A stretch of 64,000 bases of DNA from Arenicellaceae bacterium. GTDB lineage: Bacteria > Pseudomonadota > Gammaproteobacteria > Arenicellales > Arenicellaceae. Positions 1 to 64,000 of this stretch are shown here, piece after piece. The position numbers were made by a program, and so were the translations under genes. Positions within the stretch are counted from its first letter, which is position 1; each line of letters starts with the position of its first letter. The notes under the pieces are model-generated. The model did no database searches. It saw only the letters and a list, made by a program, of their open reading frames with translations, and was not told the origin of the DNA. The stretch lies in contig JAQWNC010000016.1 of assembly GCA_029246505.1 (NCBI GenBank), positions 1 through 64,000 on the forward strand. Reading direction: 5' to 3'.

Positions 1-1
1 A

Positions 2-814
2 CCTGCGGTATTATTAGGGTTCGAAAGAGCTAATGTTGATTTACTTTTGTTTGTTGTGCTGTGTTTTGCTGGAGTGATTGCAGCGAATTTCCGTATTCTT
101 GTTAATCAACTTATTGCAAGCTTTGTGATCGCCTGCGCCACGATTCTAAAGATATACCCATTATTCTCTTTTTTTGCATTATTGATTAGACAGACCAATA
201 TCACATTTATGTTATGGATAATAATTCTATTCTTTTCGATGATCTCCGTCTGGTATTACACCCACCCTCTGGAGCTCGGTTACATATTTGGGGCAAACCC
301 AGTTCCACATGACAGTTTAGTTTTTGGGGGTGGGAAATTATTTTATCTATTATTCAATAGCAAGGAATATAACGTAGCGCTTACATTGGCAACTATTACC
401 TCGGTTCTGGTAGGATATTTTATATCCCGTAATATTTCTAATCTCGGAGATATCGGAAATCGGGATATAAACCTTTATTTAATAGGTGTATCGATACTGG
501 CGGGCGCATTTTATTTCACCACTAATTACGATTATCGTTGTATCTTTTTAGTAATGTGCCTTCCAGCACTATTAAAGATGCGAGTCTTACCAAGTGTGAA
601 TGAGCGTACCCGTTTAATTACTAATAGTTCAATAATATTAGTAGTTTATGTTGCTTGGGCTGAGTTTCCGCTGATATCGGGACATATAGTAACCGAGTAC
701 ATTGAACAAATTATTTCGTGGGTATTGCTTACGAGTATAGTTTCTATTGGGATTGCGATGCTAAGGCAAGACAAACTGTCGGTTCTCACAAAATTCCGAT
801 CGAATCTTTATTGA
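2..814 (+). CDS. GT87/DUF2029-like integral membrane protein, 5'-truncated by window edge
   Basis: The frame is open from base 2 with no stop, so the true start lies outside the window; the TTG at 47 is not needed. The visible part is about 270 residues of mostly hydrophobic segments separated by short polar loops. Its first residues contain GFERANVDLLLF, which resembles the E-R-x-N-x-D signature of the GT87/DUF2029 family of polyprenyl-phosphate-dependent mannosyltransferase-like proteins. By family, the role would be glycosyl transfer on the outer face of the inner membrane. The substrate cannot be told from sequence. There are no partner genes downstream; the next gene has different base composition. 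Family call is moderate; membrane protein is certain. Confidence 0.55.
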   Translation, partial: PAVLLGFERANVDLLLFVVLCFAGVIAANFRILVNQLIASFVIACATILKIYPLFSFFALLIRQTNITFMLWIIILFFSMISVWYYTHPLELGYIFGANPVPHDSLVFGGGKLFYLLFNSKEYNVALTLATITSVLVGYFISRNISNLGDIGNRDINLYLIGVSILAGAFYFTTNYDYRCIFLVMCLPALLKMRVLPSVNERTRLITNSSIILVVYVAWAEFPLISGHIVTEYIEQIISWVLLTSIVSIGIAMLRQDKLSVLTKFRSNLY

Positions 815-1095
815 TGAAATTGAGTTTTATTTCGAAGGGATGGGGAGTCCAAACGAAGATCTAGGGTTTGTTGAGCTAGATGAGTGCATTGAACCACGAC
901 AAATGAACGCTATAACCTGGCTTTCCCAAGTGTTGGATCAATCAATTTTCTATTCGTTCTATAAACCATTTAATTATTGTTACTGACTGTTGGAGTTTAC
1001 GTGTAATATTAATTATATAGAATATACGCATTCTTCAATACAGATAAAGAAACTTCGTCCGACTAGCGGAAAACAATAATCAAGGAGCTAGAAAT

Positions 1096-1959
1096 ATGGT
1101 CAAACTAGCAGACGGTGACATCAAGACGCGCGAAGTTCTGGACTGGAAGGGGCTGCACGTCTTCCATTTCCCCTTTTCATCCTGTTCTCAGAAGCTGCGC
1201 ATCTTCCTCGCCTTGAAAGGTGTCGAGTGGGACTCGCACCTGATCGACCTGATGGGCAATGAAAATTTACAGGAATACTTCCTCGGTATCAATCCGCGCG
1301 GTCTTCTGCCGGTACTGGTCCATGACGGTGATGTGTATATCGAAAGCAACGATATCCTGACCTATCTGGAAAGCGTCTACTCGGAACCGCGCTTGATTCC
1401 CGAAGGGTCGGAGAACGAGGTTGCTAAGCTGCTAAAGCACGAGGACGAGCTGCATCTCGACCTCCGCGCGCTGAGCTTCCGCTTCGTGTTCAATCCGCCC
1501 CATGCGCCGAAATCTGCCGAAGACCTTGAAGTCTATGCGAATACAGGTTCCGGGACTGTGAATGGCCAGAAAGACGGCCGGGTCGGAGTCGAGATCGATT
1601 TCTGGGAAACTATCGCATCCGAAGGCATCACCGATGAGGTTGTACAGGCAGCCGCCGCGAAGTTCCGTAAGATTTTTGGCGAGCTGGACGGTCGACTTGC
1701 CGATCAGACCTACCTACTGGGCGATAAGATGAGCGTTCTGGATATCGCATGGTTTATTTACGCGAACCGCCTGGCTTTGGCGGGCTATCCGATTGCAAAA
1801 CTGCATCCGAATCTCGGCGCCTGGTATGTCCAGATTGAAGAGATGCCGGCAATAAAGAAAGAGATCACGCTGCCGCCGTCAGTTAAGAAAAAGTTCGACG
1901 CGACCCGTGCACAGCACATCGCAGACGGCACGAACCTTGAGGTTGTTGCCGGCCTTTGA
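1096..1959 (+). CDS. glutathione S-transferase family protein, compositionally foreign
   Basis: The 287-residue protein has an N-terminal thioredoxin-fold GST domain (about residues 18-100, with SSCSQKLRIFLALKGVEW and the cis-Pro region GLLPVL followed by ESNDI, the usual glutathione-contact E-S pair). An all-helical C-terminal domain spans about 110-270, with an insertion near 150-175. It should bind glutathione in the cytosol; the substrate is unknown, and beta-etherase-like or detoxifying GSTs are both possible. AAGGAGCT lies 7 bases before the ATG. Base use differs from the neighbours: 1681-1740 counts 34 G+C of 60, with many CTG, CGC and GAC codons. It stands alone, next to tRNA-Asn, which suggests acquisition by transfer. 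Confidence 0.85.
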   Translation: MVKLADGDIKTREVLDWKGLHVFHFPFSSCSQKLRIFLALKGVEWDSHLIDLMGNENLQEYFLGINPRGLLPVLVHDGDVYIESNDILTYLESVYSEPRLIPEGSENEVAKLLKHEDELHLDLRALSFRFVFNPPHAPKSAEDLEVYANTGSGTVNGQKDGRVGVEIDFWETIASEGITDEVVQAAAAKFRKIFGELDGRLADQTYLLGDKMSVLDIAWFIYANRLALAGYPIAKLHPNLGAWYVQIEEMPAIKKEITLPPSVKKKFDATRAQHIADGTNLEVVAGL

Positions 1960-1996
1960 ACGGATCCGACGACGTCAGCTTAATGAAAGTTTCCAT

Positions 1997-2020
1997 GGTT
2001 CCGGCCGAGAGGTCGGAGCC
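1997..2020. other. 10-bp GC-rich hairpin after the GST gene
   Basis: GGTTCCGGCC, loop GAGA, GGTCGGAGCC forms a 10-pair stem with two wobbles. No run of T follows, so it is not a standard intrinsic terminator, though it could protect the 3' end of the GST transcript. Its GC content matches the GST gene, so it probably came in with it. Confidence 0.4.
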
Positions 2021-2193
2021 ATCGTCTAGCGGACGGTCTTTCTGTTCAGGTCGATAACCTTTTCGGCGATCTACCTTTTAACGAACTGTAAGCAGCAAAG
2101 GGTACTGATTAGGTCGAATTATTACCTTGTTTATGATCATCGCGCTATGCATGCGATTATTGGTGCTTTATGGCATCCTTGAAAACTACAAAT

Positions 2194-2269
2194 TGGCTCC
2201 CCAGGACGGACTCGAACCGCCGACAAGGTGATTAACAGTCACCTGCTCTACCAACTGAGCTACTGGGGA
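2194..2269 (-). tRNA. tRNA-Asn (GUU)
   Basis: The minus strand gives a 76-nt cloverleaf. Acceptor TCCCCAG pairs with CTGGGGA, the discriminator is G and CCA is encoded. The D-arm is AGCTCAGTTGGTAGAGC, the anticodon loop CTGTTAA has anticodon GTT, and the T-arm contains GGTTCGAGTCC. It lies between the foreign-looking GST gene and a decayed pseudopilin gene. No second copy of its 3' end is obvious nearby, so no attachment site is claimed. Confidence 0.97.
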
Positions 2270-2287
2270 TCAAAAGCAGCGCGAATC

Positions 2288-2892
2288 CTACTTTTTCGCG
2301 TGGGTTAGGTCAAGCGCCGGCGGCGTGAATTTTGCATGCTTTTGGCAGTTGTTTTGCGATATACGGGTTCGGCATTTATACAGCAAAATAATTTTGCGAT
2401 TTATTGTAGTGCTAGCGCTGCTGTCTAAGCAGAAATAGAAGCCGAGGTTTCTACTACTTCCGTCATAGTGAAAACGTAATCTTCCCGACTGGTTTATGGT
2501 TAACAAGAATGGCCTATCGGGTCCGTAGTGCTGGCGGAGTAGGGCGTCTTCATTATCAAATGTCCGGCTATTATTCATATCTGAAAAGATTAGCCATCCA
2601 TCAGGCCAGTCATCCCATCGGCCGGTTGAAGATCGAGTATTGATCTGAACTGATGGCCTGACATACGTAAGTATCCAGATTTTGATTAACCGATTGAGCT
2701 CTGGCGAACCCTAGGCTGGCTAGTAGTTTATCTGTTTACTGAGACATGTGATGGCGATCGATCATACCGGCAAAGGTAGGAGTTGATAATCCTAGCATAA
2801 TGACAAGTATTGAAATACTAAGGATTAACTCTACTAGGCTGGAACTTTTGTTGGTTGGTGAGGCAGGTTTTTTTAATAGCTGTTTTGAACAT
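2288..2892 (-). pseudogene. decayed type IV pseudopilin gene (FimT/GspH family)
   Basis: Read on the minus strand, three pieces in different frames line up as one pseudopilin. Piece 1 (start near 2892) has a basic leader, then SSLVELILSISILVIMLGLS and TPTF. Glu5 and Pro22 counted from the class III cleavage site fall exactly where type IV pilins have them. It ends at TAA 2736-2738. Piece 2 continues in frame past that stop with KLLASLGFARAQSVNQN, the usual region after the helix. Piece 3 is in another frame and covers 2288-2578 plus about 15 upstream codons: WPDGWLIFSDMNNS, LTINQSGRLRFHYDG and FYFCLD, as in the GspH beta domain. Lesions: a frameshift at an A7 run before the signal, an in-frame stop, and a second frameshift. 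FimT initiates type IV pili; this copy should be dead. Confidence 0.75.
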
Positions 2893-3149
2893 ACCCTGAA
2901 GGTGAGAAAATTTGAAAGAAAGTGTGGAGTCTGGCGCTATTACTACAACAATAGACGCCATACCTATGTATAGGTATGAAATTTGTTTCGGCATGATTCC
3001 CTCCGTGGAAGTTCCGATTGAATATAAATTTTATTGCATGGTCTAATCACGGTCTTTACATACTTGTCCCTGACCGGAAATAAAGCGTAACTTATTTCTG
3101 TTGCACAGTACAATAGCCGGTTGCCATTTTTGTATATTTTATATGAGCA
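2893..3149. other. intergenic stretch upstream of uvrB
   Basis: A minus-strand GGAGGGAATC followed by ATG at 2994 opens a 58-codon frame overlapping the start of the pseudopilin remnant. It may be the old translation start of that gene. The plus side must hold the uvrB promoter, but I see no convincing -35/-10 pair and no CTG-N10-CAG SOS box. Confidence 0.3.
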
Positions 3150-5168
3150 ATGACTCGCAGCTTTAAACTTTATAAAGAATTTGAATCAGCGGGCGATCAG
3201 CCTCAGGCAATAGCTGCGTTGATAGATGGACTGAACAACGGTGAGGCCTGGCAAACCCTGCTAGGGGTAACCGGCTCTGGTAAAACCTTCACTGTGGCGA
3301 ATGTTATTCAAGCGGTGCAGCGCCCGACGATTGTGTTGGCACCGAATAAAACACTAGCCGCCCAGCTATATGCAGAGTTTCGAGATTACTTCCCTGAAAA
3401 TGCGGTTGAGTATTTTGTGTCGTATTACGATTACTATCAACCAGAAGCTTACGTGCCATCCTCGGATACTTTCATTGAAAAAGATGCATCTGTAAACGAA
3501 CAGATTGAGCAAATGAGACTTTCCGCGACTAAGTCTCTGCTCGAGCGTCAGGACGTGATTATCGTTGCTACGGTGTCCGCTATCTATGGCCTTGGTGACC
3601 CGACCACCTATCATGAGATGATCTTGCACCTAAGCGTAGGTGATGTTACAGATCAGCGAGCGATTTTGCAGCGCCTATCGGAATTACAGTACACCCGCAA
3701 TGATATCGAATTACAGCGCGCGAACTTTCGAGTGCGTGGCGATGTGATTGATGTGTTTCCTGCGGAAGAAGCGAGCTCTGCCATTCGAATTGAATTGTTT
3801 GGTGATGATGTCGAGGCAATCTCGTGTTTCGACCCACTAACCGGTGAGGTAGTCGAGTCGCTTAAGCGGATCACGATTTATCCGAAATCACATTACGTTA
3901 CTCCCAAGTCTACAGTGGTCGCTGCGGTTGAAAAGATTCGGGATGAATTGAAGGACCGATTGGAAGAACTTCGTGATATGGGCAAGCTAGTCGAGGCTCA
4001 GCGTCTGGAACAGCGTGCGCGCTATGATATGGAAATGATGCAGGAGTTAGGGTATTGCCAGGGTATTGAGAACTATTCCCGTTATTTGTCTGGCCGTGAA
4101 GCAGGGCAGTCGCCTCCAACATTAATTGACTATATGCCTCCAAATTCACTGATGATTCTGGATGAGAGCCACATTATGATTCCTCAGCTTGGGGCGATGT
4201 ATAAGGGCGATCGTTCACGAAAAATGACTTTGGTTGAGTTTGGTTTTCGCTTGCCGTCGGCGCTGGATAATCGACCGCTCCGATTTGACGAATTCGAAAA
4301 GCTCATGCCGCAAACGATATTTGTGTCAGCTACGCCGAGCGCTTACGAGCTCGAGCATGCACCGAATACGATAGATCAGGTTGTTCGTCCGACCGGTTTG
4401 CTAGATCCGCAATTGGAAGTGCGCCCAGTAGCCACTCAGGTCGATGATTTGCTTTCTGAAATTAATATTAGAGTTGCAAAAGACGAACGTGTACTGGTCA
4501 CAACGTTGACTAAACGCATGTCAGAAGATTTAGCCGACTATTTAACTGAGCATGGCGTAAAAGTACGCTATTTACATTCAGATATTGAAACGGTCGAACG
4601 AGTCGAAATAATTCGCGACCTTCGATTGGGTGTGTTTGATGTGTTGGTCGGAATTAATTTATTGCGTGAGGGGTTGGATATGCCAGAGGTGTCTTTGGTA
4701 GCGATTCTGGATGCTGACAAAGAGGGCTTCTTACGTTCAGCCCGCTCACTTATACAGACAGTGGGTCGTGCAGCGAGAAATTTGAATGGTCGCGCAATTT
4801 TGTATGGCGATAGAATTACCAAGGCGATGCAGGCTACGCTTGATGAAACAAATCGTCGTCGAATTAAACAACATGCGCATAATGAGTTGCACGGTATAAC
4901 CCCGAAAGGTATAAAAAAAGCGGTCAGGGATATTATTGATGGAGTTGCTGGCCGCCAAATGCCAAATAAAAAGTCAGCTAAGAAAAATAGATATGGTAAG
5001 CCGGCAGAGGTATTTAGTAGCCCGGAAGAATTAGCTAAACGAGTGGTGGAGTTAGAGGCAGATATGTATAAGCACGCCGAAAACCTGGAGTTTGAGGCAG
5101 CAGCCAGAAGTCGGGATAAGATTGAGGAGCTGAGAGCTGATTATTATGGTCATACAGGTAACAACTAA
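3150..5168 (+). CDS. uvrB: excinuclease ABC subunit B
   Basis: This is the damage-verifying helicase of nucleotide excision repair; it is loaded by UvrA and recruits UvrC. The 672 residues match the family length. The Walker A motif GVTGSGKT is at 39-46. The beta-hairpin region with [18 protein letters not shown] is near 93-112, DESH is at 338-341, and helicase motif VI (QTVGRAARN) is near 540. A C-terminal UVR domain (about 627-663, [16 protein letters not shown]) is the UvrC/UvrA contact. The ATG at 3150 gives the family N-terminus ([17 protein letters not shown]) but has a weak ribosome-binding site. It stands alone, followed by tRNA-Val. No LexA box was found by eye. Confidence 0.98.
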
Positions 5169-5265
5169 TATATTAAAAATATCGGTACCGCGATTAGGCA
5201 TAAATTAAGCTGGTTTAGGGTTTGCGATAATCCCGCTTTATGATAATGTTCGCGCCGTTTTCTGG

Positions 5266-5342
5266 AGGCGCGTAGCTCAGCTGGTTAGAGCACTACCTTG
5301 ACATGGTAGGGGTCGGTGGTTCGAGTCCACTCGTGCCTACCA
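5266..5342 (+). tRNA. tRNA-Val (GAC)
   Basis: A 77-nt cloverleaf. Acceptor AGGCGCG pairs with CGTGCCT (one G-T pair), the discriminator is A and CCA is encoded. The D-arm is AGCTCAGCTGGTTAGAGC, the anticodon loop CTTGACA carries GAC, and the T-arm has GGTTCGAGTCC. It sits between uvrB and the infC leader with no terminator visible after it. Confidence 0.97.
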
Positions 5343-5465
5343 TTTCGCCGTTCTCAGAGTGCGTTTAATGGGATAATACTGGTTTGCTTGGATCGCATAT
5401 TTAACCTTCTTTAATGATGGCGAAATATAGATTAAAAACGAGCTTGGGGAATTTTGTTTAAGCGC

Positions 5466-5494
5466 TTGTTATATGAGGCATTCCGCATTAAAAT
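5466..5494 (+). promoter_or_regulatory. candidate sigma-70 promoter for the infC operon
   Basis: TTGTTA (5466-5471), a 17-base spacer and TAAAAT (5489-5494) form a good match to consensus. It would start RNA near 5501, leaving a leader of about 85 nt before infC. thrS, which usually precedes infC, is absent here, so a local promoter is expected. Confidence 0.45.
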
Positions 5495-5587
5495 CCGCCG
5501 CCTTATCGCATTGCGTAATTAGGTGGTCTTTTTGGCTGCTGAGCGTAATGGATTCGGAAAATTTAATTAAACGCGAGGGCACTAGCT

Positions 5588-6106
5588 ATAGCAGCAAGTA
5601 AGAAGGTACGTGTTAATGGTAGCATCACAGCCCCAGAGCTTCGAGTAATCGGAGCTGATGGAGAGCAAGTCGGAGTGATATCGTTGGCAGATGCGATGCA
5701 GGCAGCCGAAGACGCTAACCTGGATCTTGTAGAAATTTCACCTAATGTAAAACCTCCGGTTGCGAGGGTGATGGATTATGGTAAGCATCTGTACCAAGAC
5801 AGTAAACAAAAGGCTGCCGCGCGAAAGAAACAGAAGATTATCCACGTAAAAGAAATCAAATTTCGACCCGGTACTGATGTTGGTGATTATGATATCAAGT
5901 TACGTAAGCTGAAAGAGTTTCTTGAAAATGGGGATAAAACCAAAGTAACTTTGCGATTTCGGGGTCGAGAGTTGGCGCATAAAGAGCTGGGTACAGAGCT
6001 ATTAAAGCGCGTAGAAAAAGATTTAAAGGAGTATGGCTCGGTTGAGCAATTCCCTAAGTTTGAAGGTCGCCAAATGGTTATGGTGCTGGCGCCTAAAAAG
6101 AGTTAG
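5588..6106 (+). CDS. infC: translation initiation factor IF-3, probable AUA start
   Basis: IF3 binds the 30S subunit, prevents premature 50S joining and checks start codons. From 5588 the protein has 172 residues, the family length. The N-domain includes [19 protein letters not shown] and [20 protein letters not shown]; the C-domain includes [20 protein letters not shown] and [14 protein letters not shown]. The first GTG (5675) would cut off the first part of the N-domain. Upstream the frame stays open to a stop at 5564-5566 with no ATG, GTG or TTG. ATA at 5588 has GAGGG (5575-5579) eight bases before it. Known infC genes use AUU, so that IF3 discriminates against its own mRNA; AUA would serve the same control. 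Confidence 0.9.
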
Positions 6107-6165
6107 CAAGGATTGTTTAATAGTAAAGAGTAAGTATTTAGATTTAGAGAGAATTCGAGGGCACT

Positions 6166-6363
6166 ATGCCGAAGATGAAAACATGTTCAGGTGCTGCAAA
6201 GCGCTTTAAAAAGACGGGTAGTGGTAAATTCAAGCGATCACAATCGCATTTGAATCATATACTCACTAAAAAATCGCCTAAGCGCAAGCGTCAATTGCGC
6301 GCTGGCTTAATGACAGAACCGGCTGATGCTCGCTTAATTGCGCGCATGCTGCCGTATAGTTAG
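6166..6363 (+). CDS. rpmI: 50S ribosomal protein L35
   Basis: A 65-residue very basic protein of the large subunit, with the family N-terminus [20 protein letters not shown] and KRKRQLR near the middle. The length is typical. It follows infC by 59 bases and precedes rplT by 9, the normal infC-rpmI-rplT order. In relatives this cluster is repressed by L20 binding to the leader mRNA; no such structure was identified here by eye. GAGGGCAC stands before the ATG. Confidence 0.97.
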
Positions 6364-6372
6364 GAGTTAGTA

Positions 6373-6732
6373 ATGCCTAGAGTAAAGCGCGGCGTAACGG
6401 CCAGGGCGCGTCATAAAAAAGTAATCGCGCAAGCCAAGGGTTATCGTGGTCGCAGAAAAAATGTTTTTCGAGTAGCGAATCAAGCCGTTTGGCGTGCAGG
6501 CCAATATGCATATCGTGATCGTCGTCAGCGTAAACGACAATTTCGTGCTCTGTGGATCGTGCGCATTAATGCAGCGGCCCGAGAATGTGGCTTATCGTAT
6601 AGCCGATTAATTAATGGCTTATTAAAGGCTGAGATTGATTTGGATCGTAAAGTGTTGGCCGAATTGGCAGTTAATGACAAAATGGCTTTTGCACAGATTG
6701 CAGACCAGGCTAAACAGGCACTTGCCGCTTAG
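6373..6732 (+). CDS. rplT: 50S ribosomal protein L20
   Basis: A 119-residue protein needed early in 50S assembly; it binds 23S rRNA and, in E. coli, its own operon mRNA. The basic N-terminal tail ([20 protein letters not shown]) and the globular C-domain ([20 protein letters not shown]) are complete. TAGGAG lies before the ATG, only a few bases after the rpmI stop, so translation is probably coupled. Confidence 0.97.
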
Positions 6733-6859
6733 GTTTGGTCACAGCTTGGTGGCGTAGTTCTATAAGTCTTACCATAGGTCATTGTGGCTAGCGGTGCAGA
6801 TAAAATGTTAAGTTGCTAGAAGCTGATTTGCATTAAACTTTAAGCTTATGCATAGTTTC

Positions 6860-6892
6860 AAAAGGGGAAGGGTTAATACCTTTCCCCTTTTT
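6860..6892 (+). terminator. intrinsic terminator between rplT and pheS
   Basis: AAAAGGGGAAGG pairs with CCTTTCCCCTTTT (one bulged T), followed by more T. It lies 130 bases after rplT and 85 before pheS. In E. coli this gap holds the pheST attenuator with a Phe-rich leader peptide. The only ATG frame running into the hairpin here (6848) has few Phe codons and no Phe cluster, so a plain or partial terminator is the safer call. Confidence 0.75.
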
Positions 6893-6970
6893 ATTTTGTG
6901 TGACCTGCTAAATGTTGTGTACATTAGCGCAATAGAATTTAGAGAAGTGAAAAACCAAGATGATGGGTAA

Positions 6971-10362
<3,392 letters not shown>

Positions 10363-10466
10363 CTATAATGTGGTACTTAATAGAAGGTTGTAACGGTGAT
10401 TGTCAGAAGTTGATCGTTACCGCAAGATAGGATAATTAGAGTAGCAAAAGATAGTAGGGGATTAAT

Positions 10467-10781
10467 ATGGCAGTAACTAAGGCAGAGCTTGCACTAGTAC
10501 TCTACGAAGAGTTGGGGTTTAACAAGCGAGAAGCTAAAGACTTTATCGAAGAGTTTTTCGAAGCTATAAAGTCCTCTTTATCGACTGAACATGCGGTGAA
10601 GTTGTCTGGGTTTGGTAACTTTGGGTTGCGTGAAAAAAACGCTCGTCCTGGCCGAAACCCTAAAACAGGTGAGGAAATTCCGATTTCAGCTCGACGAGTT
10701 GTTACGTTTAAATCGAGCTTAAAGTTAAAAGAGCGAGTGGCTGCGAACACCGAAAAATTGGTAAACCAAGGCGGCCTTTAG
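10467..10781 (+). CDS. ihfA: integration host factor alpha subunit
   Basis: A 104-residue nucleoid protein that pairs with IHF-beta and bends DNA sharply at specific sites. The sequence has the HU/IHF fold: N-terminal helices ([20 protein letters not shown]), then [20 protein letters not shown], where the Pro in [12 protein letters not shown] intercalates into DNA, then RRVVTF. Position after pheT identifies it as alpha, not beta or HU. TAGGGGATT precedes the ATG. It is followed by merR with a 68-base gap, as in many relatives. Confidence 0.96.
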
Positions 10782-10849
10782 TGGGCTGAAATTGTTTTTC
10801 TTGAAAGCGAATTAGCAAACAATTAGAATATTAAAATGTAGGGGATAAC

Positions 10850-11224
10850 ATGTTAGATCATGGAGACAATGCAAATCTTCCACCAATACCGAGTAAGAGG
10901 TATTTTACTATCGGTGAGGTAAGCGACCTATGTGCTGTTAAGCCACACGTATTGCGATATTGGGAGCAAGAATTTAATCAGCTCAATCCCGTAAAGCGAC
11001 GTGGTAATCGTCGTTACTACCAGCGTCATGAAGTGCAGTTAATTAGAAGGATTCGTGGCTTATTATACGTTGAAGGATTTACTATCGGTGGTGCTCGCAA
11101 CCAGCTTGAGCAAGAAGTCTCTGCGACCGGCGCAGTTGCTGCTGCGCCAGGATCTGTGCGTAAAGAAATCATTTCGGATATGATCCGCGAGTTGGACGAT
11201 ATTATTACGTTATTGGACGATTAG
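10850..11224 (+). CDS. MerR-family transcriptional regulator (ihfA-linked)
   Basis: The 124-residue protein has a winged-helix DNA-binding domain at about 18-90 (YFTIGEVSDLCAVKPHVLRY, WEQEFNQLNPVKRRGNRRYY) and a short C-terminal helix. It lacks the long dimer helix plus effector domain of full MerR sensors and has no Cys metal site. This small type is commonly found directly after ihfA in gammaproteobacteria; its targets are not known. GTAGGGGATAAC gives a good ribosome-binding site. Probably co-transcribed with ihfA. Confidence 0.88.
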   Translation: MLDHGDNANLPPIPSKRYFTIGEVSDLCAVKPHVLRYWEQEFNQLNPVKRRGNRRYYQRHEVQLIRRIRGLLYVEGFTIGGARNQLEQEVSATGAVAAAPGSVRKEIISDMIRELDDIITLLDD

Positions 11225-11383
11225 TAGATTCAATAGTTCGGTTTTTAGTAGTTTTAAATTTCCTACACCGTTAGATAGATTTACGGATAGTATTTATTTG
11301 GTGGCATTAGTATTGCAGATTCTGGGAAGTTAGAAGAGATAGTTAAAGTCGACTAAAGCGTGCTTTAGTAATGTACTTTACAG

Positions 11384-11416
11384 AAAAGCACAGAGCTTAG
11401 TTCTGTGCTTTTCTTT
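11384..11416 (+). terminator. intrinsic terminator after merR
   Basis: AAAAGCACAGA, loop GCTTAGT, TCTGTGCTTTT, then CTTTT. An 11-bp perfect stem with T-rich tail, 160 bases after merR and just before tRNA-Pro. It should end the pheST-ihfA-merR transcript. Confidence 0.85.
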
Positions 11417-11424
11417 TGATTGTT

Positions 11425-11501
11425 CGGGGCGTAGCGCAGCCTGGTAGCGCACCGCAATGGGGTTGCGGGGGTCAGAGGTTCAAATCCTCTCGCCCCGACC
11501 A
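11425..11501 (+). tRNA. tRNA-Pro (GGG)
   Basis: A 77-nt cloverleaf. Acceptor CGGGGCG pairs with CGCCCCG, the discriminator is A and CCA is encoded. The D-arm is AGCGCAGCCTGGTAGCGC, anticodon stem CCGCA/TGCGG has loop ATGGGGT with anticodon GGG, and the T-arm is AGAGGTTCAAATCCTCT. A strong inverted repeat begins at its last base. Confidence 0.97.
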
Positions 11502-11543
11502 TTAAACGTAAAAGGCTCGGCTTGCGGGCCTTTTACGTTTAAT
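11501..11543. terminator. 16-bp perfect inverted repeat after tRNA-Pro
   Basis: ATTAAACGTAAAAGGC (11501-11516) and GCCTTTTACGTTTAAT (11528-11543) are exact reverse complements with an 11-base loop. The T-rich right arm makes it a likely bidirectional terminator for the tRNA transcript. Confidence 0.7.
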
Positions 11544-11721
11544 CAGTCTTGAATTAAAAGTAAATGTTTTGATGACTAATTTATTTTTCGTATTTGTATT
11601 TTTGAATAGAAAAATGGATCGTGTTTGTTGATTATTGCTGCATAGCAAAACAAACCTTTCAACCTATCCCTATACGTTTTAAAATTCGCGAAACCGATCT
11701 GGCAGATTCTATTCGTATTAC

Positions 11722-12429
11722 ATGGCTGGGTTAAAGCTTGGGCAGTATCCACTTGATAAGCCTTTCATGAACTCCACTACTCAAGGTATCGGAATGACCT
11801 CTGCGCGCACTCGTAAGCGCTTGGCTGCCATTTTATCGGATGCTGGCATCAAGAATTCACAAGTTTTATCAGCCATGCAGGATGTACCACGACACTTGTT
11901 TGTCGACGAAGCCCTTGCAACAAGGGCTTATGAAAACACCGCATTACCCATAGGTTTCGGGCAGACAATTTCACAACCATATGTTGTTGCGCTAATGTGT
12001 GAGCATTTGCTTAGTGGTGCACGTTTGGGCCCGGTGTTGGAAATTGGAACTGGCTGCGGCTATCAAGCAGCGGTACTGGCCAAGCTATTTGAAAAAGTAG
12101 TTTCTGTTGAGCGTGTGGGAGAGTTATGTCGGCAGGCGCGAGATAGGTTGTTTACTCTTAAGTTTTATAATATTCATTGCGTTCACGGCGATGGCTTTCA
12201 GGGGTTCGCGGAGCGCGGGCCATATAATGGGATTATAGCTGCCGCCGCAAGTGATGATGTTCCCCCCGCACTACTAGAGCAGTTAGCTCCACGAGGGCGC
12301 TTGGTGATGCCAATCGACCGGGGGCAAAAACAGTCACTGATTGTGATCGACAATGATGGTAATGGTTTTACGGAAAGGGAGCTTGAAACTGTTAAATTCG
12401 TTCCGCGAGTATCAGGAGTGACGCCATAG
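11722..12429 (+). CDS. pcm: protein-L-isoaspartate O-methyltransferase
   Basis: Repairs isoaspartyl residues in aged proteins using S-adenosylmethionine in the cytosol. The 235 residues hold the PCMT fold: VPRHLFVDEALATRAYENTA, LPIGFGQTISQPYVVALM (substrate loop) and the SAM motif LEIGTGCGYQAAVLAKLF. PPALLEQLAPRGRLVMPI follows near the end. The ATG at 11722 has no clear ribosome-binding site. An alternative ATG at 11767 would give 220 residues, closer to the family. The usual order is surE-pcm-nlpD-rpoS; here surE is missing and a YqaA gene is placed between pcm and nlpD. Confidence 0.95.
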   Translation: MAGLKLGQYPLDKPFMNSTTQGIGMTSARTRKRLAAILSDAGIKNSQVLSAMQDVPRHLFVDEALATRAYENTALPIGFGQTISQPYVVALMCEHLLSGARLGPVLEIGTGCGYQAAVLAKLFEKVVSVERVGELCRQARDRLFTLKFYNIHCVHGDGFQGFAERGPYNGIIAAAASDDVPPALLEQLAPRGRLVMPIDRGQKQSLIVIDNDGNGFTERELETVKFVPRVSGVTP

Positions 12430-12476
12430 TGCGTTTAGTGAGTGTATTTAGAATACTTCCCTAACGAGGTAATATT

Positions 12477-13067
12477 ATGAAGATTCGTATATTCGAGCCT
12501 ATATATCGACAAGTGATGGTTTGGTCTCGTTATCGTTTAGCACCGATTTATCTTGGGCTAATTAGCTTTGCTGAATCATCTTTTTTCCCGATTCCAGTTG
12601 ACGTGATGCTGGCGCCGATGGTGCTGGCAAAGCGAGACGCTGCCTGGCGCTTTGCGTTTATTGCGACTATTACTTCGGTGTTGGGCGGGATTGTTGGTTA
12701 TTTTATTGGCATGTTTTTGTTTGATAATATGGGTCAATGGTTGTTGGATACTTATCGTGCCCATGATCGGTTCGAACAAGTCCAAGCTCTATTTTCTGAA
12801 TATGGGGTTTGGATAGTGTTTATTGCAGGGTTTACGCCTATTCCTTATAAAGTGTTTACGATTGCATCCGGTGTTATTGGCGTAGCGCTAATTCCATTTA
12901 TTATTGCATCGGCGTTTGGTCGTGCCGGGCGCTTTTATTTGGTTAGTGGCTTAATTTATTGGGGTGGTCCAACCATAGAAAAATCGCTCGAAAAATGGGT
13001 TGAACGTATAGGATGGGGTACCTTACTATTAATAGTTTTGGGCCTATGCATTTATAAATTGGCTTAG
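12477..13067 (+). CDS. yqaA: YqaA-family VTT-domain inner membrane protein
   Basis: A 196-residue polytopic protein of the VTT (SNARE-associated/DedA-like) superfamily. Signs are FAESSFFPIPVDVMLAPMVL near 31-50, a glycine-rich segment GGIVGYFIG, and AGFTPIPYKVFTIASGVIG near 115-135. The F-x-P-I-P and G-F-T-P-I-P-Y-K re-entrant motifs are typical. About four membrane segments are visible. DedA relatives take part in lipid-carrier flipping; YqaA itself has no settled role. AACGAGGT precedes the ATG. It lies between pcm and nlpD, a known arrangement. Confidence 0.88.
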   Translation: MKIRIFEPIYRQVMVWSRYRLAPIYLGLISFAESSFFPIPVDVMLAPMVLAKRDAAWRFAFIATITSVLGGIVGYFIGMFLFDNMGQWLLDTYRAHDRFEQVQALFSEYGVWIVFIAGFTPIPYKVFTIASGVIGVALIPFIIASAFGRAGRFYLVSGLIYWGGPTIEKSLEKWVERIGWGTLLLIVLGLCIYKLA

Positions 13068-13160
13068 TTTTTGAGTGACATACTGCGAGTGCTTTTGCCT
13101 GTAATGGGGTATTTTATGTAAGTTCACATATGAAGTTTTGGTATAGGCGTTAAATAAAGA

Positions 13161-13997
13161 GTGGCCATTGAGTTGAAAGGTTGGTGTTTTATTTTTAGCA
13201 GAATTCTCAAATATGTATTGGGTTATACGCTGTTGCTTAGTGGATGCGCGAACCCTATTGTGCCGGTTTCTGAGCGCGATACGCTGAGCGAACGCGAAGA
13301 AGTGGAATTATTGGGTGGCAGCGTTATTCGTATCACACAGGCAGGTGACACGCTTTATAGTGTTGCTTTTGATTCAGGCATTGACTTTAGACAGCTCGCG
13401 TATTGGAATCGTATTGGCGAGCCCTATCTCATTTCCGTTGGACAAAGGATCCGGCTGACCGCACCTGTTGGTTTTGTGGCTAGCCCATCTGGGTCGACAA
13501 GTTCTAGGAATACCGCCGGTGAGGCTAAGGTCTCTTCGCGTACATCGAGCACTAGTAGCTCTAATGTAAGCTCGCGATCAGTATCTAACAACGTAAGGTC
13601 TGCAGCAGACAGTAAAGGGGCGGCGCCTACGTCCTGGTTATGGCCGGTAGCTGGCAGAGTGGTAGGTAGTTATAACCCTTCTGTGGGCCGTAAAGGAATC
13701 GATATAGCTGGGGCAGAGGGGTCGGCGATCAAGGCTGCTGCGAGTGGCCGGGTAGTATACTCTGGCACAGGCTTGCGTGGTTACGGTGAAATGTTGATAT
13801 TAAAACACAGTGAAGAATTTCTCAGCGCGTACGCACATAATAGACGTATTCTGGTAAAAGAGGGCGACCAAGTGCAGCAGGGGCAAAAAATTGCTGAACT
13901 GGGTAACTCTGGTACTGACAAATTTATGCTTCATTTTGAAATACGCCGTCAAGGTCAGCCAGTTGACCCTAACCAATATCTTCCTCGCCCAGGTTAG
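13161..13997 (+). CDS. nlpD: NlpD-like lipoprotein, LysM + degenerate LytM domain
   Basis: Outer-membrane lipoprotein that in E. coli activates the amidase AmiC at division. GTG start at 13161; lipobox LLLSGC with lipidated Cys29. A LysM domain is near 55-98 (ITQAGDTLYSVAFDSGIDFR), then a Ser/Arg-rich linker near 115-155, then an M23/LytM domain near 165-275. The M23 zinc ligands are incomplete: the first His is replaced (GRKGIDIAG where active enzymes have H-x-G-x-D). SAYAHN and MLHFEI are kept. This matches NlpD/EnvC activators, not active peptidases. rpoS, its usual downstream neighbour, is absent. Confidence 0.9.
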   Translation: MAIELKGWCFIFSRILKYVLGYTLLLSGCANPIVPVSERDTLSEREEVELLGGSVIRITQAGDTLYSVAFDSGIDFRQLAYWNRIGEPYLISVGQRIRLTAPVGFVASPSGSTSSRNTAGEAKVSSRTSSTSSSNVSSRSVSNNVRSAADSKGAAPTSWLWPVAGRVVGSYNPSVGRKGIDIAGAEGSAIKAAASGRVVYSGTGLRGYGEMLILKHSEEFLSAYAHNRRILVKEGDQVQQGQKIAELGNSGTDKFMLHFEIRRQGQPVDPNQYLPRPG

Positions 13998-14050
13998 AAA
14001 ATTTTCGCTTAAAAAGTTCGTCGGATTAACGACATTTGTTTGAGACGAAG

Positions 14051-14088
14051 ATACAATACCGCCTCACTAGAAAGTGGCTGGGTTGTAT
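14051..14088. other. imperfect hairpin between nlpD and alaC
   Basis: ATACAA...CACT, loop AGAA, AGTG...TTGTAT, with internal mismatches around GCC/GGC. There is no T run. It could be a weak terminator or a leader element; function is unknown. Confidence 0.3.
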
Positions 14089-14199
14089 ATAAGTGATGGC
14101 CCGAAACTTAACTAATATAAGTATTATTCAAACATTTATTCGTTAGACGGGTTCCCTAAATACACCATTTTACAAGTCTCGTTTACACTCATCAATACC

Positions 14200-15420
14200 A
14201 TGGCCGATACCACTAACGATTTCCCTCGAATAAAGCGCTTGCCTCCTTACGTTTTTAATATCGTAAATGAGTTAAAAGCCGCGGCACGGAAGAGGGGCGA
14301 GGATATTATTGATTTTGGGATGGGGAATCCTGATCAGCCGACTCCACAGCCGATTATTGATAAGTTGTGCCAAGCGGCGCAGCGTTCGGATACTCACCGC
14401 TACTCCTTATCTAAAGGTATTCCGCGTTTGCGTAGAGCGATATGTAGCTGGTACGAGCGACGTTACGATGTGAGTTTGGATCCGGATAGCGAAGCGATCG
14501 TAACTATCGGTTCAAAAGAGGGGCTTGCCCATCTGGCTTTGGCAACAGTAGAGCCGGGTGATGCAGTATTGGTCCCGAACCCCGCGTACCCAATACATCC
14601 TTATGGTTTTGTAATTGCTGGTGCTGATATTCGTCACGTTCCGTTAATCCCAGATGTTGATTTTTTCGAAGAATTGGAAAGGGCTATACGAAATGCCTGG
14701 CCTAAGCCAAAGATGTTGGTGTTGAATTTCCCAAGTAATCCGACTGCTGATTGTGTCGAGATAGAATTTTTTGAAAAAGTGGTCGCAGTTGCCAGAGAAC
14801 ATAGAATTTGGGTGATCCATGACTTAGCCTATGCGGATATCGTTTTTGATGGCTACAAAGCACCATCAATACTTCAGGTTAAAGGCGCGATGGACGTTGC
14901 TGTTGAGTTTTTTAGTTTGTCTAAAAGTTTCAATATGCCTGGGTGGCGCGTTGGATTTATGGTTGGTAACAAAGAGCTGGTTGGCGCTTTGGCTAGAATG
15001 AAATCCTATCTCGACTATGGGATGTTTACTCCGATTCAGGTGGCTGCAATTCTAGCACTGGAGTCACCTGAATCTGATCAATGGTCTAGCGATATTCGAG
15101 ACATGTATCAAGGCAGGAGAGATACTTTATGCGATGGATTGCAGGCTGTTGGTTGGTCAGTGACCCGGCCAAAAGCAACTATGTTTTTGTGGGCAAAGAT
15201 ACCTCAGCCATTTGACGCTATGGGCTCACTTGAGTTTAGTAAGATGTTAATAAATCAGGCTGGGGTCGCGGTGTCGCCAGGTATTGGTTTTGGCGAATAT
15301 GGGGATGGATATGTACGGTTCGCACTTATCGAAAATAAGCATAGAATTCGCCAGGCATGTAAGGGAATAAAAAATGTGTTTAAAGACCCGCAGGTAGCTT
15401 TAGATGCACATTCGGCTTAA
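14200..15420 (+). CDS. alaC: alanine transaminase AlaC-type aminotransferase
   Basis: A 406-residue fold-type I PLP enzyme that makes alanine from pyruvate and glutamate. Family signs: [13 protein letters not shown] near the start, [24 protein letters not shown] and NFPSNPTA. The PLP lysine is K242 in [15 protein letters not shown], and the carboxylate-binding Arg is in [14 protein letters not shown]. It sits directly before hom and thrC, the arrangement seen in many gammaproteobacteria. LL-DAP aminotransferase is a related alternative, but the dapD/dapE genes here argue for the succinylase lysine route. No strong ribosome-binding site is seen. Confidence 0.9.
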
Positions 15421-15467
15421 CACATGAACACTAAAAGAACATTTTTATTGAAATTGGTGATTCAATA

Positions 15468-16775
15468 ATGGCAGAAGTTATTAAAGTAGGATTATTGGGT
15501 TTGGGGACGGTTGGCGGAGGTACTGTTAACGTTACCCAACGCAATGCGGCCGAAATTGCTCGACGAACTGGCAAATCTATTCAGGTGGTTACGGCGGCGG
15601 TTAGGGATGTTACTGCGGATCGTATTTGCGACACTGACTCGCTTGACCTGACTGAGGATGCGTTGAGTGTTGTCAATAACCCCGAGATCGATATTATTGT
15701 TGAATTGATGGGCGGTACCGACCTTGCATTTGATCTGGTAATGCATGCGATCGAAAATGGTAAGCATGTGGTGACCGCAAACAAGGCGTTAATTGCTTTA
15801 CGAGGAAATAACATTGTAAAGGCTGCCGAGGAAGCTAACGTAATGGTGGCTTTTGAGGCTGCTGTCGCCGGTGGTATTAGCATTATAAAAGCACTTCGCG
15901 AGGGATTTTCCGGGAACCAGATTCGATTAATTGCTGGGATTATAAACGGTACCGGCAATTACATTTTGACAGCAATGGGTGATGAGCACCGTGACTTCTC
16001 AGATGTGTTAGCAGAAGCTCAGGCGCTAGGATATGCTGAGGCTGACCCGTCATTTGATGTCGATGGAATTGACGCTGCCCATAAGCTGACAATAATGGCA
16101 TCACTGAGTTTTGGGATGCCATTATGTTTTGACAGGGTTTTTACTCAAGGGATTCGTGACATCAGCCTTACTGATATTCAAATGGCTGATGAATTTGGCT
16201 ACAGGATAAAACATATGGGTATTGCTAGGCGCACAGATGCTGGTGTTGAGCTGCGTGTGCACCCAACATTGGTGGCTAAAGAGCATCTATTGGCGAATGT
16301 AAATGGAGTGATGAATGCCGTTTATGTTGATGCAGATGCTGCGGGCCCAAGTTTACTCTATGGCGCTGGCGCTGGGGCAGAGCCTACTGCTTCTTCGATT
16401 GTTGCAGACCTTGTAGATGTGGCCAGAAGGATGGACTCATCAGTGGCATACGTACCTACTTTGGGGTTCCAAGCTGATCAGGTAGAAGATTTAGTAATCG
16501 TAGCTTCCGCCGCTTTTAAAAGTGCTTATTTCTTGCGGATGGAAGTGACAGATCAACCCGGTGTACTAGCGGACATTTCGAGTATTTTTGCGAACCTCGA
16601 AGTTAGTATAGAAGCGGTCACTCAAAAAGAACCGCCTCGTGGAGCTGACACAGCGTCTATTAGCCTGATCACTCAGTTGACTGATGAAGCAAAGGTGATC
16701 ACGGCGATTAGCAAGTTGGAGAGTTTGTCGCAGGTAGCTGGTGCGGTGCATTTGATCCGCGTCGAGCAATTCTAA
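15468..16775 (+). CDS. hom: homoserine dehydrogenase
   Basis: Reduces aspartate semialdehyde to homoserine, the branch step toward threonine and methionine. The 435 residues have an N-terminal NAD(P) fold (VGLLGLGTVGGGTV), GKHVVTANKALIA, and catalytic-domain motifs NGTGNYILTAM and ALGYAEADPSFDVDG. A C-terminal ACT domain is at about 350-430 (LRMEVTDQPGVLADISSIFA), which would allow threonine feedback. It is monofunctional, with no aspartokinase part. It follows alaC by 47 bases and precedes thrC. Confidence 0.97.
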   Translation: MAEVIKVGLLGLGTVGGGTVNVTQRNAAEIARRTGKSIQVVTAAVRDVTADRICDTDSLDLTEDALSVVNNPEIDIIVELMGGTDLAFDLVMHAIENGKHVVTANKALIALRGNNIVKAAEEANVMVAFEAAVAGGISIIKALREGFSGNQIRLIAGIINGTGNYILTAMGDEHRDFSDVLAEAQALGYAEADPSFDVDGIDAAHKLTIMASLSFGMPLCFDRVFTQGIRDISLTDIQMADEFGYRIKHMGIARRTDAGVELRVHPTLVAKEHLLANVNGVMNAVYVDADAAGPSLLYGAGAGAEPTASSIVADLVDVARRMDSSVAYVPTLGFQADQVEDLVIVASAAFKSAYFLRMEVTDQPGVLADISSIFANLEVSIEAVTQKEPPRGADTASISLITQLTDEAKVITAISKLESLSQVAGAVHLIRVEQF

Positions 16776-16871
16776 TTATCCATTCGAATGTTATTCAAAC
16801 TAATGAGTGGTCAAACCAGAAGGCTCTCTAACTAATACAGTTAGCGCGTCTGGAATGCTTTGGAGAGAAAC

Positions 16872-17993
16872 ATGTACTACACTGGTTTAATCGATAAATA
16901 CCGTTCGCGTCTGCCGCTATCATTAAATACGCCGGCAGTAAGTTTGAGTGAAGGTGATACGCCGCTAATTAAGCTGAGCAACATTCCAAAAGATCTAGGA
17001 ATTGATGTCGACCTGTATGTTAAGTACGAAGGCCTTAATCCGACCGGGTCTTTCAAAGACCGAGGCATGACTGTTGCCGTGACGCGAGCCGCTGAACTTG
17101 GCAGTAAATCAATTATTTGCGCATCGACGGGCAACACTTCTGCATCTGCTGCAGCATACGCGGCGCGTGCAGGGATGACAGCTTTTGTATTAATCCCGGA
17201 TGGCAAGATTGCGTTGGGTAAGCTGGCTCAGGCGATGATGCACGGTGCCCAGATTATTCAGATTCGGGGGAACTTTGATGATGGAATGCAGTTGGTTAAA
17301 GAGATTTCCATCGATACTCCGATTACCTTGGTCAATTCGGTGAATCCTTACAGGACACAAGGTCAGAAAACAGCTGCGTTTGAGGTGGTTGATGCCCTAG
17401 GCCGTGCTCCTGACTATCATTGTTTGCCTGTGGGTAATGCGGGGAATATATCCGCGTACTGGATGGGTTACACAGAATATAGCTGCGATGAAGATAGCCC
17501 GTGGAGTAAGTCTACACGCGAGCCCGACGCTAATTTCCCATATTTTCGAGAAAAGGTAGTTAATTCACGGCCAATTATGGTGGGTTATCAAGCCGCAGGG
17601 GCGGCGCCGTTGGTGAACGGAGAGCCAATGGATAAACCAGAAACTGTCGCTACTGCAATTCGGATTGGTCGTCCGCAGTCGTGGGATTATGCCGTTGCGG
17701 CTCGTGACGAATCTGGTGGATGGTTTGACGCTATGACCGATGAGGAAATTTTAACTGCGCAAAATTTATTGGCCAATCGGGAGGGGATATTTGTCGAACC
17801 TGCATCTGCCGCATCTATTGCTGGTGTAATGCAGGATTTGAAATCTGGTAAAATCCCAGCAGGTAGTACAATAGTTTGTACCGTAACCGGGCATGGTCTT
17901 AAAGATCCAGATACTGCCGTAGCGCAGTCGCCAACTCCAGTAACCGTGGATGCAAATCTAGATGCGGTTAAGCGCTTAATACTAGTCGAATAG
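16872..17993 (+). CDS. thrC: threonine synthase
   Basis: PLP enzyme turning O-phosphohomoserine into threonine. The ATG at 16872 is preferred because GGAGAG (16862-16867) sits just before it and gives the family N-terminus [15 protein letters not shown], 373 residues. The PLP lysine is K62 in [11 protein letters not shown], followed by [18 protein letters not shown] and the glycine loop LPVGNAGN. Together with hom it completes the two steps flanking homoserine kinase, which is not in the window. Confidence 0.97.
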
Positions 17994-18340
17994 TAAATTA
18001 TGGCAGTTAATTACACCGAGTATATAACACTACCAGAGCGTGACTAACTATTTAAGAACTTACCGCTTTAATCAATGGTTAAGCTAGATCGATAAATTAT
18101 ATTTAGAAGCGGGAGTGTAAATTGTGGAGGCATCTGCACAACGTGGTAGCGCAGATAAAGCCGATATAAGGATGATGCTATCCAAATAGCGGTATCGACT
18201 TAGACTATCGAATAAAGGAATATATACCTATGATACTTTTATAGAAAACTAAAGTGCTGCTTGAATTTGCAACAGATTAGCTTTTACGATTCAAAACAGA
18301 CCTTATTATATTGAAGTTAGTGCATTGAAGCGTTGAGAAT
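17994..18340. other. 347-base gap between thrC and the cytochrome gene
   Basis: AT-rich, with stops in all frames and between convergent genes. A GTG at 18124 after GCGGGAG opens only 21 codons. No hairpin with T tail was found, although a terminator would be expected. Confidence 0.5.
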
Positions 18341-18820
18341 CTAAATTGCTTCCAGCATATAGTCTACTGCGGCTATGACCTCATCATCACCTAACGTTAT
18401 GAATCCGCCTTTAGGGGGCATGTAACCAAACCCTCCGGTAAAACCATTAATTGCGTGCTCATAAAGAATTTTGATATTCTGCTCGATACGTGAGTTCCAT
18501 GCCACGGCATTACCGTATATGGGAGCGCCACCAACTCCGGTTGTGTGGCAAACCGCACAGGCTTTTGAATAAATCCGTTCACCGCTTAAGAAACCCTTAG
18601 TGGGAATTGGTGTGGTTGCGGCCACTTCACCGTCAGCTAATTGGTCAACCAAGGTTGGTTCTTCTGTAACAACTAAACTGTCTTCGATCACTACTTTACT
18701 ATCGAATTTGCCTTGTGAATCGTCAGCAACTAGTCCGATAGCAATTAGAAGGGTTAAGGCCATCAATATGACCGCGAGCCAGCGAGTAAAGCTAGCATCA
18801 GGTATTTCAAAATGGCTCAT
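18341..18820 (-). CDS. membrane-anchored cytochrome c5-type monohaem protein
   Basis: The minus strand encodes 159 residues from the ATG at 18820: a cytosolic stub, a membrane anchor at about 14-33 (WLAVILMALTLLIAIGLVA), and a periplasmic linker. The cytochrome c5 domain has haem site CAVCH (88-92) and later GGFGYMPPKGG, whose Met is the likely axial ligand, and EVIAAVDYML. It would shuttle electrons in the periplasm. A GTG at 18898 would add 26 residues with no benefit. No oxidase or reductase gene is nearby. Another cytochrome c class is possible, but the spacing fits c5. Confidence 0.88.
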   Translation of the reverse strand: MSHFEIPDASFTRWLAVILMALTLLIAIGLVADDSQGKFDSKVVIEDSLVVTEEPTLVDQLADGEVAATTPIPTKGFLSGERIYSKACAVCHTTGVGGAPIYGNAVAWNSRIEQNIKILYEHAINGFTGGFGYMPPKGGFITLGDDEVIAAVDYMLEAI

Positions 18821-19002
18821 TCTTGGTAGGTCCAATGCAAAAAGTAAATCAAGCGCCAGTGATAGATACCAGAAGTCTCCTATAGTCTCTCCAGCCACGC
18901 GAAATTATTTAGCAAGCATTTCGGATGGTTAATTGCTGAAGTGCAAGTTTAGTTATCAATATTAGCGACAGGTTATATATATTTAGTACGTTATTTTTTG
19001 CT

Positions 19003-19217
19003 TTAAAAGAGACCCTGCCCACTTAAATCACGCTTAACATCGGCCAGCAATAATGCCACACCAAGTTTAGAAAATCCTCTGCAAGTACTTTTAAGGAGTT
19101 AGTTTTACCGGTGCCTGTGGCGCCAGCTATAATGTCATGACGATTTGCCATTTTGGCCGGTATTATGATCTGCTTTTCACCTTTTCCGCTAAGTAATATA
19201 GAAGGAATATCAGTCAT
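19003..19217 (-). pseudogene. truncated, frameshifted YjgR/DUF853-like ATPase remnant
   Basis: On the minus strand, ATG 19217 begins a match to the HerA-like DUF853 family: KMANRHDIIAGATGTGKT with a complete Walker A, then SLKVLAEDFLNL. A frame change follows. The next frame reads GVALLLADVKRDLSGQGLF, which continues the family pattern (LADVKGDLSG), then stops at 19003-19005. Only about 70 of the usual roughly 500 codons remain. No further family pieces were seen up to the cytochrome gene. Confidence 0.8.
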
Positions 19218-19546
19218 TATAAGTTCTCGAGTAGATTGATAAGTTGGTCGACTTACGAGCTAAATTATATTTCATCCGCTGCCCAAGCCCATTCTCAGGA
19301 ATGCTAGTAATAGCGCATGTGTTTGTCCGGCATAATTTGGGCGTGCGCCTGATCTATGCGTTGGGCCAGAGGCTGTGTAGAATACGTAATTGGGTTGATT
19401 CAAAATTATGTGGGGATCGAAGGGGTGGTTTATTTTCGTGACTTACCGTAAGTTTTTGGCGTTCCTGAGCTTTACGAAATCCAATATTTCTGGAGAAGCG
19501 GTAGGCGGTATTTAATATTTGGTCTTTGAAAACAGATAGGATTCTT
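19218..19546. other. 329-base gap upstream of folE
   Basis: Divergent region between the YjgR remnant and folE. A TTG frame of 65 codons (19244-19441, plus) has no recognisable motif. Promoters for folE must lie here, but no clear -35/-10 pair was picked out. Confidence 0.4.
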
Positions 19547-20104
19547 GTGACAACAGACAAACTGGAAAAAAATTATCGAGAAATTTTGCTCGGTATCGGT
19601 GAGGATTTAAGCCGCGATGGGCTTTTGGCGACCCCGGGAAGGGCTGCTCGAGCTATGCAGTTCTTAACTCAAGGTTATGGTGAGGAGCTTGATGAAGTAG
19701 TTAACAATGCGATTTTTGAATCAACTAATGATCAAATGGTGGTTGTTCAGGATATCGAAGTCTATTCTTTATGTGAGCATCACTTGCTACCGTTTTTGGG
19801 TCGTTGTCATGTTGGGTATTTGCCTACTGGTAAAGTTATTGGCCTATCTAAAATTGCCCGAATTGTTGACATGTATGCTCGAAGACTTCAAATCCAGGAG
19901 GGACTTACCCAGCAGATTGCCGAAGCCATTATGCAAGTTACCGGTGCGCGTGGCGTTGGTGTATTAATGGATTGTAAGCATATGTGTATGATGATGCGGG
20001 GCGTTGAGAAACAGAATTCTTCTATGAAGACCTCAGTAATGTTGGGTCATTTTCGTACTGATGAAGCGACGCGTGCCGAGTTTCTTAGTTTAGTCTCAAT
20101 TTAG
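19547..20104 (+). CDS. folE: GTP cyclohydrolase I
   Basis: Converts GTP to dihydroneopterin triphosphate, the first step to folate and, through QueD, to queuosine. The GTG at 19547 is chosen because ATAGGA ends 7 bases before it; the TTG at 19526 lacks a site. 185 residues. Zinc and active-site motifs are complete: [16 protein letters not shown] (Cys, His) and [15 protein letters not shown] (second Cys), then [24 protein letters not shown] near residue 25 is the family N-terminal element. It stands alone, flanked by pseudogenes on both sides. Confidence 0.96.
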
Positions 20105-20165
20105 CTGCACGCTTTTGTGGCGTAATTTATAGCGATAACGCGCTTGGTGCGGTAGGAGAAAGGAT

Positions 20166-21017
20166 ATGAAATGGCGGACTAGGAGGCGAAGTACCAATAT
20201 CGAGGATCGCCGCAGTCGACGGACTACGGGTGCTCGAATGGGTAAGGTGAGCGGTGGAATGCTGGTGCTTGCTGTAGCAGTAACCCTATTGTTTAATAGA
20301 GATGTTGGTCACGTGTTGAATTTAGTGACTTCAAAAATGGGGGGCAAATGTTGCGGCAACTCAAACCAGTTCGGCACCAACATCTGCGGAAGATGCGGAA
20401 GCGGCGGAATTTAATGCTGTTGTATTAGGTTAAACGTAGGCTACTTGGGAGACGGTTTTGCCCAGTCCCGCAACCAATATCAAATGCCAACATTAGTGCT
20501 CTATTCCGGTATTACGTAGAATGCCTGTGGGATGGGACAAGCCGCAGCGGGCCCATTCTATTGCCCTGGCGATATGCAGATATATTGATTTGAGTTTCAT
20601 TCGTGAGTTGCAGCGACTTGGTGCGTCAGGTGAATTTGCGTTTACCTATGTTGTCGCTCATAAAGTTAGTCATCATGTCCAGAATATTGTTGGAACGGCA
20701 GATCAGTTCGTACGGTTCAATCCAGAGCTAGTGAAACAGATAGTAATCAGCTATCAGTCAGGATGGAGCTTCAAGCGGATTGCTATGCGGGCGTTTGGGC
20801 GAACCATATCTAAAGGCGTACTCATATGCTTGAAGCCGGAGATATTGATGACGGTCTAAAGGCTACCACCGCAGTTAGGGATGATCGCTTGCAAAAAATA
20901 TCTGGTCGGGCAGTGCATCCAGAATCGTTTGCTCATGGCAGCGCCGAGCAAAGCATGCGTTGGTCTAGGAAGGGCCTGGAAACCGACGATATTAACTCTT
21001 GTGATACTTTCAGTTAA
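20166..21017 (+). pseudogene. decayed YpfJ-type neutral zinc metallopeptidase gene
   Basis: Nearly full length but broken. Frame 1 starts at 20166 after AGGAGAAAGGAT: MKWRTRRRSTNIEDRRS, then a membrane segment. Other frames continue: AEFNAVVLG with two stops, QSRNQYQMPTLVLYSGIT, stop, NACGMGQAAAGPFYCPGDMQ, frameshift, IDLSFIRELQRLGASGEFAF. Then comes [20 protein letters not shown], where the family has HEVGHH: the catalytic Glu is Lys. After another frameshift come [15 protein letters not shown], a stop, and LEAGDIDDGLKATTAV to NSCDTFS and TAA. At least three frame changes and four stops rule out function. Confidence 0.9.
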
Positions 21018-21123
21018 GCAGTGAGTTAAGGTCAGGCATTTCCGTTGAATATTTCTGGGTATTACGAACTAATTATTACAATCTATAAAAAATATGAAAT
21101 AAAGTATTGTGAAATAAGTTAGC

Positions 21124-21894
21124 TTAGCTAATAAGTGTGGTTGACGTTGATTGATTCGCTGTATACAGCGTTAGTTTTTCATCAATAAGCTCGAGATAGC
21201 TAGCCTGCTCGTACCAGTCACCTAATACAATTCGAATATTCGTGGGTGTATTGTCGTTGGTTATAGTGCTTTCAACTTGATGTTTGTGTATTTTTGGTCG
21301 ATGGGTATGCCCGTGGACCATTAGTTTTACGGAGTGTTGATTGAATGCGCTGATAACTGCCGATTCAGTGACGTCCATGATTGATTCAGAATAATTTTCG
21401 TTATCGGAATTACTCATGGCGCGTGCATGTATTGCTTGTTCGATGCGTGATTCAATGGGTTGATCCAAAAAGTTTTTTTGCCAGCTTTTCTGATTAACGA
21501 TAAGACGGAATTTTTGATGCTCGACGTCGTCTGTGCACAAACTGTCGCCATGCAATAATAATATCTTATGGCCGTTTAAGGTTACTCGGGACTCATCGTG
21601 TAAATACTCAAAACCAGCTTGAGCACAGAACTTTTTACCGACCAGAAAATCTCGGTTTCCTGGCATAAAGTACAACCGCACACCGGCATCGGCTAAACGT
21701 TTGAATTGATCAATCACCGTGTGGGCGCCTAGTCTTTTAGTAGCGTCATCACCTACCCAGTATTCGAATAAATCTCCTAGTACGAATATGGTGTTGGCAA
21801 GTTTTGTTTTTTCATGCATAAACTTGATAAAGTACTCCGTACTTTCAGGTCGATCAGGGGTTAAATGCAAATCTGAAATGAATAGGGTCGACAT
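21124..21894 (-). CDS. lpxH: UDP-2,3-diacylglucosamine diphosphatase
   Basis: Calcineurin-like phosphoesterase of the Raetz lipid A pathway; it hydrolyses UDP-2,3-diacylglucosamine to lipid X at the inner membrane surface. The 256 residues contain the metal motifs in order: SDLHLTPDRP, GDLFEYWVGDD, PGNRDFLVG, LLHGDSLCTDD and VHGHTHRP, then a C-terminal DWYEQASYLEL. The N-terminus MSTLFISDLHL is typical. It lies divergent from ilvI, with 329 bases of shared upstream DNA, and belongs functionally with lpxA and lpxB at 51 kb. Confidence 0.97.
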   Translation of the reverse strand: MSTLFISDLHLTPDRPESTEYFIKFMHEKTKLANTIFVLGDLFEYWVGDDATKRLGAHTVIDQFKRLADAGVRLYFMPGNRDFLVGKKFCAQAGFEYLHDESRVTLNGHKILLLHGDSLCTDDVEHQKFRLIVNQKSWQKNFLDQPIESRIEQAIHARAMSNSDNENYSESIMDVTESAVISAFNQHSVKLMVHGHTHRPKIHKHQVESTITNDNTPTNIRIVLGDWYEQASYLELIDEKLTLYTANQSTSTTLIS

Positions 21895-22070
21895 AAGTCT
21901 ATGGTTGGGGATGAGTGTACGAATAGCTGTTTACGATTGTCTAGGCAAACCACCAGAAGGTCAAACTATAGAAAGCGTTGGAATCATCTATAAATCAGGT
22001 TATTAATAGTCATTTTTCTTTGAAATCAGCTTTTTTGTTAGGGTGCTGACGTTTATAATCCGCAGCCTTG

Positions 22071-22090
22071 CCCCGCGTGCGGGGTTTTTT
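22071..22090 (+). terminator. intrinsic terminator in the ilvI leader (probable attenuator)
   Basis: CCCCGC, GT, GCGGGG followed by seven T. lpxH runs the other way, so the only plus transcripts that can meet this terminator start within the preceding roughly 170 bases. It is therefore more likely to regulate ilvI read-through than to end a gene. Confidence 0.7.
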
Positions 22091-22152
22091 TAATTGAGTA
22101 GGGTTTGTAGAGATTACGCAGCTTATTTCTATTTATTTTCCCGCTACAAAAA

Positions 22153-22215
22153 TTGATGGGGAATGAGTGGTGATTGATCGTTTTGCGTAATGTTCCCCAT
22201 TAATGTGGGGCGGGA
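22153..22215 (+). promoter_or_regulatory. alternative hairpins at the ilvI ribosome-binding site
   Basis: TTGATGGGGAA (22153-22163) can pair with TTCCCCATTAA (22193-22203), 11 pairs with one wobble. The same CCCCA (22195-22199) can instead pair with TGGGG (22206-22210), directly beside the GGGAGA ribosome-binding site (22212-22217). The two pairings exclude each other, so this could switch translation of ilvI. Pairing is seen; the regulatory role is inferred. Confidence 0.4.
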
Positions 22216-22223
22216 GAAATGTA

Positions 22224-23975
22224 GTGCAATTAACAGGCGCTGATATTCTTATCAAAAGCTTGCATGAATCTGGTGTCGAAGTGGTGTTCGGTTATCCTGG
22301 CGGTGCGGCATTACATCTTTATGATGCGATGTATCGTCAAGATAAGGTAAAGCATTATTTGGTTAGACATGAACAAGGTGCAACACATGCAGCGGATGGT
22401 TATGCCCGATCAACCGGTAAACCTGGTGTGGTACTGGTAACTTCCGGGCCCGGGGTCACTAATGCCGTAACGGGTATCGCTACTGCTTATATGGACTCGA
22501 TTCCTATGGTAGTCATTTCTGGCCAGGTTATGCTTCCGCTCATCGGAGGAGATGCCTTTCAGGAAGTGGACGCAGTAGGTGTTACTCGGCCGATAGTTAA
22601 GCACAACTTTTTAATTAAAAATGTTGATGATGTTGCATCGACAATGAAAAAGGCATTTCATATTGCCACAACGGGTCGGCCAGGCCCGGTAGTTGTCGAT
22701 GTCCCTAAAGATATTACTGCACAGGTTACCGAGTATATTTGGCCTAAAGATATTAATATCCGTTCCTACCCAACTACGCCCGATGCGGATGTAGGTCAGG
22801 TTAATAAAGCTGTCGATGCGTTACTGGCATCTCGAAGACCGGTTATTTATTCCGGGGGTGGAGTGCTGCTAGCGGACGCCGAAGAAGAGTTGATAGAGAT
22901 GGTGCGTTTGTTGGGCTTCCCATGTACTAATACGCTTATGGGCCTAGGGGCTTACCCTTACGATGATTCCTTGTTTATCGGAATGCTGGGAATGCATGGA
23001 ACTTATGAGTCAAATATGGCGATGCATGACGCTGATGTCATATTGTCAGTAGGAGCCCGTTTTGATGATCGAATTACCGGCGAAACAGGTACTTTTGCGC
23101 CAAATGCGACAATCATTCACATTGATATTGACCCTGCTCAAATCAGTAAAAGTATCCACGCTCATATACCGGTGGTTGGCGACGCCAAGCAAGTCTTACA
23201 AGCTATGCTTGCAACACTACGCGTAGCCAAAGCGAAACCTAATGAGGCTGCAATTAAACAGTGGTGGAAGATAATTCAGGGTTGGCGTGCGAAAAATAGT
23301 TACGCCTATGATAATAGTAGTGAAGAAGTCATCAAGCCTCAATTTGTGGTTCAAAAGCTGCATGAAGTAACACATGGAAACGCTTTTATAACCGCGGATG
23401 TTGGTCAACACCAAATGTTTGCTGCACAGTTTTACGGATTCAATAAAACCCGTCGATGGATCAACTCTGGCGGGCTAGGTACTATGGGGTTTGGCCTACC
23501 GTCAGCAATGGGTGTGAAAATTGCTCATCCTGACGCTGATGTGGCGTGTGTTACAGGTGAAGGCAGTATCGTCATGTGCATTCAGGAACTATCTACATGT
23601 AAACAATATGATTTGCCGATTAAAATTATTAATTTAAATAATCGCTATCTCGGTATGGTGCGACAGTGGCAAGAATTTTTTTACGATCGGCGTTATTCCA
23701 ATTCGTATATGGACTCTATTCCAGATTTTGTGAAATTGGCCGAAGCGTATGGCCACGTGGGTATGCAGATTACCAAACCATCCGATGTCGAAGGAGCATT
23801 AAAAGAAGCTTTTGTAATGAAAGATCGATTGGTGTTTATGGATTTTATTACCGACCAAAAAGAAAACGTTTATCCGATGATTGCTGCCGGTAAGGCGCAT
23901 AATGAAATGCATTTGCGTCCTGATTTTGGGTCGGACAGCAAATCAAGCGCCAAATCAGGAACCAAGGAGAAATAA
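22224..23975 (+). CDS. ilvI: acetolactate synthase large subunit
   Basis: ThDP- and FAD-dependent enzyme making acetolactate and acetohydroxybutyrate, the first common step of valine, leucine and isoleucine synthesis. GTG 22224 is chosen because GGGAGA lies six bases before it and the protein then begins MQLTGADILIKSL like its relatives; an upstream ATG (22203) adds seven unrelated residues. 583 residues. RHEQGATHAADGYAR carries the catalytic Glu, and the ThDP motif is GEGSIVMCIQELSTC to NLNN. It is in an operon with ilvH (3-base gap) and ilvC. Confidence 0.97.
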   Translation: MQLTGADILIKSLHESGVEVVFGYPGGAALHLYDAMYRQDKVKHYLVRHEQGATHAADGYARSTGKPGVVLVTSGPGVTNAVTGIATAYMDSIPMVVISGQVMLPLIGGDAFQEVDAVGVTRPIVKHNFLIKNVDDVASTMKKAFHIATTGRPGPVVVDVPKDITAQVTEYIWPKDINIRSYPTTPDADVGQVNKAVDALLASRRPVIYSGGGVLLADAEEELIEMVRLLGFPCTNTLMGLGAYPYDDSLFIGMLGMHGTYESNMAMHDADVILSVGARFDDRITGETGTFAPNATIIHIDIDPAQISKSIHAHIPVVGDAKQVLQAMLATLRVAKAKPNEAAIKQWWKIIQGWRAKNSYAYDNSSEEVIKPQFVVQKLHEVTHGNAFITADVGQHQMFAAQFYGFNKTRRWINSGGLGTMGFGLPSAMGVKIAHPDADVACVTGEGSIVMCIQELSTCKQYDLPIKIINLNNRYLGMVRQWQEFFYDRRYSNSYMDSIPDFVKLAEAYGHVGMQITKPSDVEGALKEAFVMKDRLVFMDFITDQKENVYPMIAAGKAHNEMHLRPDFGSDSKSSAKSGTKEK

Positions 23976-23978
23976 CAA

Positions 23979-24470
23979 ATGCGGCACATTATTTCTATTT
24001 TGTTGGAGAATGAGGCTGGGGCTTTATCTCGTGTTTCGGGCTTGTTTTCTGCCCGTGGTTACAATATTGAATCATTGACGGTAGCCCCGACCAATGATTC
24101 GACGCTTTCGCGTATGACTGTTGTCACGCGCGGCAGCGATAAAGTAGCTGACCAGATTGTTAAGCAGCTTAATAAACTTATCGATGTGGTTAAGTTGGCA
24201 GATTTGACCGAAGGAGCGCATATTGAGCGTGAGCTTATGGTGATAAAGGTGGCCGCGTCGGGTACTCAACGTGAAGAAATTAAACGCTTGGTGGATATAT
24301 TTCGAGGTCGAATTCTGGACGTTACAGAATCCACATACATTGTGGAATTGACTGGTACTAGCGAAAAGTTAGATGCTTTAATTTCGGCCCTTGAGTTGAC
24401 TGACATTATTGAAGTCGTTCGTTCAGGGCCAACTGGAATTGCGCGCGGCGTAAGTGCTCTCAAAGCGTGA
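23979..24470 (+). CDS. ilvH: acetolactate synthase small (regulatory) subunit
   Basis: A 163-residue regulatory subunit giving full activity and valine feedback to the large subunit. The N-terminal ACT domain (RHIISILLENEAGALSRVSG, FSARGYNIESLTVAPT) carries the valine site. A C-terminal domain has VDIFRGRILDVTESTYIVEL. The start follows the ilvI stop by 3 bases with AAGGAG in the end of ilvI, so the subunits are co-translated. Length is typical of IlvH. Confidence 0.97.
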   Translation: MRHIISILLENEAGALSRVSGLFSARGYNIESLTVAPTNDSTLSRMTVVTRGSDKVADQIVKQLNKLIDVVKLADLTEGAHIERELMVIKVAASGTQREEIKRLVDIFRGRILDVTESTYIVELTGTSEKLDALISALELTDIIEVVRSGPTGIARGVSALKA

Positions 24471-24546
24471 GAGGTTTATGCCGGGTACAACTGGGTTCGA
24501 CTCTATTAGGCAGAGTTAACTAATTAGATACAGAGGAAAATACTAG

Positions 24547-25562
<1,016 letters not shown>

Positions 25563-25563
<1 letters not shown>

Positions 25564-25583
25564 TTGGTAAGTAAATTACCAAT
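25563..25583. other. small inverted repeat between ilvC and psd
   Basis: ATTGGTAA, loop GTAAA, TTACCAAT: an 8-bp perfect stem without a T tail. It may stabilise the ilvIHC message or slow read-through into psd; it is not a typical terminator. Confidence 0.35.
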
Positions 25584-25598
25584 ACAGGTAGCTCATTA

Positions 25599-26255
25599 AT
25601 GTCATCTAAAGTAATTGACGAACAGCCCGTGATTGCTCGCGAGGGATGGTTATTTCTTGCCATCTCCGTGTTTATTTCCGGCTTAGCTAGCGTATATGCG
25701 CCATTATGGGTGGCGCTGCTATTTTGGCTTATTAGCCTGTTCGTATTGCAGTTTTTTCGTGACCCAGTACGCACAATTCCACAGGGCGAAGGGTTGGTTG
25801 TCGCCCCGGCCGATGGGCGTGTAATTTGGACTGGTATAACGCATGATCCATTTTTAGACCGCAATGCAATTAAAGTCAGTATTTTCATGAACGTGTTTAA
25901 TGTGCATTCAAATCGAAGTCCTGTAGATGGGGTTATCGCGAGTATATGGTATCGTGCGGGATCGTTTTTGAATGCCGATTTGGATAAGGCTTCGGAACAG
26001 AATGAGCGAAATGCTCTACATCTTAAAGCTTCCTCTGGTGAAGATATTACTTGTGTCCAGGTTGCTGGTTTGATTGCGCGTAGAATTTTGTGTTACGTAC
26101 AAACGGGTGCCTATGTTGAAGCGGGCCAACGATTTGGATTTATACGTTTTGGCTCCCGGGTGGATATTTATTTGCCAACCACCGCCAAATTAGAAGTTGA
26201 ACTTGGAAATAAGACGGTAGGCGGTGAATCAATCATTGCCCAACTGGCTAGCTAG
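25599..26255 (+). CDS. psd: phosphatidylserine decarboxylase (short type)
   Basis: Makes phosphatidylethanolamine from phosphatidylserine at the inner membrane. The 218-residue proenzyme has N-terminal membrane segments (about 18-50), then VVAPADGRVIW, FMNVFNVHSNRSPVDG, and the C-terminal self-cleavage site FGSRVDIYLP. Ser186 there should become the pyruvoyl group. This is the short PSD type, not the roughly 320-residue E. coli type with LGST. It is followed two bases later by pssA, which makes its substrate. Confidence 0.93.
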   Translation: MSSKVIDEQPVIAREGWLFLAISVFISGLASVYAPLWVALLFWLISLFVLQFFRDPVRTIPQGEGLVVAPADGRVIWTGITHDPFLDRNAIKVSIFMNVFNVHSNRSPVDGVIASIWYRAGSFLNADLDKASEQNERNALHLKASSGEDITCVQVAGLIARRILCYVQTGAYVEAGQRFGFIRFGSRVDIYLPTTAKLEVELGNKTVGGESIIAQLAS

Positions 26256-26257
26256 TT

Positions 26258-27115
26258 ATGGGCACTCCAACTGATCAAAATTCAGGCAAGCGAAAAGCTG
26301 GTCTAAGCGGTAACGATTCTCCAGGCATGTCTAAAGTGAAAGATTCCTGTCTAGTAAAAACCTTGCCACAGCGAAAGTCTGGGGGAGTTATTTATATATT
26401 ACCTAACTTGTTAACAACAGCTAGTTTGTTTGCAGGTTTTTACGCGATCATGAGTTCGCGGTCGGGCCAATTCGAAGCGGCATGTATTGCGCTGTTGGCG
26501 GCTATGGTTATGGATATGTTGGACGGTCGTATTGCCCGGATGACCAATACAACTAGCGAATTTGGTTCTGAATATGACAGCTTGGCGGATATGGTGTCGT
26601 TTGGCGTAACCCCTGCATTGGTTTTATACGAATGGGTGCTATTTGAATTTGGCCGCGTGGGAAGTATTGCTGCGTTTTTGTTCTTAGCTTGTGCCGCGCT
26701 ACGTTTAGCACGATTCAATACTCATTCTAGTGAGGAAAAACGGTTCTTTTCTGGAATGCCAAGCCCTGCGGCCGCCGCTGTATTGGGGTCCATGGTATGG
26801 GTAGGGTATGACAATGAGCTGAGCGGTTTATTGTATAATTATGCTGCGCTCATTTTGTGTGTGATCAGTGCATTGGCAATGGTTAGTAACGTTCAGTATA
26901 GAAGTTTTAAAGACTTTGATTTAAAAGGCCATATGCCGTTCATTGCGCTCATTGGAGTGGTGCTTGTAGTCGCGCTAATTGCCGTTGATCCACCACTTTT
27001 TTTTCTGGGTCTGGCTCTTACCTATCTCATTAGTGGTCCATTACTTGAAGGGTTTGAATCCTGGCGATCCTCAAAAGCCGATAAGCGTGCCGACGACTCG
27101 GTTGATAACAGTTGA
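26258..27115 (+). CDS. pssA: CDP-diacylglycerol-serine O-phosphatidyltransferase (membrane type)
   Basis: Condenses CDP-diacylglycerol with serine to phosphatidylserine, feeding psd. The 285 residues show a hydrophilic N-terminal stretch (about 1-40), then a CDP-alcohol phosphotransferase core. The signature is DMLDGRIARMTNTTSEFGSE followed by YDSLAD, giving the D-x2-DG-x2-AR-x8-G-x3-D-x3-D pattern, with about seven membrane segments. This is the Bacillus-like integral PssA, not the PLD-like E. coli enzyme. cdsA at 43.9 kb makes its CDP-diacylglycerol. Confidence 0.95.
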   Translation: MGTPTDQNSGKRKAGLSGNDSPGMSKVKDSCLVKTLPQRKSGGVIYILPNLLTTASLFAGFYAIMSSRSGQFEAACIALLAAMVMDMLDGRIARMTNTTSEFGSEYDSLADMVSFGVTPALVLYEWVLFEFGRVGSIAAFLFLACAALRLARFNTHSSEEKRFFSGMPSPAAAAVLGSMVWVGYDNELSGLLYNYAALILCVISALAMVSNVQYRSFKDFDLKGHMPFIALIGVVLVVALIAVDPPLFFLGLALTYLISGPLLEGFESWRSSKADKRADDSVDNS

Positions 27116-27190
27116 ACACTACTCTTATTACTGCTGTTATTTGTCACTACCTTTAATGTTTACATTTGATTTAATTCAAGCGAATTTGTG

Positions 27191-28072
27191 ATGAATATTA
27201 GCGGCAGTTTGGTTGCACTGATCACACCAATGAGAAATCAAGGTGAAGTCGATTTCATCGCTCTGGAAAACCTTATCGAGTGGCACATTTCTTCTGGCAC
27301 CTCGGCTATTGTTTCGGTTGGAACAACTGGCGAGTCTGCAACTTTGTCGAAAGCCGAGCACGTCGAAGTCGTTGCTAAAACAATTGAGTTTGCCAGGGGA
27401 CGTGTTCCTGTCATTGCTGGAACAGGTTCGAATGCTACAGCTGAAGCGATTGAGATGACGGTTGAGGCTGCTAAACTTGGGGCAGATGCTAGTTTACAGG
27501 TCGTACCATATTATAATAAGCCAGAACAAGATGGCATGTTTGCCCACTTTAAAGCGATAGCCGAAGCCGTTCCAATGCCACATATTTTGTATAATGTTCC
27601 GGGCCGCACAGTAGCAGACATGTCTAATGAAACGGTATTAAGGTTAACTGAAATTGAGAATATAGTAGGAATTAAGGATGCCACCGGTGATCTGACAAGG
27701 GGCAAGCAACTGCTGGCACAAGTACCTAAAGAGTTTAGTGTTTATTCCGGTGATGATGAGACCGCCTTGCAATTGATAGCCGCTGGGGCCAAAGGTGATA
27801 TATCGGTTACTGCTAATGTAGCGCCTGCTATGATGAGTGCAATGATCGCTGCTGCGTTACTTGGTGATATGCTGACAGCCGAAGCGTACAACAAGAAATT
27901 GATGGGTTTGCATACTGGTTTGTTTGTCGAATCCAGTCCAGCTCCAAGTAAGTGGGCCTTATATCGAATGAGTAAATTGGAAAACGTATTGCGGTTGCCA
28001 ATTATCCCACTTTCATCCAAAGGTGAGGGGGTAGTTTCAAAAGCTATGAGTCAAGCGGGGATAGCTTGTTGA
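27191..28072 (+). CDS. dapA: 4-hydroxy-tetrahydrodipicolinate synthase
   Basis: Aldol enzyme joining pyruvate and aspartate semialdehyde, first step of the diaminopimelate/lysine branch. 293 residues in a TIM barrel: VGTTGESATL, YYNKPEQDGM, YNVPGRT with the catalytic Tyr, and the Schiff-base lysine K162 in VGIKDATGD. I prefer the ATG at 27191 over the adjoining GTG at 27188. It sits before bamC, the classic dapA-bamC pair. dapD and dapE at 33-35 kb serve the same pathway. Confidence 0.97.
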   Translation: MNISGSLVALITPMRNQGEVDFIALENLIEWHISSGTSAIVSVGTTGESATLSKAEHVEVVAKTIEFARGRVPVIAGTGSNATAEAIEMTVEAAKLGADASLQVVPYYNKPEQDGMFAHFKAIAEAVPMPHILYNVPGRTVADMSNETVLRLTEIENIVGIKDATGDLTRGKQLLAQVPKEFSVYSGDDETALQLIAAGAKGDISVTANVAPAMMSAMIAAALLGDMLTAEAYNKKLMGLHTGLFVESSPAPSKWALYRMSKLENVLRLPIIPLSSKGEGVVSKAMSQAGIAC

Positions 28073-28141
28073 TTTCGCGCGATTTTCTGAGATACACGCA
28101 GCCGTTTATTAGCTGTATAAAATAGTCGGAAGAGGGATTAC

Positions 28142-28834
28142 ATGAAAATAAGTTGCAGAAAAATAATAACTGTAACAATAACAGCGGGCATGGCTTTGTT
28201 ATTGTTTGCCTGCGGTGCGATGAGTCGGTTAGAAACAGGTGAGGCTGTGGCGTATAAGGAGGCCGAAATTCGGCCGCCCTTAGCTGTGCCTGAAGGTTTG
28301 AACCAAGTGCCGCTTAATCCGGCGAATGAGTTGCAAGAAACTTTTAATGCTGAGCAGGTTGATGAGTCACGTGTGCCTCCTAGTGCTGGATTAATTGAGA
28401 AAGCAGATCTTGAAACGGTGGAAGCGAGTGCTTTGTTGCAAGAACCCGAGCTTGATTCAGATGAGCCTAATTTCACCGTTGTTGTTTCTGGCAGAGATGC
28501 ACGATTGAACACTTCGCATCCTGTGCATATTGTATGGCAAGTAGTTGGTTTGGCGCTGCAGCGCTTAGCTATACCGGTTACCGATCGTGATCAAAGCAGT
28601 GGCGTTTATTTTGTAGATTGTTTGGCAGCGAGTGGGCAGGAAATCAAGAAGAAACGTTGGTGGAATGTTTTGTCTAGGAATGATGCACCAGAGCCGTCAA
28701 CTTGTGAATTATCTATCGCAGAAGAAAGTGAAAGTACGGCGATTCACATTAATTCATCTTCCGAAGGTGTACCATCTGAGCAGCAAATATTTGATTTATT
28801 GGAAGAACTTAAGTTTGATTTGGATCGTGTTTAG
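28142..28834 (+). CDS. bamC: BamC-like outer-membrane lipoprotein
   Basis: A 230-residue lipoprotein: basic N-terminus, hydrophobic stretch, lipobox LLFAC with Cys24. A disordered acidic/Pro-rich region (IRPPLAVPEGLN near 43-55) resembles the BamC segment that lies on BamD. Two small alpha/beta parts follow, with HPVHIVWQVVGLALQRLAIP. The identity rests mainly on this segment and on the dapA neighbour. BamC is an accessory part of the BAM complex whose core BamA is at 47.5 kb. AGAGGGATTAC precedes the ATG. Confidence 0.82.
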   Translation: MKISCRKIITVTITAGMALLLFACGAMSRLETGEAVAYKEAEIRPPLAVPEGLNQVPLNPANELQETFNAEQVDESRVPPSAGLIEKADLETVEASALLQEPELDSDEPNFTVVVSGRDARLNTSHPVHIVWQVVGLALQRLAIPVTDRDQSSGVYFVDCLAASGQEIKKKRWWNVLSRNDAPEPSTCELSIAEESESTAIHINSSSEGVPSEQQIFDLLEELKFDLDRV

Positions 28835-28989
28835 TTCGAAGCAGTCGATTAAATACGACACCTAATTATTGGTGAATTCCCATTATAAAAGTAAAAATCA
28901 TAAGAACTCAGACTAAAAAATCAAAATCGGTAAATTTGTCTATCAAATATAGCCTTCACTAAAACCTTCCTATAGTCGAGTATAAATCG

Positions 28990-31900
28990 ATGCAAATCCT
29001 TGGGGGCGGCAACGCTTGCTCTGAATTCCGCTTGAAGAAACTGCTGGGTACGGCAGTGGAAACAAAAATCTTATCAGCACGTTTCGTTTATTTTGTCGAT
29101 TTACCCGAGAAACCTAGCAAGTATCTTGACGAATCTAGTTATGTCCGATTGTGTGATTTGCTTGATGTTTCGGAGGATGATCAAGATTCTCTAAAAGTTG
29201 ATGCGAGTTATCTTGTCGTGGTGCCCCGTCTCGGCACTAAATCCCCGTGGTCAACCAAAGCGACCGATATTATTCACCGTTGTGGGCTTGAGAAAGTAAA
29301 TCGAGTTGAACGCGGCGTTTGCTGGAATCACAGCAAGACTGATTTAAAAAGTATCGATGAACTGAGTAAGTTGCTATACGATCGAATGATTGATGAGGTA
29401 TATCCATCGCTAGCAGCATTACCTGATCTGTTTCAAAAACACGAACCCTCACCGTTATTTGAAATACCATTTTTGGAGCAAGGTAAAACAGCTTTTGAAC
29501 AAGCAAATAAAGAGCTTGGTCTCGCCCTAGCAGATGATGAAGTTGATTATTTAGAGGCTGAATATATCAAGGCAAATAAAAACCCTACAGACGTAGAGCT
29601 GATGATGTTTGCACAGGTTAACTCTGAGCATTGTCGACATAAGATATTTAATGCATCTTGGAGTATTGATGGCAAAGAGATGCCCAATAGTCTCTTTGGG
29701 ATGGTCAGAGAGACGCATAAAGCTAATCCAGGTGGAACTCTAACGGCCTACGCTGATAATTCAGCAGTTATAGTGGGTTCTGAATCAAAGCGCTTTTATG
29801 CTGATTCAAAAACTGGTAAGTACGATTCAAGTGATGAGTCAGTTCATATCGTTTGTAAGGTAGAGACCCATAATCATCCAACTGCAATATCACCTTTCCC
29901 AGGTGCAGCAACGGGGTCTGGTGGAGAAATACGGGATGAAGGAGCTACTGGGCGGGGAGCCAAACCGAAAGCCGGCCTGAGTGGGTTTTCGGTCTCGCAT
30001 CTGCGTATTCCCGGCTACTCGCGTCCATGGGAACGAGAGGAATCTAAGCCGGATCGTATTGCCAGTCCATTGCAAATCATGCTTGATGGGCCGTTGGGTG
30101 GAGCTGCATTTAACAATGAGTTTGGACGTCCAGGGATCACTGGGTATTTTAGAAATTTCGAGCATCAATTTGATGATGGCGAACGTCGTGGATATCACAA
30201 ACCTATTATGCTCGCCGGTGGTTTGGGTAATATTCGTAAGTCTCATGTTGCAAAGAACAACATTCCACCAGGTTCCAAAATTATTGTCATAGGTGGCCCA
30301 GCAATGCTAATCGGATTAGGAGGAGGAGCTGCTTCCAGTGTTGCAAGTGGTACTAGTGCTGAGCAGTTGGACTTTGCATCGGTGCAACGTGGTAATCCCG
30401 AAATGCAAAGGCGCTGTCAGGAAGTTATCGATCGATGCTGGGAGATGGGTGACGATAACCCAATTATCTCGATTCATGATGTTGGTGCAGGTGGTTTATC
30501 AAATGCTTTGCCAGAGCTTGTAGCCGATAGTGACTGTGGTGCACAATTTAATTTGCGCAAGGTGTTGAACGACGAACCAGGGATGAGCCCAATGCAAATT
30601 TGGTGTAATGAGTCGCAAGAGCGTTACACTTTGGCGATTGCCCCCGAAGACCTGCCACGATTTATAGCATTATGCGAACGTGAACGATGTTTATATTGTG
30701 TGGTTGGCGTAGCGACCGAGGCTCAACACCTTTCTCTGGCTGATGCCCAGTTTGCAGATGCAGAAGGTAGGGCGCCGTTGCCGATTGACCTCGAAATGCA
30801 AACCTTATTTGGAAACCCGCCGCGCATGCATCGAGAGGCATTGAGTACAGTAGTTACTGAAATTGCCTTCGACTCGAGTACTGTTGGTTTGAAGCAGTCA
30901 ATTGAAACCGTATTACGATTTCCCGCAGTGGCAGATAAGACTTTTTTGATAACTATCGGTGATCGTAGCGTTACCGGCATGATCCATCGAGATCAAATGG
31001 TCGGACCATGGCAGGTACCGGTGGCGGATGTGGCGGTTACCAATACAGGGTTTTACGGATATACCGGTGAGGCGATGGCGATTGGGGAACGTACGCCGTT
31101 AGCGGTATTAAATGGACCGGCAAGTGGACGAATAGCGGTTGGAGAATTATTAACCAATATGATTGCAGCGGACATTAGAGACTTGTCCGAAGTAAAGGTC
31201 TCAGCTAACTGGATGGTCGCATCCGGTTATAAAGGTGATGATGCTATTTTGTATGAGATGGTGGAGGCGGTGACTAAAGAACTCTGCGTAGAGTTGGGGA
31301 TTAGTATTCCTGTTGGCAAGGATTCCATGTCGATGCGAACAGTATGGCAGGAAAAACAGGTTGAGCAGGCGGTAACTGGACCAGTTTCATTGATTGTTAG
31401 TGGATTCTCTCCGGTTAGTGATGTGCGTAATACATTAACTCCATGGATGACAGAGTTAGACAATACGATTTTGATATTGCTATCTCCTGAGCCAGGCCAG
31501 GCTCGGCTTGGCGGTTCTGTGTTGGCTCAAACTCAACAAGTGTTCGGTAATGAGGTGCCAGATATCTCTTCGCCTGCGCGTTTAAAAAGATTACTAAATC
31601 ATGTATTGGATTTTAATCGGCGTGGTTTGCTGCTGGCTTATCACGATCGCTCAGATGGGGGCTTGTTGGCCACATTGTGTGAAATGGCGTTTGCATCGCG
31701 CTGTGGACTGAATATCGACTTGTTGAGCGATGATGTTATCGCTGAGCTATTTAACGAAGAGCTAGGCATGGTTATGCAGGTGCGGCGGTCTGATTTAGCG
31801 GTTATTAAATCCAGTTTGATTGATTCTGGAGATATTCAGACATTAACGGAGTTAGGTTCGCCAGCTACGGATAATAATATCCTCATTAGCCACCGCGGTG

Positions 31901-32862
31901 AGTGCATCTATTCCTCATCTAGACAAAATTTGCATCGTGCGTGGTCTGAAACTACCTGGCAAATGCAGCGTATGCGAGATAATCCTGAGTGCGCAGATCA
32001 GGAATATCAACGTATCCTTGATGATAATGACCCGGGCTTATATAGCCAAGCGACTTATGATCTCCAAGAAGATATATGTGCGCCCTATATTAATGTTGGC
32101 TCGCGGCCGGCCATCGCTATTTTGCGTGAGCAGGGTGTCAACAGTCATGTCGAGATGGGTGCCGCGTTCACTCGAGCTGGGTTCGATGCGTACGATGTGA
32201 CGATGAGTGATTTACTTGGGAGACATAAGAGCTTGAGTACATTTGCGGGCTTGGTCGCATGCGGAGGTTTTTCCTTTGGCGATGTGCTTGGAGCGGGACA
32301 AGGGTGGGCTAAAAGTATTTTGTTCAATGATGTTTTGCGCATTCAGTTTGAAGAGTTTTTTAGTGATCGGACCAAGTTTGCATTAGGAGTTTGCAATGGT
32401 TGTCAAATGATGTCTGCTTTAAAAGAGATCATTCCTGGTGCTTCAAGTTGGCCGAATTTTTTGACTAATCGTTCAGAGCAATTTGAGGGCCGCCAGGTAA
32501 TGGTTGAGGTTATGGATAGTCCGTCAATTTTGCTTCGGGGTATGGTAGGTTCAAGAATACCGGTAGCGGTTGCGCATGGTGAAGGAAATGCCGTATACAA
32601 AAGTGGAAATCGGGACCCGCGGACTACTGCGCTACGATTTGTCGATAATCAAGGCAACCCTACTGAAGTGTATCCCTACAATCCTAACGGTTCGATAGAT
32701 GGTGTAACTGGAGTGTGTAACGATGATGGTCGTATAACAGTCATGATGCCACATCCAGAACGTGTTTTTAGGGCGGTAAGTAACTCATGGAGCGATCCAA
32801 CGTGGGGCGAGGATGGTCCATGGGTGCGGATGTTTAAAAATTCTCGCGTTTGGTTGGATTAA
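28990..32862 (+). CDS. purL: phosphoribosylformylglycinamidine synthase (large type)
   Basis: ATP- and glutamine-dependent step 4 of purine synthesis (FGAR to FGAM). The 1290 residues match the single-chain gammaproteobacterial form: N-terminal PurS-like and linker domains, synthetase halves ([58 protein letters not shown]), and a C-terminal class I glutaminase. The glutaminase triad is complete: Cys1135 in GVCNGCQMM, His1255 and Glu1257 in PHPERVFR. The gene stands alone with its own upstream region and no obvious PurR site; the ribosome-binding site is weak. Confidence 0.98.
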   Translation: [1290 protein letters not shown]

Positions 32863-32921
32863 CCTAACTGATCGTAAATATGATAATCCTGGGTCTGAAA
32901 ATTTAAATACGGAGTTTAATA

Positions 32922-33356
32922 ATGGCAGTTAAAAATTTCTCACTAGTAAATATTTTTTGGCGATGGCTGTTTGCATTTCTCCTAGTAGCGCTGACATATA
33001 ATCCATCTGACTACTCACTTTACCGTTGGTTGTCAGATGTCTTCCCTAATATTTCTGCGGTTACCCCACTATTGGCGATATCTTCTTTATTGTTACTAAT
33101 TGGCTGGGTGATGTACTTGCGGGCTACGTTGCGATCGTTAGGTTTTGTGGGGACATTTCTTGCAATTGCTTTGGTCGCAGCGCTTGTTTGGTGGGCCTTC
33201 GATATGGGTTGGCTAGATCGTGGAAACGAGCATATTCTAGCCTGGGTCGGAATCGTGTTTATTTCGCTTGTGTTAGGGGTTGGAATGTCCTGGTCGCATA
33301 TTCGACGAAGGTTGTCAGGCCAACTAGATGTTGATGATCATGATGGGAAGAACTAA
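32922..33356 (+). CDS. DUF6524-like small inner membrane protein
   Basis: The 144-residue protein has four hydrophobic segments (about 10-25, 45-63, 72-92, 103-122) and a charged C-terminal tail. FLLVALTYNPSDYSLYRWL and LLIGWVMYLRATLRSLG match my memory of the DUF6524 family, which has no known function. TACGGAG precedes the ATG. Its stop lies 5 bases from the stop of the convergent dapE. Confidence 0.7.
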   Translation: MAVKNFSLVNIFWRWLFAFLLVALTYNPSDYSLYRWLSDVFPNISAVTPLLAISSLLLLIGWVMYLRATLRSLGFVGTFLAIALVAALVWWAFDMGWLDRGNEHILAWVGIVFISLVLGVGMSWSHIRRRLSGQLDVDDHDGKN

Positions 33357-33361
33357 TCGCT

Positions 33362-34507
33362 TTACTGGCACAGAAGGTTATTTAGGATAGCTGTGTATAA
33401 AGCTGACAGTTGAGCGGGTTCTGTCGCAACTATGCATTCATCAACTTTGTGTATGCTTGCGTTGATGGGCCCCAGTTCGACGACTTCGGTTCCATATGGT
33501 GCAATGAAACGGCCATCTGAGGTGCCTCCGGACGTAGATAACTCCGTATCGATACCTAACTCGGATTTTATCGCGGTTGTTATCGCTTCAATGAGTGCAC
33601 CTTTTTTAGTTAGAAAAGGTAAACCGGAAAGTACCCAGTCAATCTGATAGTCAATGTTTAGGGAATCCAAAGTTTGCGCTACAGCCGTTTCAATTTGCGA
33701 TGCAGAAGTTTCAGTCGAATAACGTAAATTAAACTTGATTTGAGCTGATCCAGGTATGACGTTACTAGCGCCGGTTCCGCTAGTGATATTTGATACCTGT
33801 AATGTTGTTGGTGGAAAATATTCATTTCCGTTGTCCCAACGTATGGAAGTTAGAGCATTAATCAATGGGCCTAATTGATGAATTGGATTATCAGCTAAGT
33901 GTGGATATGCAATATGCCCCTGTGTCCCAATAACCTCTAGAGTCGCTCCTAATGAACCGCGCCGACCGACTTTAATAGTATCGCCGAGGACGTTAGTAGA
34001 ACTGGGCTCACCGACAATACAATAGTCGATGATTTCGTCACGATTATTCAGGGTTTCTACAACTTTAATAGTACCGTCAGTTGCAGGGCCCTCTTCGTCA
34101 GAAGTTATTAATACTCCGATTGAACCATCCTGCTTTGGATCGTATTTTTGGTTCTGGCTAATAAAAGACTCTATGCTGGTGATAAAGGCGGCAATTGAAG
34201 ACTTCATGTCAGCCGCCCCTCTGCCATAAAGAACTCCATCACGAATAGTTGGAGTGAAAGGGTCTGATACCCAATCTGTTAATTGCCCTGCAGGTACGAC
34301 GTCAGTATGGCCTGCAAAAGCGATCAGTGGTCGGCTGCTTCCCAAGCGCGCCCATAAATTATCAACCTTTCCAAATTTTAGCCGTTCACAAGTAAAACCA
34401 ATGGCCTCTAAACGCTGGGCAAGTAGTTCCTGGCAACCGCCATCGTCAGGTGTTACCGATCGGCATTCGATCAGTTTTTTGCCAAGCGCTAAAGTTGGAT
34501 CATCCAT
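33362..34507 (-). CDS. dapE: succinyl-diaminopimelate desuccinylase
   Basis: Zinc hydrolase of the succinylase lysine branch; releases LL-diaminopimelate. The 381 residues have the M20 fold: AFAGHTDVVPAG (His67, Asp69), YGRGAADMKSS (bridging Asp), the catalytic-base pair in DEEGPATDGT, then EPSSTN and TSGGTSDGRF in the C-terminal part. The central dimerisation domain is complete. It is downstream of dapD by 18 bases on the same strand, so one transcript is likely. Confidence 0.97.
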   Translation of the reverse strand: MDDPTLALGKKLIECRSVTPDDGGCQELLAQRLEAIGFTCERLKFGKVDNLWARLGSSRPLIAFAGHTDVVPAGQLTDWVSDPFTPTIRDGVLYGRGAADMKSSIAAFITSIESFISQNQKYDPKQDGSIGVLITSDEEGPATDGTIKVVETLNNRDEIIDYCIVGEPSSTNVLGDTIKVGRRGSLGATLEVIGTQGHIAYPHLADNPIHQLGPLINALTSIRWDNGNEYFPPTTLQVSNITSGTGASNVIPGSAQIKFNLRYSTETSASQIETAVAQTLDSLNIDYQIDWVLSGLPFLTKKGALIEAITTAIKSELGIDTELSTSGGTSDGRFIAPYGTEVVELGPINASIHKVDECIVATEPAQLSALYTAILNNLLCQ

Positions 34508-34525
34508 TAGTGTATTCGGTTATTA

Positions 34526-35347
34526 TTAATCAATTCGCAATAGATCATTAAGTGCAGTTTTTGATCGCGTTTGAGCATCTACGCGTTTTACAATAACCGC
34601 ACAATAAAGGCTATGAGATCCATCTTTGGAAGGCATTGAACCGGGTACAACCACGGCTCCAGCAGGTACCCGACCGTAGCTAACCTTGCCACTTTCTCGA
34701 TCGAGTATACGAGTGCTTTGCCCGAGAAAAACCCCCATAGATAGTACCGCGCCTTCTTCAACGATAACGCCTTCGACGACTTCGCTGCGCGCACCGATAA
34801 AGCAATTATTTTCGATGATAACAGGGCCAGCCTGTATCGGTTCCAGTACGCCGCCAATACCAACGCCGCCAGATAAATGAACATTCTTACCAATTTGTGC
34901 ACATGAACCGACGGTGGCCCAGGTATCGACCATTGTTCCCGAATCTACATATGCGCCAATATTGACATATGAAGGCATTAGCACCGCGCCAGGGGCTATA
35001 TAGGCCCCTTTTCTTGCCATTGCTGGGGGCACCACTCGAAAGCCATCGGCTTTGAATCGAGCATTGTCATAGTCGCTAAACTTGCTAGATACTTTATCAA
35101 AGTAGTTGGTTTGGTTGCCGACGACCAGTTCGTTATCCCGAATACTAAATGAAAGAAGTACAGCCTTTTTAAGCCATTGATTGACTACCCATTCGGTGCC
35201 AATTTTTTCGGCAACACGGGATTCTCCGCGGTCTAGTTGGTCGATAGCTTGTTCGATTGCATCGCGAACTTTGGGTTTGACCGAAGAAGGTGAAATAGAC
35301 GCACGATTTTCGAAAGCGTCTTCAATAATAGATTTAAGTTCTGACAT
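34526..35347 (-). CDS. dapD: tetrahydrodipicolinate N-succinyltransferase
   Basis: Adds succinyl to tetrahydrodipicolinate using succinyl-CoA. 273 residues: an N-terminal helical domain (about 1-100), then left-handed beta-helix hexapeptide repeats with [39 protein letters not shown] and [22 protein letters not shown]-terminal VPGSMPS and VKRVD follow. CAGGAGCAC precedes the ATG. It is coupled with dapE; the aminotransferase dapC/argD that bridges the two reactions is not in the window. Confidence 0.98.
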
Positions 35348-35587
35348 GGTGCTCCTGAAATTAGCTCGTTTGCAGGCCCTTTGCTTTGGTCAATTAGCGA
35401 GCTAGGTTGCTTTACGATATTTAAATGAATAGTGCGGTTAATTGTGTTGCGATTAAATCGAAGCTTCACGTTCGTAATGTATTGTTTGCTGAGTCGAAGT
35501 TTAACGAATCTGAGTTTGTGAGTTTGAGTTTAATGGGTCTGAGTTAGAGATGTAACTGCGTCGAGATAAAATTCTGTCAACTGGAGA

Positions 35588-38278
35588 TTATCCTTTAATT
35601 TTCTTGTTGCTGCTAGATCGTCGCCGCTTGCGTTTTATTCCAGCACACATCGCTGTTGCCAATTTATTCAGTTGTTTTTCGGCGCTAATGGCACGGCCAT
35701 TGTGATCAGTGATAAAGAATACATCTTCAGCACGTTCACCAAATGTGGCAATTCTTGCGTTAATCATCTTCATTTTATGTTCCAACAGGCAAATCGCAAC
35801 TTTGTGAAGTAATCCTGGATGATCTCTAGCAACCAATTCCATCGTAGTGTAGTCCGCATTGTTTTGCGTGAATATAACTTCAGGTTCGATGGTGAACTGT
35901 TTTAGTGATCTAGGGGTAACGCATGATGTGGGGTTTTGTTCAGGATGCTTAATTGCTTCTCGTAGCCGGAATTGGATACGTTTTAGATATCGTTCGTCGG
36001 AGGTATTCTTTGTATCCTCAGTAAGCGCTACAAATGAATGTAAGGCAAAGCCGTCGGAACTGCTGTGCAACCGAGCATCAACAATATTTAGGTTACAACG
36101 CTCAAAACTTCTGCTTACGTTAACAAATAGGTCCTGCGTGTCAGGGGCATAAATCAAAAAGATATTTGCTTCAAGTTGATCATGGTGTCGAACTGCGACA
36201 ATTGGCATATCTCCTGCTGTTCTTTTAGCTATGGTTAACACATGCCACGCGAGATATTCTGGCGCGTAACGAGTAAAGTAGTCGCCCTGCATACTGCCCC
36301 AAAACTGATTTACCGCTTCTAGTGGTAAAGCCTTCTGGTCAACAAACTCTAGCGCGCTTGATTGTGCAGATTCAACTCGTTTTTCAAGTTCGATCGGTTG
36401 CCCGACCCCTGAGCGTAACGCTCGAGTGGTCACGTGGTACAGATCAAGCAATAATTGCCCCTTCCAGCCATTCCATACTTTTGGGCTGGTACCACGTATA
36501 TCGGCAAGCGTTAATAAATAAAGATTATCTAAATGTTCCTGATCGCCCATGGTTTCGGCAAACTGTCTGATAACTTCCGGGTCACTGATATCCCTGCGTT
36601 GCGCGATGAATGACATAAGTAAATGATGGCGTACTAACCATGCAGCAATTTTTCCATCATATTCGCTTAAGCCATGGCGGGCGCAAAAATCGAGCGTGTC
36701 TTGTTGTCCTAATTCGGAATGATCACCACCTCGGCCTTTGGCAATATCATGAAAAAGTGCGCCAATATAAAGTCTCTCGGGTTTAACCAGCGATTTCATG
36801 ATTCGTATTGCTTGTGGAAACTCCTCGGCGTCTTTCTCCAAGGCAAAACGTCGTATATTGCGCAATACCATCAATGTATGGGCATCGACTGTGTACACAT
36901 GAAACAAGTCATGCTGCATTTGACCAACAATTGTGCCGAAAGCAGGTATATAGGCACCGAGAACTCCGTAGCTATTCATACGACGCATCGCATGTGTTTG
37001 CCCATTCTTGTGCCGAAGTATTTCCATAAAAAGGCTTTGATTTGCGAGATCTTTGCGGAATGAACGGTTAATTTCACCAATATTTGCGCGAATCAGACGT
37101 GAGGTATCCGGGCTAATGTCCTTGATATCTGAATGCTGCTGCATGAGATAAAACACTTCGAGGAGCGCAAAGGGTGTTTTTTTGAAGACGTTCTTGTTAC
37201 ATACTTCTAGCGAGCCATTAGTGATCTGAAAACGGCGATTAAGCTTGGTTATAGTCGGTTGCTTTCGTTTCTCTTTTACCGCATTTGCGCGATACAGTTC
37301 CAGTAACAGTCCGTTTTGAAAGCTAATTTCTTTAACAGTGCGGTAGTAGCGCTGCATCAATTGTTCTACCGCAAGGCGTGATTGTTCATCCTTATAGCCA
37401 TACTCTTTAGCTAATGCACGTTGGTAATCAAATAGCAGACGATCTTCGTGCCTACCATTTAGAAAATGCAGTCCATTTCTCATTCTCCACAGTACATTGC
37501 GGGACCGTATCAAGGTACGATATTCGTCGTCGTTTATGAAATGTTGTTCGTTTAGTTCAGCGAAATTTCTTATTCCGTAGCGACGATTGAAAACCCAACC
37601 GATCATATGAAGGTCGCGCAGTCCACCCGGTCCTTCTTTTAAATTTGGTTCGAGGTTGTAGGCGGTTTCGTTGTAGTGTGCATGGCGCTGGCTTTGCTCT
37701 TCCATTTTCGCTTCAAAAAACTTCGTTGGTACCCAGACATTACCGTTTCTCAGTTTGGCATCAAGATCCTTTAGTAGATTACCCTCATCAATTATTGCTC
37801 GAGATTCAAGCAAGTTAGTCATGACAGTCACATCTTGTTTTGCCTCTTTTACGCAATCCTTTATTGATCGGATGCTTTGGCCAACTTCCATACCGATATC
37901 CCAAAGAAACCGTACCATCGCCTCAACAAATTCCTGGACAACTTTATACTGGTTTCCGCCCAATAGAATTAATAGGTCGATATCGGAATAGGGATGTAAT
38001 TCACTACGTCCGTAGCCACCCACAGCAATCAGTGAAATATTTGCTTTTGACGGCAACAAGTACAAGTGTTGTTGCCAAGCGAGTAGAATAAGTTCATCCG
38101 CGAGCCAGGCATGGGTTGATGCTAAATCTGCTGCCCATCCACCTTTTAGATAATGCTCCTTAAGGAACGCCTTGCCGTGCTCCAGCGCATTTTTGTAGGG
38201 GGAGATTGATGGGGAATTCGTGACTAGTTGTTGCTCGAATGCCACTCGGTTGAAAAGTTGCTTGCGGGGGAGATACAT
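35588..38278 (-). CDS. glnD: bifunctional uridylyltransferase/uridylyl-removing enzyme
   Basis: The nitrogen sensor: uridylylates PII when glutamine is low and removes UMP when it is high. The 896 residues hold the nucleotidyltransferase domain (GGYGR 87-91 and SDID 98-101, the metal site) and a helical linker. An HD hydrolase domain is near 515 (LFHDIAKGRGGDHSE). Two C-terminal ACT domains follow: the first near 705-785, and the second near 815-890 with MELVARDHPGLLHKVAI, which bind glutamine. It lies between map and dapD, a common arrangement. Confidence 0.97.
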   Translation of the reverse strand: MYLPRKQLFNRVAFEQQLVTNSPSISPYKNALEHGKAFLKEHYLKGGWAADLASTHAWLADELILLAWQQHLYLLPSKANISLIAVGGYGRSELHPYSDIDLLILLGGNQYKVVQEFVEAMVRFLWDIGMEVGQSIRSIKDCVKEAKQDVTVMTNLLESRAIIDEGNLLKDLDAKLRNGNVWVPTKFFEAKMEEQSQRHAHYNETAYNLEPNLKEGPGGLRDLHMIGWVFNRRYGIRNFAELNEQHFINDDEYRTLIRSRNVLWRMRNGLHFLNGRHEDRLLFDYQRALAKEYGYKDEQSRLAVEQLMQRYYRTVKEISFQNGLLLELYRANAVKEKRKQPTITKLNRRFQITNGSLEVCNKNVFKKTPFALLEVFYLMQQHSDIKDISPDTSRLIRANIGEINRSFRKDLANQSLFMEILRHKNGQTHAMRRMNSYGVLGAYIPAFGTIVGQMQHDLFHVYTVDAHTLMVLRNIRRFALEKDAEEFPQAIRIMKSLVKPERLYIGALFHDIAKGRGGDHSELGQQDTLDFCARHGLSEYDGKIAAWLVRHHLLMSFIAQRRDISDPEVIRQFAETMGDQEHLDNLYLLTLADIRGTSPKVWNGWKGQLLLDLYHVTTRALRSGVGQPIELEKRVESAQSSALEFVDQKALPLEAVNQFWGSMQGDYFTRYAPEYLAWHVLTIAKRTAGDMPIVAVRHHDQLEANIFLIYAPDTQDLFVNVSRSFERCNLNIVDARLHSSSDGFALHSFVALTEDTKNTSDERYLKRIQFRLREAIKHPEQNPTSCVTPRSLKQFTIEPEVIFTQNNADYTTMELVARDHPGLLHKVAICLLEHKMKMINARIATFGERAEDVFFITDHNGRAISAEKQLNKLATAMCAGIKRKRRRSSSNKKIKG

Positions 38279-38362
38279 TGCTAATTGCTATCAGAGTGAT
38301 TCATCGGTTCGATACCTAAGGTGTGCTAATTTCTATCCATTATTGGAGGTTTATAAATTTAA

Positions 38363-39130
38363 TTAGCACACTGAGTTTTTTGATACCGTCAAGATTTCAA
38401 AGCCGTTGCTCGTTACGGCAAGCGTATGTTCCCACTGGGCAGACAAACTATGGTCTCGTGTAACTACCGTCCACTGATCAGATAATAATCGGGTTTCACA
38501 GCCGCCAGCGTTTACCATGGGTTCAATCGTAAAGACCATGCCTTCCTCTAATGCCATTCCCGAATTTGGTTTTCCGTAGTGAAGTACCTGCGGGTCTTCG
38601 TGAAAGACTCGACCTATACCGTGGCCGCAATATTCTCTAACCACCGAGAAGTTTTGTTTTTCGGCGTGATTTTGAATGGCATGTCCAATATCGCCAAGTG
38701 TGACTCCAGGCTGAACCATGTCAATACCAAGCATCATACATTCGCGCGCGGTATCGCAAAGTCGTTTAGCGATAATTGAGTGCTTGCCTACATAAAACAT
38801 ACGGCTAGTGTCGCCATGCCAATCATTTTTTATAACAGTAATATCAATGTTGATGATATCGCCATTTTTCAGTATTTTTTTGCCTGGTATTCCATGGCAT
38901 ATAACATGATTGATTGAGGTGCAAATCGACTTGGGAAAACCTCGGTAATTTAATGGTGCCGGTATTGCTTGTTGCTGACGAATTATATAGTCGTGACAAA
39001 TAGTGTTCAGTTCTTCAGTAGAGATACCTGGGCGAACATGTTCTTCGATCATGTCGAGAACTTCGGCAGCAAGCTTGCCGGCTACACGCATTTTCTCAAT
39101 CTCTTGAGGTGTTTTTAGGACAACGGCCAT
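38363..39130 (-). CDS. map: methionine aminopeptidase type I
   Basis: Removes the initiator Met from new proteins. 255 residues with the pita-bread metal ligands: NIDITV (Asp), WHGDTSRMF (Asp), the GHGIGRVFHEDPQVLHYG His, EEGMVFTIEPMV (Glu) and SAQWEHTLAV (Glu). It runs divergent to rpsB, the normal map/rpsB arrangement. The 476 bases between them hold both promoters. The leader before map is short and lacks a clear ribosome-binding site. Confidence 0.98.
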   Translation of the reverse strand: MAVVLKTPQEIEKMRVAGKLAAEVLDMIEEHVRPGISTEELNTICHDYIIRQQQAIPAPLNYRGFPKSICTSINHVICHGIPGKKILKNGDIINIDITVIKNDWHGDTSRMFYVGKHSIIAKRLCDTARECMMLGIDMVQPGVTLGDIGHAIQNHAEKQNFSVVREYCGHGIGRVFHEDPQVLHYGKPNSGMALEEGMVFTIEPMVNAGGCETRLLSDQWTVVTRDHSLSAQWEHTLAVTSNGFEILTVSKNSVC

Positions 39131-39290
39131 GAAAATTTAGTAGAAAAATTGTACTTTATATTAGCAGCGTATCTTAATGTATTCCGCACCTGAGTGCTCG
39201 CTGACTTTAGGGTTTCGGGAATACTTTCAAAATAGCAGCTTTGTAGCGCGTATTTCAAATGATGGGATATAAATTCCATCGGAAGAGCTG

Positions 39291-39431
39291 GTGGAATTAG
39301 TAAATTTATTTCAATTGTTGGTCAATTTTTTGAAACATTATGGACTGAAAGGGCGCGATGTCTCCTTTCAAGATGCTGGTAGTTTTATGATTAGTTTGGC
39401 AATAGTAACCGCAAAGGATTGTGGTGCGTAA
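39291..39431 (+). CDS. possible 46-residue small protein upstream of rpsB
   Basis: GTG 39291, after CGGAAGAGCT, opens 46 codons to TAA 39429-39431. The predicted peptide begins MELVNLFQLLVNFLKHYGLK, then a soluble-looking GRDVSFQDAGSFM segment. It has an ordinary protein-like mix of residues and a plausible ribosome-binding site, but no family was recognised. It overlaps the -35 of the proposed rpsB promoter. It may be a remnant of a longer gene or chance. Confidence 0.2.
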   Translation: MELVNLFQLLVNFLKHYGLKGRDVSFQDAGSFMISLAIVTAKDCGA

Positions 39432-39447
39432 AACGCTATGGTATAAA
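39419..39447 (+). promoter_or_regulatory. candidate sigma-70 promoter for rpsB-tsf
   Basis: TTGTGG (39419-39424), a 17-base spacer and TATAAA (39442-39447). RNA would begin near 39454, leaving about 150 nt of leader before rpsB, enough for S2 autoregulation. Confidence 0.5.
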
Positions 39448-39606
39448 CGCGCCTCTTATTAATTCGCACTTTAAAATCGACAGTCTGATCCGGGTGCTAA
39501 ACCATTAATATCAGTAGATTATCGTAATATTCTACAGTTTATTAATGGGGCGGTTGGTCAGGCAAATTATGGTGTTAGTTTTAAACCCGAATACAGGAGA
39601 ATATTG

Positions 39607-40794
39607 ATGTCGGATGTAAATATGCGCCAGATGCTGGACGCAGGTGTGCACTTTGGCCACCAAACTCGTTACTGGTCACCCAAAATGGCTCCCTACATAT
39701 TTGGTGAGCGCAACAAAATCCACATAATAAACCTTGAAGATACAGTTCCGCTGTTTAAAGACGCGATGAACTATATCGGTCAATTAGTGGCTAATGGTGG
39801 TAGCATTTTATTAGTGGGCACTAAGCGTGCGGCTAGTAAACAGGTCAAGGAAATGGCTGAAGAAGTCGGCATTTCTTTCGTAAACCACCGTTGGTTGGGT
39901 GGCATGTTGACTAACTATAAAACGGTCAAGAATTCTATCCAGCGACTTAAAGATCTTGAGTCTAGCCAAGCAGATGGGTCTCATAGTCGGCTGAGTAAAA
40001 AAGAAGGGCTAACTCTGGACCGCGAACGCATTAAGCTTGAACGTAGTTTAGGCGGTATTAAAAATATGAATGGGCTACCGGATGCATTGTTTGTCATTGA
40101 TGTGAAGCAAGAATATATCGCTGTTTCCGAAGCTAATAAGCTGGGAATACCCGTGGTTGCTGTCGTTGACACCAACTGCGTGCCAGATGGTGTTGATTAT
40201 GTGATCCCTGGTAATGATGATGCGATTCGGGCGATTCATCTGTATCTAGATATTTTGAAGACGACTATTGAGGCAGCGCGCAAGAGCGTCCCCGTAAATG
40301 TAGTGGCTACCGATGACGCTTACGTTGAGATTGATGACGAAGGTAATGCTGTCGCTCTTGAGCAGCCAAAGAAAGCGATTGAAAAGCCAGTAGCTAGGGT
40401 CAAAGCTGATGCCCCGGTAGTAGACAAGCCGGAAGTCTCTGCAGAACCTAAAGCTGAAGAGGTTGAGAATCTAGCTGTAGAGAAGCCGCAAACAATGGTT
40501 AAGGTGAAGTCGGACGATAAGGTTGAGGTTGAAGCCAAGCTGGTGGCTAAAAAATCTGCAGTAAAAAAAGCTGCTCCTAAAAAAGCCGTAGCTGAAGGTG
40601 ATGATTTAACCGAGTTAGATGGTATCGGGCCGGTTATAAAAGGTAAGCTGTACGCTGAAGGTGTAACTACCTTTGCTCAAATTGCTGAGTGGACTGCTGA
40701 GGAAAAGGCTCGAATTGATGAGCTGTTGAGCTTTAAAGGCCGCATCGATCGAGAAAAATGGATCGAGCAGGCAAAAGCCAAAGTTGCTGGCTAG
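39607..40794 (+). CDS. rpsB: 30S ribosomal protein S2 with C-terminal helix-hairpin-helix extension
   Basis: The ATG at 39607 (not the adjoining TTG) follows ACAGGAGA and gives 395 residues against about 240 in E. coli. Residues 1-225 are a normal S2: [65 protein letters not shown] and [16 protein letters not shown]. Then comes a linker of about 105 residues rich in Lys, Ala, Glu and Val. From 332 to 395 there is a compact domain, [20 protein letters not shown] then TTFAQIAEW and [15 protein letters not shown], with a helix-hairpin-helix [10 protein letters not shown] turn. A similar tail occurs on alphaproteobacterial L21, from memory. tsf follows. Confidence 0.97.
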
Positions 40795-40872
40795 CTTTAT
40801 TATCGCGGTTACTTTTTCTAGAAAATTGACTTAACAAAACATTTTACAGAACGCATTTTTCGAGGACTGAAC

Positions 40873-41748
40873 ATGGCTATTACGGCCTCAATGGTAAAAG
40901 AACTTCGTGAGCGCACTGGCGCTGGCATGATGGAGTGTAAAAAAGCGCTCACAGAAGCAGATGGAAATATTGAGACCGCAATTGAAGAATTGCGTAAGCG
41001 TGGGGCTGCTCAGGCGGATAAGAAAGCTGGTCGGATAGCCGCTGAAGGCTTAATCGTGTCCGCTAGTCAAGATAGTGAATCAGTTTTATTGGAAGTAAAT
41101 TGCGAGACCGACTTTGTTGCAAAAGATGAAAATTTTATCGGGTTTGCACATTTATTAGGGCAAACCATCTTGTCACAGCGACCTAAAAATGTTGCTGCTC
41201 TTGCCTTGCTAGTATTGGATTCTGGGATTACTGTTGAAGAATCTCGACAAAATCTTATTGCTAAAATAGGCGAGAACATTAGTGTCCGACGGTTTGAACT
41301 CCTGAGTGCAGGTGACGGTAAGCTCAGTATTTATCAACATGGCGCTCGAATTGCGGTTGCAGTTTTATCGTCTGGTGGTGATGAAGGCCTTGGTCGCGAT
41401 ATTGCGATGCATATAGCGGCAAGCAGACCTCTATGTGTTAGTGCTGATCAAGTTGATCCAGGCACGGTCGAGAAAGAACGCGGTATTTATTTAGCTCAAG
41501 CCGAGGATAGTGGTAAGCCACCTGAAATAATGGAGAAAATGGTTGAGGGTAGGGTGCGTAAATTCCTCGGTGAAGTAACGCTTCTGGGGCAATCCTTTGT
41601 CAAAAATCCTGACCTAACTGTTAGTAAATTACTCACTTCACAACAAGCTACAGTTAGCGGTTTTGTTCGCTATGAAGTAGGTGAAGGTCTGGAGAAAAAA
41701 CAAGATGACTTTGTTGCAGAGGTGATGGCACAAGCCAAAGGCGATTAA
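40873..41748 (+). CDS. tsf: translation elongation factor Ts
   Basis: Nucleotide exchange factor for EF-Tu. 291 residues: N-terminal UBA-like domain (VKELRERTGAGMMECKKALT), the TDFVAKDENF motif that pushes into the EF-Tu nucleotide pocket, the central dimerisation core, and a C-terminal helix. Family length is 280-295. CGAGGACTGAAC precedes the ATG. It follows rpsB by 78 bases, the standard pair. Confidence 0.98.
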   Translation: MAITASMVKELRERTGAGMMECKKALTEADGNIETAIEELRKRGAAQADKKAGRIAAEGLIVSASQDSESVLLEVNCETDFVAKDENFIGFAHLLGQTILSQRPKNVAALALLVLDSGITVEESRQNLIAKIGENISVRRFELLSAGDGKLSIYQHGARIAVAVLSSGGDEGLGRDIAMHIAASRPLCVSADQVDPGTVEKERGIYLAQAEDSGKPPEIMEKMVEGRVRKFLGEVTLLGQSFVKNPDLTVSKLLTSQQATVSGFVRYEVGEGLEKKQDDFVAEVMAQAKGD

Positions 41749-41782
41749 GTCAAGCGCAACCTTTCTTTACCAAAATAAGAAT

Positions 41783-42517
41783 ATGTCAAATCCTAAACTT
41801 ACTTACCACAGAATTCTACTCAAGTTGAGTGGTGAAGCATTAGGTGGTAAGCAAGGTTTCGGAATCAATAACGATAGGCTGTCTAGCGTATGTGACGAAA
41901 TTGCTGATATACGTTCGCTTGGCGTTGGCGTAGCGATAGTCATCGGTGGAGGCAATTTTTTCCGAGGTTTAGGCGCCTCAGCAGAGGGTTTTGAGCGTGT
42001 ATCGGCTGACTATATAGGAATGTTAGCTACGGTAATGAATGCGATCGCCTTACAGCAAGCGTTATCAAAAGCTGGGATGGAAGCGCGCGTGCAGTCTGCT
42101 ATTCCTATATCACCCGTTGCTGAACCTTATGTGCGACAGCGTGCAATTAAGCATTTGGATGCTGGACGGGTAGTTATATTTGCCGCGGGTACGGGTAATC
42201 CATATTTTACTACCGATACTGCTGCAAGCTTGAGAGCTGCTGAGATTAATGCAGATATTTTGGTGAAAGCTACCAAAGTCGACGGGGTTTATGATTGCGA
42301 TCCATCGACGAACCCTAAAGCCAAGCGATATGTTGAAGTTTCATTCGATCAAGTATTACAGAAACGATTGGCTATTATGGATGCCGCTGCAATCGCACTT
42401 TGTCGCGACAACAATACGTGTTTAAGAGTCATGTCGTTGACGGAAAGTGGTAATCTTCGAGCCATGGTCCTTGGTGAACCGATTGGTACTCTGGTATCCA
42501 ATGAAATCTCCAGTTAA
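41783..42517 (+). CDS. pyrH: UMP kinase
   Basis: Phosphorylates UMP to UDP in pyrimidine synthesis; hexameric amino-acid-kinase fold. 244 residues: LLKLSGEALGGKQGFGIN, AIVIGGGNFFRGLGA, then GNPYFTTDTAASLRAAEIN for nucleotide binding, and DGVYDCDPSTNPKAKRY. Length is typical. It sits in the conserved tsf-pyrH-frr run with 34 bases to tsf. Confidence 0.98.
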   Translation: MSNPKLTYHRILLKLSGEALGGKQGFGINNDRLSSVCDEIADIRSLGVGVAIVIGGGNFFRGLGASAEGFERVSADYIGMLATVMNAIALQQALSKAGMEARVQSAIPISPVAEPYVRQRAIKHLDAGRVVIFAAGTGNPYFTTDTAASLRAAEINADILVKATKVDGVYDCDPSTNPKAKRYVEVSFDQVLQKRLAIMDAAAIALCRDNNTCLRVMSLTESGNLRAMVLGEPIGTLVSNEISS

Positions 42518-42566
42518 GTATCAAATTAGTGCTAGTTAATCCCTAGGTTGATTGTGAGGTTGCAAA

Positions 42567-43124
42567 GTGACAGATAACATTCTTGCTGATGCTAAAAGCC
42601 GAATGGGTAAGTCGGTGGAAGCGATGAAACTTGAGTTGGTTAGAATTCGTACTGGACGCGCTAGCACTGCTTTGTTGGACCATTTGATGGTCGATTATTA
42701 TGGTACCCCCACGCCGCTTAATCAGGCTGCTGGCGTCTCGGTTGCTGATTCCCGAACATTGGCTGTTCAACCTTGGGAGAAAGCTATGATCCCTATAGTA
42801 GAGAAAGCCATTATGGAATCGAATCTTGGTTTAAACCCTATGACGGCAGGTGAGACTATACGGATTCCGTTGCCGCCATTGACCGAAGAACGACGTAAAG
42901 AAATGACGAAAGTTGTGCGTAATGAGGGGGAAAGTGGACGAATATCTATTCGGAATATTCGCCGGGATGCAAATACACATTTAAAGGAACTTTTAAAGAA
43001 AAAGGAGATCAACGAAGACGACGAAAAAAAGGCCCAGTCTCAGGTACAAGAACTAACGAATGATGCAGTTGCAAAAATTGATCAGGCAGTTGCGCAAAAA
43101 GAAGCAGAAGTAATGGAAGTATAA
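42567..43124 (+). CDS. frr: ribosome recycling factor
   Basis: Splits post-termination ribosomes with EF-G. GTG start at 42567 gives 185 residues, exactly the family length. The triple-helix bundle and beta domain are visible: [56 protein letters not shown], and the C-terminal coiled coil [19 protein letters not shown]. Confidence 0.98.
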
Positions 43125-43140
43125 ATTGTCTTAGTAGTAG

Positions 43141-43926
43141 ATGACTTCTTCCGAGATAAAGTCAACTCCACATCGTTCCAACCAGAATCCAGATTCTGCT
43201 CCAGAACATGTCGCAATCATAATGGATGGCAATGGGCGTTGGGCGTTAGAGCAAGGCCGTACGCGAGTAGCTGGTCATAAAAAAGGCGTTGATGCTGTGA
43301 AGGAAGCTATACGTTATAGCCGTAAGAACGGCATTGCTCATTTAACCTTGTTCGCATTTAGTAGTGAAAATTGGAGTCGCCCTGAACCGGAAGTATCTAC
43401 CTTGATGGAGCTGTTTGCTTCTGCTCTTGATACACAGGCGGAGAAACTCAAGGATAATGGCATTAGACTTAATTTGATCGGTAACTTAAGTCGATTTAGC
43501 ACGCGTATACAACGGCTTGCTGCCTCGGCCGAAGCTATGACAGCAAAATGCGATGAAATGATGCTGAACGTAGCAGTTAATTACGGTGGACAATGGGATG
43601 TTATCGAGGCCGCACGAAAAACGTTTGCAGAGGCTCTCGCAGAAGATATCCCGTTTGACCAGGTTACTGAGCGGGATTTAGCTAAAAATCTAGCCCTTGC
43701 TCATTCGCCAGACCCAGATTTGTTTATCCGTACTGGTGGCGAATGTCGCATTAGTAACTTTATGCTGTGGCAGCTTGCGTATACCGAGCTTTATTTTAGC
43801 GATGTTCTATGGCCAAATTTTAATTCTGATGAGTTTGACGCAGCGGTCGAAGTATATCGAGGTCGTGAGCGACGTTATGGTCAAACTGGGCAACAAGTAA
43901 AATCGCAGTTAAAGTATTATGTTTAA
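43141..43926 (+). CDS. uppS: undecaprenyl diphosphate synthase
   Basis: Cis-prenyltransferase making the C55 carrier for peptidoglycan and O-antigen. 261 residues with HVAIIMDGNGRWALEQG (catalytic Asp), GHKKGVDAVKEAIRYSRKNG, LFAFSSENWSRP, NYGGQWDVIEAARK, and PDLFIRTGGECRISNFMLWQ near the end. It overlaps cdsA by 8 bases and is coupled with it. dxr, two genes on, supplies the isoprenoid precursors. Confidence 0.98.
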   Translation: MTSSEIKSTPHRSNQNPDSAPEHVAIIMDGNGRWALEQGRTRVAGHKKGVDAVKEAIRYSRKNGIAHLTLFAFSSENWSRPEPEVSTLMELFASALDTQAEKLKDNGIRLNLIGNLSRFSTRIQRLAASAEAMTAKCDEMMLNVAVNYGGQWDVIEAARKTFAEALAEDIPFDQVTERDLAKNLALAHSPDPDLFIRTGGECRISNFMLWQLAYTELYFSDVLWPNFNSDEFDAAVEVYRGRERRYGQTGQQVKSQLKYYV

Positions 43927-44722
43927 GGCGCGAGCGTTAACGGCACTACTCATGCTGCCACTATTTTTAACTGCTTTGTTTTATCTGCCCAATGACGGTT
44001 GGATGGTTTTCGTTGCGTTTATTCTTCTAATCGCGTGGGACGAATGGTTAAGACTTACCAAGATTGACGGCATACCGGGCCGTGTACTGGGTTCTCTAAT
44101 ATTTATTGCTACATTGCTAGCCTTACTTTGGCTTAAGCCGGGAGTCTGGTTGGTGGCTATAGCTAGCCTTTGTTTGTGGTTGCTTATTATATTAGCGACC
44201 TTTCTCCTGCAGAATGGGTATCTATGGTCGAGAAGTTTCCGACGACTATCAGGCTTGTTAGTGTTAGCCAGTGCGTGGTGGATTATTTGTTGGCTGCGTG
44301 CTCAGTGGTATGGCACATGGTGGACGCTTGGTTTTCTTTGTATTGTTTGGCTGGCTGATGTGGGTGCTTATGTTGCCGGCAAACAGTTTGGAAAAAATAG
44401 GTTGGCTCCTGCTATAAGTCCGGGGAAAACTATTGAAGGTGCAATGGGTGGGCTGTTATTGGTAGGGATTGTGACTTTGGTAGTACAGCAGCTTTACCCA
44501 GTCCTACCAATATGGTGGGTGTTGCCGATGACTCTATTAGTAGCAATAGTTTCGATTGCTGGTGATCTGTACGAAAGCCGGCTAAAGCGGATCGGTGGTT
44601 TTAAGGATAGCGGAAGTATTTTGCCCGGACACGGAGGTATTCTTGATCGAATCGATGGTGTGTTAGTAGGTTTGCCAGTGTTTGTGTTTATGCTTTTAAA
44701 CATGGGCGTATTCTCGGTTTGA
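43919..44722 (+). CDS. cdsA: phosphatidate cytidylyltransferase (CDP-diglyceride synthase)
   Basis: Polytopic inner membrane enzyme making CDP-diacylglycerol from phosphatidate and CTP, the substrate of PssA encoded at 26 kb. 267 residues with about eight membrane segments and the CDS signature near the C-terminus: LKRIGGFKDSGSILPGHGGI followed by LDRIDG. GKTIEGAMGGLL is a second family motif. It starts inside the end of uppS. Confidence 0.97.
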   Translation: MFKARALTALLMLPLFLTALFYLPNDGWMVFVAFILLIAWDEWLRLTKIDGIPGRVLGSLIFIATLLALLWLKPGVWLVAIASLCLWLLIILATFLLQNGYLWSRSFRRLSGLLVLASAWWIICWLRAQWYGTWWTLGFLCIVWLADVGAYVAGKQFGKNRLAPAISPGKTIEGAMGGLLLVGIVTLVVQQLYPVLPIWWVLPMTLLVAIVSIAGDLYESRLKRIGGFKDSGSILPGHGGILDRIDGVLVGLPVFVFMLLNMGVFSV

Positions 44723-44741
44723 CTGAGGACTGCTTGGTTCA

Positions 44742-45935
44742 ATGAGTGTAATAGTTAATCGTAGTCTAGTGGTATTAGGGTCAACCGGTTCTGTTGGCTG
44801 CAATACCCTCGATGTGGCCCGTCATCAGGCCAACAGTTTTTCTGTTAAAGGTTTGAGCGCCCGTGCAAATGTGAATTTACTATTTGAGCAAATTCAAGTG
44901 TTTCATCCACAACTGGTCGCAGTTGAAAATATTGCGGCGGCCACTGTGTTGGAAGACCGTTTGATATCAGAAGGACTTACATCAACTAAAGTTTTGAAAG
45001 GGGAACACGCAGCCACTAAACTGGTTGAAGAATTGCGGCCAGATGTCGTAATGGCCGCAATTTTGGGCTCTGCTGGTTTATATTCAGCGCTTCGTGCAGT
45101 TGAGTTGGGGGGTACTGTCCTGATTGCCAATAAGGAGCCACTAGTTATGGCTGGGCATTTATTTCAGCAGGCGGTGAAACAAAGTGGTGCTACTTTGCTA
45201 CCAGTGGACAGCGAGCACAATGCTGTTTTTCAATGTGTTGCCGGTTCGGATGTGGTGGATCAGCCGATAAGTGAGATTGTGCTTACCGCATCGGGCGGTC
45301 CCTTTTTTCGCGAAGATGAATTGCCTAGTTGGGTGAGCTTGTCTGATATCACTCCTGATCAGGCGATCGCCCATCCTAACTGGAGTATGGGGGCCAAAAT
45401 TTCAGTAGATTCTGCCACTATGATGAATAAGGGGCTTGAGATTATAGAGGCGTGTCATCTATTTGAATTACCGGTGGAAAAGATAAGCGTGTTGCTACAC
45501 CCACAAAGTGTGGTGCATGCAATTGTGAACTTTATTGATGGATCTAGCATCGCTCAAATGGGGTTGCCTGATATGCGAGTACCAATAGCCTACGCAATGT
45601 CGTGGCCGCATCGTTTTGATTCCGGTGTTGCCAATATTTCCCTGGCCGAAGTTGGTCAGTTAACATTCCGTGACCCTGACTATCAATGTATGCCTTGCCT
45701 TGCGTTAGCTAGAGACGTTGCCGAGGAACAATCGCCGGTATTGGCGACTGCGCTAAATGCAGCCAACGAAGTCGCCGTAGAGGCATTTTTAGCGGGAAAT
45801 TTGTCATTTGGTAAAATACCGGAAGTTATTGCGAAAGTGTTAGGCGACCGTAATGGTAATCCAGCTAATGATGTGGAAACATTGATTCGTGTGGATTATG
45901 AAGTGCGGAAACAGACACTGGACTTGGTACATTAA
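44742..45935 (+). CDS. dxr: 1-deoxy-D-xylulose 5-phosphate reductoisomerase
   Basis: First committed step of the MEP isoprenoid pathway. 397 residues: NADPH-binding VLGSTGSVGCNTLDV, ANKEPLVMAG, metal/substrate motif LPVDSEHNAVFQC, the flexible loop with HPNWSMGAKISVDSATMMNK, then LHPQSVVHAIVNFIDGS. Fosmidomycin-family contacts are all present. It is within the uppS-cdsA-dxr-rseP block. Confidence 0.98.
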   Translation: MSVIVNRSLVVLGSTGSVGCNTLDVARHQANSFSVKGLSARANVNLLFEQIQVFHPQLVAVENIAAATVLEDRLISEGLTSTKVLKGEHAATKLVEELRPDVVMAAILGSAGLYSALRAVELGGTVLIANKEPLVMAGHLFQQAVKQSGATLLPVDSEHNAVFQCVAGSDVVDQPISEIVLTASGGPFFREDELPSWVSLSDITPDQAIAHPNWSMGAKISVDSATMMNKGLEIIEACHLFELPVEKISVLLHPQSVVHAIVNFIDGSSIAQMGLPDMRVPIAYAMSWPHRFDSGVANISLAEVGQLTFRDPDYQCMPCLALARDVAEEQSPVLATALNAANEVAVEAFLAGNLSFGKIPEVIAKVLGDRNGNPANDVETLIRVDYEVRKQTLDLVH

Positions 45936-46019
45936 GGTACCTTTTATATTGCCTCAATTTATATGAACTCACATCGCATGCTCTCGCCTCTAAATGCACT
46001 CCAGGTGGAACTACGTTAA

Positions 46020-47384
46020 ATGGTTAATATTTTTTTTAATATAGGCGGCTTTTTAGTTGCCATCGCGATATTAGTGGCGATCCATGAGTACGGACATTTT
46101 TGGGTTGCCCGAACTCTTGGCGTAAAGGTTCTGCGATTTTCTATCGGTTTTGGTAAGCCTCTTTGGAAAAAGGTCTCGGCAAAAGATGGTGTTGAATACA
46201 CCATATCGGCGATCCCGTTAGGTGGTTATGTTAAAATGCTTGATGAGAATGAAGGGGAGGTTGCCTCAGAGGATTTGCCACAAGCATTTAACCGCCAGCC
46301 TCTTTGGAAGAGATCGTTAATCGTACTGGCGGGTCCAGTAGCCAATTTTATCTTAGCTATTTTTCTTTTTACTGTACTTAATATATGGGGTACCCCCGGG
46401 GTGACGCCGGAAGTAGGGAAAATGGAAGCCTCCAGTATTGTAGCGCAGGCGGGTGTAGTAGAAGGCGATACACTGGTTTCTGTTGATGGCAGAGAATATC
46501 ATTTTTGGGGGCAACACGATCTTCATATTTATAATCAAGTAATAAGAGGGGAAGATGCCAGATTGCTTGTGCGCGGAATAGATGGCCGACAACGTGAGGT
46601 GGTTTTACCCTTATCTATTATTCCTGCGAGTGATGTTGGGCCAGGTTTACTACCTCGTGTACTTGGTCTTACACGTTGGCGACCAGAAATCCCCCCGATT
46701 ATTGGACATGTAGTCGAAGATTCAGCTGCTACCTTGGGCGGCATGCATGTGTCTGATCAAGTGATATCAATTGATGGTCAGCTCATTGGTGATTGGGCAG
46801 AGTTCGTTGCTGCGGTGATAGATCGGCCTGGTGATGAACTACATTTTTTGATAGAGCGTGAGGGTGCTCGGATTGAGTTAACTGTCACTCCGGAAGCTGT
46901 TACAGAGGGCGAACGTACATTTGGGCGTGTCGGAGTCGCACCGGAGTTTGTTGATATACCTGAGAGCCGACGCGTTTTAGCACGTGATAGCCTACCTCAG
47001 GCAGTTTTGAATGGTATAGATGAAACGTGGCTTATGTCAGTCCTAACGTTGCGCATGCTCGGTAAAATGCTTGTATTGGAGGTTTCGCCAAAAAATATTA
47101 GTGGCCCAATCACGATCGCTCAATATGCAGGGCAAACTGCGCAAATTGGGTTACAGCCATTCATATCGTTCTTAGCGATTATTAGTATTAGTTTAGGTGT
47201 ATTGAATTTATTACCGATTCCTATGTTGGATGGTGGGCATCTGCTATTTTATATTGGTGAGGCTATTACTCGAAAGCCGTTGTCTGAGGGGGTTGTGGCG
47301 GTAGGACAGCAATTTGGCCTAGTATTGTTGCTAGGGTTGATGTGCTTAGCTTTTTATAATGATATATTCCGGTTGATTGGGTAG
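46020..47384 (+). CDS. rseP: site-2 intramembrane protease RseP
   Basis: Cuts anti-sigma-E factor RseA and signal-peptide remnants inside the inner membrane. 454 residues: the zinc motif HEYGH at 22-26 in the first membrane helix, two PDZ domains (about 125-205 and 215-310), and a C-terminal membrane region with NLLPIPMLDGGH, where Asp404 completes the zinc site. The order dxr-rseP-bamA is standard. Confidence 0.97.
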   Translation: MVNIFFNIGGFLVAIAILVAIHEYGHFWVARTLGVKVLRFSIGFGKPLWKKVSAKDGVEYTISAIPLGGYVKMLDENEGEVASEDLPQAFNRQPLWKRSLIVLAGPVANFILAIFLFTVLNIWGTPGVTPEVGKMEASSIVAQAGVVEGDTLVSVDGREYHFWGQHDLHIYNQVIRGEDARLLVRGIDGRQREVVLPLSIIPASDVGPGLLPRVLGLTRWRPEIPPIIGHVVEDSAATLGGMHVSDQVISIDGQLIGDWAEFVAAVIDRPGDELHFLIEREGARIELTVTPEAVTEGERTFGRVGVAPEFVDIPESRRVLARDSLPQAVLNGIDETWLMSVLTLRMLGKMLVLEVSPKNISGPITIAQYAGQTAQIGLQPFISFLAIISISLGVLNLLPIPMLDGGHLLFYIGEAITRKPLSEGVVAVGQQFGLVLLLGLMCLAFYNDIFRLIG

Positions 47385-47468
47385 GGTTTACGGGTGCTTT
47401 GATTGAAATTTTTATCGACAATATACAGCTCAGGTAATGTGTAAGTGAAATACTGGATTGGAGGGTGT

Positions 47469-49760
47469 ATGCCGTATAAAAAATTATTACGAAATGTAGC
47501 TTTTGTTTTTTGTATTGTTGTTACAGGTGTACATGCTCAAACAATTGAATCGTTTGTGATCGCTGACATTCGCGTTGAGGGCTTGCAACGTATATCGGCC
47601 GGCACTGTATTTAACTACATGCCCGTTAAAGTAGGTGATGAATTTGATGAGACGGCTTCAGCAGAATCAATCCGAACCTTGTTTCAAACTGGTTTTTTTC
47701 GTGACGTAAGGCTATCTCGAACAGGTCGAACATTGGTGGTTCAGGTAGATGAATTCCCAACTATTTTCTCGATCCAGTTTACTGGTAATGAAGGTATTGA
47801 AGATGACGCCTTGAGAGATGCCATGAGCCAAGCTGATTTTATTGAAGGTAGAGTATTTAATCCTACCGTGCTCGACCAAGTTGTGCAGGAACTTAAAAAT
47901 CAATATCTATCTCGCGGAAAATATGCCGCGGAGGTGGAAACTGATGTACAAGACTTAGCTCGTAATCGTGTCGCGGTTAATATTAATGTACGCGAAGGCG
48001 ACACCGCGACGATCAAAAAGATATCAATTGTTGGAAATGAGAGTTTTAGCGATAAGGAGTTATTGGATGAATTTGAATCGAAAACTTCCTCGATGCTTAA
48101 TTTCTTCTCTAAAAAGAATCAATACTCGAAGGAGACAGTTTCTTCGGATCTTGAGATTTTGACGAGTTTTTATCAGGACCAGGGCTTTCTGAAATTTCGT
48201 ATAGATTCAACACAAGTATCAATAACTCCGGATCGTGAAAATATATATTTGACGGTAAATGTAGTGGAAGGCCAGCAGTATCGCATTTCTCAATTTAAGC
48301 TCACTGGTCGATTGATTGTTCCGGAAGAGGACTTGCTACCTTTGGTGTATATTGCACCTGGCGAACTCTATTCGCGTGCGCTTGTAGACGGGACCGTTGA
48401 ATTGTTAAACAATCGTTTAGCGGCAGAAGGGTATTCTTTTGCAGAAGTAAATCCTGTGCCTGAAATTGATGATGACAGTAATACAGTCTCATTTACTATT
48501 AATGTTAACCCTGGACGTCGTGTCTATGTTCGCCGTATTGAAATCATCGGTAACAATACGAGTCGCGATGAAGTTATTAGACGCGAACTACGTCAGCTAG
48601 AGGGTGGCTGGTATTCTCCTGCTTTAGTGCAAAGATCAAAAATCCGTCTACAGCGTCTTGGCTTTTTTGATGAGGTTGAAATTGAAAATGAACCTGTACC
48701 TGGTAGTTCTGATCAGGTAGATCTTATTGTGAGCCTAACCGAGCGTAGTACCGGGAGTTTTCTGGTAGGTGTTGGTTTTTCGGGTGATGATGGCATATTG
48801 CTTCAATCGAGCATAACTCAAGCGAACTTGTTCGGCTCAGGTAAGCAGCTAAGTATTGGGGCGGATCGGTCCTCAATTGTTCAGTCGGTTAATTTGCAAT
48901 ATACAAACCCTTACGCGACTGATAGTGGTGTATCTCGTGGGTTTAATGCTACTTATCAACGAATAGATTCATGGGCGGCGCAAACCGCGGCGTACATCAC
49001 TTCAACGGTTGGTGGGGGTGTTAATTATCTGTTTCCACTAAGTGAGTTCATGTCATTCTCAGCGGGAGCTTCGTACGATAAGATTGATCTTGAGTCCACT
49101 CAATACACACCACCTGAATTAATTAATTTTATTGACGGTAACCCGAATAATAATATTTATAAATTCACATCCGCGTTGGCCTACGATACTCGGGATAGTT
49201 TGTTGTACGCTACTCGAGGTCTTAGCATGTCACTAAATATGGAAATTGCTGCCCCCGGTAGTGATTTGGAATACTATAAAGCAAATGCTAGAGCATCCTG
49301 GTATATTCCGCTAATACGCGACTTTGTTTTTAAGGTGAGTGCTGATCTTGGCTACGGCGATAGTTATAATGGAGATGTAGGTCTCCCATTCTTTAAAAAC
49401 TACTACGCTGGTGGTGTTACTTCTGTGCGGGGTTATGAAGTTCGCTCACTGGGGCCGAGAGATTCTAGATTTTTCCCTCTGGGCGGGGCTGCCCGTGTAT
49501 TAACCAACGCATCACTGTTGCTCCCAATCCCCGGATCTGCAGCTAAAGATAAGCGCTTAGCATTATTTATCGATGGTGGACAGGTTTACGGACCAAACCA
49601 GACCATTGAGTTGAGCGAGATGCGATTTTCTGCAGGTATCGGGTTCAACTGGTTATCTCCGATGGGCCCATTAGCAATTTCGTACGCTAAGCCACTTAAT
49701 AGTAAAATAGGAGATGAAACAGAATCAATACAGTTTAGTATTGGGCGAATGTTCGAATAG
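47469..49760 (+). CDS. bamA: outer membrane assembly factor BamA
   Basis: Central pore of the BAM complex that folds beta-barrel proteins into the outer membrane. The ATG at 47469 follows TTGGAGGG and yields a clean signal peptide cut after VHA (residue 23); a GTG at 47445 would add eight residues. 763 residues: five POTRA domains (about 24-425), then a 16-strand barrel. VRGYE (the conserved loop-6 motif) and a C-terminal strand ending in Phe-Glu are seen. BamC is encoded at 28 kb; skp follows. Confidence 0.97.
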   Translation: MPYKKLLRNVAFVFCIVVTGVHAQTIESFVIADIRVEGLQRISAGTVFNYMPVKVGDEFDETASAESIRTLFQTGFFRDVRLSRTGRTLVVQVDEFPTIFSIQFTGNEGIEDDALRDAMSQADFIEGRVFNPTVLDQVVQELKNQYLSRGKYAAEVETDVQDLARNRVAVNINVREGDTATIKKISIVGNESFSDKELLDEFESKTSSMLNFFSKKNQYSKETVSSDLEILTSFYQDQGFLKFRIDSTQVSITPDRENIYLTVNVVEGQQYRISQFKLTGRLIVPEEDLLPLVYIAPGELYSRALVDGTVELLNNRLAAEGYSFAEVNPVPEIDDDSNTVSFTINVNPGRRVYVRRIEIIGNNTSRDEVIRRELRQLEGGWYSPALVQRSKIRLQRLGFFDEVEIENEPVPGSSDQVDLIVSLTERSTGSFLVGVGFSGDDGILLQSSITQANLFGSGKQLSIGADRSSIVQSVNLQYTNPYATDSGVSRGFNATYQRIDSWAAQTAAYITSTVGGGVNYLFPLSEFMSFSAGASYDKIDLESTQYTPPELINFIDGNPNNNIYKFTSALAYDTRDSLLYATRGLSMSLNMEIAAPGSDLEYYKANARASWYIPLIRDFVFKVSADLGYGDSYNGDVGLPFFKNYYAGGVTSVRGYEVRSLGPRDSRFFPLGGAARVLTNASLLLPIPGSAAKDKRLALFIDGGQVYGPNQTIELSEMRFSAGIGFNWLSPMGPLAISYAKPLNSKIGDETESIQFSIGRMFE

Positions 49761-49805
49761 CTTATTCGGACTGCCCAAGATCTGCTATCCTGTGTTAAAG
49801 TGCGC

Positions 49806-49855
49806 TCCCTGGGAATACTGGATTCATGGGTTCTCAGGGAATCAGTATCTTATTA
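49806..49855. other. overlapping alternative hairpins between bamA and skp
   Basis: TCCCTGGGAA (49806-49815) pairs with TTCTCAGGGA (49831-49840). The overlapping ATACTGGAT (49815-49823) can instead pair with ATCAGTAT (49841-49848). The two cannot form together. No T run follows, so a processing or regulatory leader for skp is more likely than a terminator. Confidence 0.35.
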
Positions 49856-49932
49856 GAGGGATAACAAAAACAATAAGAAATGCGTTCCGGTGGGACTTAC
49901 TTTATTTTTAATTTTATTTAACAGGCCATTAC

Positions 49933-50442
49933 ATGATTAATTTTAAAAACCTGATTATAGCTGCAACAATCCTTGGTATGGTATCTGCAAGCAGCTCTTT
50001 ATTCGCCCAAACAAAAATTGGGTATTTTAATTTAGTAAAAGTTATTGAAAGCGCACCTCAGGCGGAAACAGCGCTTAAACAACTCGAGACGGAATTCGCT
50101 CCTAGGGAGCAGGAAGGACGCGCGTTAACCGAACAGATCACTAAAGCAACTGAAGAGCGTGAGAAAAATGGGTTAGTTTGGAGTGATGCCGAGCGTCGAG
50201 ATAAGGACAGTGCTTTACGTGAGATGCAACGGGATTTAACCCGGCTGTCAGAAGAAATTCGTGAGGATTATAACCTCAGACGTAATGAAGAACTTGCCGC
50301 GATCCAACAGGCTGTGTACCAAGCAGTTATTGATATAGCAAACGAAGAAAGCTATGACTTAATTCTTCATGAGGGCGCAGTTGTTGCCAGTCCAAATGTT
50401 GATATTACGACTAAGGTATTAGCGAAGATGGGGCAGCTGTAG
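49933..50442 (+). CDS. skp: periplasmic chaperone Skp/OmpH family
   Basis: Carries unfolded outer-membrane proteins across the periplasm to BAM. 169 residues: signal peptide 1-25 (cut after SLFA), a small beta core (TKIGYFNLVKVIESAPQA), then long charged coiled-coil arms (about 55-120, EREKNGLVWSDAERRDKDSA). It follows bamA, as usual. lpxD, normally next, is absent. Confidence 0.93.
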   Translation: MINFKNLIIAATILGMVSASSSLFAQTKIGYFNLVKVIESAPQAETALKQLETEFAPREQEGRALTEQITKATEEREKNGLVWSDAERRDKDSALREMQRDLTRLSEEIREDYNLRRNEELAAIQQAVYQAVIDIANEESYDLILHEGAVVASPNVDITTKVLAKMGQL

Positions 50443-50547
50443 AGACGATTGCAATAAGTATTCTTGTGCAGAGCGTTTTACAGAGTTAGTGAGGTAGATC
50501 CTTCGATTGGCGTTTAGTTAGAAAATATGGATTAGTTTATTTAAGTT

Positions 50548-50994
50548 ATGGCGACTCTCGATATTCACCAGATAAAAAATCATCTACCCCATCGTTATCC
50601 ATTTTTATTGCTTGATCGCATTCTTTCTGTTGAACCGCAAGAATCATTAGTCGCGCTCAAAAATGTTACGATAAATGAGCCCTATTTTGAAGGGCATTTC
50701 CCACACCGCCCGGTAATGCCAGGAGTGTTAATTCTGGAGGCAATGGCACAGGCGAGTGCAATTCTCGCAAGCTACGGTCTTGGAGAGGAGATCGATATAG
50801 AAAATCGTGTCTATTATTTTACCGGCATTGATAAAGCTCGTTTTAAAAATCCGGTTGAGCCAGGTGATCAGCTTATCATTGAAGTTAAGATCGAAAGGCG
50901 TATTCAAAATATGTGGAAGTGCTCTGGTACTGCAAAGGTTGAAGGCAATCTTGCTTGTCGAACTGAGCTTATGTTTACTTACAAAGACCTGTAG
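50548..50994 (+). CDS. fabZ: 3-hydroxyacyl-ACP dehydratase
   Basis: Hot-dog fold enzyme removing water from 3-hydroxyacyl-ACP in fatty acid synthesis, working beside LpxA on the shared 3-hydroxyacyl-ACP pool. 148 residues. The catalytic helix is intact: GHFPHRPVMPGVLILEAMAQ, with His and Glu. The N-terminal LPHRYPFLLLDRI is diagnostic of FabZ over FabA. 14 bases separate it from lpxA. Confidence 0.98.
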   Translation: MATLDIHQIKNHLPHRYPFLLLDRILSVEPQESLVALKNVTINEPYFEGHFPHRPVMPGVLILEAMAQASAILASYGLGEEIDIENRVYYFTGIDKARFKNPVEPGDQLIIEVKIERRIQNMWKCSGTAKVEGNLACRTELMFTYKDL

Positions 50995-51008
50995 TTATAG
51001 TTTTTCAT

Positions 51009-51776
51009 ATGATCCACGAAACGGTGATCGTCCACGACTCCAGTAATATTGGGGCAAATGTTACGATTGAACCGTATTCAATTATCGGTCCCAATGTATC
51101 GATTGGTGATAATTGTCAGATTGGGTCGCATACAATTATCGAAGAGGGTACCAGTGTCGGTGCCAATACCAAGATCTCCTCGTTCGCCGCGATTGGCGGT
51201 GCACCGCAACACAGCCGAGATATGGGAGAGGACACAGCGTTAGAGATTGGTGAAAACAACGTTATTCGCGAATACTGCACCATAAACCGAGGGACTGTTG
51301 AGGGGGGCTCTCTAACTAGTATCGGGGATAATAACTTTTTAATGGCTTACGCCCATATCGCACATGATTGCCACGTTGGTTCAAATACGATATTTGCAAA
51401 TTCGGCGAGCCTGGCTGGTCACGTTCACGTAGGTGATTACGCTGTGATGGGAGGTTTTTCGTTAGTCCATCAATATTGTCGAGTCGGCGCACACTGTATT
51501 ACCGGGATTGGAGCTGTGTGTTTGTTGGATGTTCCACCCTATATGATTGTAGCCGGTAATAAAGCGGTGACGCACGGTATAAATGTAAAAGGATTACGCC
51601 GCCGCGATTTCACAGAAGAGGATATTTTGGTGCTTAAACGGGCTTATAAAACATTCTATCGATCAGATTTTAGTATGGAAGATGGCTTGTCGAAATTAGA
51701 GGTAATGGGGGACAACCTTCACCTTGTTAGTCTAATCGGCTTTTTGCGTAGCACTAAACGCGGCGTTATTCGTTAA
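51009..51776 (+). CDS. lpxA: UDP-N-acetylglucosamine acyltransferase
   Basis: First step of lipid A synthesis. 255 residues of left-handed beta-helix hexapeptide repeats (SNIGANVTIEPYSIIGPNVS, IGDNCQIGSHTIIEEG), with AHIAHDCHVGSNTIFANSAS holding the catalytic His. A C-terminal helical domain has VKGLRRRDFTEEDILVLKRA. Length and order with fabZ and lpxB are standard. Confidence 0.98.
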   Translation: MIHETVIVHDSSNIGANVTIEPYSIIGPNVSIGDNCQIGSHTIIEEGTSVGANTKISSFAAIGGAPQHSRDMGEDTALEIGENNVIREYCTINRGTVEGGSLTSIGDNNFLMAYAHIAHDCHVGSNTIFANSASLAGHVHVGDYAVMGGFSLVHQYCRVGAHCITGIGAVCLLDVPPYMIVAGNKAVTHGINVKGLRRRDFTEEDILVLKRAYKTFYRSDFSMEDGLSKLEVMGDNLHLVSLIGFLRSTKRGVIR

Positions 51777-51856
51777 TTTGGCTATACATTGGCTATGTTA
51801 AACGCTTGCTTGATTTCGGTAACTCCGTTGCACAAATTAATTATAGCGGATACTTA

Positions 51857-52999
51857 GTGTCATCAAAGACAGCTAAACACTTTGCACTGGTTGCTGGCGA
51901 GCAGTCGGGAGATTACCTTGGAGCGCAGTTAATTAGAGCGCTTAGGGTATTATATCCAGAGGCAAAATTTTCTGGTGTGGGCGGCCCACAGATGGAAGCC
52001 GAGGGTATAGAGCTCGTAGCGCCATTGGATGATATTACGGTCATGGGTTTTGATGGGCTTTGGTCCAAGTTAGGCGGCATACTGCGTTTGCGCTCAAGGT
52101 TGCGAGAGCGCTATAGCGTAACCCAACCCTCAGTATTTATAGGTATTGATGCGCCAGATTTCAATTTAAAGTTGGAGGCACAGCTTCGTCGTGTGGGGGT
52201 AAAAACAGCGCATTATGTAAGCCCAACCGTATGGGCCTGGAGAGAGTACCGGCTTAAAGGCATAAAGCGTGCCTGTGACTTAATGCTGACCCTTTTTCCG
52301 TTTGAAGAGAAGTACTACCAGAATAATAATATCCCGGTAACGTGTGTTGGACATCCTCTGGCTAGCGAATCAATCACTCCATTTGATATCGAAGCAATGC
52401 GGGATGTTCTGCAGGCGCAGGGAAAACTGTTAATCGCATTAATGCCAGGCAGTCGGCGTTCAGAAGTTGGACGCTTGGGGGAATTGTTTCTTGACTTTAT
52501 CAAGGTCGTTTCCCAACGCTACCCTGATATAGTATTTGTCATTCCGGTAGCTAACAAATCGGTAGATAAGCAGCTAAAAGCAATGTTTGGAAAATATGAC
52601 AATTTACCGATACGTTTTATTGATGGGTCTCAGGCGCGCAACACTTTGGCCAGTGCAGACCTGGCAGTATTAGCGTCGGGTACTGCAGCGCTTGAAGCAG
52701 CGTTGGTAGCGACACCAATGATAGTGGTTTATAAATTATCTTGGTATACCTATTTGTTTGCACGGTTAACCGCACGTGTTCAACATGTTTCGATGCCCAA
52801 TCACCTGACGCCGGAACCGTTAGTGCCTGAATTACTACAAGGTAATGCGAATTTAGATAATCTGCTAAATATTGCAGTACCTTATATTGAAGACTCAGAG
52901 GTGAGAAATCGCCAATCTAAGGCTCTGTCAACAATTGCTTCCAGTCTGCGTCGAAATAGCGGAGAATTAGCTGCATTAGCATTGAGTAAACTTTTGTAA
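51857..52999 (+). CDS. lpxB: lipid-A-disaccharide synthase
   Basis: GT19 enzyme joining UDP-diacylglucosamine and lipid X. LpxH at 21 kb makes the lipid X. GTG 51857 is preferred since the protein then begins [20 protein letters not shown], like relatives; the frame further upstream lacks any site. 380 residues: [57 protein letters not shown] and [12 protein letters not shown]. Its stop is one base before the rnhB ATG. Confidence 0.96.
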
Positions 53000-53000
53000 A

Positions 53001-53591
53001 ATGTCGACTAGCTTAGCGGACTTTTCGTTAAATAAAGTTGCCGGGATCGATGAGGTAGGTCGAGGCCCACTTGCGGGGCCCGTCGTTGCTGCAGCAGTAA
53101 TTCTTCCGAGCGTGTTCAATTTACAAGGGCTTACCGATTCAAAAAAGGTAAGCCCTAAGGCTCGAGAGCGTCTTAACGAAGAGATTCGTGCCATCGCTGT
53201 TGATTACTGCATTGCAGAGGCGAGTGTTGCGGAAATAGATGAGCTTAATATTTTACAGGCTAGTTTGTTGGCCATGCGCCGGGCCGTGTTGGGCTTGCAG
53301 CAAACACCTGAGCATGCGCTGGTTGATGGCAATAAGTTGCCCAAGTTACCATGTGCCGCAACAGCCGTAATTGGTGGTGATTTAACTGAGCCAAGTATTT
53401 CAGCGGCCTCAATTATTGCTAAAGTCTATCGAGATGGCTTGATGAATACTTATGCCAAGCAGTATCCAGGTTATGGACTCGAGAAACATAAGGGATACCC
53501 AACCAGACAGCACCTCGATGCTTTATTAACACTTGGTATTACGCCAATTCATCGCCGTACTTTCGGGCCAGTAAGGGGCTTGCTCGATTAG
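53001..53591 (+). CDS. rnhB: ribonuclease HII
   Basis: Removes RNA from RNA-DNA hybrids and single ribonucleotides in DNA. 196 residues: [20 protein letters not shown] with the D-E catalytic pair and the GRG sensor, LVDGNKLP (Asp), and [12 protein letters not shown] (Asp). It is tightly linked to lpxB and ends at a clear terminator. Confidence 0.97.
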
Positions 53592-53600
53592 AATATATTT

Positions 53601-53635
53601 GTTGCCAAAATAGATACCCCTTGGCAACTCTTTTT
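53601..53635 (+). terminator. intrinsic terminator between rnhB and dnaE
   Basis: GTTGCCAA, 12-base loop, TTGGCAAC, then TCTTTTTCT. An 8-bp perfect stem with T tail, 9 bases past the rnhB stop. It should end the long rpsB/bamA/lpx block, so dnaE needs its own promoter. Confidence 0.8.
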
Positions 53636-53671
53636 CTCCACGAGTGAGTCCGCATAGTTCATAATTGAGCT

Positions 53672-56600
53672 ATGCAAAATGCTTTGGAAACCGATACTGA
53701 TGCAGTGACCGAACAAGCGTTTGTTCATCTGAATGTTCATACTGAGTATTCTATCGCTAATAGTACACTGCGAATTTCAGAATTGATCGATGGCGTTAGT
53801 GCAGACGGTATGCCAGCAGTGGCTGTTACCGATATTTGTAATCTTTATAGCGTTGTTAAGTTTTTTCACAAAGCCCAAGCTAAAGGGATTAAGCCATTAG
53901 TGGGCGCAGATTTGTGGATTCACAATCCAGATCAGCCAAATACGCCTTTTAAACTCTACTTATTTGCCCAGGACAAGGTCGGTTACCGTAATCTTTGTGT
54001 GCTAATTAGCCTAGCCCACCAGCAATGCTGGCATGGGGGCAAACCGTGTATTCTGGACCAATGGTTGGATGAGCATGCTGAAGGCTTAATCGCTATTTCA
54101 GGCGGGCTACAAGGAGAAATTGGTCATTTGTTGATGGGCGCTGGGACCGAAGCTGTTGAGTTCGCGCTTTCCAAATATATTCGATGGTTTGGTGATCGTT
54201 TCTACCTGGAATTGCAACGTATTGGGGTGCCCTATGAGGAGGAGTATATTTCCAGGTGTTTGTCGCTAGCTGTCAAGCAGCAGATTCCAGTAGTTGCTAC
54301 CAACGCAGTTCATTTTTTAGCAGCAGAAGGGTTTGATGCACACGAGGTACGCGTTTGTATACAAGAAGGACGAACATTAACTGATCCAAGAAGGCCGAAG
54401 AATTTTTCACCAAATCAGTATTTACGAAGCACCGCTGAAATGTGTGCGTTGTTCGAAGATATTCCCGAAGCGATAGAAAATAGTGTCGAAATCGCACGTC
54501 GTTGTAATTTTGTTTTACATACCGGAGAAAACTTTTTACCTGAGTTCCCGGTACCGGAAGGTATGAGCACGGGTGAATGGCTTCGCGAAGAGTCTCTGAA
54601 AGGGCTTGAAAAAAGGTTTAAGGAAGTTGAGAAAAGTTCGATTGAAAATGCCAGTCAAGTTGTAGACAAGCAACAGTATTATGATCGCGTGGATATGGAG
54701 CTTGAAGTAATAATCCAAATGGATTTTCCGGGTTATTTTTTGATTGTGGCTGATTTTATTCGATGGGCGCGTGCCAACGATGTACCAGTCGGTCCGGGTC
54801 GCGGGTCCGGTGCAGGTTCCATCGTGGCTTACGCTCTGCGTATTACTGATTTAGACCCAATAGATCATGGTTTGTTATTTGAACGCTTTCTGAACCCCGA
54901 ACGTGTATCCATGCCTGATTTTGATATTGACTTTTGTGTCGAGGGACGCGATAGGGTAATCGAATATGTAACCCAACATTATGGCAAGGAGAAAGTTTCG
55001 CAGATTATCACCTTCGGTACCATGGCCGCCAAAGCCGTTATGCGTGACGTCGGTAGGGTGATGGGTATGTCTTATGGGTACGTGGACACACTTGCCAAAT
55101 TGATTCCGTTCGAGGTGGGTATGACCTTGACCAAAGCAATGGAGCAAGAAGACCTGTTAGCTGAACGCTATGCCAACGAAGAAGATGTAACAGAATTGAT
55201 CGATATGGCCCTGTCACTTGAAGGGCTTACAAGAAATGTCGGTAAGCATGCTGGCGGGGTAGTAATTGCCCCAAGTGCTCTAACCAACTTTAGTCCATTG
55301 TATTGTGAGCAGGGAAGCGACCATATGGTGACCCAGTTCGACAAGGACGATCTTGAAACAGTTGGTTTGGTCAAATTCGACTTTTTGGGCCTACGTAACT
55401 TAACAATCATTGATTGGGCGGTTAAGGCTATCAACGCGGATGCCGCGTCTGAGAATCGTGAACCAGTCGATATTGCTGAAATTGAATTGGCTGATAAACA
55501 AGCTTTTAGATTGCTAAAAGCCTGCAAGACCACAGCGGTGTTTCAGCTCGAATCTCGCGGAATGAAAGATTTGATTAAACGTCTACAGCCTGATCGATTT
55601 GATGATCTGGTGGCGCTAGTTGCTTTGTTTCGCCCCGGACCCTTGGGTTCAGGGATGGTTGATGATTTTATTGATCGAAAGCATGGCCGGAAGCATCTAC
55701 AGTACCCACACCCTTCTCTTGAGGAATCACTGGAACCTACTTACGGGGTTATTTTGTATCAGGAACAGGTGATGGAGATTGCGCGTGTTATGGGAGGCTA
55801 TTCGTTGGGTGGGGCAGACATACTTCGCCGCGCGATGGGAAAGAAGAAAGTCGAGGAAATGGAAAAGCAGCGTGAAGTTTTTTGCGCCGGCGCCGAGATA
55901 AATCAGATTAATTCTAAAATAGCGGGTAGTGTTTTTGATCTTGTTGAGAAGTTTTCTGGTTATGGATTTAACAAGTCGCATTCTGCTGCGTATGCGTTAA
56001 TCGCCTATCAAACCGCCTGGCTGAAAGCACATTACCCATCCTACTTTATGGCGGCCACGCTATCGGCTGAAATGAATACTACTGAGCGGGTGGTTACACT
56101 TATAAATGATAGCCGCAGCATGGGTTTAGAAATATCTGCGCCACTAGTAAATGAATGTAGTTGGAATTTTCGATCGGTTAGCGATACCCGAGTTTTATAT
56201 GGTCTCGGTGCAATTAAAGGTATTGGTCATGCCGTGATTGAGAATATTGTTGAGTGCCGTGAACAAGGGAGGGCATTTGTAGACTTATTTGATTTTTGTG
56301 AGCGGATAGATATAAAACGAGTCAATCGTAGAGCGATTGAAGGTTTGATACGTGCCGGAGCAATGGATGGTCTTGGCACACATAGGGCTAGTATGATGGC
56401 TAGCTTAGGAGTTGCATTGAATACGGCCGATCAAATGTCTGGTGACCGAGATGCTGGGCAAAATGATATGTTTGGCATTTCTGCTCCGGCCGAAACGGTC
56501 GCTGAATATGCCGAGGTTGCAACATGGGATAAGCAAACTCGCTTGCAGGCCGAGAAAGAGACCTTGGGCTTGTATTTGAGTGGCCATCCAATCGACATTT

Positions 56601-57169
56601 ACGAAGCTGAACTCGCCCAGCTAATATCCTGCCAACTAGAGGATGTCGACCCCAGCCGGCGGAGCCAGGTAGTAATTGCCGGGCTAGTTGTTGGAATGCG
56701 AACTTTAAATACTCGCCGTGGCGATAAAATGGCAATAATTACTTTAGATGATAAAACTGCCCGACTCGATGTAACTGCCTTCGGTGAACTATTTGCTGAA
56801 CAGCGTGATGTCATCCGCAACGATAATATTTTGGTGATTAAAGGCACTGTTTCTGAAGACAAGTACTCCGGTGGAATTCGAATGACGGCGGAGGAAATTT
56901 ACGACCTGGATCATGCGCGAGAACACATGGCACGGCGATTAATTGTGACTCTTCAGGAAGATCAACTTCACAATGGCCTTGTACCAAAAATGAAGGACTT
57001 ATTGGCTCCCTCAGAAGAAGGTCGGTGCCAGTTAACATTTAAAGTTGTGTCTTCAGCCGGTGTGTGCGAACTTGATGCTGGTGAAGATTGTTTAGTGGTG
57101 CCGAAAATCGAGAAAATTAAGAGTTTGGAACAGTTGGTTGGGGAAGAAGCTGTTCAAGTTAGTTTTTAG
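53672..57169 (+). CDS. dnaE: DNA polymerase III alpha subunit
   Basis: Replicative polymerase catalytic subunit. 1165 residues: an N-terminal PHP domain with degenerate metal motifs (VAVTDICNLYSVVKFF), as in other gammaproteobacterial DnaE proteins. The polymerase core has GPGRGSGAGSIVAYALRITD and the catalytic Asp pair in MPDFDIDFC. Then come the fingers and beta-binding region (KKKVEEMEKQREVF), tandem HhH (VNRRAIEGLIRAGAMDGLG) and an OB fold near 985-1065. accA, the common next gene, is replaced by tilS. Confidence 0.98.
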   Translation: MQNALETDTDAVTEQAFVHLNVHTEYSIANSTLRISELIDGVSADGMPAVAVTDICNLYSVVKFFHKAQAKGIKPLVGADLWIHNPDQPNTPFKLYLFAQDKVGYRNLCVLISLAHQQCWHGGKPCILDQWLDEHAEGLIAISGGLQGEIGHLLMGAGTEAVEFALSKYIRWFGDRFYLELQRIGVPYEEEYISRCLSLAVKQQIPVVATNAVHFLAAEGFDAHEVRVCIQEGRTLTDPRRPKNFSPNQYLRSTAEMCALFEDIPEAIENSVEIARRCNFVLHTGENFLPEFPVPEGMSTGEWLREESLKGLEKRFKEVEKSSIENASQVVDKQQYYDRVDMELEVIIQMDFPGYFLIVADFIRWARANDVPVGPGRGSGAGSIVAYALRITDLDPIDHGLLFERFLNPERVSMPDFDIDFCVEGRDRVIEYVTQHYGKEKVSQIITFGTMAAKAVMRDVGRVMGMSYGYVDTLAKLIPFEVGMTLTKAMEQEDLLAERYANEEDVTELIDMALSLEGLTRNVGKHAGGVVIAPSALTNFSPLYCEQGSDHMVTQFDKDDLETVGLVKFDFLGLRNLTIIDWAVKAINADAASENREPVDIAEIELADKQAFRLLKACKTTAVFQLESRGMKDLIKRLQPDRFDDLVALVALFRPGPLGSGMVDDFIDRKHGRKHLQYPHPSLEESLEPTYGVILYQEQVMEIARVMGGYSLGGADILRRAMGKKKVEEMEKQREVFCAGAEINQINSKIAGSVFDLVEKFSGYGFNKSHSAAYALIAYQTAWLKAHYPSYFMAATLSAEMNTTERVVTLINDSRSMGLEISAPLVNECSWNFRSVSDTRVLYGLGAIKGIGHAVIENIVECREQGRAFVDLFDFCERIDIKRVNRRAIEGLIRAGAMDGLGTHRASMMASLGVALNTADQMSGDRDAGQNDMFGISAPAETVAEYAEVATWDKQTRLQAEKETLGLYLSGHPIDIYEAELAQLISCQLEDVDPSRRSQVVIAGLVVGMRTLNTRRGDKMAIITLDDKTARLDVTAFGELFAEQRDVIRNDNILVIKGTVSEDKYSGGIRMTAEEIYDLDHAREHMARRLIVTLQEDQLHNGLVPKMKDLLAPSEEGRCQLTFKVVSSAGVCELDAGEDCLVVPKIEKIKSLEQLVGEEAVQVSF

Positions 57170-57180
57170 TCAATCTCGCG

Positions 57181-58533
57181 ATGAGCAAATCGGAAATTAG
57201 TATTGAGAGTGCCTGTAAGAACGCATTGCAAGTATGTGAAAATAATAATATTACTACTATTTACTTAGCTTATAGCGGCGGCGTGGACTCTAGTGTACTT
57301 ATTCATAGTTTCAATCAAGTATTGTCGAAAGGCAGGGCAAAGAATAAAGCTAAGCGTCACATCAAAGCAATTGCCGTACATGCAAACCATGGATTGCAAA
57401 GCCTAGCTGATAGTTGGCAGCAGCACTGTGAACTTAATTGCCAATTATTAGGACTAGAAATTCACTCTAAAAAACTACAGCTTGATACAGAGCAGTTAAG
57501 AATAAACGGAATAGAAGCTACGGCTCGCGAAGCTCGCTATAAATGGTTTTTTGAGTTCATCGATTCTGATCACGCTGCTTTAATGACCGCGCACCATCAA
57601 GGTGATCAAGCTGAAACCGTGCTATTAAATTTAATTCGTGGTAGCGGTGTTGCGGGATTGGCTGGTATACGCAAACAAGCAGAACGTGATAGCGTAATGC
57701 TAATGAGACCATTTTTAGCAGTACCGGAAAATACGATTCTTCGCTATGCACGGCAACACCAACTCGAGTGGGTTGAAGATCCATCAAACAATAATACCGA
57801 GTTTCTACGTAATCGAGTTCGGCATGATCTTTTGCCTTTGATGGAGAATATGCGTGTAGGGACCAGCATAAATCTTGCGCGATTGGCAATTAATATGCGT
57901 GATGTAGAAGGGCTGCTCGAAGAGTTGGCGATAGAAGATTTAGCGGGGAGCGTTGATTGTGTGCCTAATCCACTGGACGGAAGCTACCATTTACCGCTCA
58001 ACAAGGTAGATAAATTGAGCGAACCGCGTGTAGTAAATATTATTCGCCATTGGCTAAAATTAGTGGGATTTCAGTCGCCTGCGCGATCAGTGTTATTAGA
58101 GCTTGCCGGCTGGTGCCGTGGTGAAGGCAAGGAGAAATTAACTTATCAACTCTCAGATGGCTCGTTCTACGGGTATCGCGGGACTCTGTACTATGTCCCA
58201 GATGGTGAGCAGGATTGGCTTGAGACTGGGCAATGGATTGAATTATCTAAACCATGGTTGATGCGAGGTGGAAGGCATTTGAGGATGCGCACTCAGCCCA
58301 TATCTGATCTTGAATCTCAAAGTTTCGAAGTTGTAAACTTATCTCGGCAGGATAAGTGCACTCGTAATGATGGGTCAACCAGATCACTAGCTAAGCTTAT
58401 GCAGGATCATCGAATACCGATTTGGCGCCGCTCGAACCTTTGGGGAGTTAAGTGTAATTCCGATATTATTTGGGTTGCTGGCGTAGATAATCTTCTGTTA
58501 GCAGATAACTTTCGTTTAGAGTATGTACCCTGA
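57181..58533 (+). CDS. tilS: tRNA(Ile)-lysidine synthase
   Basis: Changes C34 of the CAU tRNA-Ile to lysidine so it reads AUA. 450 residues: PP-loop SGGVDS at 32-37, AVHANHGLQ, TAHHQGDQAETVLLNLIRGS with GVAGL, and RNRVRHDLLPLM, then the C-terminal TilS substrate-binding domains. It follows dnaE by 11 bases and is probably co-transcribed. It is relevant to infC because lysidine lets AUA be read as Ile within genes. Confidence 0.97.
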   Translation: MSKSEISIESACKNALQVCENNNITTIYLAYSGGVDSSVLIHSFNQVLSKGRAKNKAKRHIKAIAVHANHGLQSLADSWQQHCELNCQLLGLEIHSKKLQLDTEQLRINGIEATAREARYKWFFEFIDSDHAALMTAHHQGDQAETVLLNLIRGSGVAGLAGIRKQAERDSVMLMRPFLAVPENTILRYARQHQLEWVEDPSNNNTEFLRNRVRHDLLPLMENMRVGTSINLARLAINMRDVEGLLEELAIEDLAGSVDCVPNPLDGSYHLPLNKVDKLSEPRVVNIIRHWLKLVGFQSPARSVLLELAGWCRGEGKEKLTYQLSDGSFYGYRGTLYYVPDGEQDWLETGQWIELSKPWLMRGGRHLRMRTQPISDLESQSFEVVNLSRQDKCTRNDGSTRSLAKLMQDHRIPIWRRSNLWGVKCNSDIIWVAGVDNLLLADNFRLEYVP

Positions 58534-58589
58534 ACTAGCGTCTAAAGTCTCTACATTCTCAATAACTCTAACCATATTAAAGGTGCCTA

Positions 58590-59132
58590 ATGTCGACAGA
58601 ATATCAATCAATAAGCGATAAGTTGATAGCATTTATACAGCAACAACAAATATTCTTTGTTGGTACTGCTGATAGTGATAGTAGGGTTAATGTTTCTCCC
58701 AAGGGTGCGGATGCGTTTCGGGTACTAGGGCAGAATCGTGTTGTATGGCTCAATTTGACCGGTAGCGGCAATGAAACAGCCGCGCACCTGCTTAACAATA
58801 ATCGTATAACCATAATGTTTTGTTCATTCTCTGCTAAGCCGGTTATCTTGCGTTTATATGGTAAAGCCCGAGCTATACACCCACGTGACCGTGAATGGCC
58901 TAAGTTGGTTGCGCTTTTTGAAGCCAATCTTGGTGCGAGACAAATATTTGACGTTGATGTCGACCTGATACAAACCTCGTGTGGATACCAAGTTCCGCTA
59001 TACCAGTTTGAGGGGCAACGGGCTAACCTAGACCGATGGGCAGAGAATAAAGGCGAAGCTGGTATTCAGGACTATTGGCAGGAGAGTAATCGTCTTAGCA
59101 TTGATGGGAAACCTACTGGAATCAGCGATTGA
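58590..59132 (+). CDS. pyridoxamine 5'-phosphate oxidase-like FMN-binding protein
   Basis: A 180-residue split-barrel flavin-binding protein: FFVGTADSDSRVNVSPKGAD, NRVVWLNLTGSGNETAAHLL, RITIMFCSFSAKPVILRLYG and QTSCGYQVPLYQFEGQR. This is the small PPOX-like class that is not true PdxH. The reaction is unknown; reduction of a small molecule with FMN is likely by family. It is followed three bases later by a broken transglutaminase-like gene, with which it may once have formed an operon. Confidence 0.85.
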   Translation: MSTEYQSISDKLIAFIQQQQIFFVGTADSDSRVNVSPKGADAFRVLGQNRVVWLNLTGSGNETAAHLLNNNRITIMFCSFSAKPVILRLYGKARAIHPRDREWPKLVALFEANLGARQIFDVDVDLIQTSCGYQVPLYQFEGQRANLDRWAENKGEAGIQDYWQESNRLSIDGKPTGISD

Positions 59133-59135
59133 ACA

Positions 59136-59754
59136 ATGCAGCCCTCTGGTATTACTAAGTTTCTTACTCCGAGTAAATATATTGATGTAACGCATCCGGA
59201 CATAATTGAGTGCGCTGCCAAACTGGCCAAAGATACGAACAATATAATTGAACTGATCGAGAGCAGTTTTCTATATGTCTAGGATTAAATAAAACATAGT
59301 CTGGATTTAGAGCTAAATCTGGTTACCATCGTTACTTCAGAAGTTCTGTATCATGGTACAGGTTATTGCTACGCTAAAAGCCATTTGTTAGCAGCACTAT
59401 TATGAGCAAATCAGGTTCCAGCGGGTTTGTGCTGCCAGCGTCTGACTATTGATGGTGAGGCTGCACTATTTTGCTTACACGGGCTTAACGCGATGTATTT
59501 GCGGTCACAAAAAGTTAGATTCGTTTGGACCCTAAAGGAAACAAACACGGCGTAAATGCCCAGTTCCTGCCCTCACAGAAGTATTAGCATTTCCCATCGT
59601 GGTAAAGGGAGAAGTTGAAGTACTGTTTATCTATGCTAAACCACTTTCTTTGATAACAGGCTATTTGGAAGGATTTGAAACGTTTGATCAAGTGTCAGCC
59701 AGATTGCCGGATCTAGATGTTGATAGTTTCCCAAAATCTGACTTCTATGTGTAA
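59136..59754 (+). pseudogene. decayed transglutaminase-like (cysteine protease-fold) gene
   Basis: ATG 59136 starts KFLTPSKYIDVTHPDIIECA and stops at 59282. A second piece in another frame reads HGTGYCYAKSHLLAALL, stop, ANQVPAGLCCQRLTIDGEAA, FCLHGLNAMYL, including the catalytic Cys and His regions. A third frame reads RLDPKGNKHGVNAQFLPSQK, holding the Asp. A fourth reads LAFPIVVKGEVEVLFIYAKP through VSARLPDLDVDSF to TAA 59752-59754. All parts of the transglutaminase-like fold are recognisable in order, but at least three frameshifts and several stops separate them. Confidence 0.88.
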
Positions 59755-60023
59755 TGCACACGAGCGTAATAGAATTATGATTGCCAATCTGGAGGCGCTT
59801 GTGCAATATTTTCACTAGTACCAGCGATACCAGGAATGTACGGCACCGTTATATTATTTCTATAAACTGTCCCGGTCAGTGGAGTATTTCAATCGGCGCG
59901 TACAGAGTGCAACTAGCCGGGCAATTATTTCGATTTTTGGTTACTGGTTCTGTCCCTATAGGTGATTAAAATATACCGATATTGAGACTTTCATAAGTTG
60001 TACATATGGGTACAATCGCGCGC

Positions 60024-61946
60024 ATGTTGAAGTTCCAAAATGTAGCGATTCGACGAGGGCCACGTGAACTATTGTCCGGCGTGGATGCGCAAATTGGCCC
60101 CGGTCAAAAGGTGGGGCTAACCGGAGCAAATGGTTCTGGTAAATCAAGCTTGTTTGCAATGATTTTAGGTGAGTTGCAGGTAGATCAAGGTGATTTTTCC
60201 TACCCTAATAAATGGATTGTCGGTCATGTGGCACAGGAATCCCCGAGTCAAGAACGCTCCGCGTTAGACTTTGTACTGGATGGTGATGTTGAATGGCGCA
60301 ATCTGACTAATCGTTTGCAAGTTGCTGAGACTGAAGAAGACGGTTATCTTATTTCCGAGTTACATGAAAAAATGCATGTAATTAGCGGTTATCAGGCACC
60401 CAGTCGAGCGGCGCAATTACTTTACGGGCTGGGTTTTAGTGCCGTGGAACAGACAGCACCTGTAAATCAGTTTTCTGGCGGCTGGCGCATGCGTTTAAAT
60501 CTTGCGCAAGCGCTGATGTGTCGTTCAGATATGCTGCTTTTGGATGAACCCACAAATCATCTTGATTTAGATACTGTAATTTGGCTTGAACAATGGCTTT
60601 GTAATTACGAAGGTACATTGCTACTAATTTCACATGATCGTGAATTTTTAGACAGTGTGGTAAATCGAGTTCTGCATATTGAAAATGGTGGCGCAAAGAT
60701 ATACGGTGGAAATTATTCAAATTTTGAAAATACTCGGGCAGCTCAATTATCAGGCCAACAGGCTTTGTATCAAAAGCAACAACGAGAGTTGGCGCATATA
60801 CGCTCATACGTGAACCGTTTTCGGGCTCAAGCCACCAAGGCTAGACAAGCGCAAAGTCGTTTGAAAGCTCTTGAACGAATGGAGTTGATTGCACCAGCCC
60901 ACGTAGATTCACCATTTGAATTTTCGCTATTTGAGCCTGAGCGGTTACCTGAGCCACTGCTGATAATTACCGGCGTTGATGCTGGATATGGCGAGGTGTC
61001 GGTATTAAAGGGTTTAAAGATGACTCTTAGGCCGGGTGATCGGTTGGGATTGCTTGGGGCTAATGGAGCAGGTAAATCGACTTTAATTAAATTGCTTGCT
61101 GGAGTAATTCAGCCTTTAACTGGGGTTAGGGAGCCATCCAAAGAAACTAAAATTGGCTATTTTGCGCAACATCAACTCGAGCAGCTGGATGCTGTAGATA
61201 GCCCTTTGCATCAATTGCAACAACTCGATCCGCGCGCTCGCGAGCAAGTATTACGAAATTATTTAGGTGGCTATGGCTTTTCCAAGGATCAAGTAGAGTC
61301 ATCAGTGGCTCACTTTTCGGGCGGTGAGAAGTCTCGTCTTGTACTCGCTATGCTGGTTTATCAAAAACCTAACTTACTGTTGCTGGATGAGCCTACTAAT
61401 CATCTCGATCTAGAAATGCGTCAGGCGCTGGCGAATGCGATTCAAAACTTTACTGGCGCTATCGTATTGGTATCACATGACAGACATCTACTGAGGGTGA
61501 CCTGCAACCAATTTCTATTAGTCGATAATAGAGCTGCAACGGAGTACGCGGGTGATTTAGAAGATTACGCAATTTGGTTGAAGGCCAGAAGCAAGCAAGC
61601 AGTGGATGTTAGTTCGCCGACGAAGGTCGTAGTTGTGCCAAAAGTACCTATAGGCACAGAAAGCAATAAAGCTCGAAAGAAGAGGGAAGCACAGCAGCGC
61701 CAGACAAGCCAACCATTACGCAATAAGATTAAACGGCTAGAAGGCGAGTTGACGATACTCAAGCAGTCCCTAATTAATACTGACGAACAATTGGCGGATA
61801 ACTCCTTGTATGCCGATTCAGCTAAAGACCAATTAGCGGAAACGTTACAGGTAAAATCATCGATTCAGAAAAATATCGAAAATGCTGAGTGGTCCTGGCT
61901 TAGTGCCAGTGAAGAACTGGAACTATTATTGGGCCAACAGTCCTAG
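60024..61946 (+). CDS. yheS: ABC-F family ATPase, YheS type
   Basis: Twin-ATPase ribosome-associated protein, not a transporter. 640 residues from the ATG at 60024 (MLKFQNVAIRRG, as in relatives); ATG 60006 would add six. First cassette: Walker A GANGSGKS 34-41, SGGWRMRLNLAQAL, LLLDEPTNHLDLD. Linker: FRAQATKARQAQSRLKALER. Second cassette: GANGAGKS near 345 and SGGEKSRLVLAML. The charged C-terminal coiled coil is near 545-640. ABC-F proteins act at the ribosomal E site in rescue of stalled elongation. It probably has its own promoter. Confidence 0.95.
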   Translation: MLKFQNVAIRRGPRELLSGVDAQIGPGQKVGLTGANGSGKSSLFAMILGELQVDQGDFSYPNKWIVGHVAQESPSQERSALDFVLDGDVEWRNLTNRLQVAETEEDGYLISELHEKMHVISGYQAPSRAAQLLYGLGFSAVEQTAPVNQFSGGWRMRLNLAQALMCRSDMLLLDEPTNHLDLDTVIWLEQWLCNYEGTLLLISHDREFLDSVVNRVLHIENGGAKIYGGNYSNFENTRAAQLSGQQALYQKQQRELAHIRSYVNRFRAQATKARQAQSRLKALERMELIAPAHVDSPFEFSLFEPERLPEPLLIITGVDAGYGEVSVLKGLKMTLRPGDRLGLLGANGAGKSTLIKLLAGVIQPLTGVREPSKETKIGYFAQHQLEQLDAVDSPLHQLQQLDPRAREQVLRNYLGGYGFSKDQVESSVAHFSGGEKSRLVLAMLVYQKPNLLLLDEPTNHLDLEMRQALANAIQNFTGAIVLVSHDRHLLRVTCNQFLLVDNRAATEYAGDLEDYAIWLKARSKQAVDVSSPTKVVVVPKVPIGTESNKARKKREAQQRQTSQPLRNKIKRLEGELTILKQSLINTDEQLADNSLYADSAKDQLAETLQVKSSIQKNIENAEWSWLSASEELELLLGQQS

Positions 61947-62043
61947 CAGCAAGTGTAGGCGTAAAGTAAGGTTTTGCATTGGGTTGTATCACTAAAGTGC
62001 AGTACTAATAGCTTCTATCGGGAAACTCGTTTCAGTTATACAT

Positions 62044-62670
62044 TCAACATGCTATTCCAGTATTGCCCTCCTGCCATATCGGATGTTTTTGCATTACGGA
62101 ATTAAATAGCGGCGATTCCAGCCAGTAATCTAGCCAGTTTTTTAATTTGGGATAGGGAGCATCATCAAACCAGGCTTTGTCCACAAACGCAAATTGTCGA
62201 ATAAACGGAAAAATGGCTATATCCGCTAGTCGCACATGCTGGTCGATAAGGTACGTGTTAGCCGATAAGCGGGAATTTAGAATATCTAAAAATTCACCTG
62301 ATTTGTCACGATAATAACTTTGTGTGTGTTCAGGATAGCCAACCGAGTACTTATATTTATCTAGCCATGGTTTGAATTCAAAATCATTTTTCTCGATTAG
62401 CAGGGCCGATTGATCTGCTAGTGCTAGCCATTTATCGGGATCGTTTTGTAGCAGAGCCCAAAATATGATATCCATGCTTTCATCAAGAACTGTTCCATCT
62501 AGATCAATTAAAATAGGCACCGTTTGCTTACTGGATACTCGCAGTATTGTTGGCGGTTTGTCCTTTAGCGACACTTCGCGCAATTCTGTAACTTGTTCAG
62601 CATATTTTAATGCCATACGCGATCTGATCGCGTATGGGCATCGGCGAAAGGAATACAAAGTTGGCAGCAT
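62044..62670 (-). CDS. glutathione S-transferase family protein
   Basis: 208 residues: N-terminal glutaredoxin-like domain with LYSFRRCPYAIRSRMAL (Cys at residue 12), cis-Pro in QTVPIL and the glutathione-contact E-S in VLDESMDI. A helical C-domain follows, with RLADIAIFPFIRQFAFVD. CPYA resembles omega- and YfcG/Grx2-like GSTs, so thiol-disulfide exchange or deglutathionylation is more likely than classical conjugation. It converges on yheS. Base composition is like the neighbours, unlike the GST at 1.1 kb. Confidence 0.85.
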   Translation of the reverse strand: MLPTLYSFRRCPYAIRSRMALKYAEQVTELREVSLKDKPPTILRVSSKQTVPILIDLDGTVLDESMDIIFWALLQNDPDKWLALADQSALLIEKNDFEFKPWLDKYKYSVGYPEHTQSYYRDKSGEFLDILNSRLSANTYLIDQHVRLADIAIFPFIRQFAFVDKAWFDDAPYPKLKNWLDYWLESPLFNSVMQKHPIWQEGNTGIAC

Positions 62671-63053
62671 AAGGTTGATGATGATCGAGAATTATCCATG
62701 CACTACAGGGTGAGAAAACCCTGATCTCGCTAGATTGCCACGCTAGTTCCATACTGGCAACTAGATCGACTGATTGATTCCCGAGCCTGCCTAGAGTACG
62801 GTAGTTAATACTGCAGCAGGAGGCTGCAGTAAATGGAATGTAACCGCTGTTTTAAAGCGCAGCGAATGCCGTAGTACCAATTATTTTTAATAATGGAATT
62901 TAACCTGACTAGTTTGTTCTGGGGCTTAATTGTTAACTATGAGAATAAGTTCGTTACGTTCTATAATTCCAGCGTGGGGCTAATATGTTTAACAATTGGT
63001 TTATTGGATCATTCAGAGATTAGTTTTTGATTTCGTGTTTTAGGTAATTAGTT
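62671..63053. other. 383-base divergent gap before the thiol dioxygenase
   Basis: Holds CAGGG...CCCTG (62705-62722) and a 9-bp perfect inverted repeat, TACTGCAGC/GCTGCAGTA (62809-62831, loop AGGAG), that looks like an operator. A perfect TATAAT is at 62962-62967 without a matching -35. No open frame was recognised. Confidence 0.4.
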
Positions 63054-63626
63054 ATGTCTATAGATAGTTTAGGAAGCTTTGTAGGAAAGCTTTGCCAGGT
63101 AATAGAAGGCCACCCGACAGAAGAACAAATCTTGCAGGAAACTAAGTATTTAATGGCCGATTTGGTAAGTACCGATGACTGGCTTCCCGACCGTTATGCT
63201 ATGGCTAACCCTGATTATTACCAGCAATATTTGTTATATTGTGATGGTATGAAAAGGTTTTCAATTGTTAGCTTTGTTTGGGGGCCAGGACAAAAAACAC
63301 CGGTCCATGATCATACGGTTTGGGGTGTAATCGGGATGTTACGCGGGCAAGAGACTTCGCAACAATATTCTTTCAACAGCAATGGTGAACTAGTGGCAGG
63401 TCAGCGAGACATCTTATTACCAGGTGATGTCGAAACACTATCGCCTACCATTGGCGATATACATGAGGTTTCGAACGGACTTAGCGATCAAGATTCAATC
63501 AGTGTCCACGTGTATGGCGCTAACATAGGTGCAGTACACCGACACGTGTATGCGGTGCCAACAGGGGACAGGAAACCATTTGTTTCTGGTTATGCTAATT
63601 CTGAATTGCCGAATATCTGGCAATAA
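63054..63626 (+). CDS. thiol dioxygenase (cysteine or 3-mercaptopropionate dioxygenase)
   Basis: A 190-residue cupin non-haem iron enzyme that oxidises a thiol to a sulfinate. Iron ligands His85 and His87 (PVHDHTVWG) and His137; the Ser150-His152-Tyr154 triad (SVHVYG) is complete. The Arg that binds the cysteine carboxylate in animal CDO is not apparent; the corresponding stretch reads YYQQYLLYCD, with Gln, as in bacterial 3-mercaptopropionate dioxygenases. The next gene is a class III CoA-transferase, which also favours 3-mercaptopropionate over cysteine. Family certain, substrate inferred. Confidence 0.88.
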   Translation: MSIDSLGSFVGKLCQVIEGHPTEEQILQETKYLMADLVSTDDWLPDRYAMANPDYYQQYLLYCDGMKRFSIVSFVWGPGQKTPVHDHTVWGVIGMLRGQETSQQYSFNSNGELVAGQRDILLPGDVETLSPTIGDIHEVSNGLSDQDSISVHVYGANIGAVHRHVYAVPTGDRKPFVSGYANSELPNIWQ

Positions 63627-63660
63627 AACAAATCACTAAAAAATTGATGGGGCGTAGATA

Positions 63661-64000
63661 ATGACGATTAGTGATGCGGCGAGAGAGGCAAAACGCACTA
63701 TGCTTGTAGGGCTGAAGGTTATTGAGTTCGGGCAAATCGCAGCTGCGCCGTTTGCGGGAAGCCTTCTCGCAGATCTAGGTGCCGATGTAGTGAAAGTCGA
63801 ACGTCCTGGCGTTGGTGACGGTATGCGCCATTGGCCACCGGTATCAAAGGGCGAATCTGGTGAGGAGTACAGCGAGAATTTTGCTTCCGTCAACAGGAAT
63901 AAACGAAGTGTTTGTGCCGACCTCAAAGATCCGAGTGATATTGCTCGGATTAAAAGTTTATGCGAACAAGCTGATGTCTTGATCGAGAACTATCGACCGG
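63661..64000 (+). CDS. CaiB/BaiF class III CoA-transferase, 3'-truncated by window edge
   Basis: Open from ATG 63661 to the window end, 113 codons visible. GLKVIEFGQIAAAPFAGSLL, ADLGADVVKVERPG, NRNKRSVCADLKD and ADVLIENYRP are the standard N-terminal class III motifs; the catalytic Asp lies beyond the window. It starts 34 bases after the dioxygenase stop, so an operon is likely. By analogy with the 3-sulfinopropionate pathway it may activate 3-sulfinopropionate to its CoA ester. Confidence 0.88.
   Translation, partial: MTISDAAREAKRTMLVGLKVIEFGQIAAAPFAGSLLADLGADVVKVERPGVGDGMRHWPPVSKGESGEEYSENFASVNRNKRSVCADLKDPSDIARIKSLCEQADVLIENYRP

Follow-up and report, generated by a model that had tools for sequence, protein, structure and literature searches.

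NCBI protein models already hold several proteins that end in one small helix-hairpin-helix (HhH) domain. The NCBIfam model PRK12311 (NF008966) holds a 30S ribosomal protein S2 with a C-terminal extension, and the PRK12278 models hold the same domain on a different ribosomal protein of the other subunit, 50S L21. Beyond the ribosome, the domain can be recognized by sequence in the NuoE of PRK12373, where the carrier is complex I, and in protein-O of the Dinoroseobacter shibae RC-LH1 (PDB 8yy9), where the carrier is a membrane component. In protein-O, the domain comes after a lengthy flexible loop and was untraceable in the map; the authors of the 2025 protein-O paper, who noted the domain on this photosynthetic protein, call the function of these domains obscure. 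A homologous C-terminal HhH domain is also found in the phasin PhaH (NCBIfam NF045508) of Caulobacter, a likeness drawn here via the NCBIfam PhasinPhaH profile, which we take to represent the Caulobacter protein. According to section 6 of a review (PMC13052382), PhaH, PhaM, and PhaF bind granules (PHB granules in the case of PhaH) by their N-terminal ends and DNA nonspecifically by their C-terminal ends, PhaH through a helix-hairpin-helix domain and PhaF and PhaM through histone-like domains. PhaH fixes storage granules to the nucleoid, and the proposal that it binds DNA is repeated in PMC12028471. Among the open-access papers whose titles and abstract openings were screened, none concerned this tail on ribosomal proteins, a coverage outside of which most subscription journals lie.

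The window analyzed here is a 64,000 bp stretch of contig JAQWNC010000016.1 from an Arenicellaceae bacterium (GCA_029246505.1). On its forward strand lies the rpsB gene (ribosomal protein uS2; nt. 39607–40794; 395 a.a plus stop), open throughout with zero internal stops. An AGGAG motif precedes the ATG at nt. 39607, while the mechanical list of open reading frames places the start one TTG codon earlier. The normal downstream neighbor, tsf (EF-Ts; nt. 40873–41748, forward strand), follows in the gene order expected of uS2, and is in turn followed by pyrH, frr, and uppS (all named by reading of the frames). The S2 core occupies residues 9–223 (nt. 39631–40275; Pfam PF00318 Ribosomal_S2, 307.3 bits against a cut-off of 26.1, E 5.8e-92) and is joined by a mostly disordered linker of about 107 residues (residues ~224–330, nt. 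40276–40596) to a C-terminal (HhH)2-like domain of 63 residues (residues 332–394, nt. 40600–40788), in good agreement with the initial annotation, which had ended the core near residue 225 and placed the tail at residues 332–395. The same annotation had argued from the unbroken frame and normal tsf that the tail was no misassembly, and the recurrence of this architecture in 18 of the 19 readable S2 genes of the family leads us to reject an assembly or frame artefact. An S2 with a normal core, a disordered linker, and a folded C-terminal domain is confirmed as real.

The tail alone (66 a.a) matches five NCBIfam models, namely two for L21 and one each for PhaH, NuoE, and S2, at E-values of 3.8e-21 to 1.8e-12, a likeness far beyond chance. 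The weakest of these is to the C-terminal domain of PRK12311 (E 1.8e-12, positions 268–330 of 334). The whole protein aligns with that model almost from end to end (residues 2–393 against positions 4–330 of 334) but scores 352.6 bits, under the curated cut-off of 526 bits, and the three distinct alphaproteobacterial S2 tails compared fall outside the gammaproteobacterial S2 tails. The match to the PhasinPhaH profile covers the domain (E 1.2e-20, positions 170–230 of 234), but at 75.9 bits against a cut-off of 250, and with S2 as its N-terminus, the protein is no PhaH phasin. The L21 of the same genome runs end to end with the two PRK12278 models, scoring 197.4 bits (cut-off 281) and 192.4 bits (cut-off 193). 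As NCBI models already hold tailed S2, L21, NuoE, and PhaH, the S2 form with a tail is not new as such. By the literature searched, what appears to be new is the pattern across machines, a separate gammaproteobacterial S2 form with both ribosomal subunits tagged, and the tandem arrays described below. A further NCBI model holds S2 with another C-terminal domain ('sunset').

Fold, selection, and charge of the S2 tail

The AlphaFold2 model of the tail, built from an alignment of 75 rows, comprises five helices at a mean pLDDT of 92.3. In the model of the whole S2 (13 rows), pLDDT falls under 50 at residues 230–243 and 248–329 and returns to 73–92 in blocks of the tail; low values also cover most of the first 40 residues, perhaps owing to too few rows. 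Structurally, the tail model is closest to RadA N-terminal domains (Z 8.3, rmsd 2.1, 61 aligned), followed by pol theta (Z 7.6), NusA AR2 (Z 7.6, rmsd 2.0, 60 aligned), and Hel308 (Z 7.2); RAD51 and Y-family polymerases are also among the matches, and SAM domains match at Z of about 5. Given the warning of the search tool that a Z under 8 may reflect just a common arrangement, the fold assignment leans also on the Pfam HHH_5 match at residues 332–370, itself weak (E 2.1e-4, 22.1 bits, under the gathering score of 27), and on the G-h-G sequence of the first hairpin; the second hairpin reads FKGRI. The predicted fold matches that of an (HhH)2-type domain, with two hairpins between helices in our reading, and bears out the original call of a helix-hairpin-helix domain. 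RadA and NusA share this fold; their sequence likeness to the tail is weak, the best profile E-values being 0.002 for RadA and 0.044 for NusA over about the first 40 positions. A large-subunit chain of kinetoplastid mitoribosomes shows a similar fold (Z 6.0–6.5; PDB 7aoi_BS, 6yxx_BS, 6hix_BS, 7aih_As).

The tail domain is under purifying selection and adjoins a fast-evolving linker. Among 22 gammaproteobacterial S2 proteins (231 pairs), retained from 25 distinct proteins fitting the start pattern after the alphaproteobacterial ones were dropped, median identity was 0.86 in the core, 0.36 in the linker, and 0.73 in the tail. We quote dN because dS was saturated or undefined for several pairs. 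For the 170 pairs with cores at least 75% identical, median dN was 0.083 (core), 0.523 (linker, from a gappy alignment), and 0.133 (tail), and for the 60 pairs with cores 60–75% identical it was 0.279, 0.908, and 0.264, respectively. The linker varies in both length and sequence. Across the 117 distinct domains from all carriers then collected, G8, G10, L17, G48, R52, W55, and Q58 were present in every one, with R49, G21, and L43 in 116 and K47 in 112. The glycine and polar positions of this set (G8, G10, K47, G48, R49, R52, W55, Q58) sit mostly at the two hairpins, while L17, G21, L43, and others lie outside them. With duplicates kept, the domain is net acidic on both ribosomal carriers (median −3 on S2 and −4 on L21); on most S2, acidity extends to the preceding 60 residues (median −10, range −18 to +7), and on most L21 the linker is basic (median +9).

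Carriers among relatives and other lineages

The domain occurs in three places in the source genome: S2, L21 (216 a.a; L001:1150-1800), and a 144 a.a protein whose N-terminus bears a hydrophobic segment. A frame read as NusA gave a fourth match, a weak one (E 0.24). The L21 copy answers the question of whether rplU in this genome carries or lacks the tail, and the similar tail that the initial annotation had placed on L21 is indeed the same domain. Within the family (21 genomes), the tail is present on 18 of 19 readable S2 and 20 of 20 readable L21. In 20 further genomes of the order, it is found on 3 of 17 readable S2 and 6 of 20 L21, where one non-tailed gene of each (S2 of G035, L21 of G028) runs off its contig and is counted as 'no'. 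Taken together, 19 of the 40 genomes with either gene have both tails, 11 neither, four the L21 tail only, two the S2 tail only, and four an unreadable S2, although most of these genomes are from one family and are not independent; a further genome (G002) is missing from the counts, as neither gene was found in it.

The third carrier, with its N-terminal hydrophobic segment (best 19-residue mean hydropathy of 1.75–2.84), was seen in 14 of the 21 family genomes (the source genome and 13 relatives). It was not found in six of the 21, three of them 96–99% complete, and G002 has two carriers, neither with a clear hydrophobic segment. In the two genomes scanned, the gene upstream of this carrier encodes BON plus OmpA domains (G004) or BON (source genome). 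The tail-less S2 of a genome from the same genus (G001, locus L087) is followed by a tsf-like frame and ends in Lys/Ala-rich repeats, an extension with a net charge of +13; no tail remnant was recognized after this S2, the only match having an E-value of 4.7. Its absence suggests that the S2 copy is dispensable in G001. The Lys/Ala/Pro repeats at this end may be likened to histone-like bacterial tails. Long S2 extensions lacking the domain are common in the order, and of the 11 tail-less ones with a computable charge, nine are acidic and two basic. In another member of the order (G037, L115), a different stretch of ~50 residues that looks foldable lies near the S2 C-terminus after a linker.

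Further afield, the domain is carried by uS2, bL21, uL22, bL19, uL4, NuoE, NuoJ, phasin, membrane anchors, and arrays of 22 copies; the ribosomal proteins found to bear it, a list that the initial annotation had proposed drawing up, are S2, L21, L22, L19, and L4. The best 80 of 145 loci, which are biased to query-like tails, gave 84 carrier frames sorted by similarity: 27 L21, 26 NuoE, 12 S2, three RND-type transporters and two Dpp-type ATPases (both named by reading, not Pfam), two L22, and 12 others. Further genomes added bL19, uL4 (a degenerate tail, L197, E 2.3e-10), NuoJ, and phasin-like proteins. Pfam searches of ten carriers confirmed S2, L22, L19, L4, NuoJ (Oxidored_q3), NuoE (2Fe-2S_thioredx), and one phasin; among these ten, HHH_5 passed its cut-off on one (34.6) and came close on another (26.2). 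NuoE is tagged in Alphaproteobacteria, while NuoJ has a C-terminal copy in a Rubritalea MAG (L182:1492-2688) that also bears the domain on L22. At E 1e-4 or better, the domain was present in 12 of 114 sampled gammaproteobacterial genomes, 9 of 96 alphaproteobacterial genomes, and 16 of 38 genomes from the order of the Rubritalea MAG, each count including the chosen center genome, a known positive. Two frames from the latter order contain 22 copies each (L243:726-9149, 2808 residues, with a hydrophobic-looking N-terminal segment; L244:1639-10350, 2904 residues) and look like multivalent scaffolds. Two DNA-binding Pfam families, BAF and IMS_HHH, also match the single array protein scanned when scores are summed over its copies. 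Many of the sources are MAGs, and single links between carrier and organism may be wrong.

Possible roles of the tail

Our preferred reading, to which we give a probability of roughly 0.4, is that the S2 tail is a promiscuous tether module that binds nucleic acid and holds ribosomes near the nucleoid or the nascent mRNA on it. The S2 tail would be one copy of this C-terminal module, a 63-residue (HhH)2-like domain that a long and flexible linker joins to its carrier, projecting from the 30S subunit via S2, with a second copy projecting from the 50S subunit via L21 in the same genome. It would most likely bind nucleic acid via its two hairpin loops, as PhaH's related domain is reported to do, nonspecifically, with DNA. 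The present analysis shows how the protein is built and predicted to fold, how the domain is selected and distributed, and that it was probably gained more than once; the DNA binding of PhaH is taken from the literature, and DNA or RNA binding by the S2 copy, with an effect on ribosome position, is what we infer.

The strongest lead for a nucleic-acid tether is the PhasinPhaH match together with the reported DNA binding of PhaH. It is further supported by structural matches led by RadA, with RAD51, Hel308, Y-family polymerases, and NusA AR2; by the placement of the near-invariant glycine and polar residues mostly at the two hairpins; by a folded domain kept under purifying selection on a disordered, fast-evolving linker; and by the basic linker on most L21. 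The recurrence of the domain on bulky assemblies (ribosome, complex I, phasin, and membrane anchors) also argues for a tether, as does the Lys/Ala-rich end (+13) found in place of the domain on the S2 of G001, which in our reading resembles the histone-like domains of PhaF and PhaM. Counting against simple DNA binding, however, the domain is acidic on S2 and L21, as is the linker on most S2. HhH-like folds bind proteins too: entry 6ib8 shows NusA AR2 in complex with SuhB, and SAM domains match at a Z of about 5. The apparent dispensability of the S2 copy in G001 also weighs against this reading. Setting the acidic domain and S2 linker against the PhaH lead, we keep nucleic-acid tethering at the above estimate and regard docking by protein contact as its foremost, though rather unlikely, rival. 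The tail may tether a factor, as the initial annotation suggested, a reading that lies close to both.

Under docking, the tails of S2 and L21 would bind each other, a membrane-anchored tail protein, or one shared partner, and ribosomes, complex I, and granules would be fastened either to the membrane or to each other. The third carrier, with its hydrophobic segment and its BON plus OmpA or BON neighbors, fits this, as do the tagging of complex I on both NuoE and NuoJ, the acidity of the domain on ribosomal carriers, and the presence of SAM and NusA AR2 among the structural matches. The two proteins with 22 tandem copies are as expected of a multivalent scaffold; however, they are equally expected of multivalent DNA binding, and one of them matches BAF and IMS_HHH. 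No direct sign of tail-tail pairing was seen, and the third carrier was missing, or lacked a clear hydrophobic segment, in the genomes noted above.

An improbable alternative is a role within the ribosome itself, with the tail bound, on the 30S subunit, to rRNA or to a translation factor and tuning initiation or assembly. S2 lies on the back of the 30S subunit near the mRNA exit, some ribosomal proteins bind RNA through HhH-like folds, and the kinetoplastid mitoribosomal chain matches at a Z of 6.5. The domain, however, also sits on L21, L22, L19, L4, and proteins outside the ribosome, linkers vary in length as well as in sequence, and the rpsA-like gene, a 559-codon frame in which five S1 repeats are found, appears normal. 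Given this frame, and with the same domain carried by the large subunit and by proteins outside the ribosome, replacement of S1 by the tail, and the S1-related idea prompted by the position of S2, find no support. That the domain is a near-neutral passenger, doing little by itself as it spreads to abundant proteins at their exposed C-termini, would suit its patchy spread (12 of 114 and 9 of 96 genomes, as above) and its traceless absence from the S2 of G001, but is improbable given a median dN of 0.13 in the tail against 0.52 in the linker over 170 pairs, the near-invariance of hairpin residues across carriers, and the retention of the L21 tail in 20 of 20 readable family genomes.

Where ribosomes lie with respect to nucleoid and membrane is generally explained by the exclusion of polysomes, by coupling to RNA polymerase, and by the signal recognition pathway. 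A broader view, offered tentatively, is that bacteria of at least two phyla may tag their machines for tethering, across the cell, with a single small HhH domain, where selection would act on the addressing of the machine and not on which subunit carries the tag, and where ribosomes would be held to the nucleoid or membrane by their own proteins. Lineages would have grafted the domain onto different subunits (five ribosomal proteins and two complex I subunits), granule proteins, and membrane anchors. If true, a built-in tether on both ribosomal subunits would be a further mechanism of ribosome placement. That lineages differ in which subunits of the ribosome and of complex I carry the domain amounts to a natural experiment on the features common to these machines. 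Names assigned automatically, 'L21' and 'NuoE' among them, hide the common domain, and the nearest Pfam model, HHH_5, stays under its cut-off on S2.

History of the S2 and L21 tails

The domain tree comprised 77 S2 and L21 tails over 62 columns, leaving out four divergent L21 tails (L192, L204, L213, and L215), and its bootstrap had not settled. A wider set, leaving out loci with four or more copies per frame, reduced 237 distinct domains to 186 rows. A single clade of all S2 tails, as expected of a single origin, was rejected (AU p 0.007), which makes two or more gains of the tail by S2 probable. One clade of gammaproteobacterial S2 and L21 tails was likewise rejected (p 0.015), while the gammaproteobacterial S2 tails alone as one clade were not (p 0.23). 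These S2 tails group with five gammaproteobacterial L21 tails (91/94), of which four come from the same order. One S2 tail from Alphaproteobacteria forms a pair with an L21 tail (97/90). Such groupings are most simply read as movement of the tail between the two proteins, although 62 columns cannot fix its direction. The initial annotation had envisaged a transfer to S2 as a domain moving between ribosomal proteins: the domain has probably moved in this way, but not in a single L21-to-S2 transfer, and there are many unrelated carriers. A transfer leaving L21 bare is ruled out by the tail on the L21 of the source genome, which groups with the L21 tail of an alphaproteobacterial MAG (100/89), apart from the L21 tails of its own family. 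A second, related HhH tail occurs on a frame read as bL19-like (L169 in G106); it has no FKGRI motif and ends in WPAQAELARDGKWDELKKWQ, and similar ends are seen on three other frames (L167, L156, and L238).

Follow-up and report, generated by a model that had tools for sequence, protein, structure and literature searches.

The closest described relatives of the locus reported here are the mdo/acd/CoA-transferase cluster of Advenella mimigardefordensis DPN7 and the mdo/act/acdA cluster of Variovorax paradoxus TBEA6, both of which, like the present locus, pair a 3-mercaptopropionate dioxygenase (3MDO) with a class III CoA-transferase. In A. mimigardefordensis the genes run in the order transferase-Acd-dioxygenase, the transferase being of family III (PMC5373536), but SucCD, a ligase, has been credited with the CoA step, and the class III enzyme that has been characterised, Act, comes from V. 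paradoxus TBEA6 (PMC6370202). The initial annotation of the locus had given the Advenella pathway a class III transferase at the CoA step, a detail that needs correcting in this respect (PMC6370202). The mdo cluster of V. paradoxus TBEA6 also contains the crotonase-family genes Ech-20 and Ech-30, required for 3,3'-thiodipropionate and not for 3-sulfinopropionate, and Ech-20 binds TDP-CoA (PMC6370202); they resemble the crotonase described below in family and in their place in an mdo cluster. Solved 3MDO structures are those of P. aeruginosa (Pa3MDO; 3USS/4TLF) and A. vinelandii (Av3MDO; 6XB9), and in the latter the substrate carboxylate is held by Arg168 rather than by Gln (PMC8050391).

Gene order and genomic context

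The window analysed here is a stretch of 64,000 nucleotides at the start of contig JAQWNC010000016.1 from an Arenicellaceae bacterium (assembly GCA_029246505.1; 2.64 Mb, 97.5% complete), and the contig extends to 76451, a further 12.4 kb. Near the end of the window lies a 3MDO, a thiol dioxygenase of the Gln type (63054-63626, plus strand, 190 aa), followed after a gap of 34 bases by a class III (CaiB/BaiF) CoA-transferase on the same strand (63661-64851 on the contig, 396 aa) whose first 113 codons (63661-64000) fall inside the window, an arrangement that the open reading frames confirm as initially annotated. A divergent crotonase of 243 aa begins beyond the window on the base after the transferase stop codon, a gap of zero (contig 64852-65583; L002:4853-5584). 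The locus differs from the Advenella and Variovorax clusters in having a crotonase and no Acd-like desulfinase nearby or found in the genome.

An ORF of 125 aa with an Mrr-type nuclease domain (contig 65576-65953; L002:5577-5954), also beyond the window, overlaps the crotonase end by 8 bases and has no known link to the pathway. Upstream of the dioxygenase, on the opposite strand, is a GST-family gene (62044-62670) that was not seen to recur with the dioxygenase, CoA-transferase and crotonase in the other 3MDO loci examined. A scan for promoters and terminators returned no more sites than shuffled sequence. Elsewhere in the window, an Rfam match to the antisense RNA HPnc0260 (5304-5440, minus strand) lies 1.4 bits over threshold, overlaps a tRNA-Val on the other strand, and is probably due to chance.

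Dioxygenase substrate specificity

The closest solved relatives of the dioxygenase in a phmmer search of the PDB are the P. aeruginosa (3uss/4tlf, E 1.9e-69) and A. vinelandii (6xb9, E 2.3e-68) enzymes, with cysteine and mercaptosuccinate dioxygenases far weaker matches (E 1e-3 to 1e-7). Identity to Pa3MDO (3uss) is 57.5%, or 107 of 186 aligned residues. The features on which the initial annotation had relied, namely a three-His iron site, a Ser-His-Tyr triad and Gln in place of the Arg of cysteine dioxygenase (CDO), all align with Pa3MDO: H85, H87 and H137 with H89, H91 and H142, S150, H152 and Y154 with S155, H157 and Y159, and Q58 with Q62 at the CDO-Arg position. The Gln, the third His and the Ser-His-Tyr triad are invariant in 84 sequences, and the first two His are present in 83. 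R163, which the initial annotation did not mention, aligns with R168 of Pa3MDO, the Arg168 of the crystal structure, and of all the sequence features it most strongly favours 3-mercaptopropionate as the substrate over cysteine. Metal ligands, Gln, triad and Arg168 are common to Pa3MDO, Av3MDO and the Arenicellaceae enzyme, which would very probably act on 3-mercaptopropionate.

CoA-transferase and crotonase families

The CoA-transferase belongs to PF02515 (E 3.7e-119), and its catalytic Asp, D183, lines up with the Asp conserved in SUGCT, YfdE and 4ed9. Succinate-glutarate CoA-transferase is the nearest family in both the PDB (SUGCT 9br7, E 2.1e-86) and NCBIfam, yet the protein scores far under the equivalog cut-off. 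In a phylogenetic tree it groups with dioxygenase- or crotonase-linked transferases of other genomes (SH-aLRT 99), in a clade apart from the L153/L154 branch, which holds the transferase adjoining a true Acd in two Rhodospirillales-type MAGs. The branches of this tree are long and its deeper forks unsure, and its sequences do not include Act of V. paradoxus TBEA6.

The crotonase (PF00378, E 5.9e-28) has as its best solved relative 3isa (E 2.8e-34), a putative enoyl-CoA hydratase/isomerase from Bordetella parapertussis with which its subfamily has the motifs GAGVD and MPGLKFG in common. The canonical Glu144 is replaced by Asp112 and Glu164 by Gly132, and the loop before LGT is shortened; D112, G132 and the short loop are invariant in 18 diverse subfamily members, whereas FadB of the same genome keeps both Glu residues. 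The absence of Glu164 argues against an ordinary hydratase. A structure predicted for the subfamily member at L079 (pLDDT 91) matches crotonases with Z scores of 27-38, the highest being to 3ISA (Z 38.1, 47% identity); because the others are tied at lower scores (Z <=30), the fold does not point to a reaction. 3ISA itself groups with the member at L162 (SH-aLRT 99), whose cluster also has a 3MDO. It was deposited as a putative enzyme with no stated function and, to our knowledge, has no tested one.

Conservation of the neighbourhood

Among 80 loci with a 3MDO relative, 29 carry both the transferase and the crotonase, no more than 1.2 kb away and on the dioxygenase strand, while 3 have the transferase only, 2 the crotonase only, 23 an adjacent rhodanese and 23 none of these. 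Crotonase and transferase are strongly associated (Fisher p 4e-16), and no locus of the 80 has both crotonase and rhodanese (p 1e-6), both p values being optimistic as the loci are related; the rhodanese-linked relatives contrast with the present locus, where the neighbours are CoA-transferase and crotonase. Gene order varies, being transferase-dioxygenase-crotonase elsewhere and dioxygenase-transferase-crotonase here, and the set is kept. A reverse test is cleaner than these counts: a crotonase profile run against the phylum matched 4 of 398 genomes (E 1e-93 to 1e-80, with nothing weaker down to 1e-42), and in all three besides its own the crotonase lies directly behind a transferase of 51-58% identity. 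One of these three (G752) also carries a 53% identical dioxygenase in the crotonase cluster.

The three genes do not always occur together. Some genomes hold the transferase-crotonase pair without the dioxygenase, in one case (G743) on a sulfonate/sulfite island, and a thiol dioxygenase occurs with the crotonase without a neighbouring transferase at L009, L025 and G466. A class-wide search found that in G466 the subfamily crotonase overlaps a distant cupin dioxygenase-like gene, and in G122 adjoins a molybdopterin oxidoreductase and a TRAP transporter. The cupin-like protein of G466 (L104:5328-5882, 185 aa) is 31% identical to 3MDO over 96 residues, has no Pfam or NCBIfam match, and its stop overlaps the crotonase start; it possibly represents a new group of thiol dioxygenases.

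Other 3MDO clusters have further neighbours. Those of several alphaproteobacteria (L079:4932-5918, also L029, L041 and L067) encode, just ahead of a class III CoA-transferase from another clade, a protein resembling D-proline reductase PrdB/GrdB that scores below the cut-off. A fused iron-sulfur/molybdopterin oxidoreductase (980 aa) and a TauD-like dioxygenase adjoin the cluster of a Rhodospirillaceae MAG (L067:1865-4807). In Advenella sp. S44 (L030:3561-6310) an MmgE/PrpD protein and a fumarase-superfamily lyase resembling 3-sulfopropionylcysteine synthase XcbD lie upstream of the CoA-transferase-dioxygenase pair, and the products of these upstream genes might set the thiol free from a thioether.

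The closest relative of the Arenicellaceae transferase-crotonase pair (58% and 45% identity, respectively) is the dioxygenase-less pair of G743. Within a few kb of it are a TauE/SafE sulfite exporter, a DmsC-like anchor and molybdopterin oxidoreductase (SoeABC-like), a sulfate permease, a Rieske oxygenase and SsuA-family transport genes. We infer from its partners that the molybdopterin subunit is SoeA, a name that no curated model gives it. SoeA orthologues (53-76% identity) occur in 22 of 28 genomes with a dioxygenase-crotonase locus versus 3 of 19 with a dioxygenase-rhodanese locus (Fisher p 3e-5).

Search for an Acd-type desulfinase

The initial annotation had placed an acyl-CoA dehydrogenase-like desulfinase after the transferase step. 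None is encoded on the 12.4 kb of contig past the window, where the divergent crotonase stands in its place. The oxidation and CoA activation steps of the annotated 3-mercaptopropionate pathway are supported by family, active site and neighbourhood; its Acd-type step is not. Profiles PF02771 and PF00441 found only two acyl-CoA dehydrogenases in the source genome. One is a glutaryl-CoA dehydrogenase (E 5e-173 to 3gnc); the other, a frame of 834 aa, shares about 26% identity with Acd. The solved Acd sequence (5AF7) had no match at E 1e-60 in this 97.5% complete genome.

True Acd (57-62% identity) was found in only four of the genomes searched, all alphaproteobacteria, in which the dioxygenase-linked transferase belongs to another clade. 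At L029, L041, L067 and L077 Acd is sited away from the dioxygenase, and the marine alphaproteobacteria L029 and L067 have a transferase-Acd pair that is distinct from their dioxygenase cluster. Simple mutual exclusion of Acd and the crotonase is rejected, as three alphaproteobacterial genomes (L029, L041 and L077) carry both. An Advenella acyl-CoA dehydrogenase (L130) with a suggestive Gly at the base position was also considered as an Acd and discarded in favour of the 5AF7 sequence itself, since its PDB match revealed no more than a distant relationship to 5AF7.

Proposed pathway and alternatives

For the first two genes, the predicted function of oxidising 3-mercaptopropionate and then activating the product with CoA has good support from the families, active-site residues and conserved neighbourhood. 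The dioxygenase would very probably add O2 to the thiol to give 3-sulfinopropionate, judging from homology and active site, and the class III transferase probably then places CoA, likely from succinyl-CoA, on this product, as its family, gene position and precedent suggest. In A. mimigardefordensis Acd occupies the place that the crotonase takes here, and we propose that the crotonase may fill the role of the flavoprotein Acd of Advenella and Variovorax, breaking the C-S bond of 3-sulfinopropionyl-CoA to yield sulfite or an equivalent and a C3 acyl-CoA, a step to which the gene context points. We tentatively favour, at somewhat short of an even chance, the view that the three genes form an operon that breaks down 3-mercaptopropionate, or a closely similar omega-thiol carboxylate, with the crotonase as desulfinase. 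In its favour are the Pa3MDO-like residues with R163, the tight spacing of the genes and their recurrence as a set, the sulfite-handling genes near the G743 pair, the distribution of SoeA orthologues, the rarity of true Acd among the genomes searched, and the missing Glu164. The wider proposal, that the whole subfamily including 3ISA comprises flavin-free desulfinases of 3-sulfinopropionyl-CoA or a related sulfino-acyl-CoA, is conceivable but somewhat more doubtful. We know of no desulfinating crotonase, and a simple beta-elimination would yield acryloyl-CoA and sulfoxylate, not propionyl-CoA and sulfite. Also against the crotonase as desulfinase are the coexistence of Acd and crotonase at L029, L041 and L077, the absence of a neighbouring transferase at L009, L025 and G466, the lack of a SoeA orthologue in the source genome, and the need for the Variovorax mdo-cluster crotonases on thiodipropionate but not on 3-sulfinopropionate (PMC6370202). 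The Acd-crotonase coexistence, the transferase-less loci, the unprecedented chemistry and the upstream role in Variovorax together keep both forms of the desulfinase proposal tentative.

That upstream role suggests a different order of events, in which the CoA-transferase and crotonase would work ahead of the dioxygenase: a thioether acid R-S-CH2CH2-COOH, perhaps thiodipropionate-like or an S-carboxyethyl adduct, would be converted to its CoA ester, the thiol eliminated and the released 3-mercaptopropionate oxidised. Such an elimination is ordinary crotonase chemistry, the need for Ech-20 and Ech-30 on thiodipropionate and the binding of TDP-CoA by Ech-20 (PMC6370202) provide a precedent, and the separate transferase-Acd pair of L029 and L067 would fit; however, 3-sulfinopropionate would be left with no known desulfination route in the source genome and in all betaproteobacterial genomes tested, and the G743 pair beside sulfite-handling genes is not predicted, so that we regard this order as unlikely, if a serious competitor. 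Improbable in our estimation is that the substrate is another small thiol acid, from whose alpha-sulfino derivative the crotonase would expel SO2 and leave an enolate in the manner of methylmalonyl-CoA decarboxylase. An active site that keeps its acid at the Glu144 position and lacks Glu164 would, on general grounds, suit a lyase that forms an enolate better than a hydratase, and in G466 the crotonase has a cupin dioxygenase-like partner of another kind, but the dioxygenase, so similar to Pa3MDO, has the full set of 3MDO residues, among them R163, by which the carboxylate of a C3 thiol acid is positioned. More improbable still is a classical pathway with the acyl-CoA dehydrogenase-like desulfinase encoded elsewhere and the crotonase in a side role; pathway genes can be scattered, as the distant Acd genes noted above illustrate, and one could be missing from a genome that is 97.5% complete, yet the candidates recovered were the glutaryl-CoA dehydrogenase and the 834-aa frame.

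A literature search, to which most subscription papers were closed and which leaves novelty unproven, found no published description of the dioxygenase/CoA-transferase/crotonase module, nor a paper on a crotonase with 3-sulfinopropionate apart from the study of thiodipropionate in Variovorax and one passing mention. If the crotonase is indeed the desulfinase, it would be an independent replacement for the acyl-CoA dehydrogenase-fold enzyme and would extend the crotonase fold to a new reaction, and the solved but uncharacterised 3ISA would gain a testable function. A conserved alternative in bacteria with no known desulfinase would show how they return the sulfur of 3-mercaptopropionate to sulfite.
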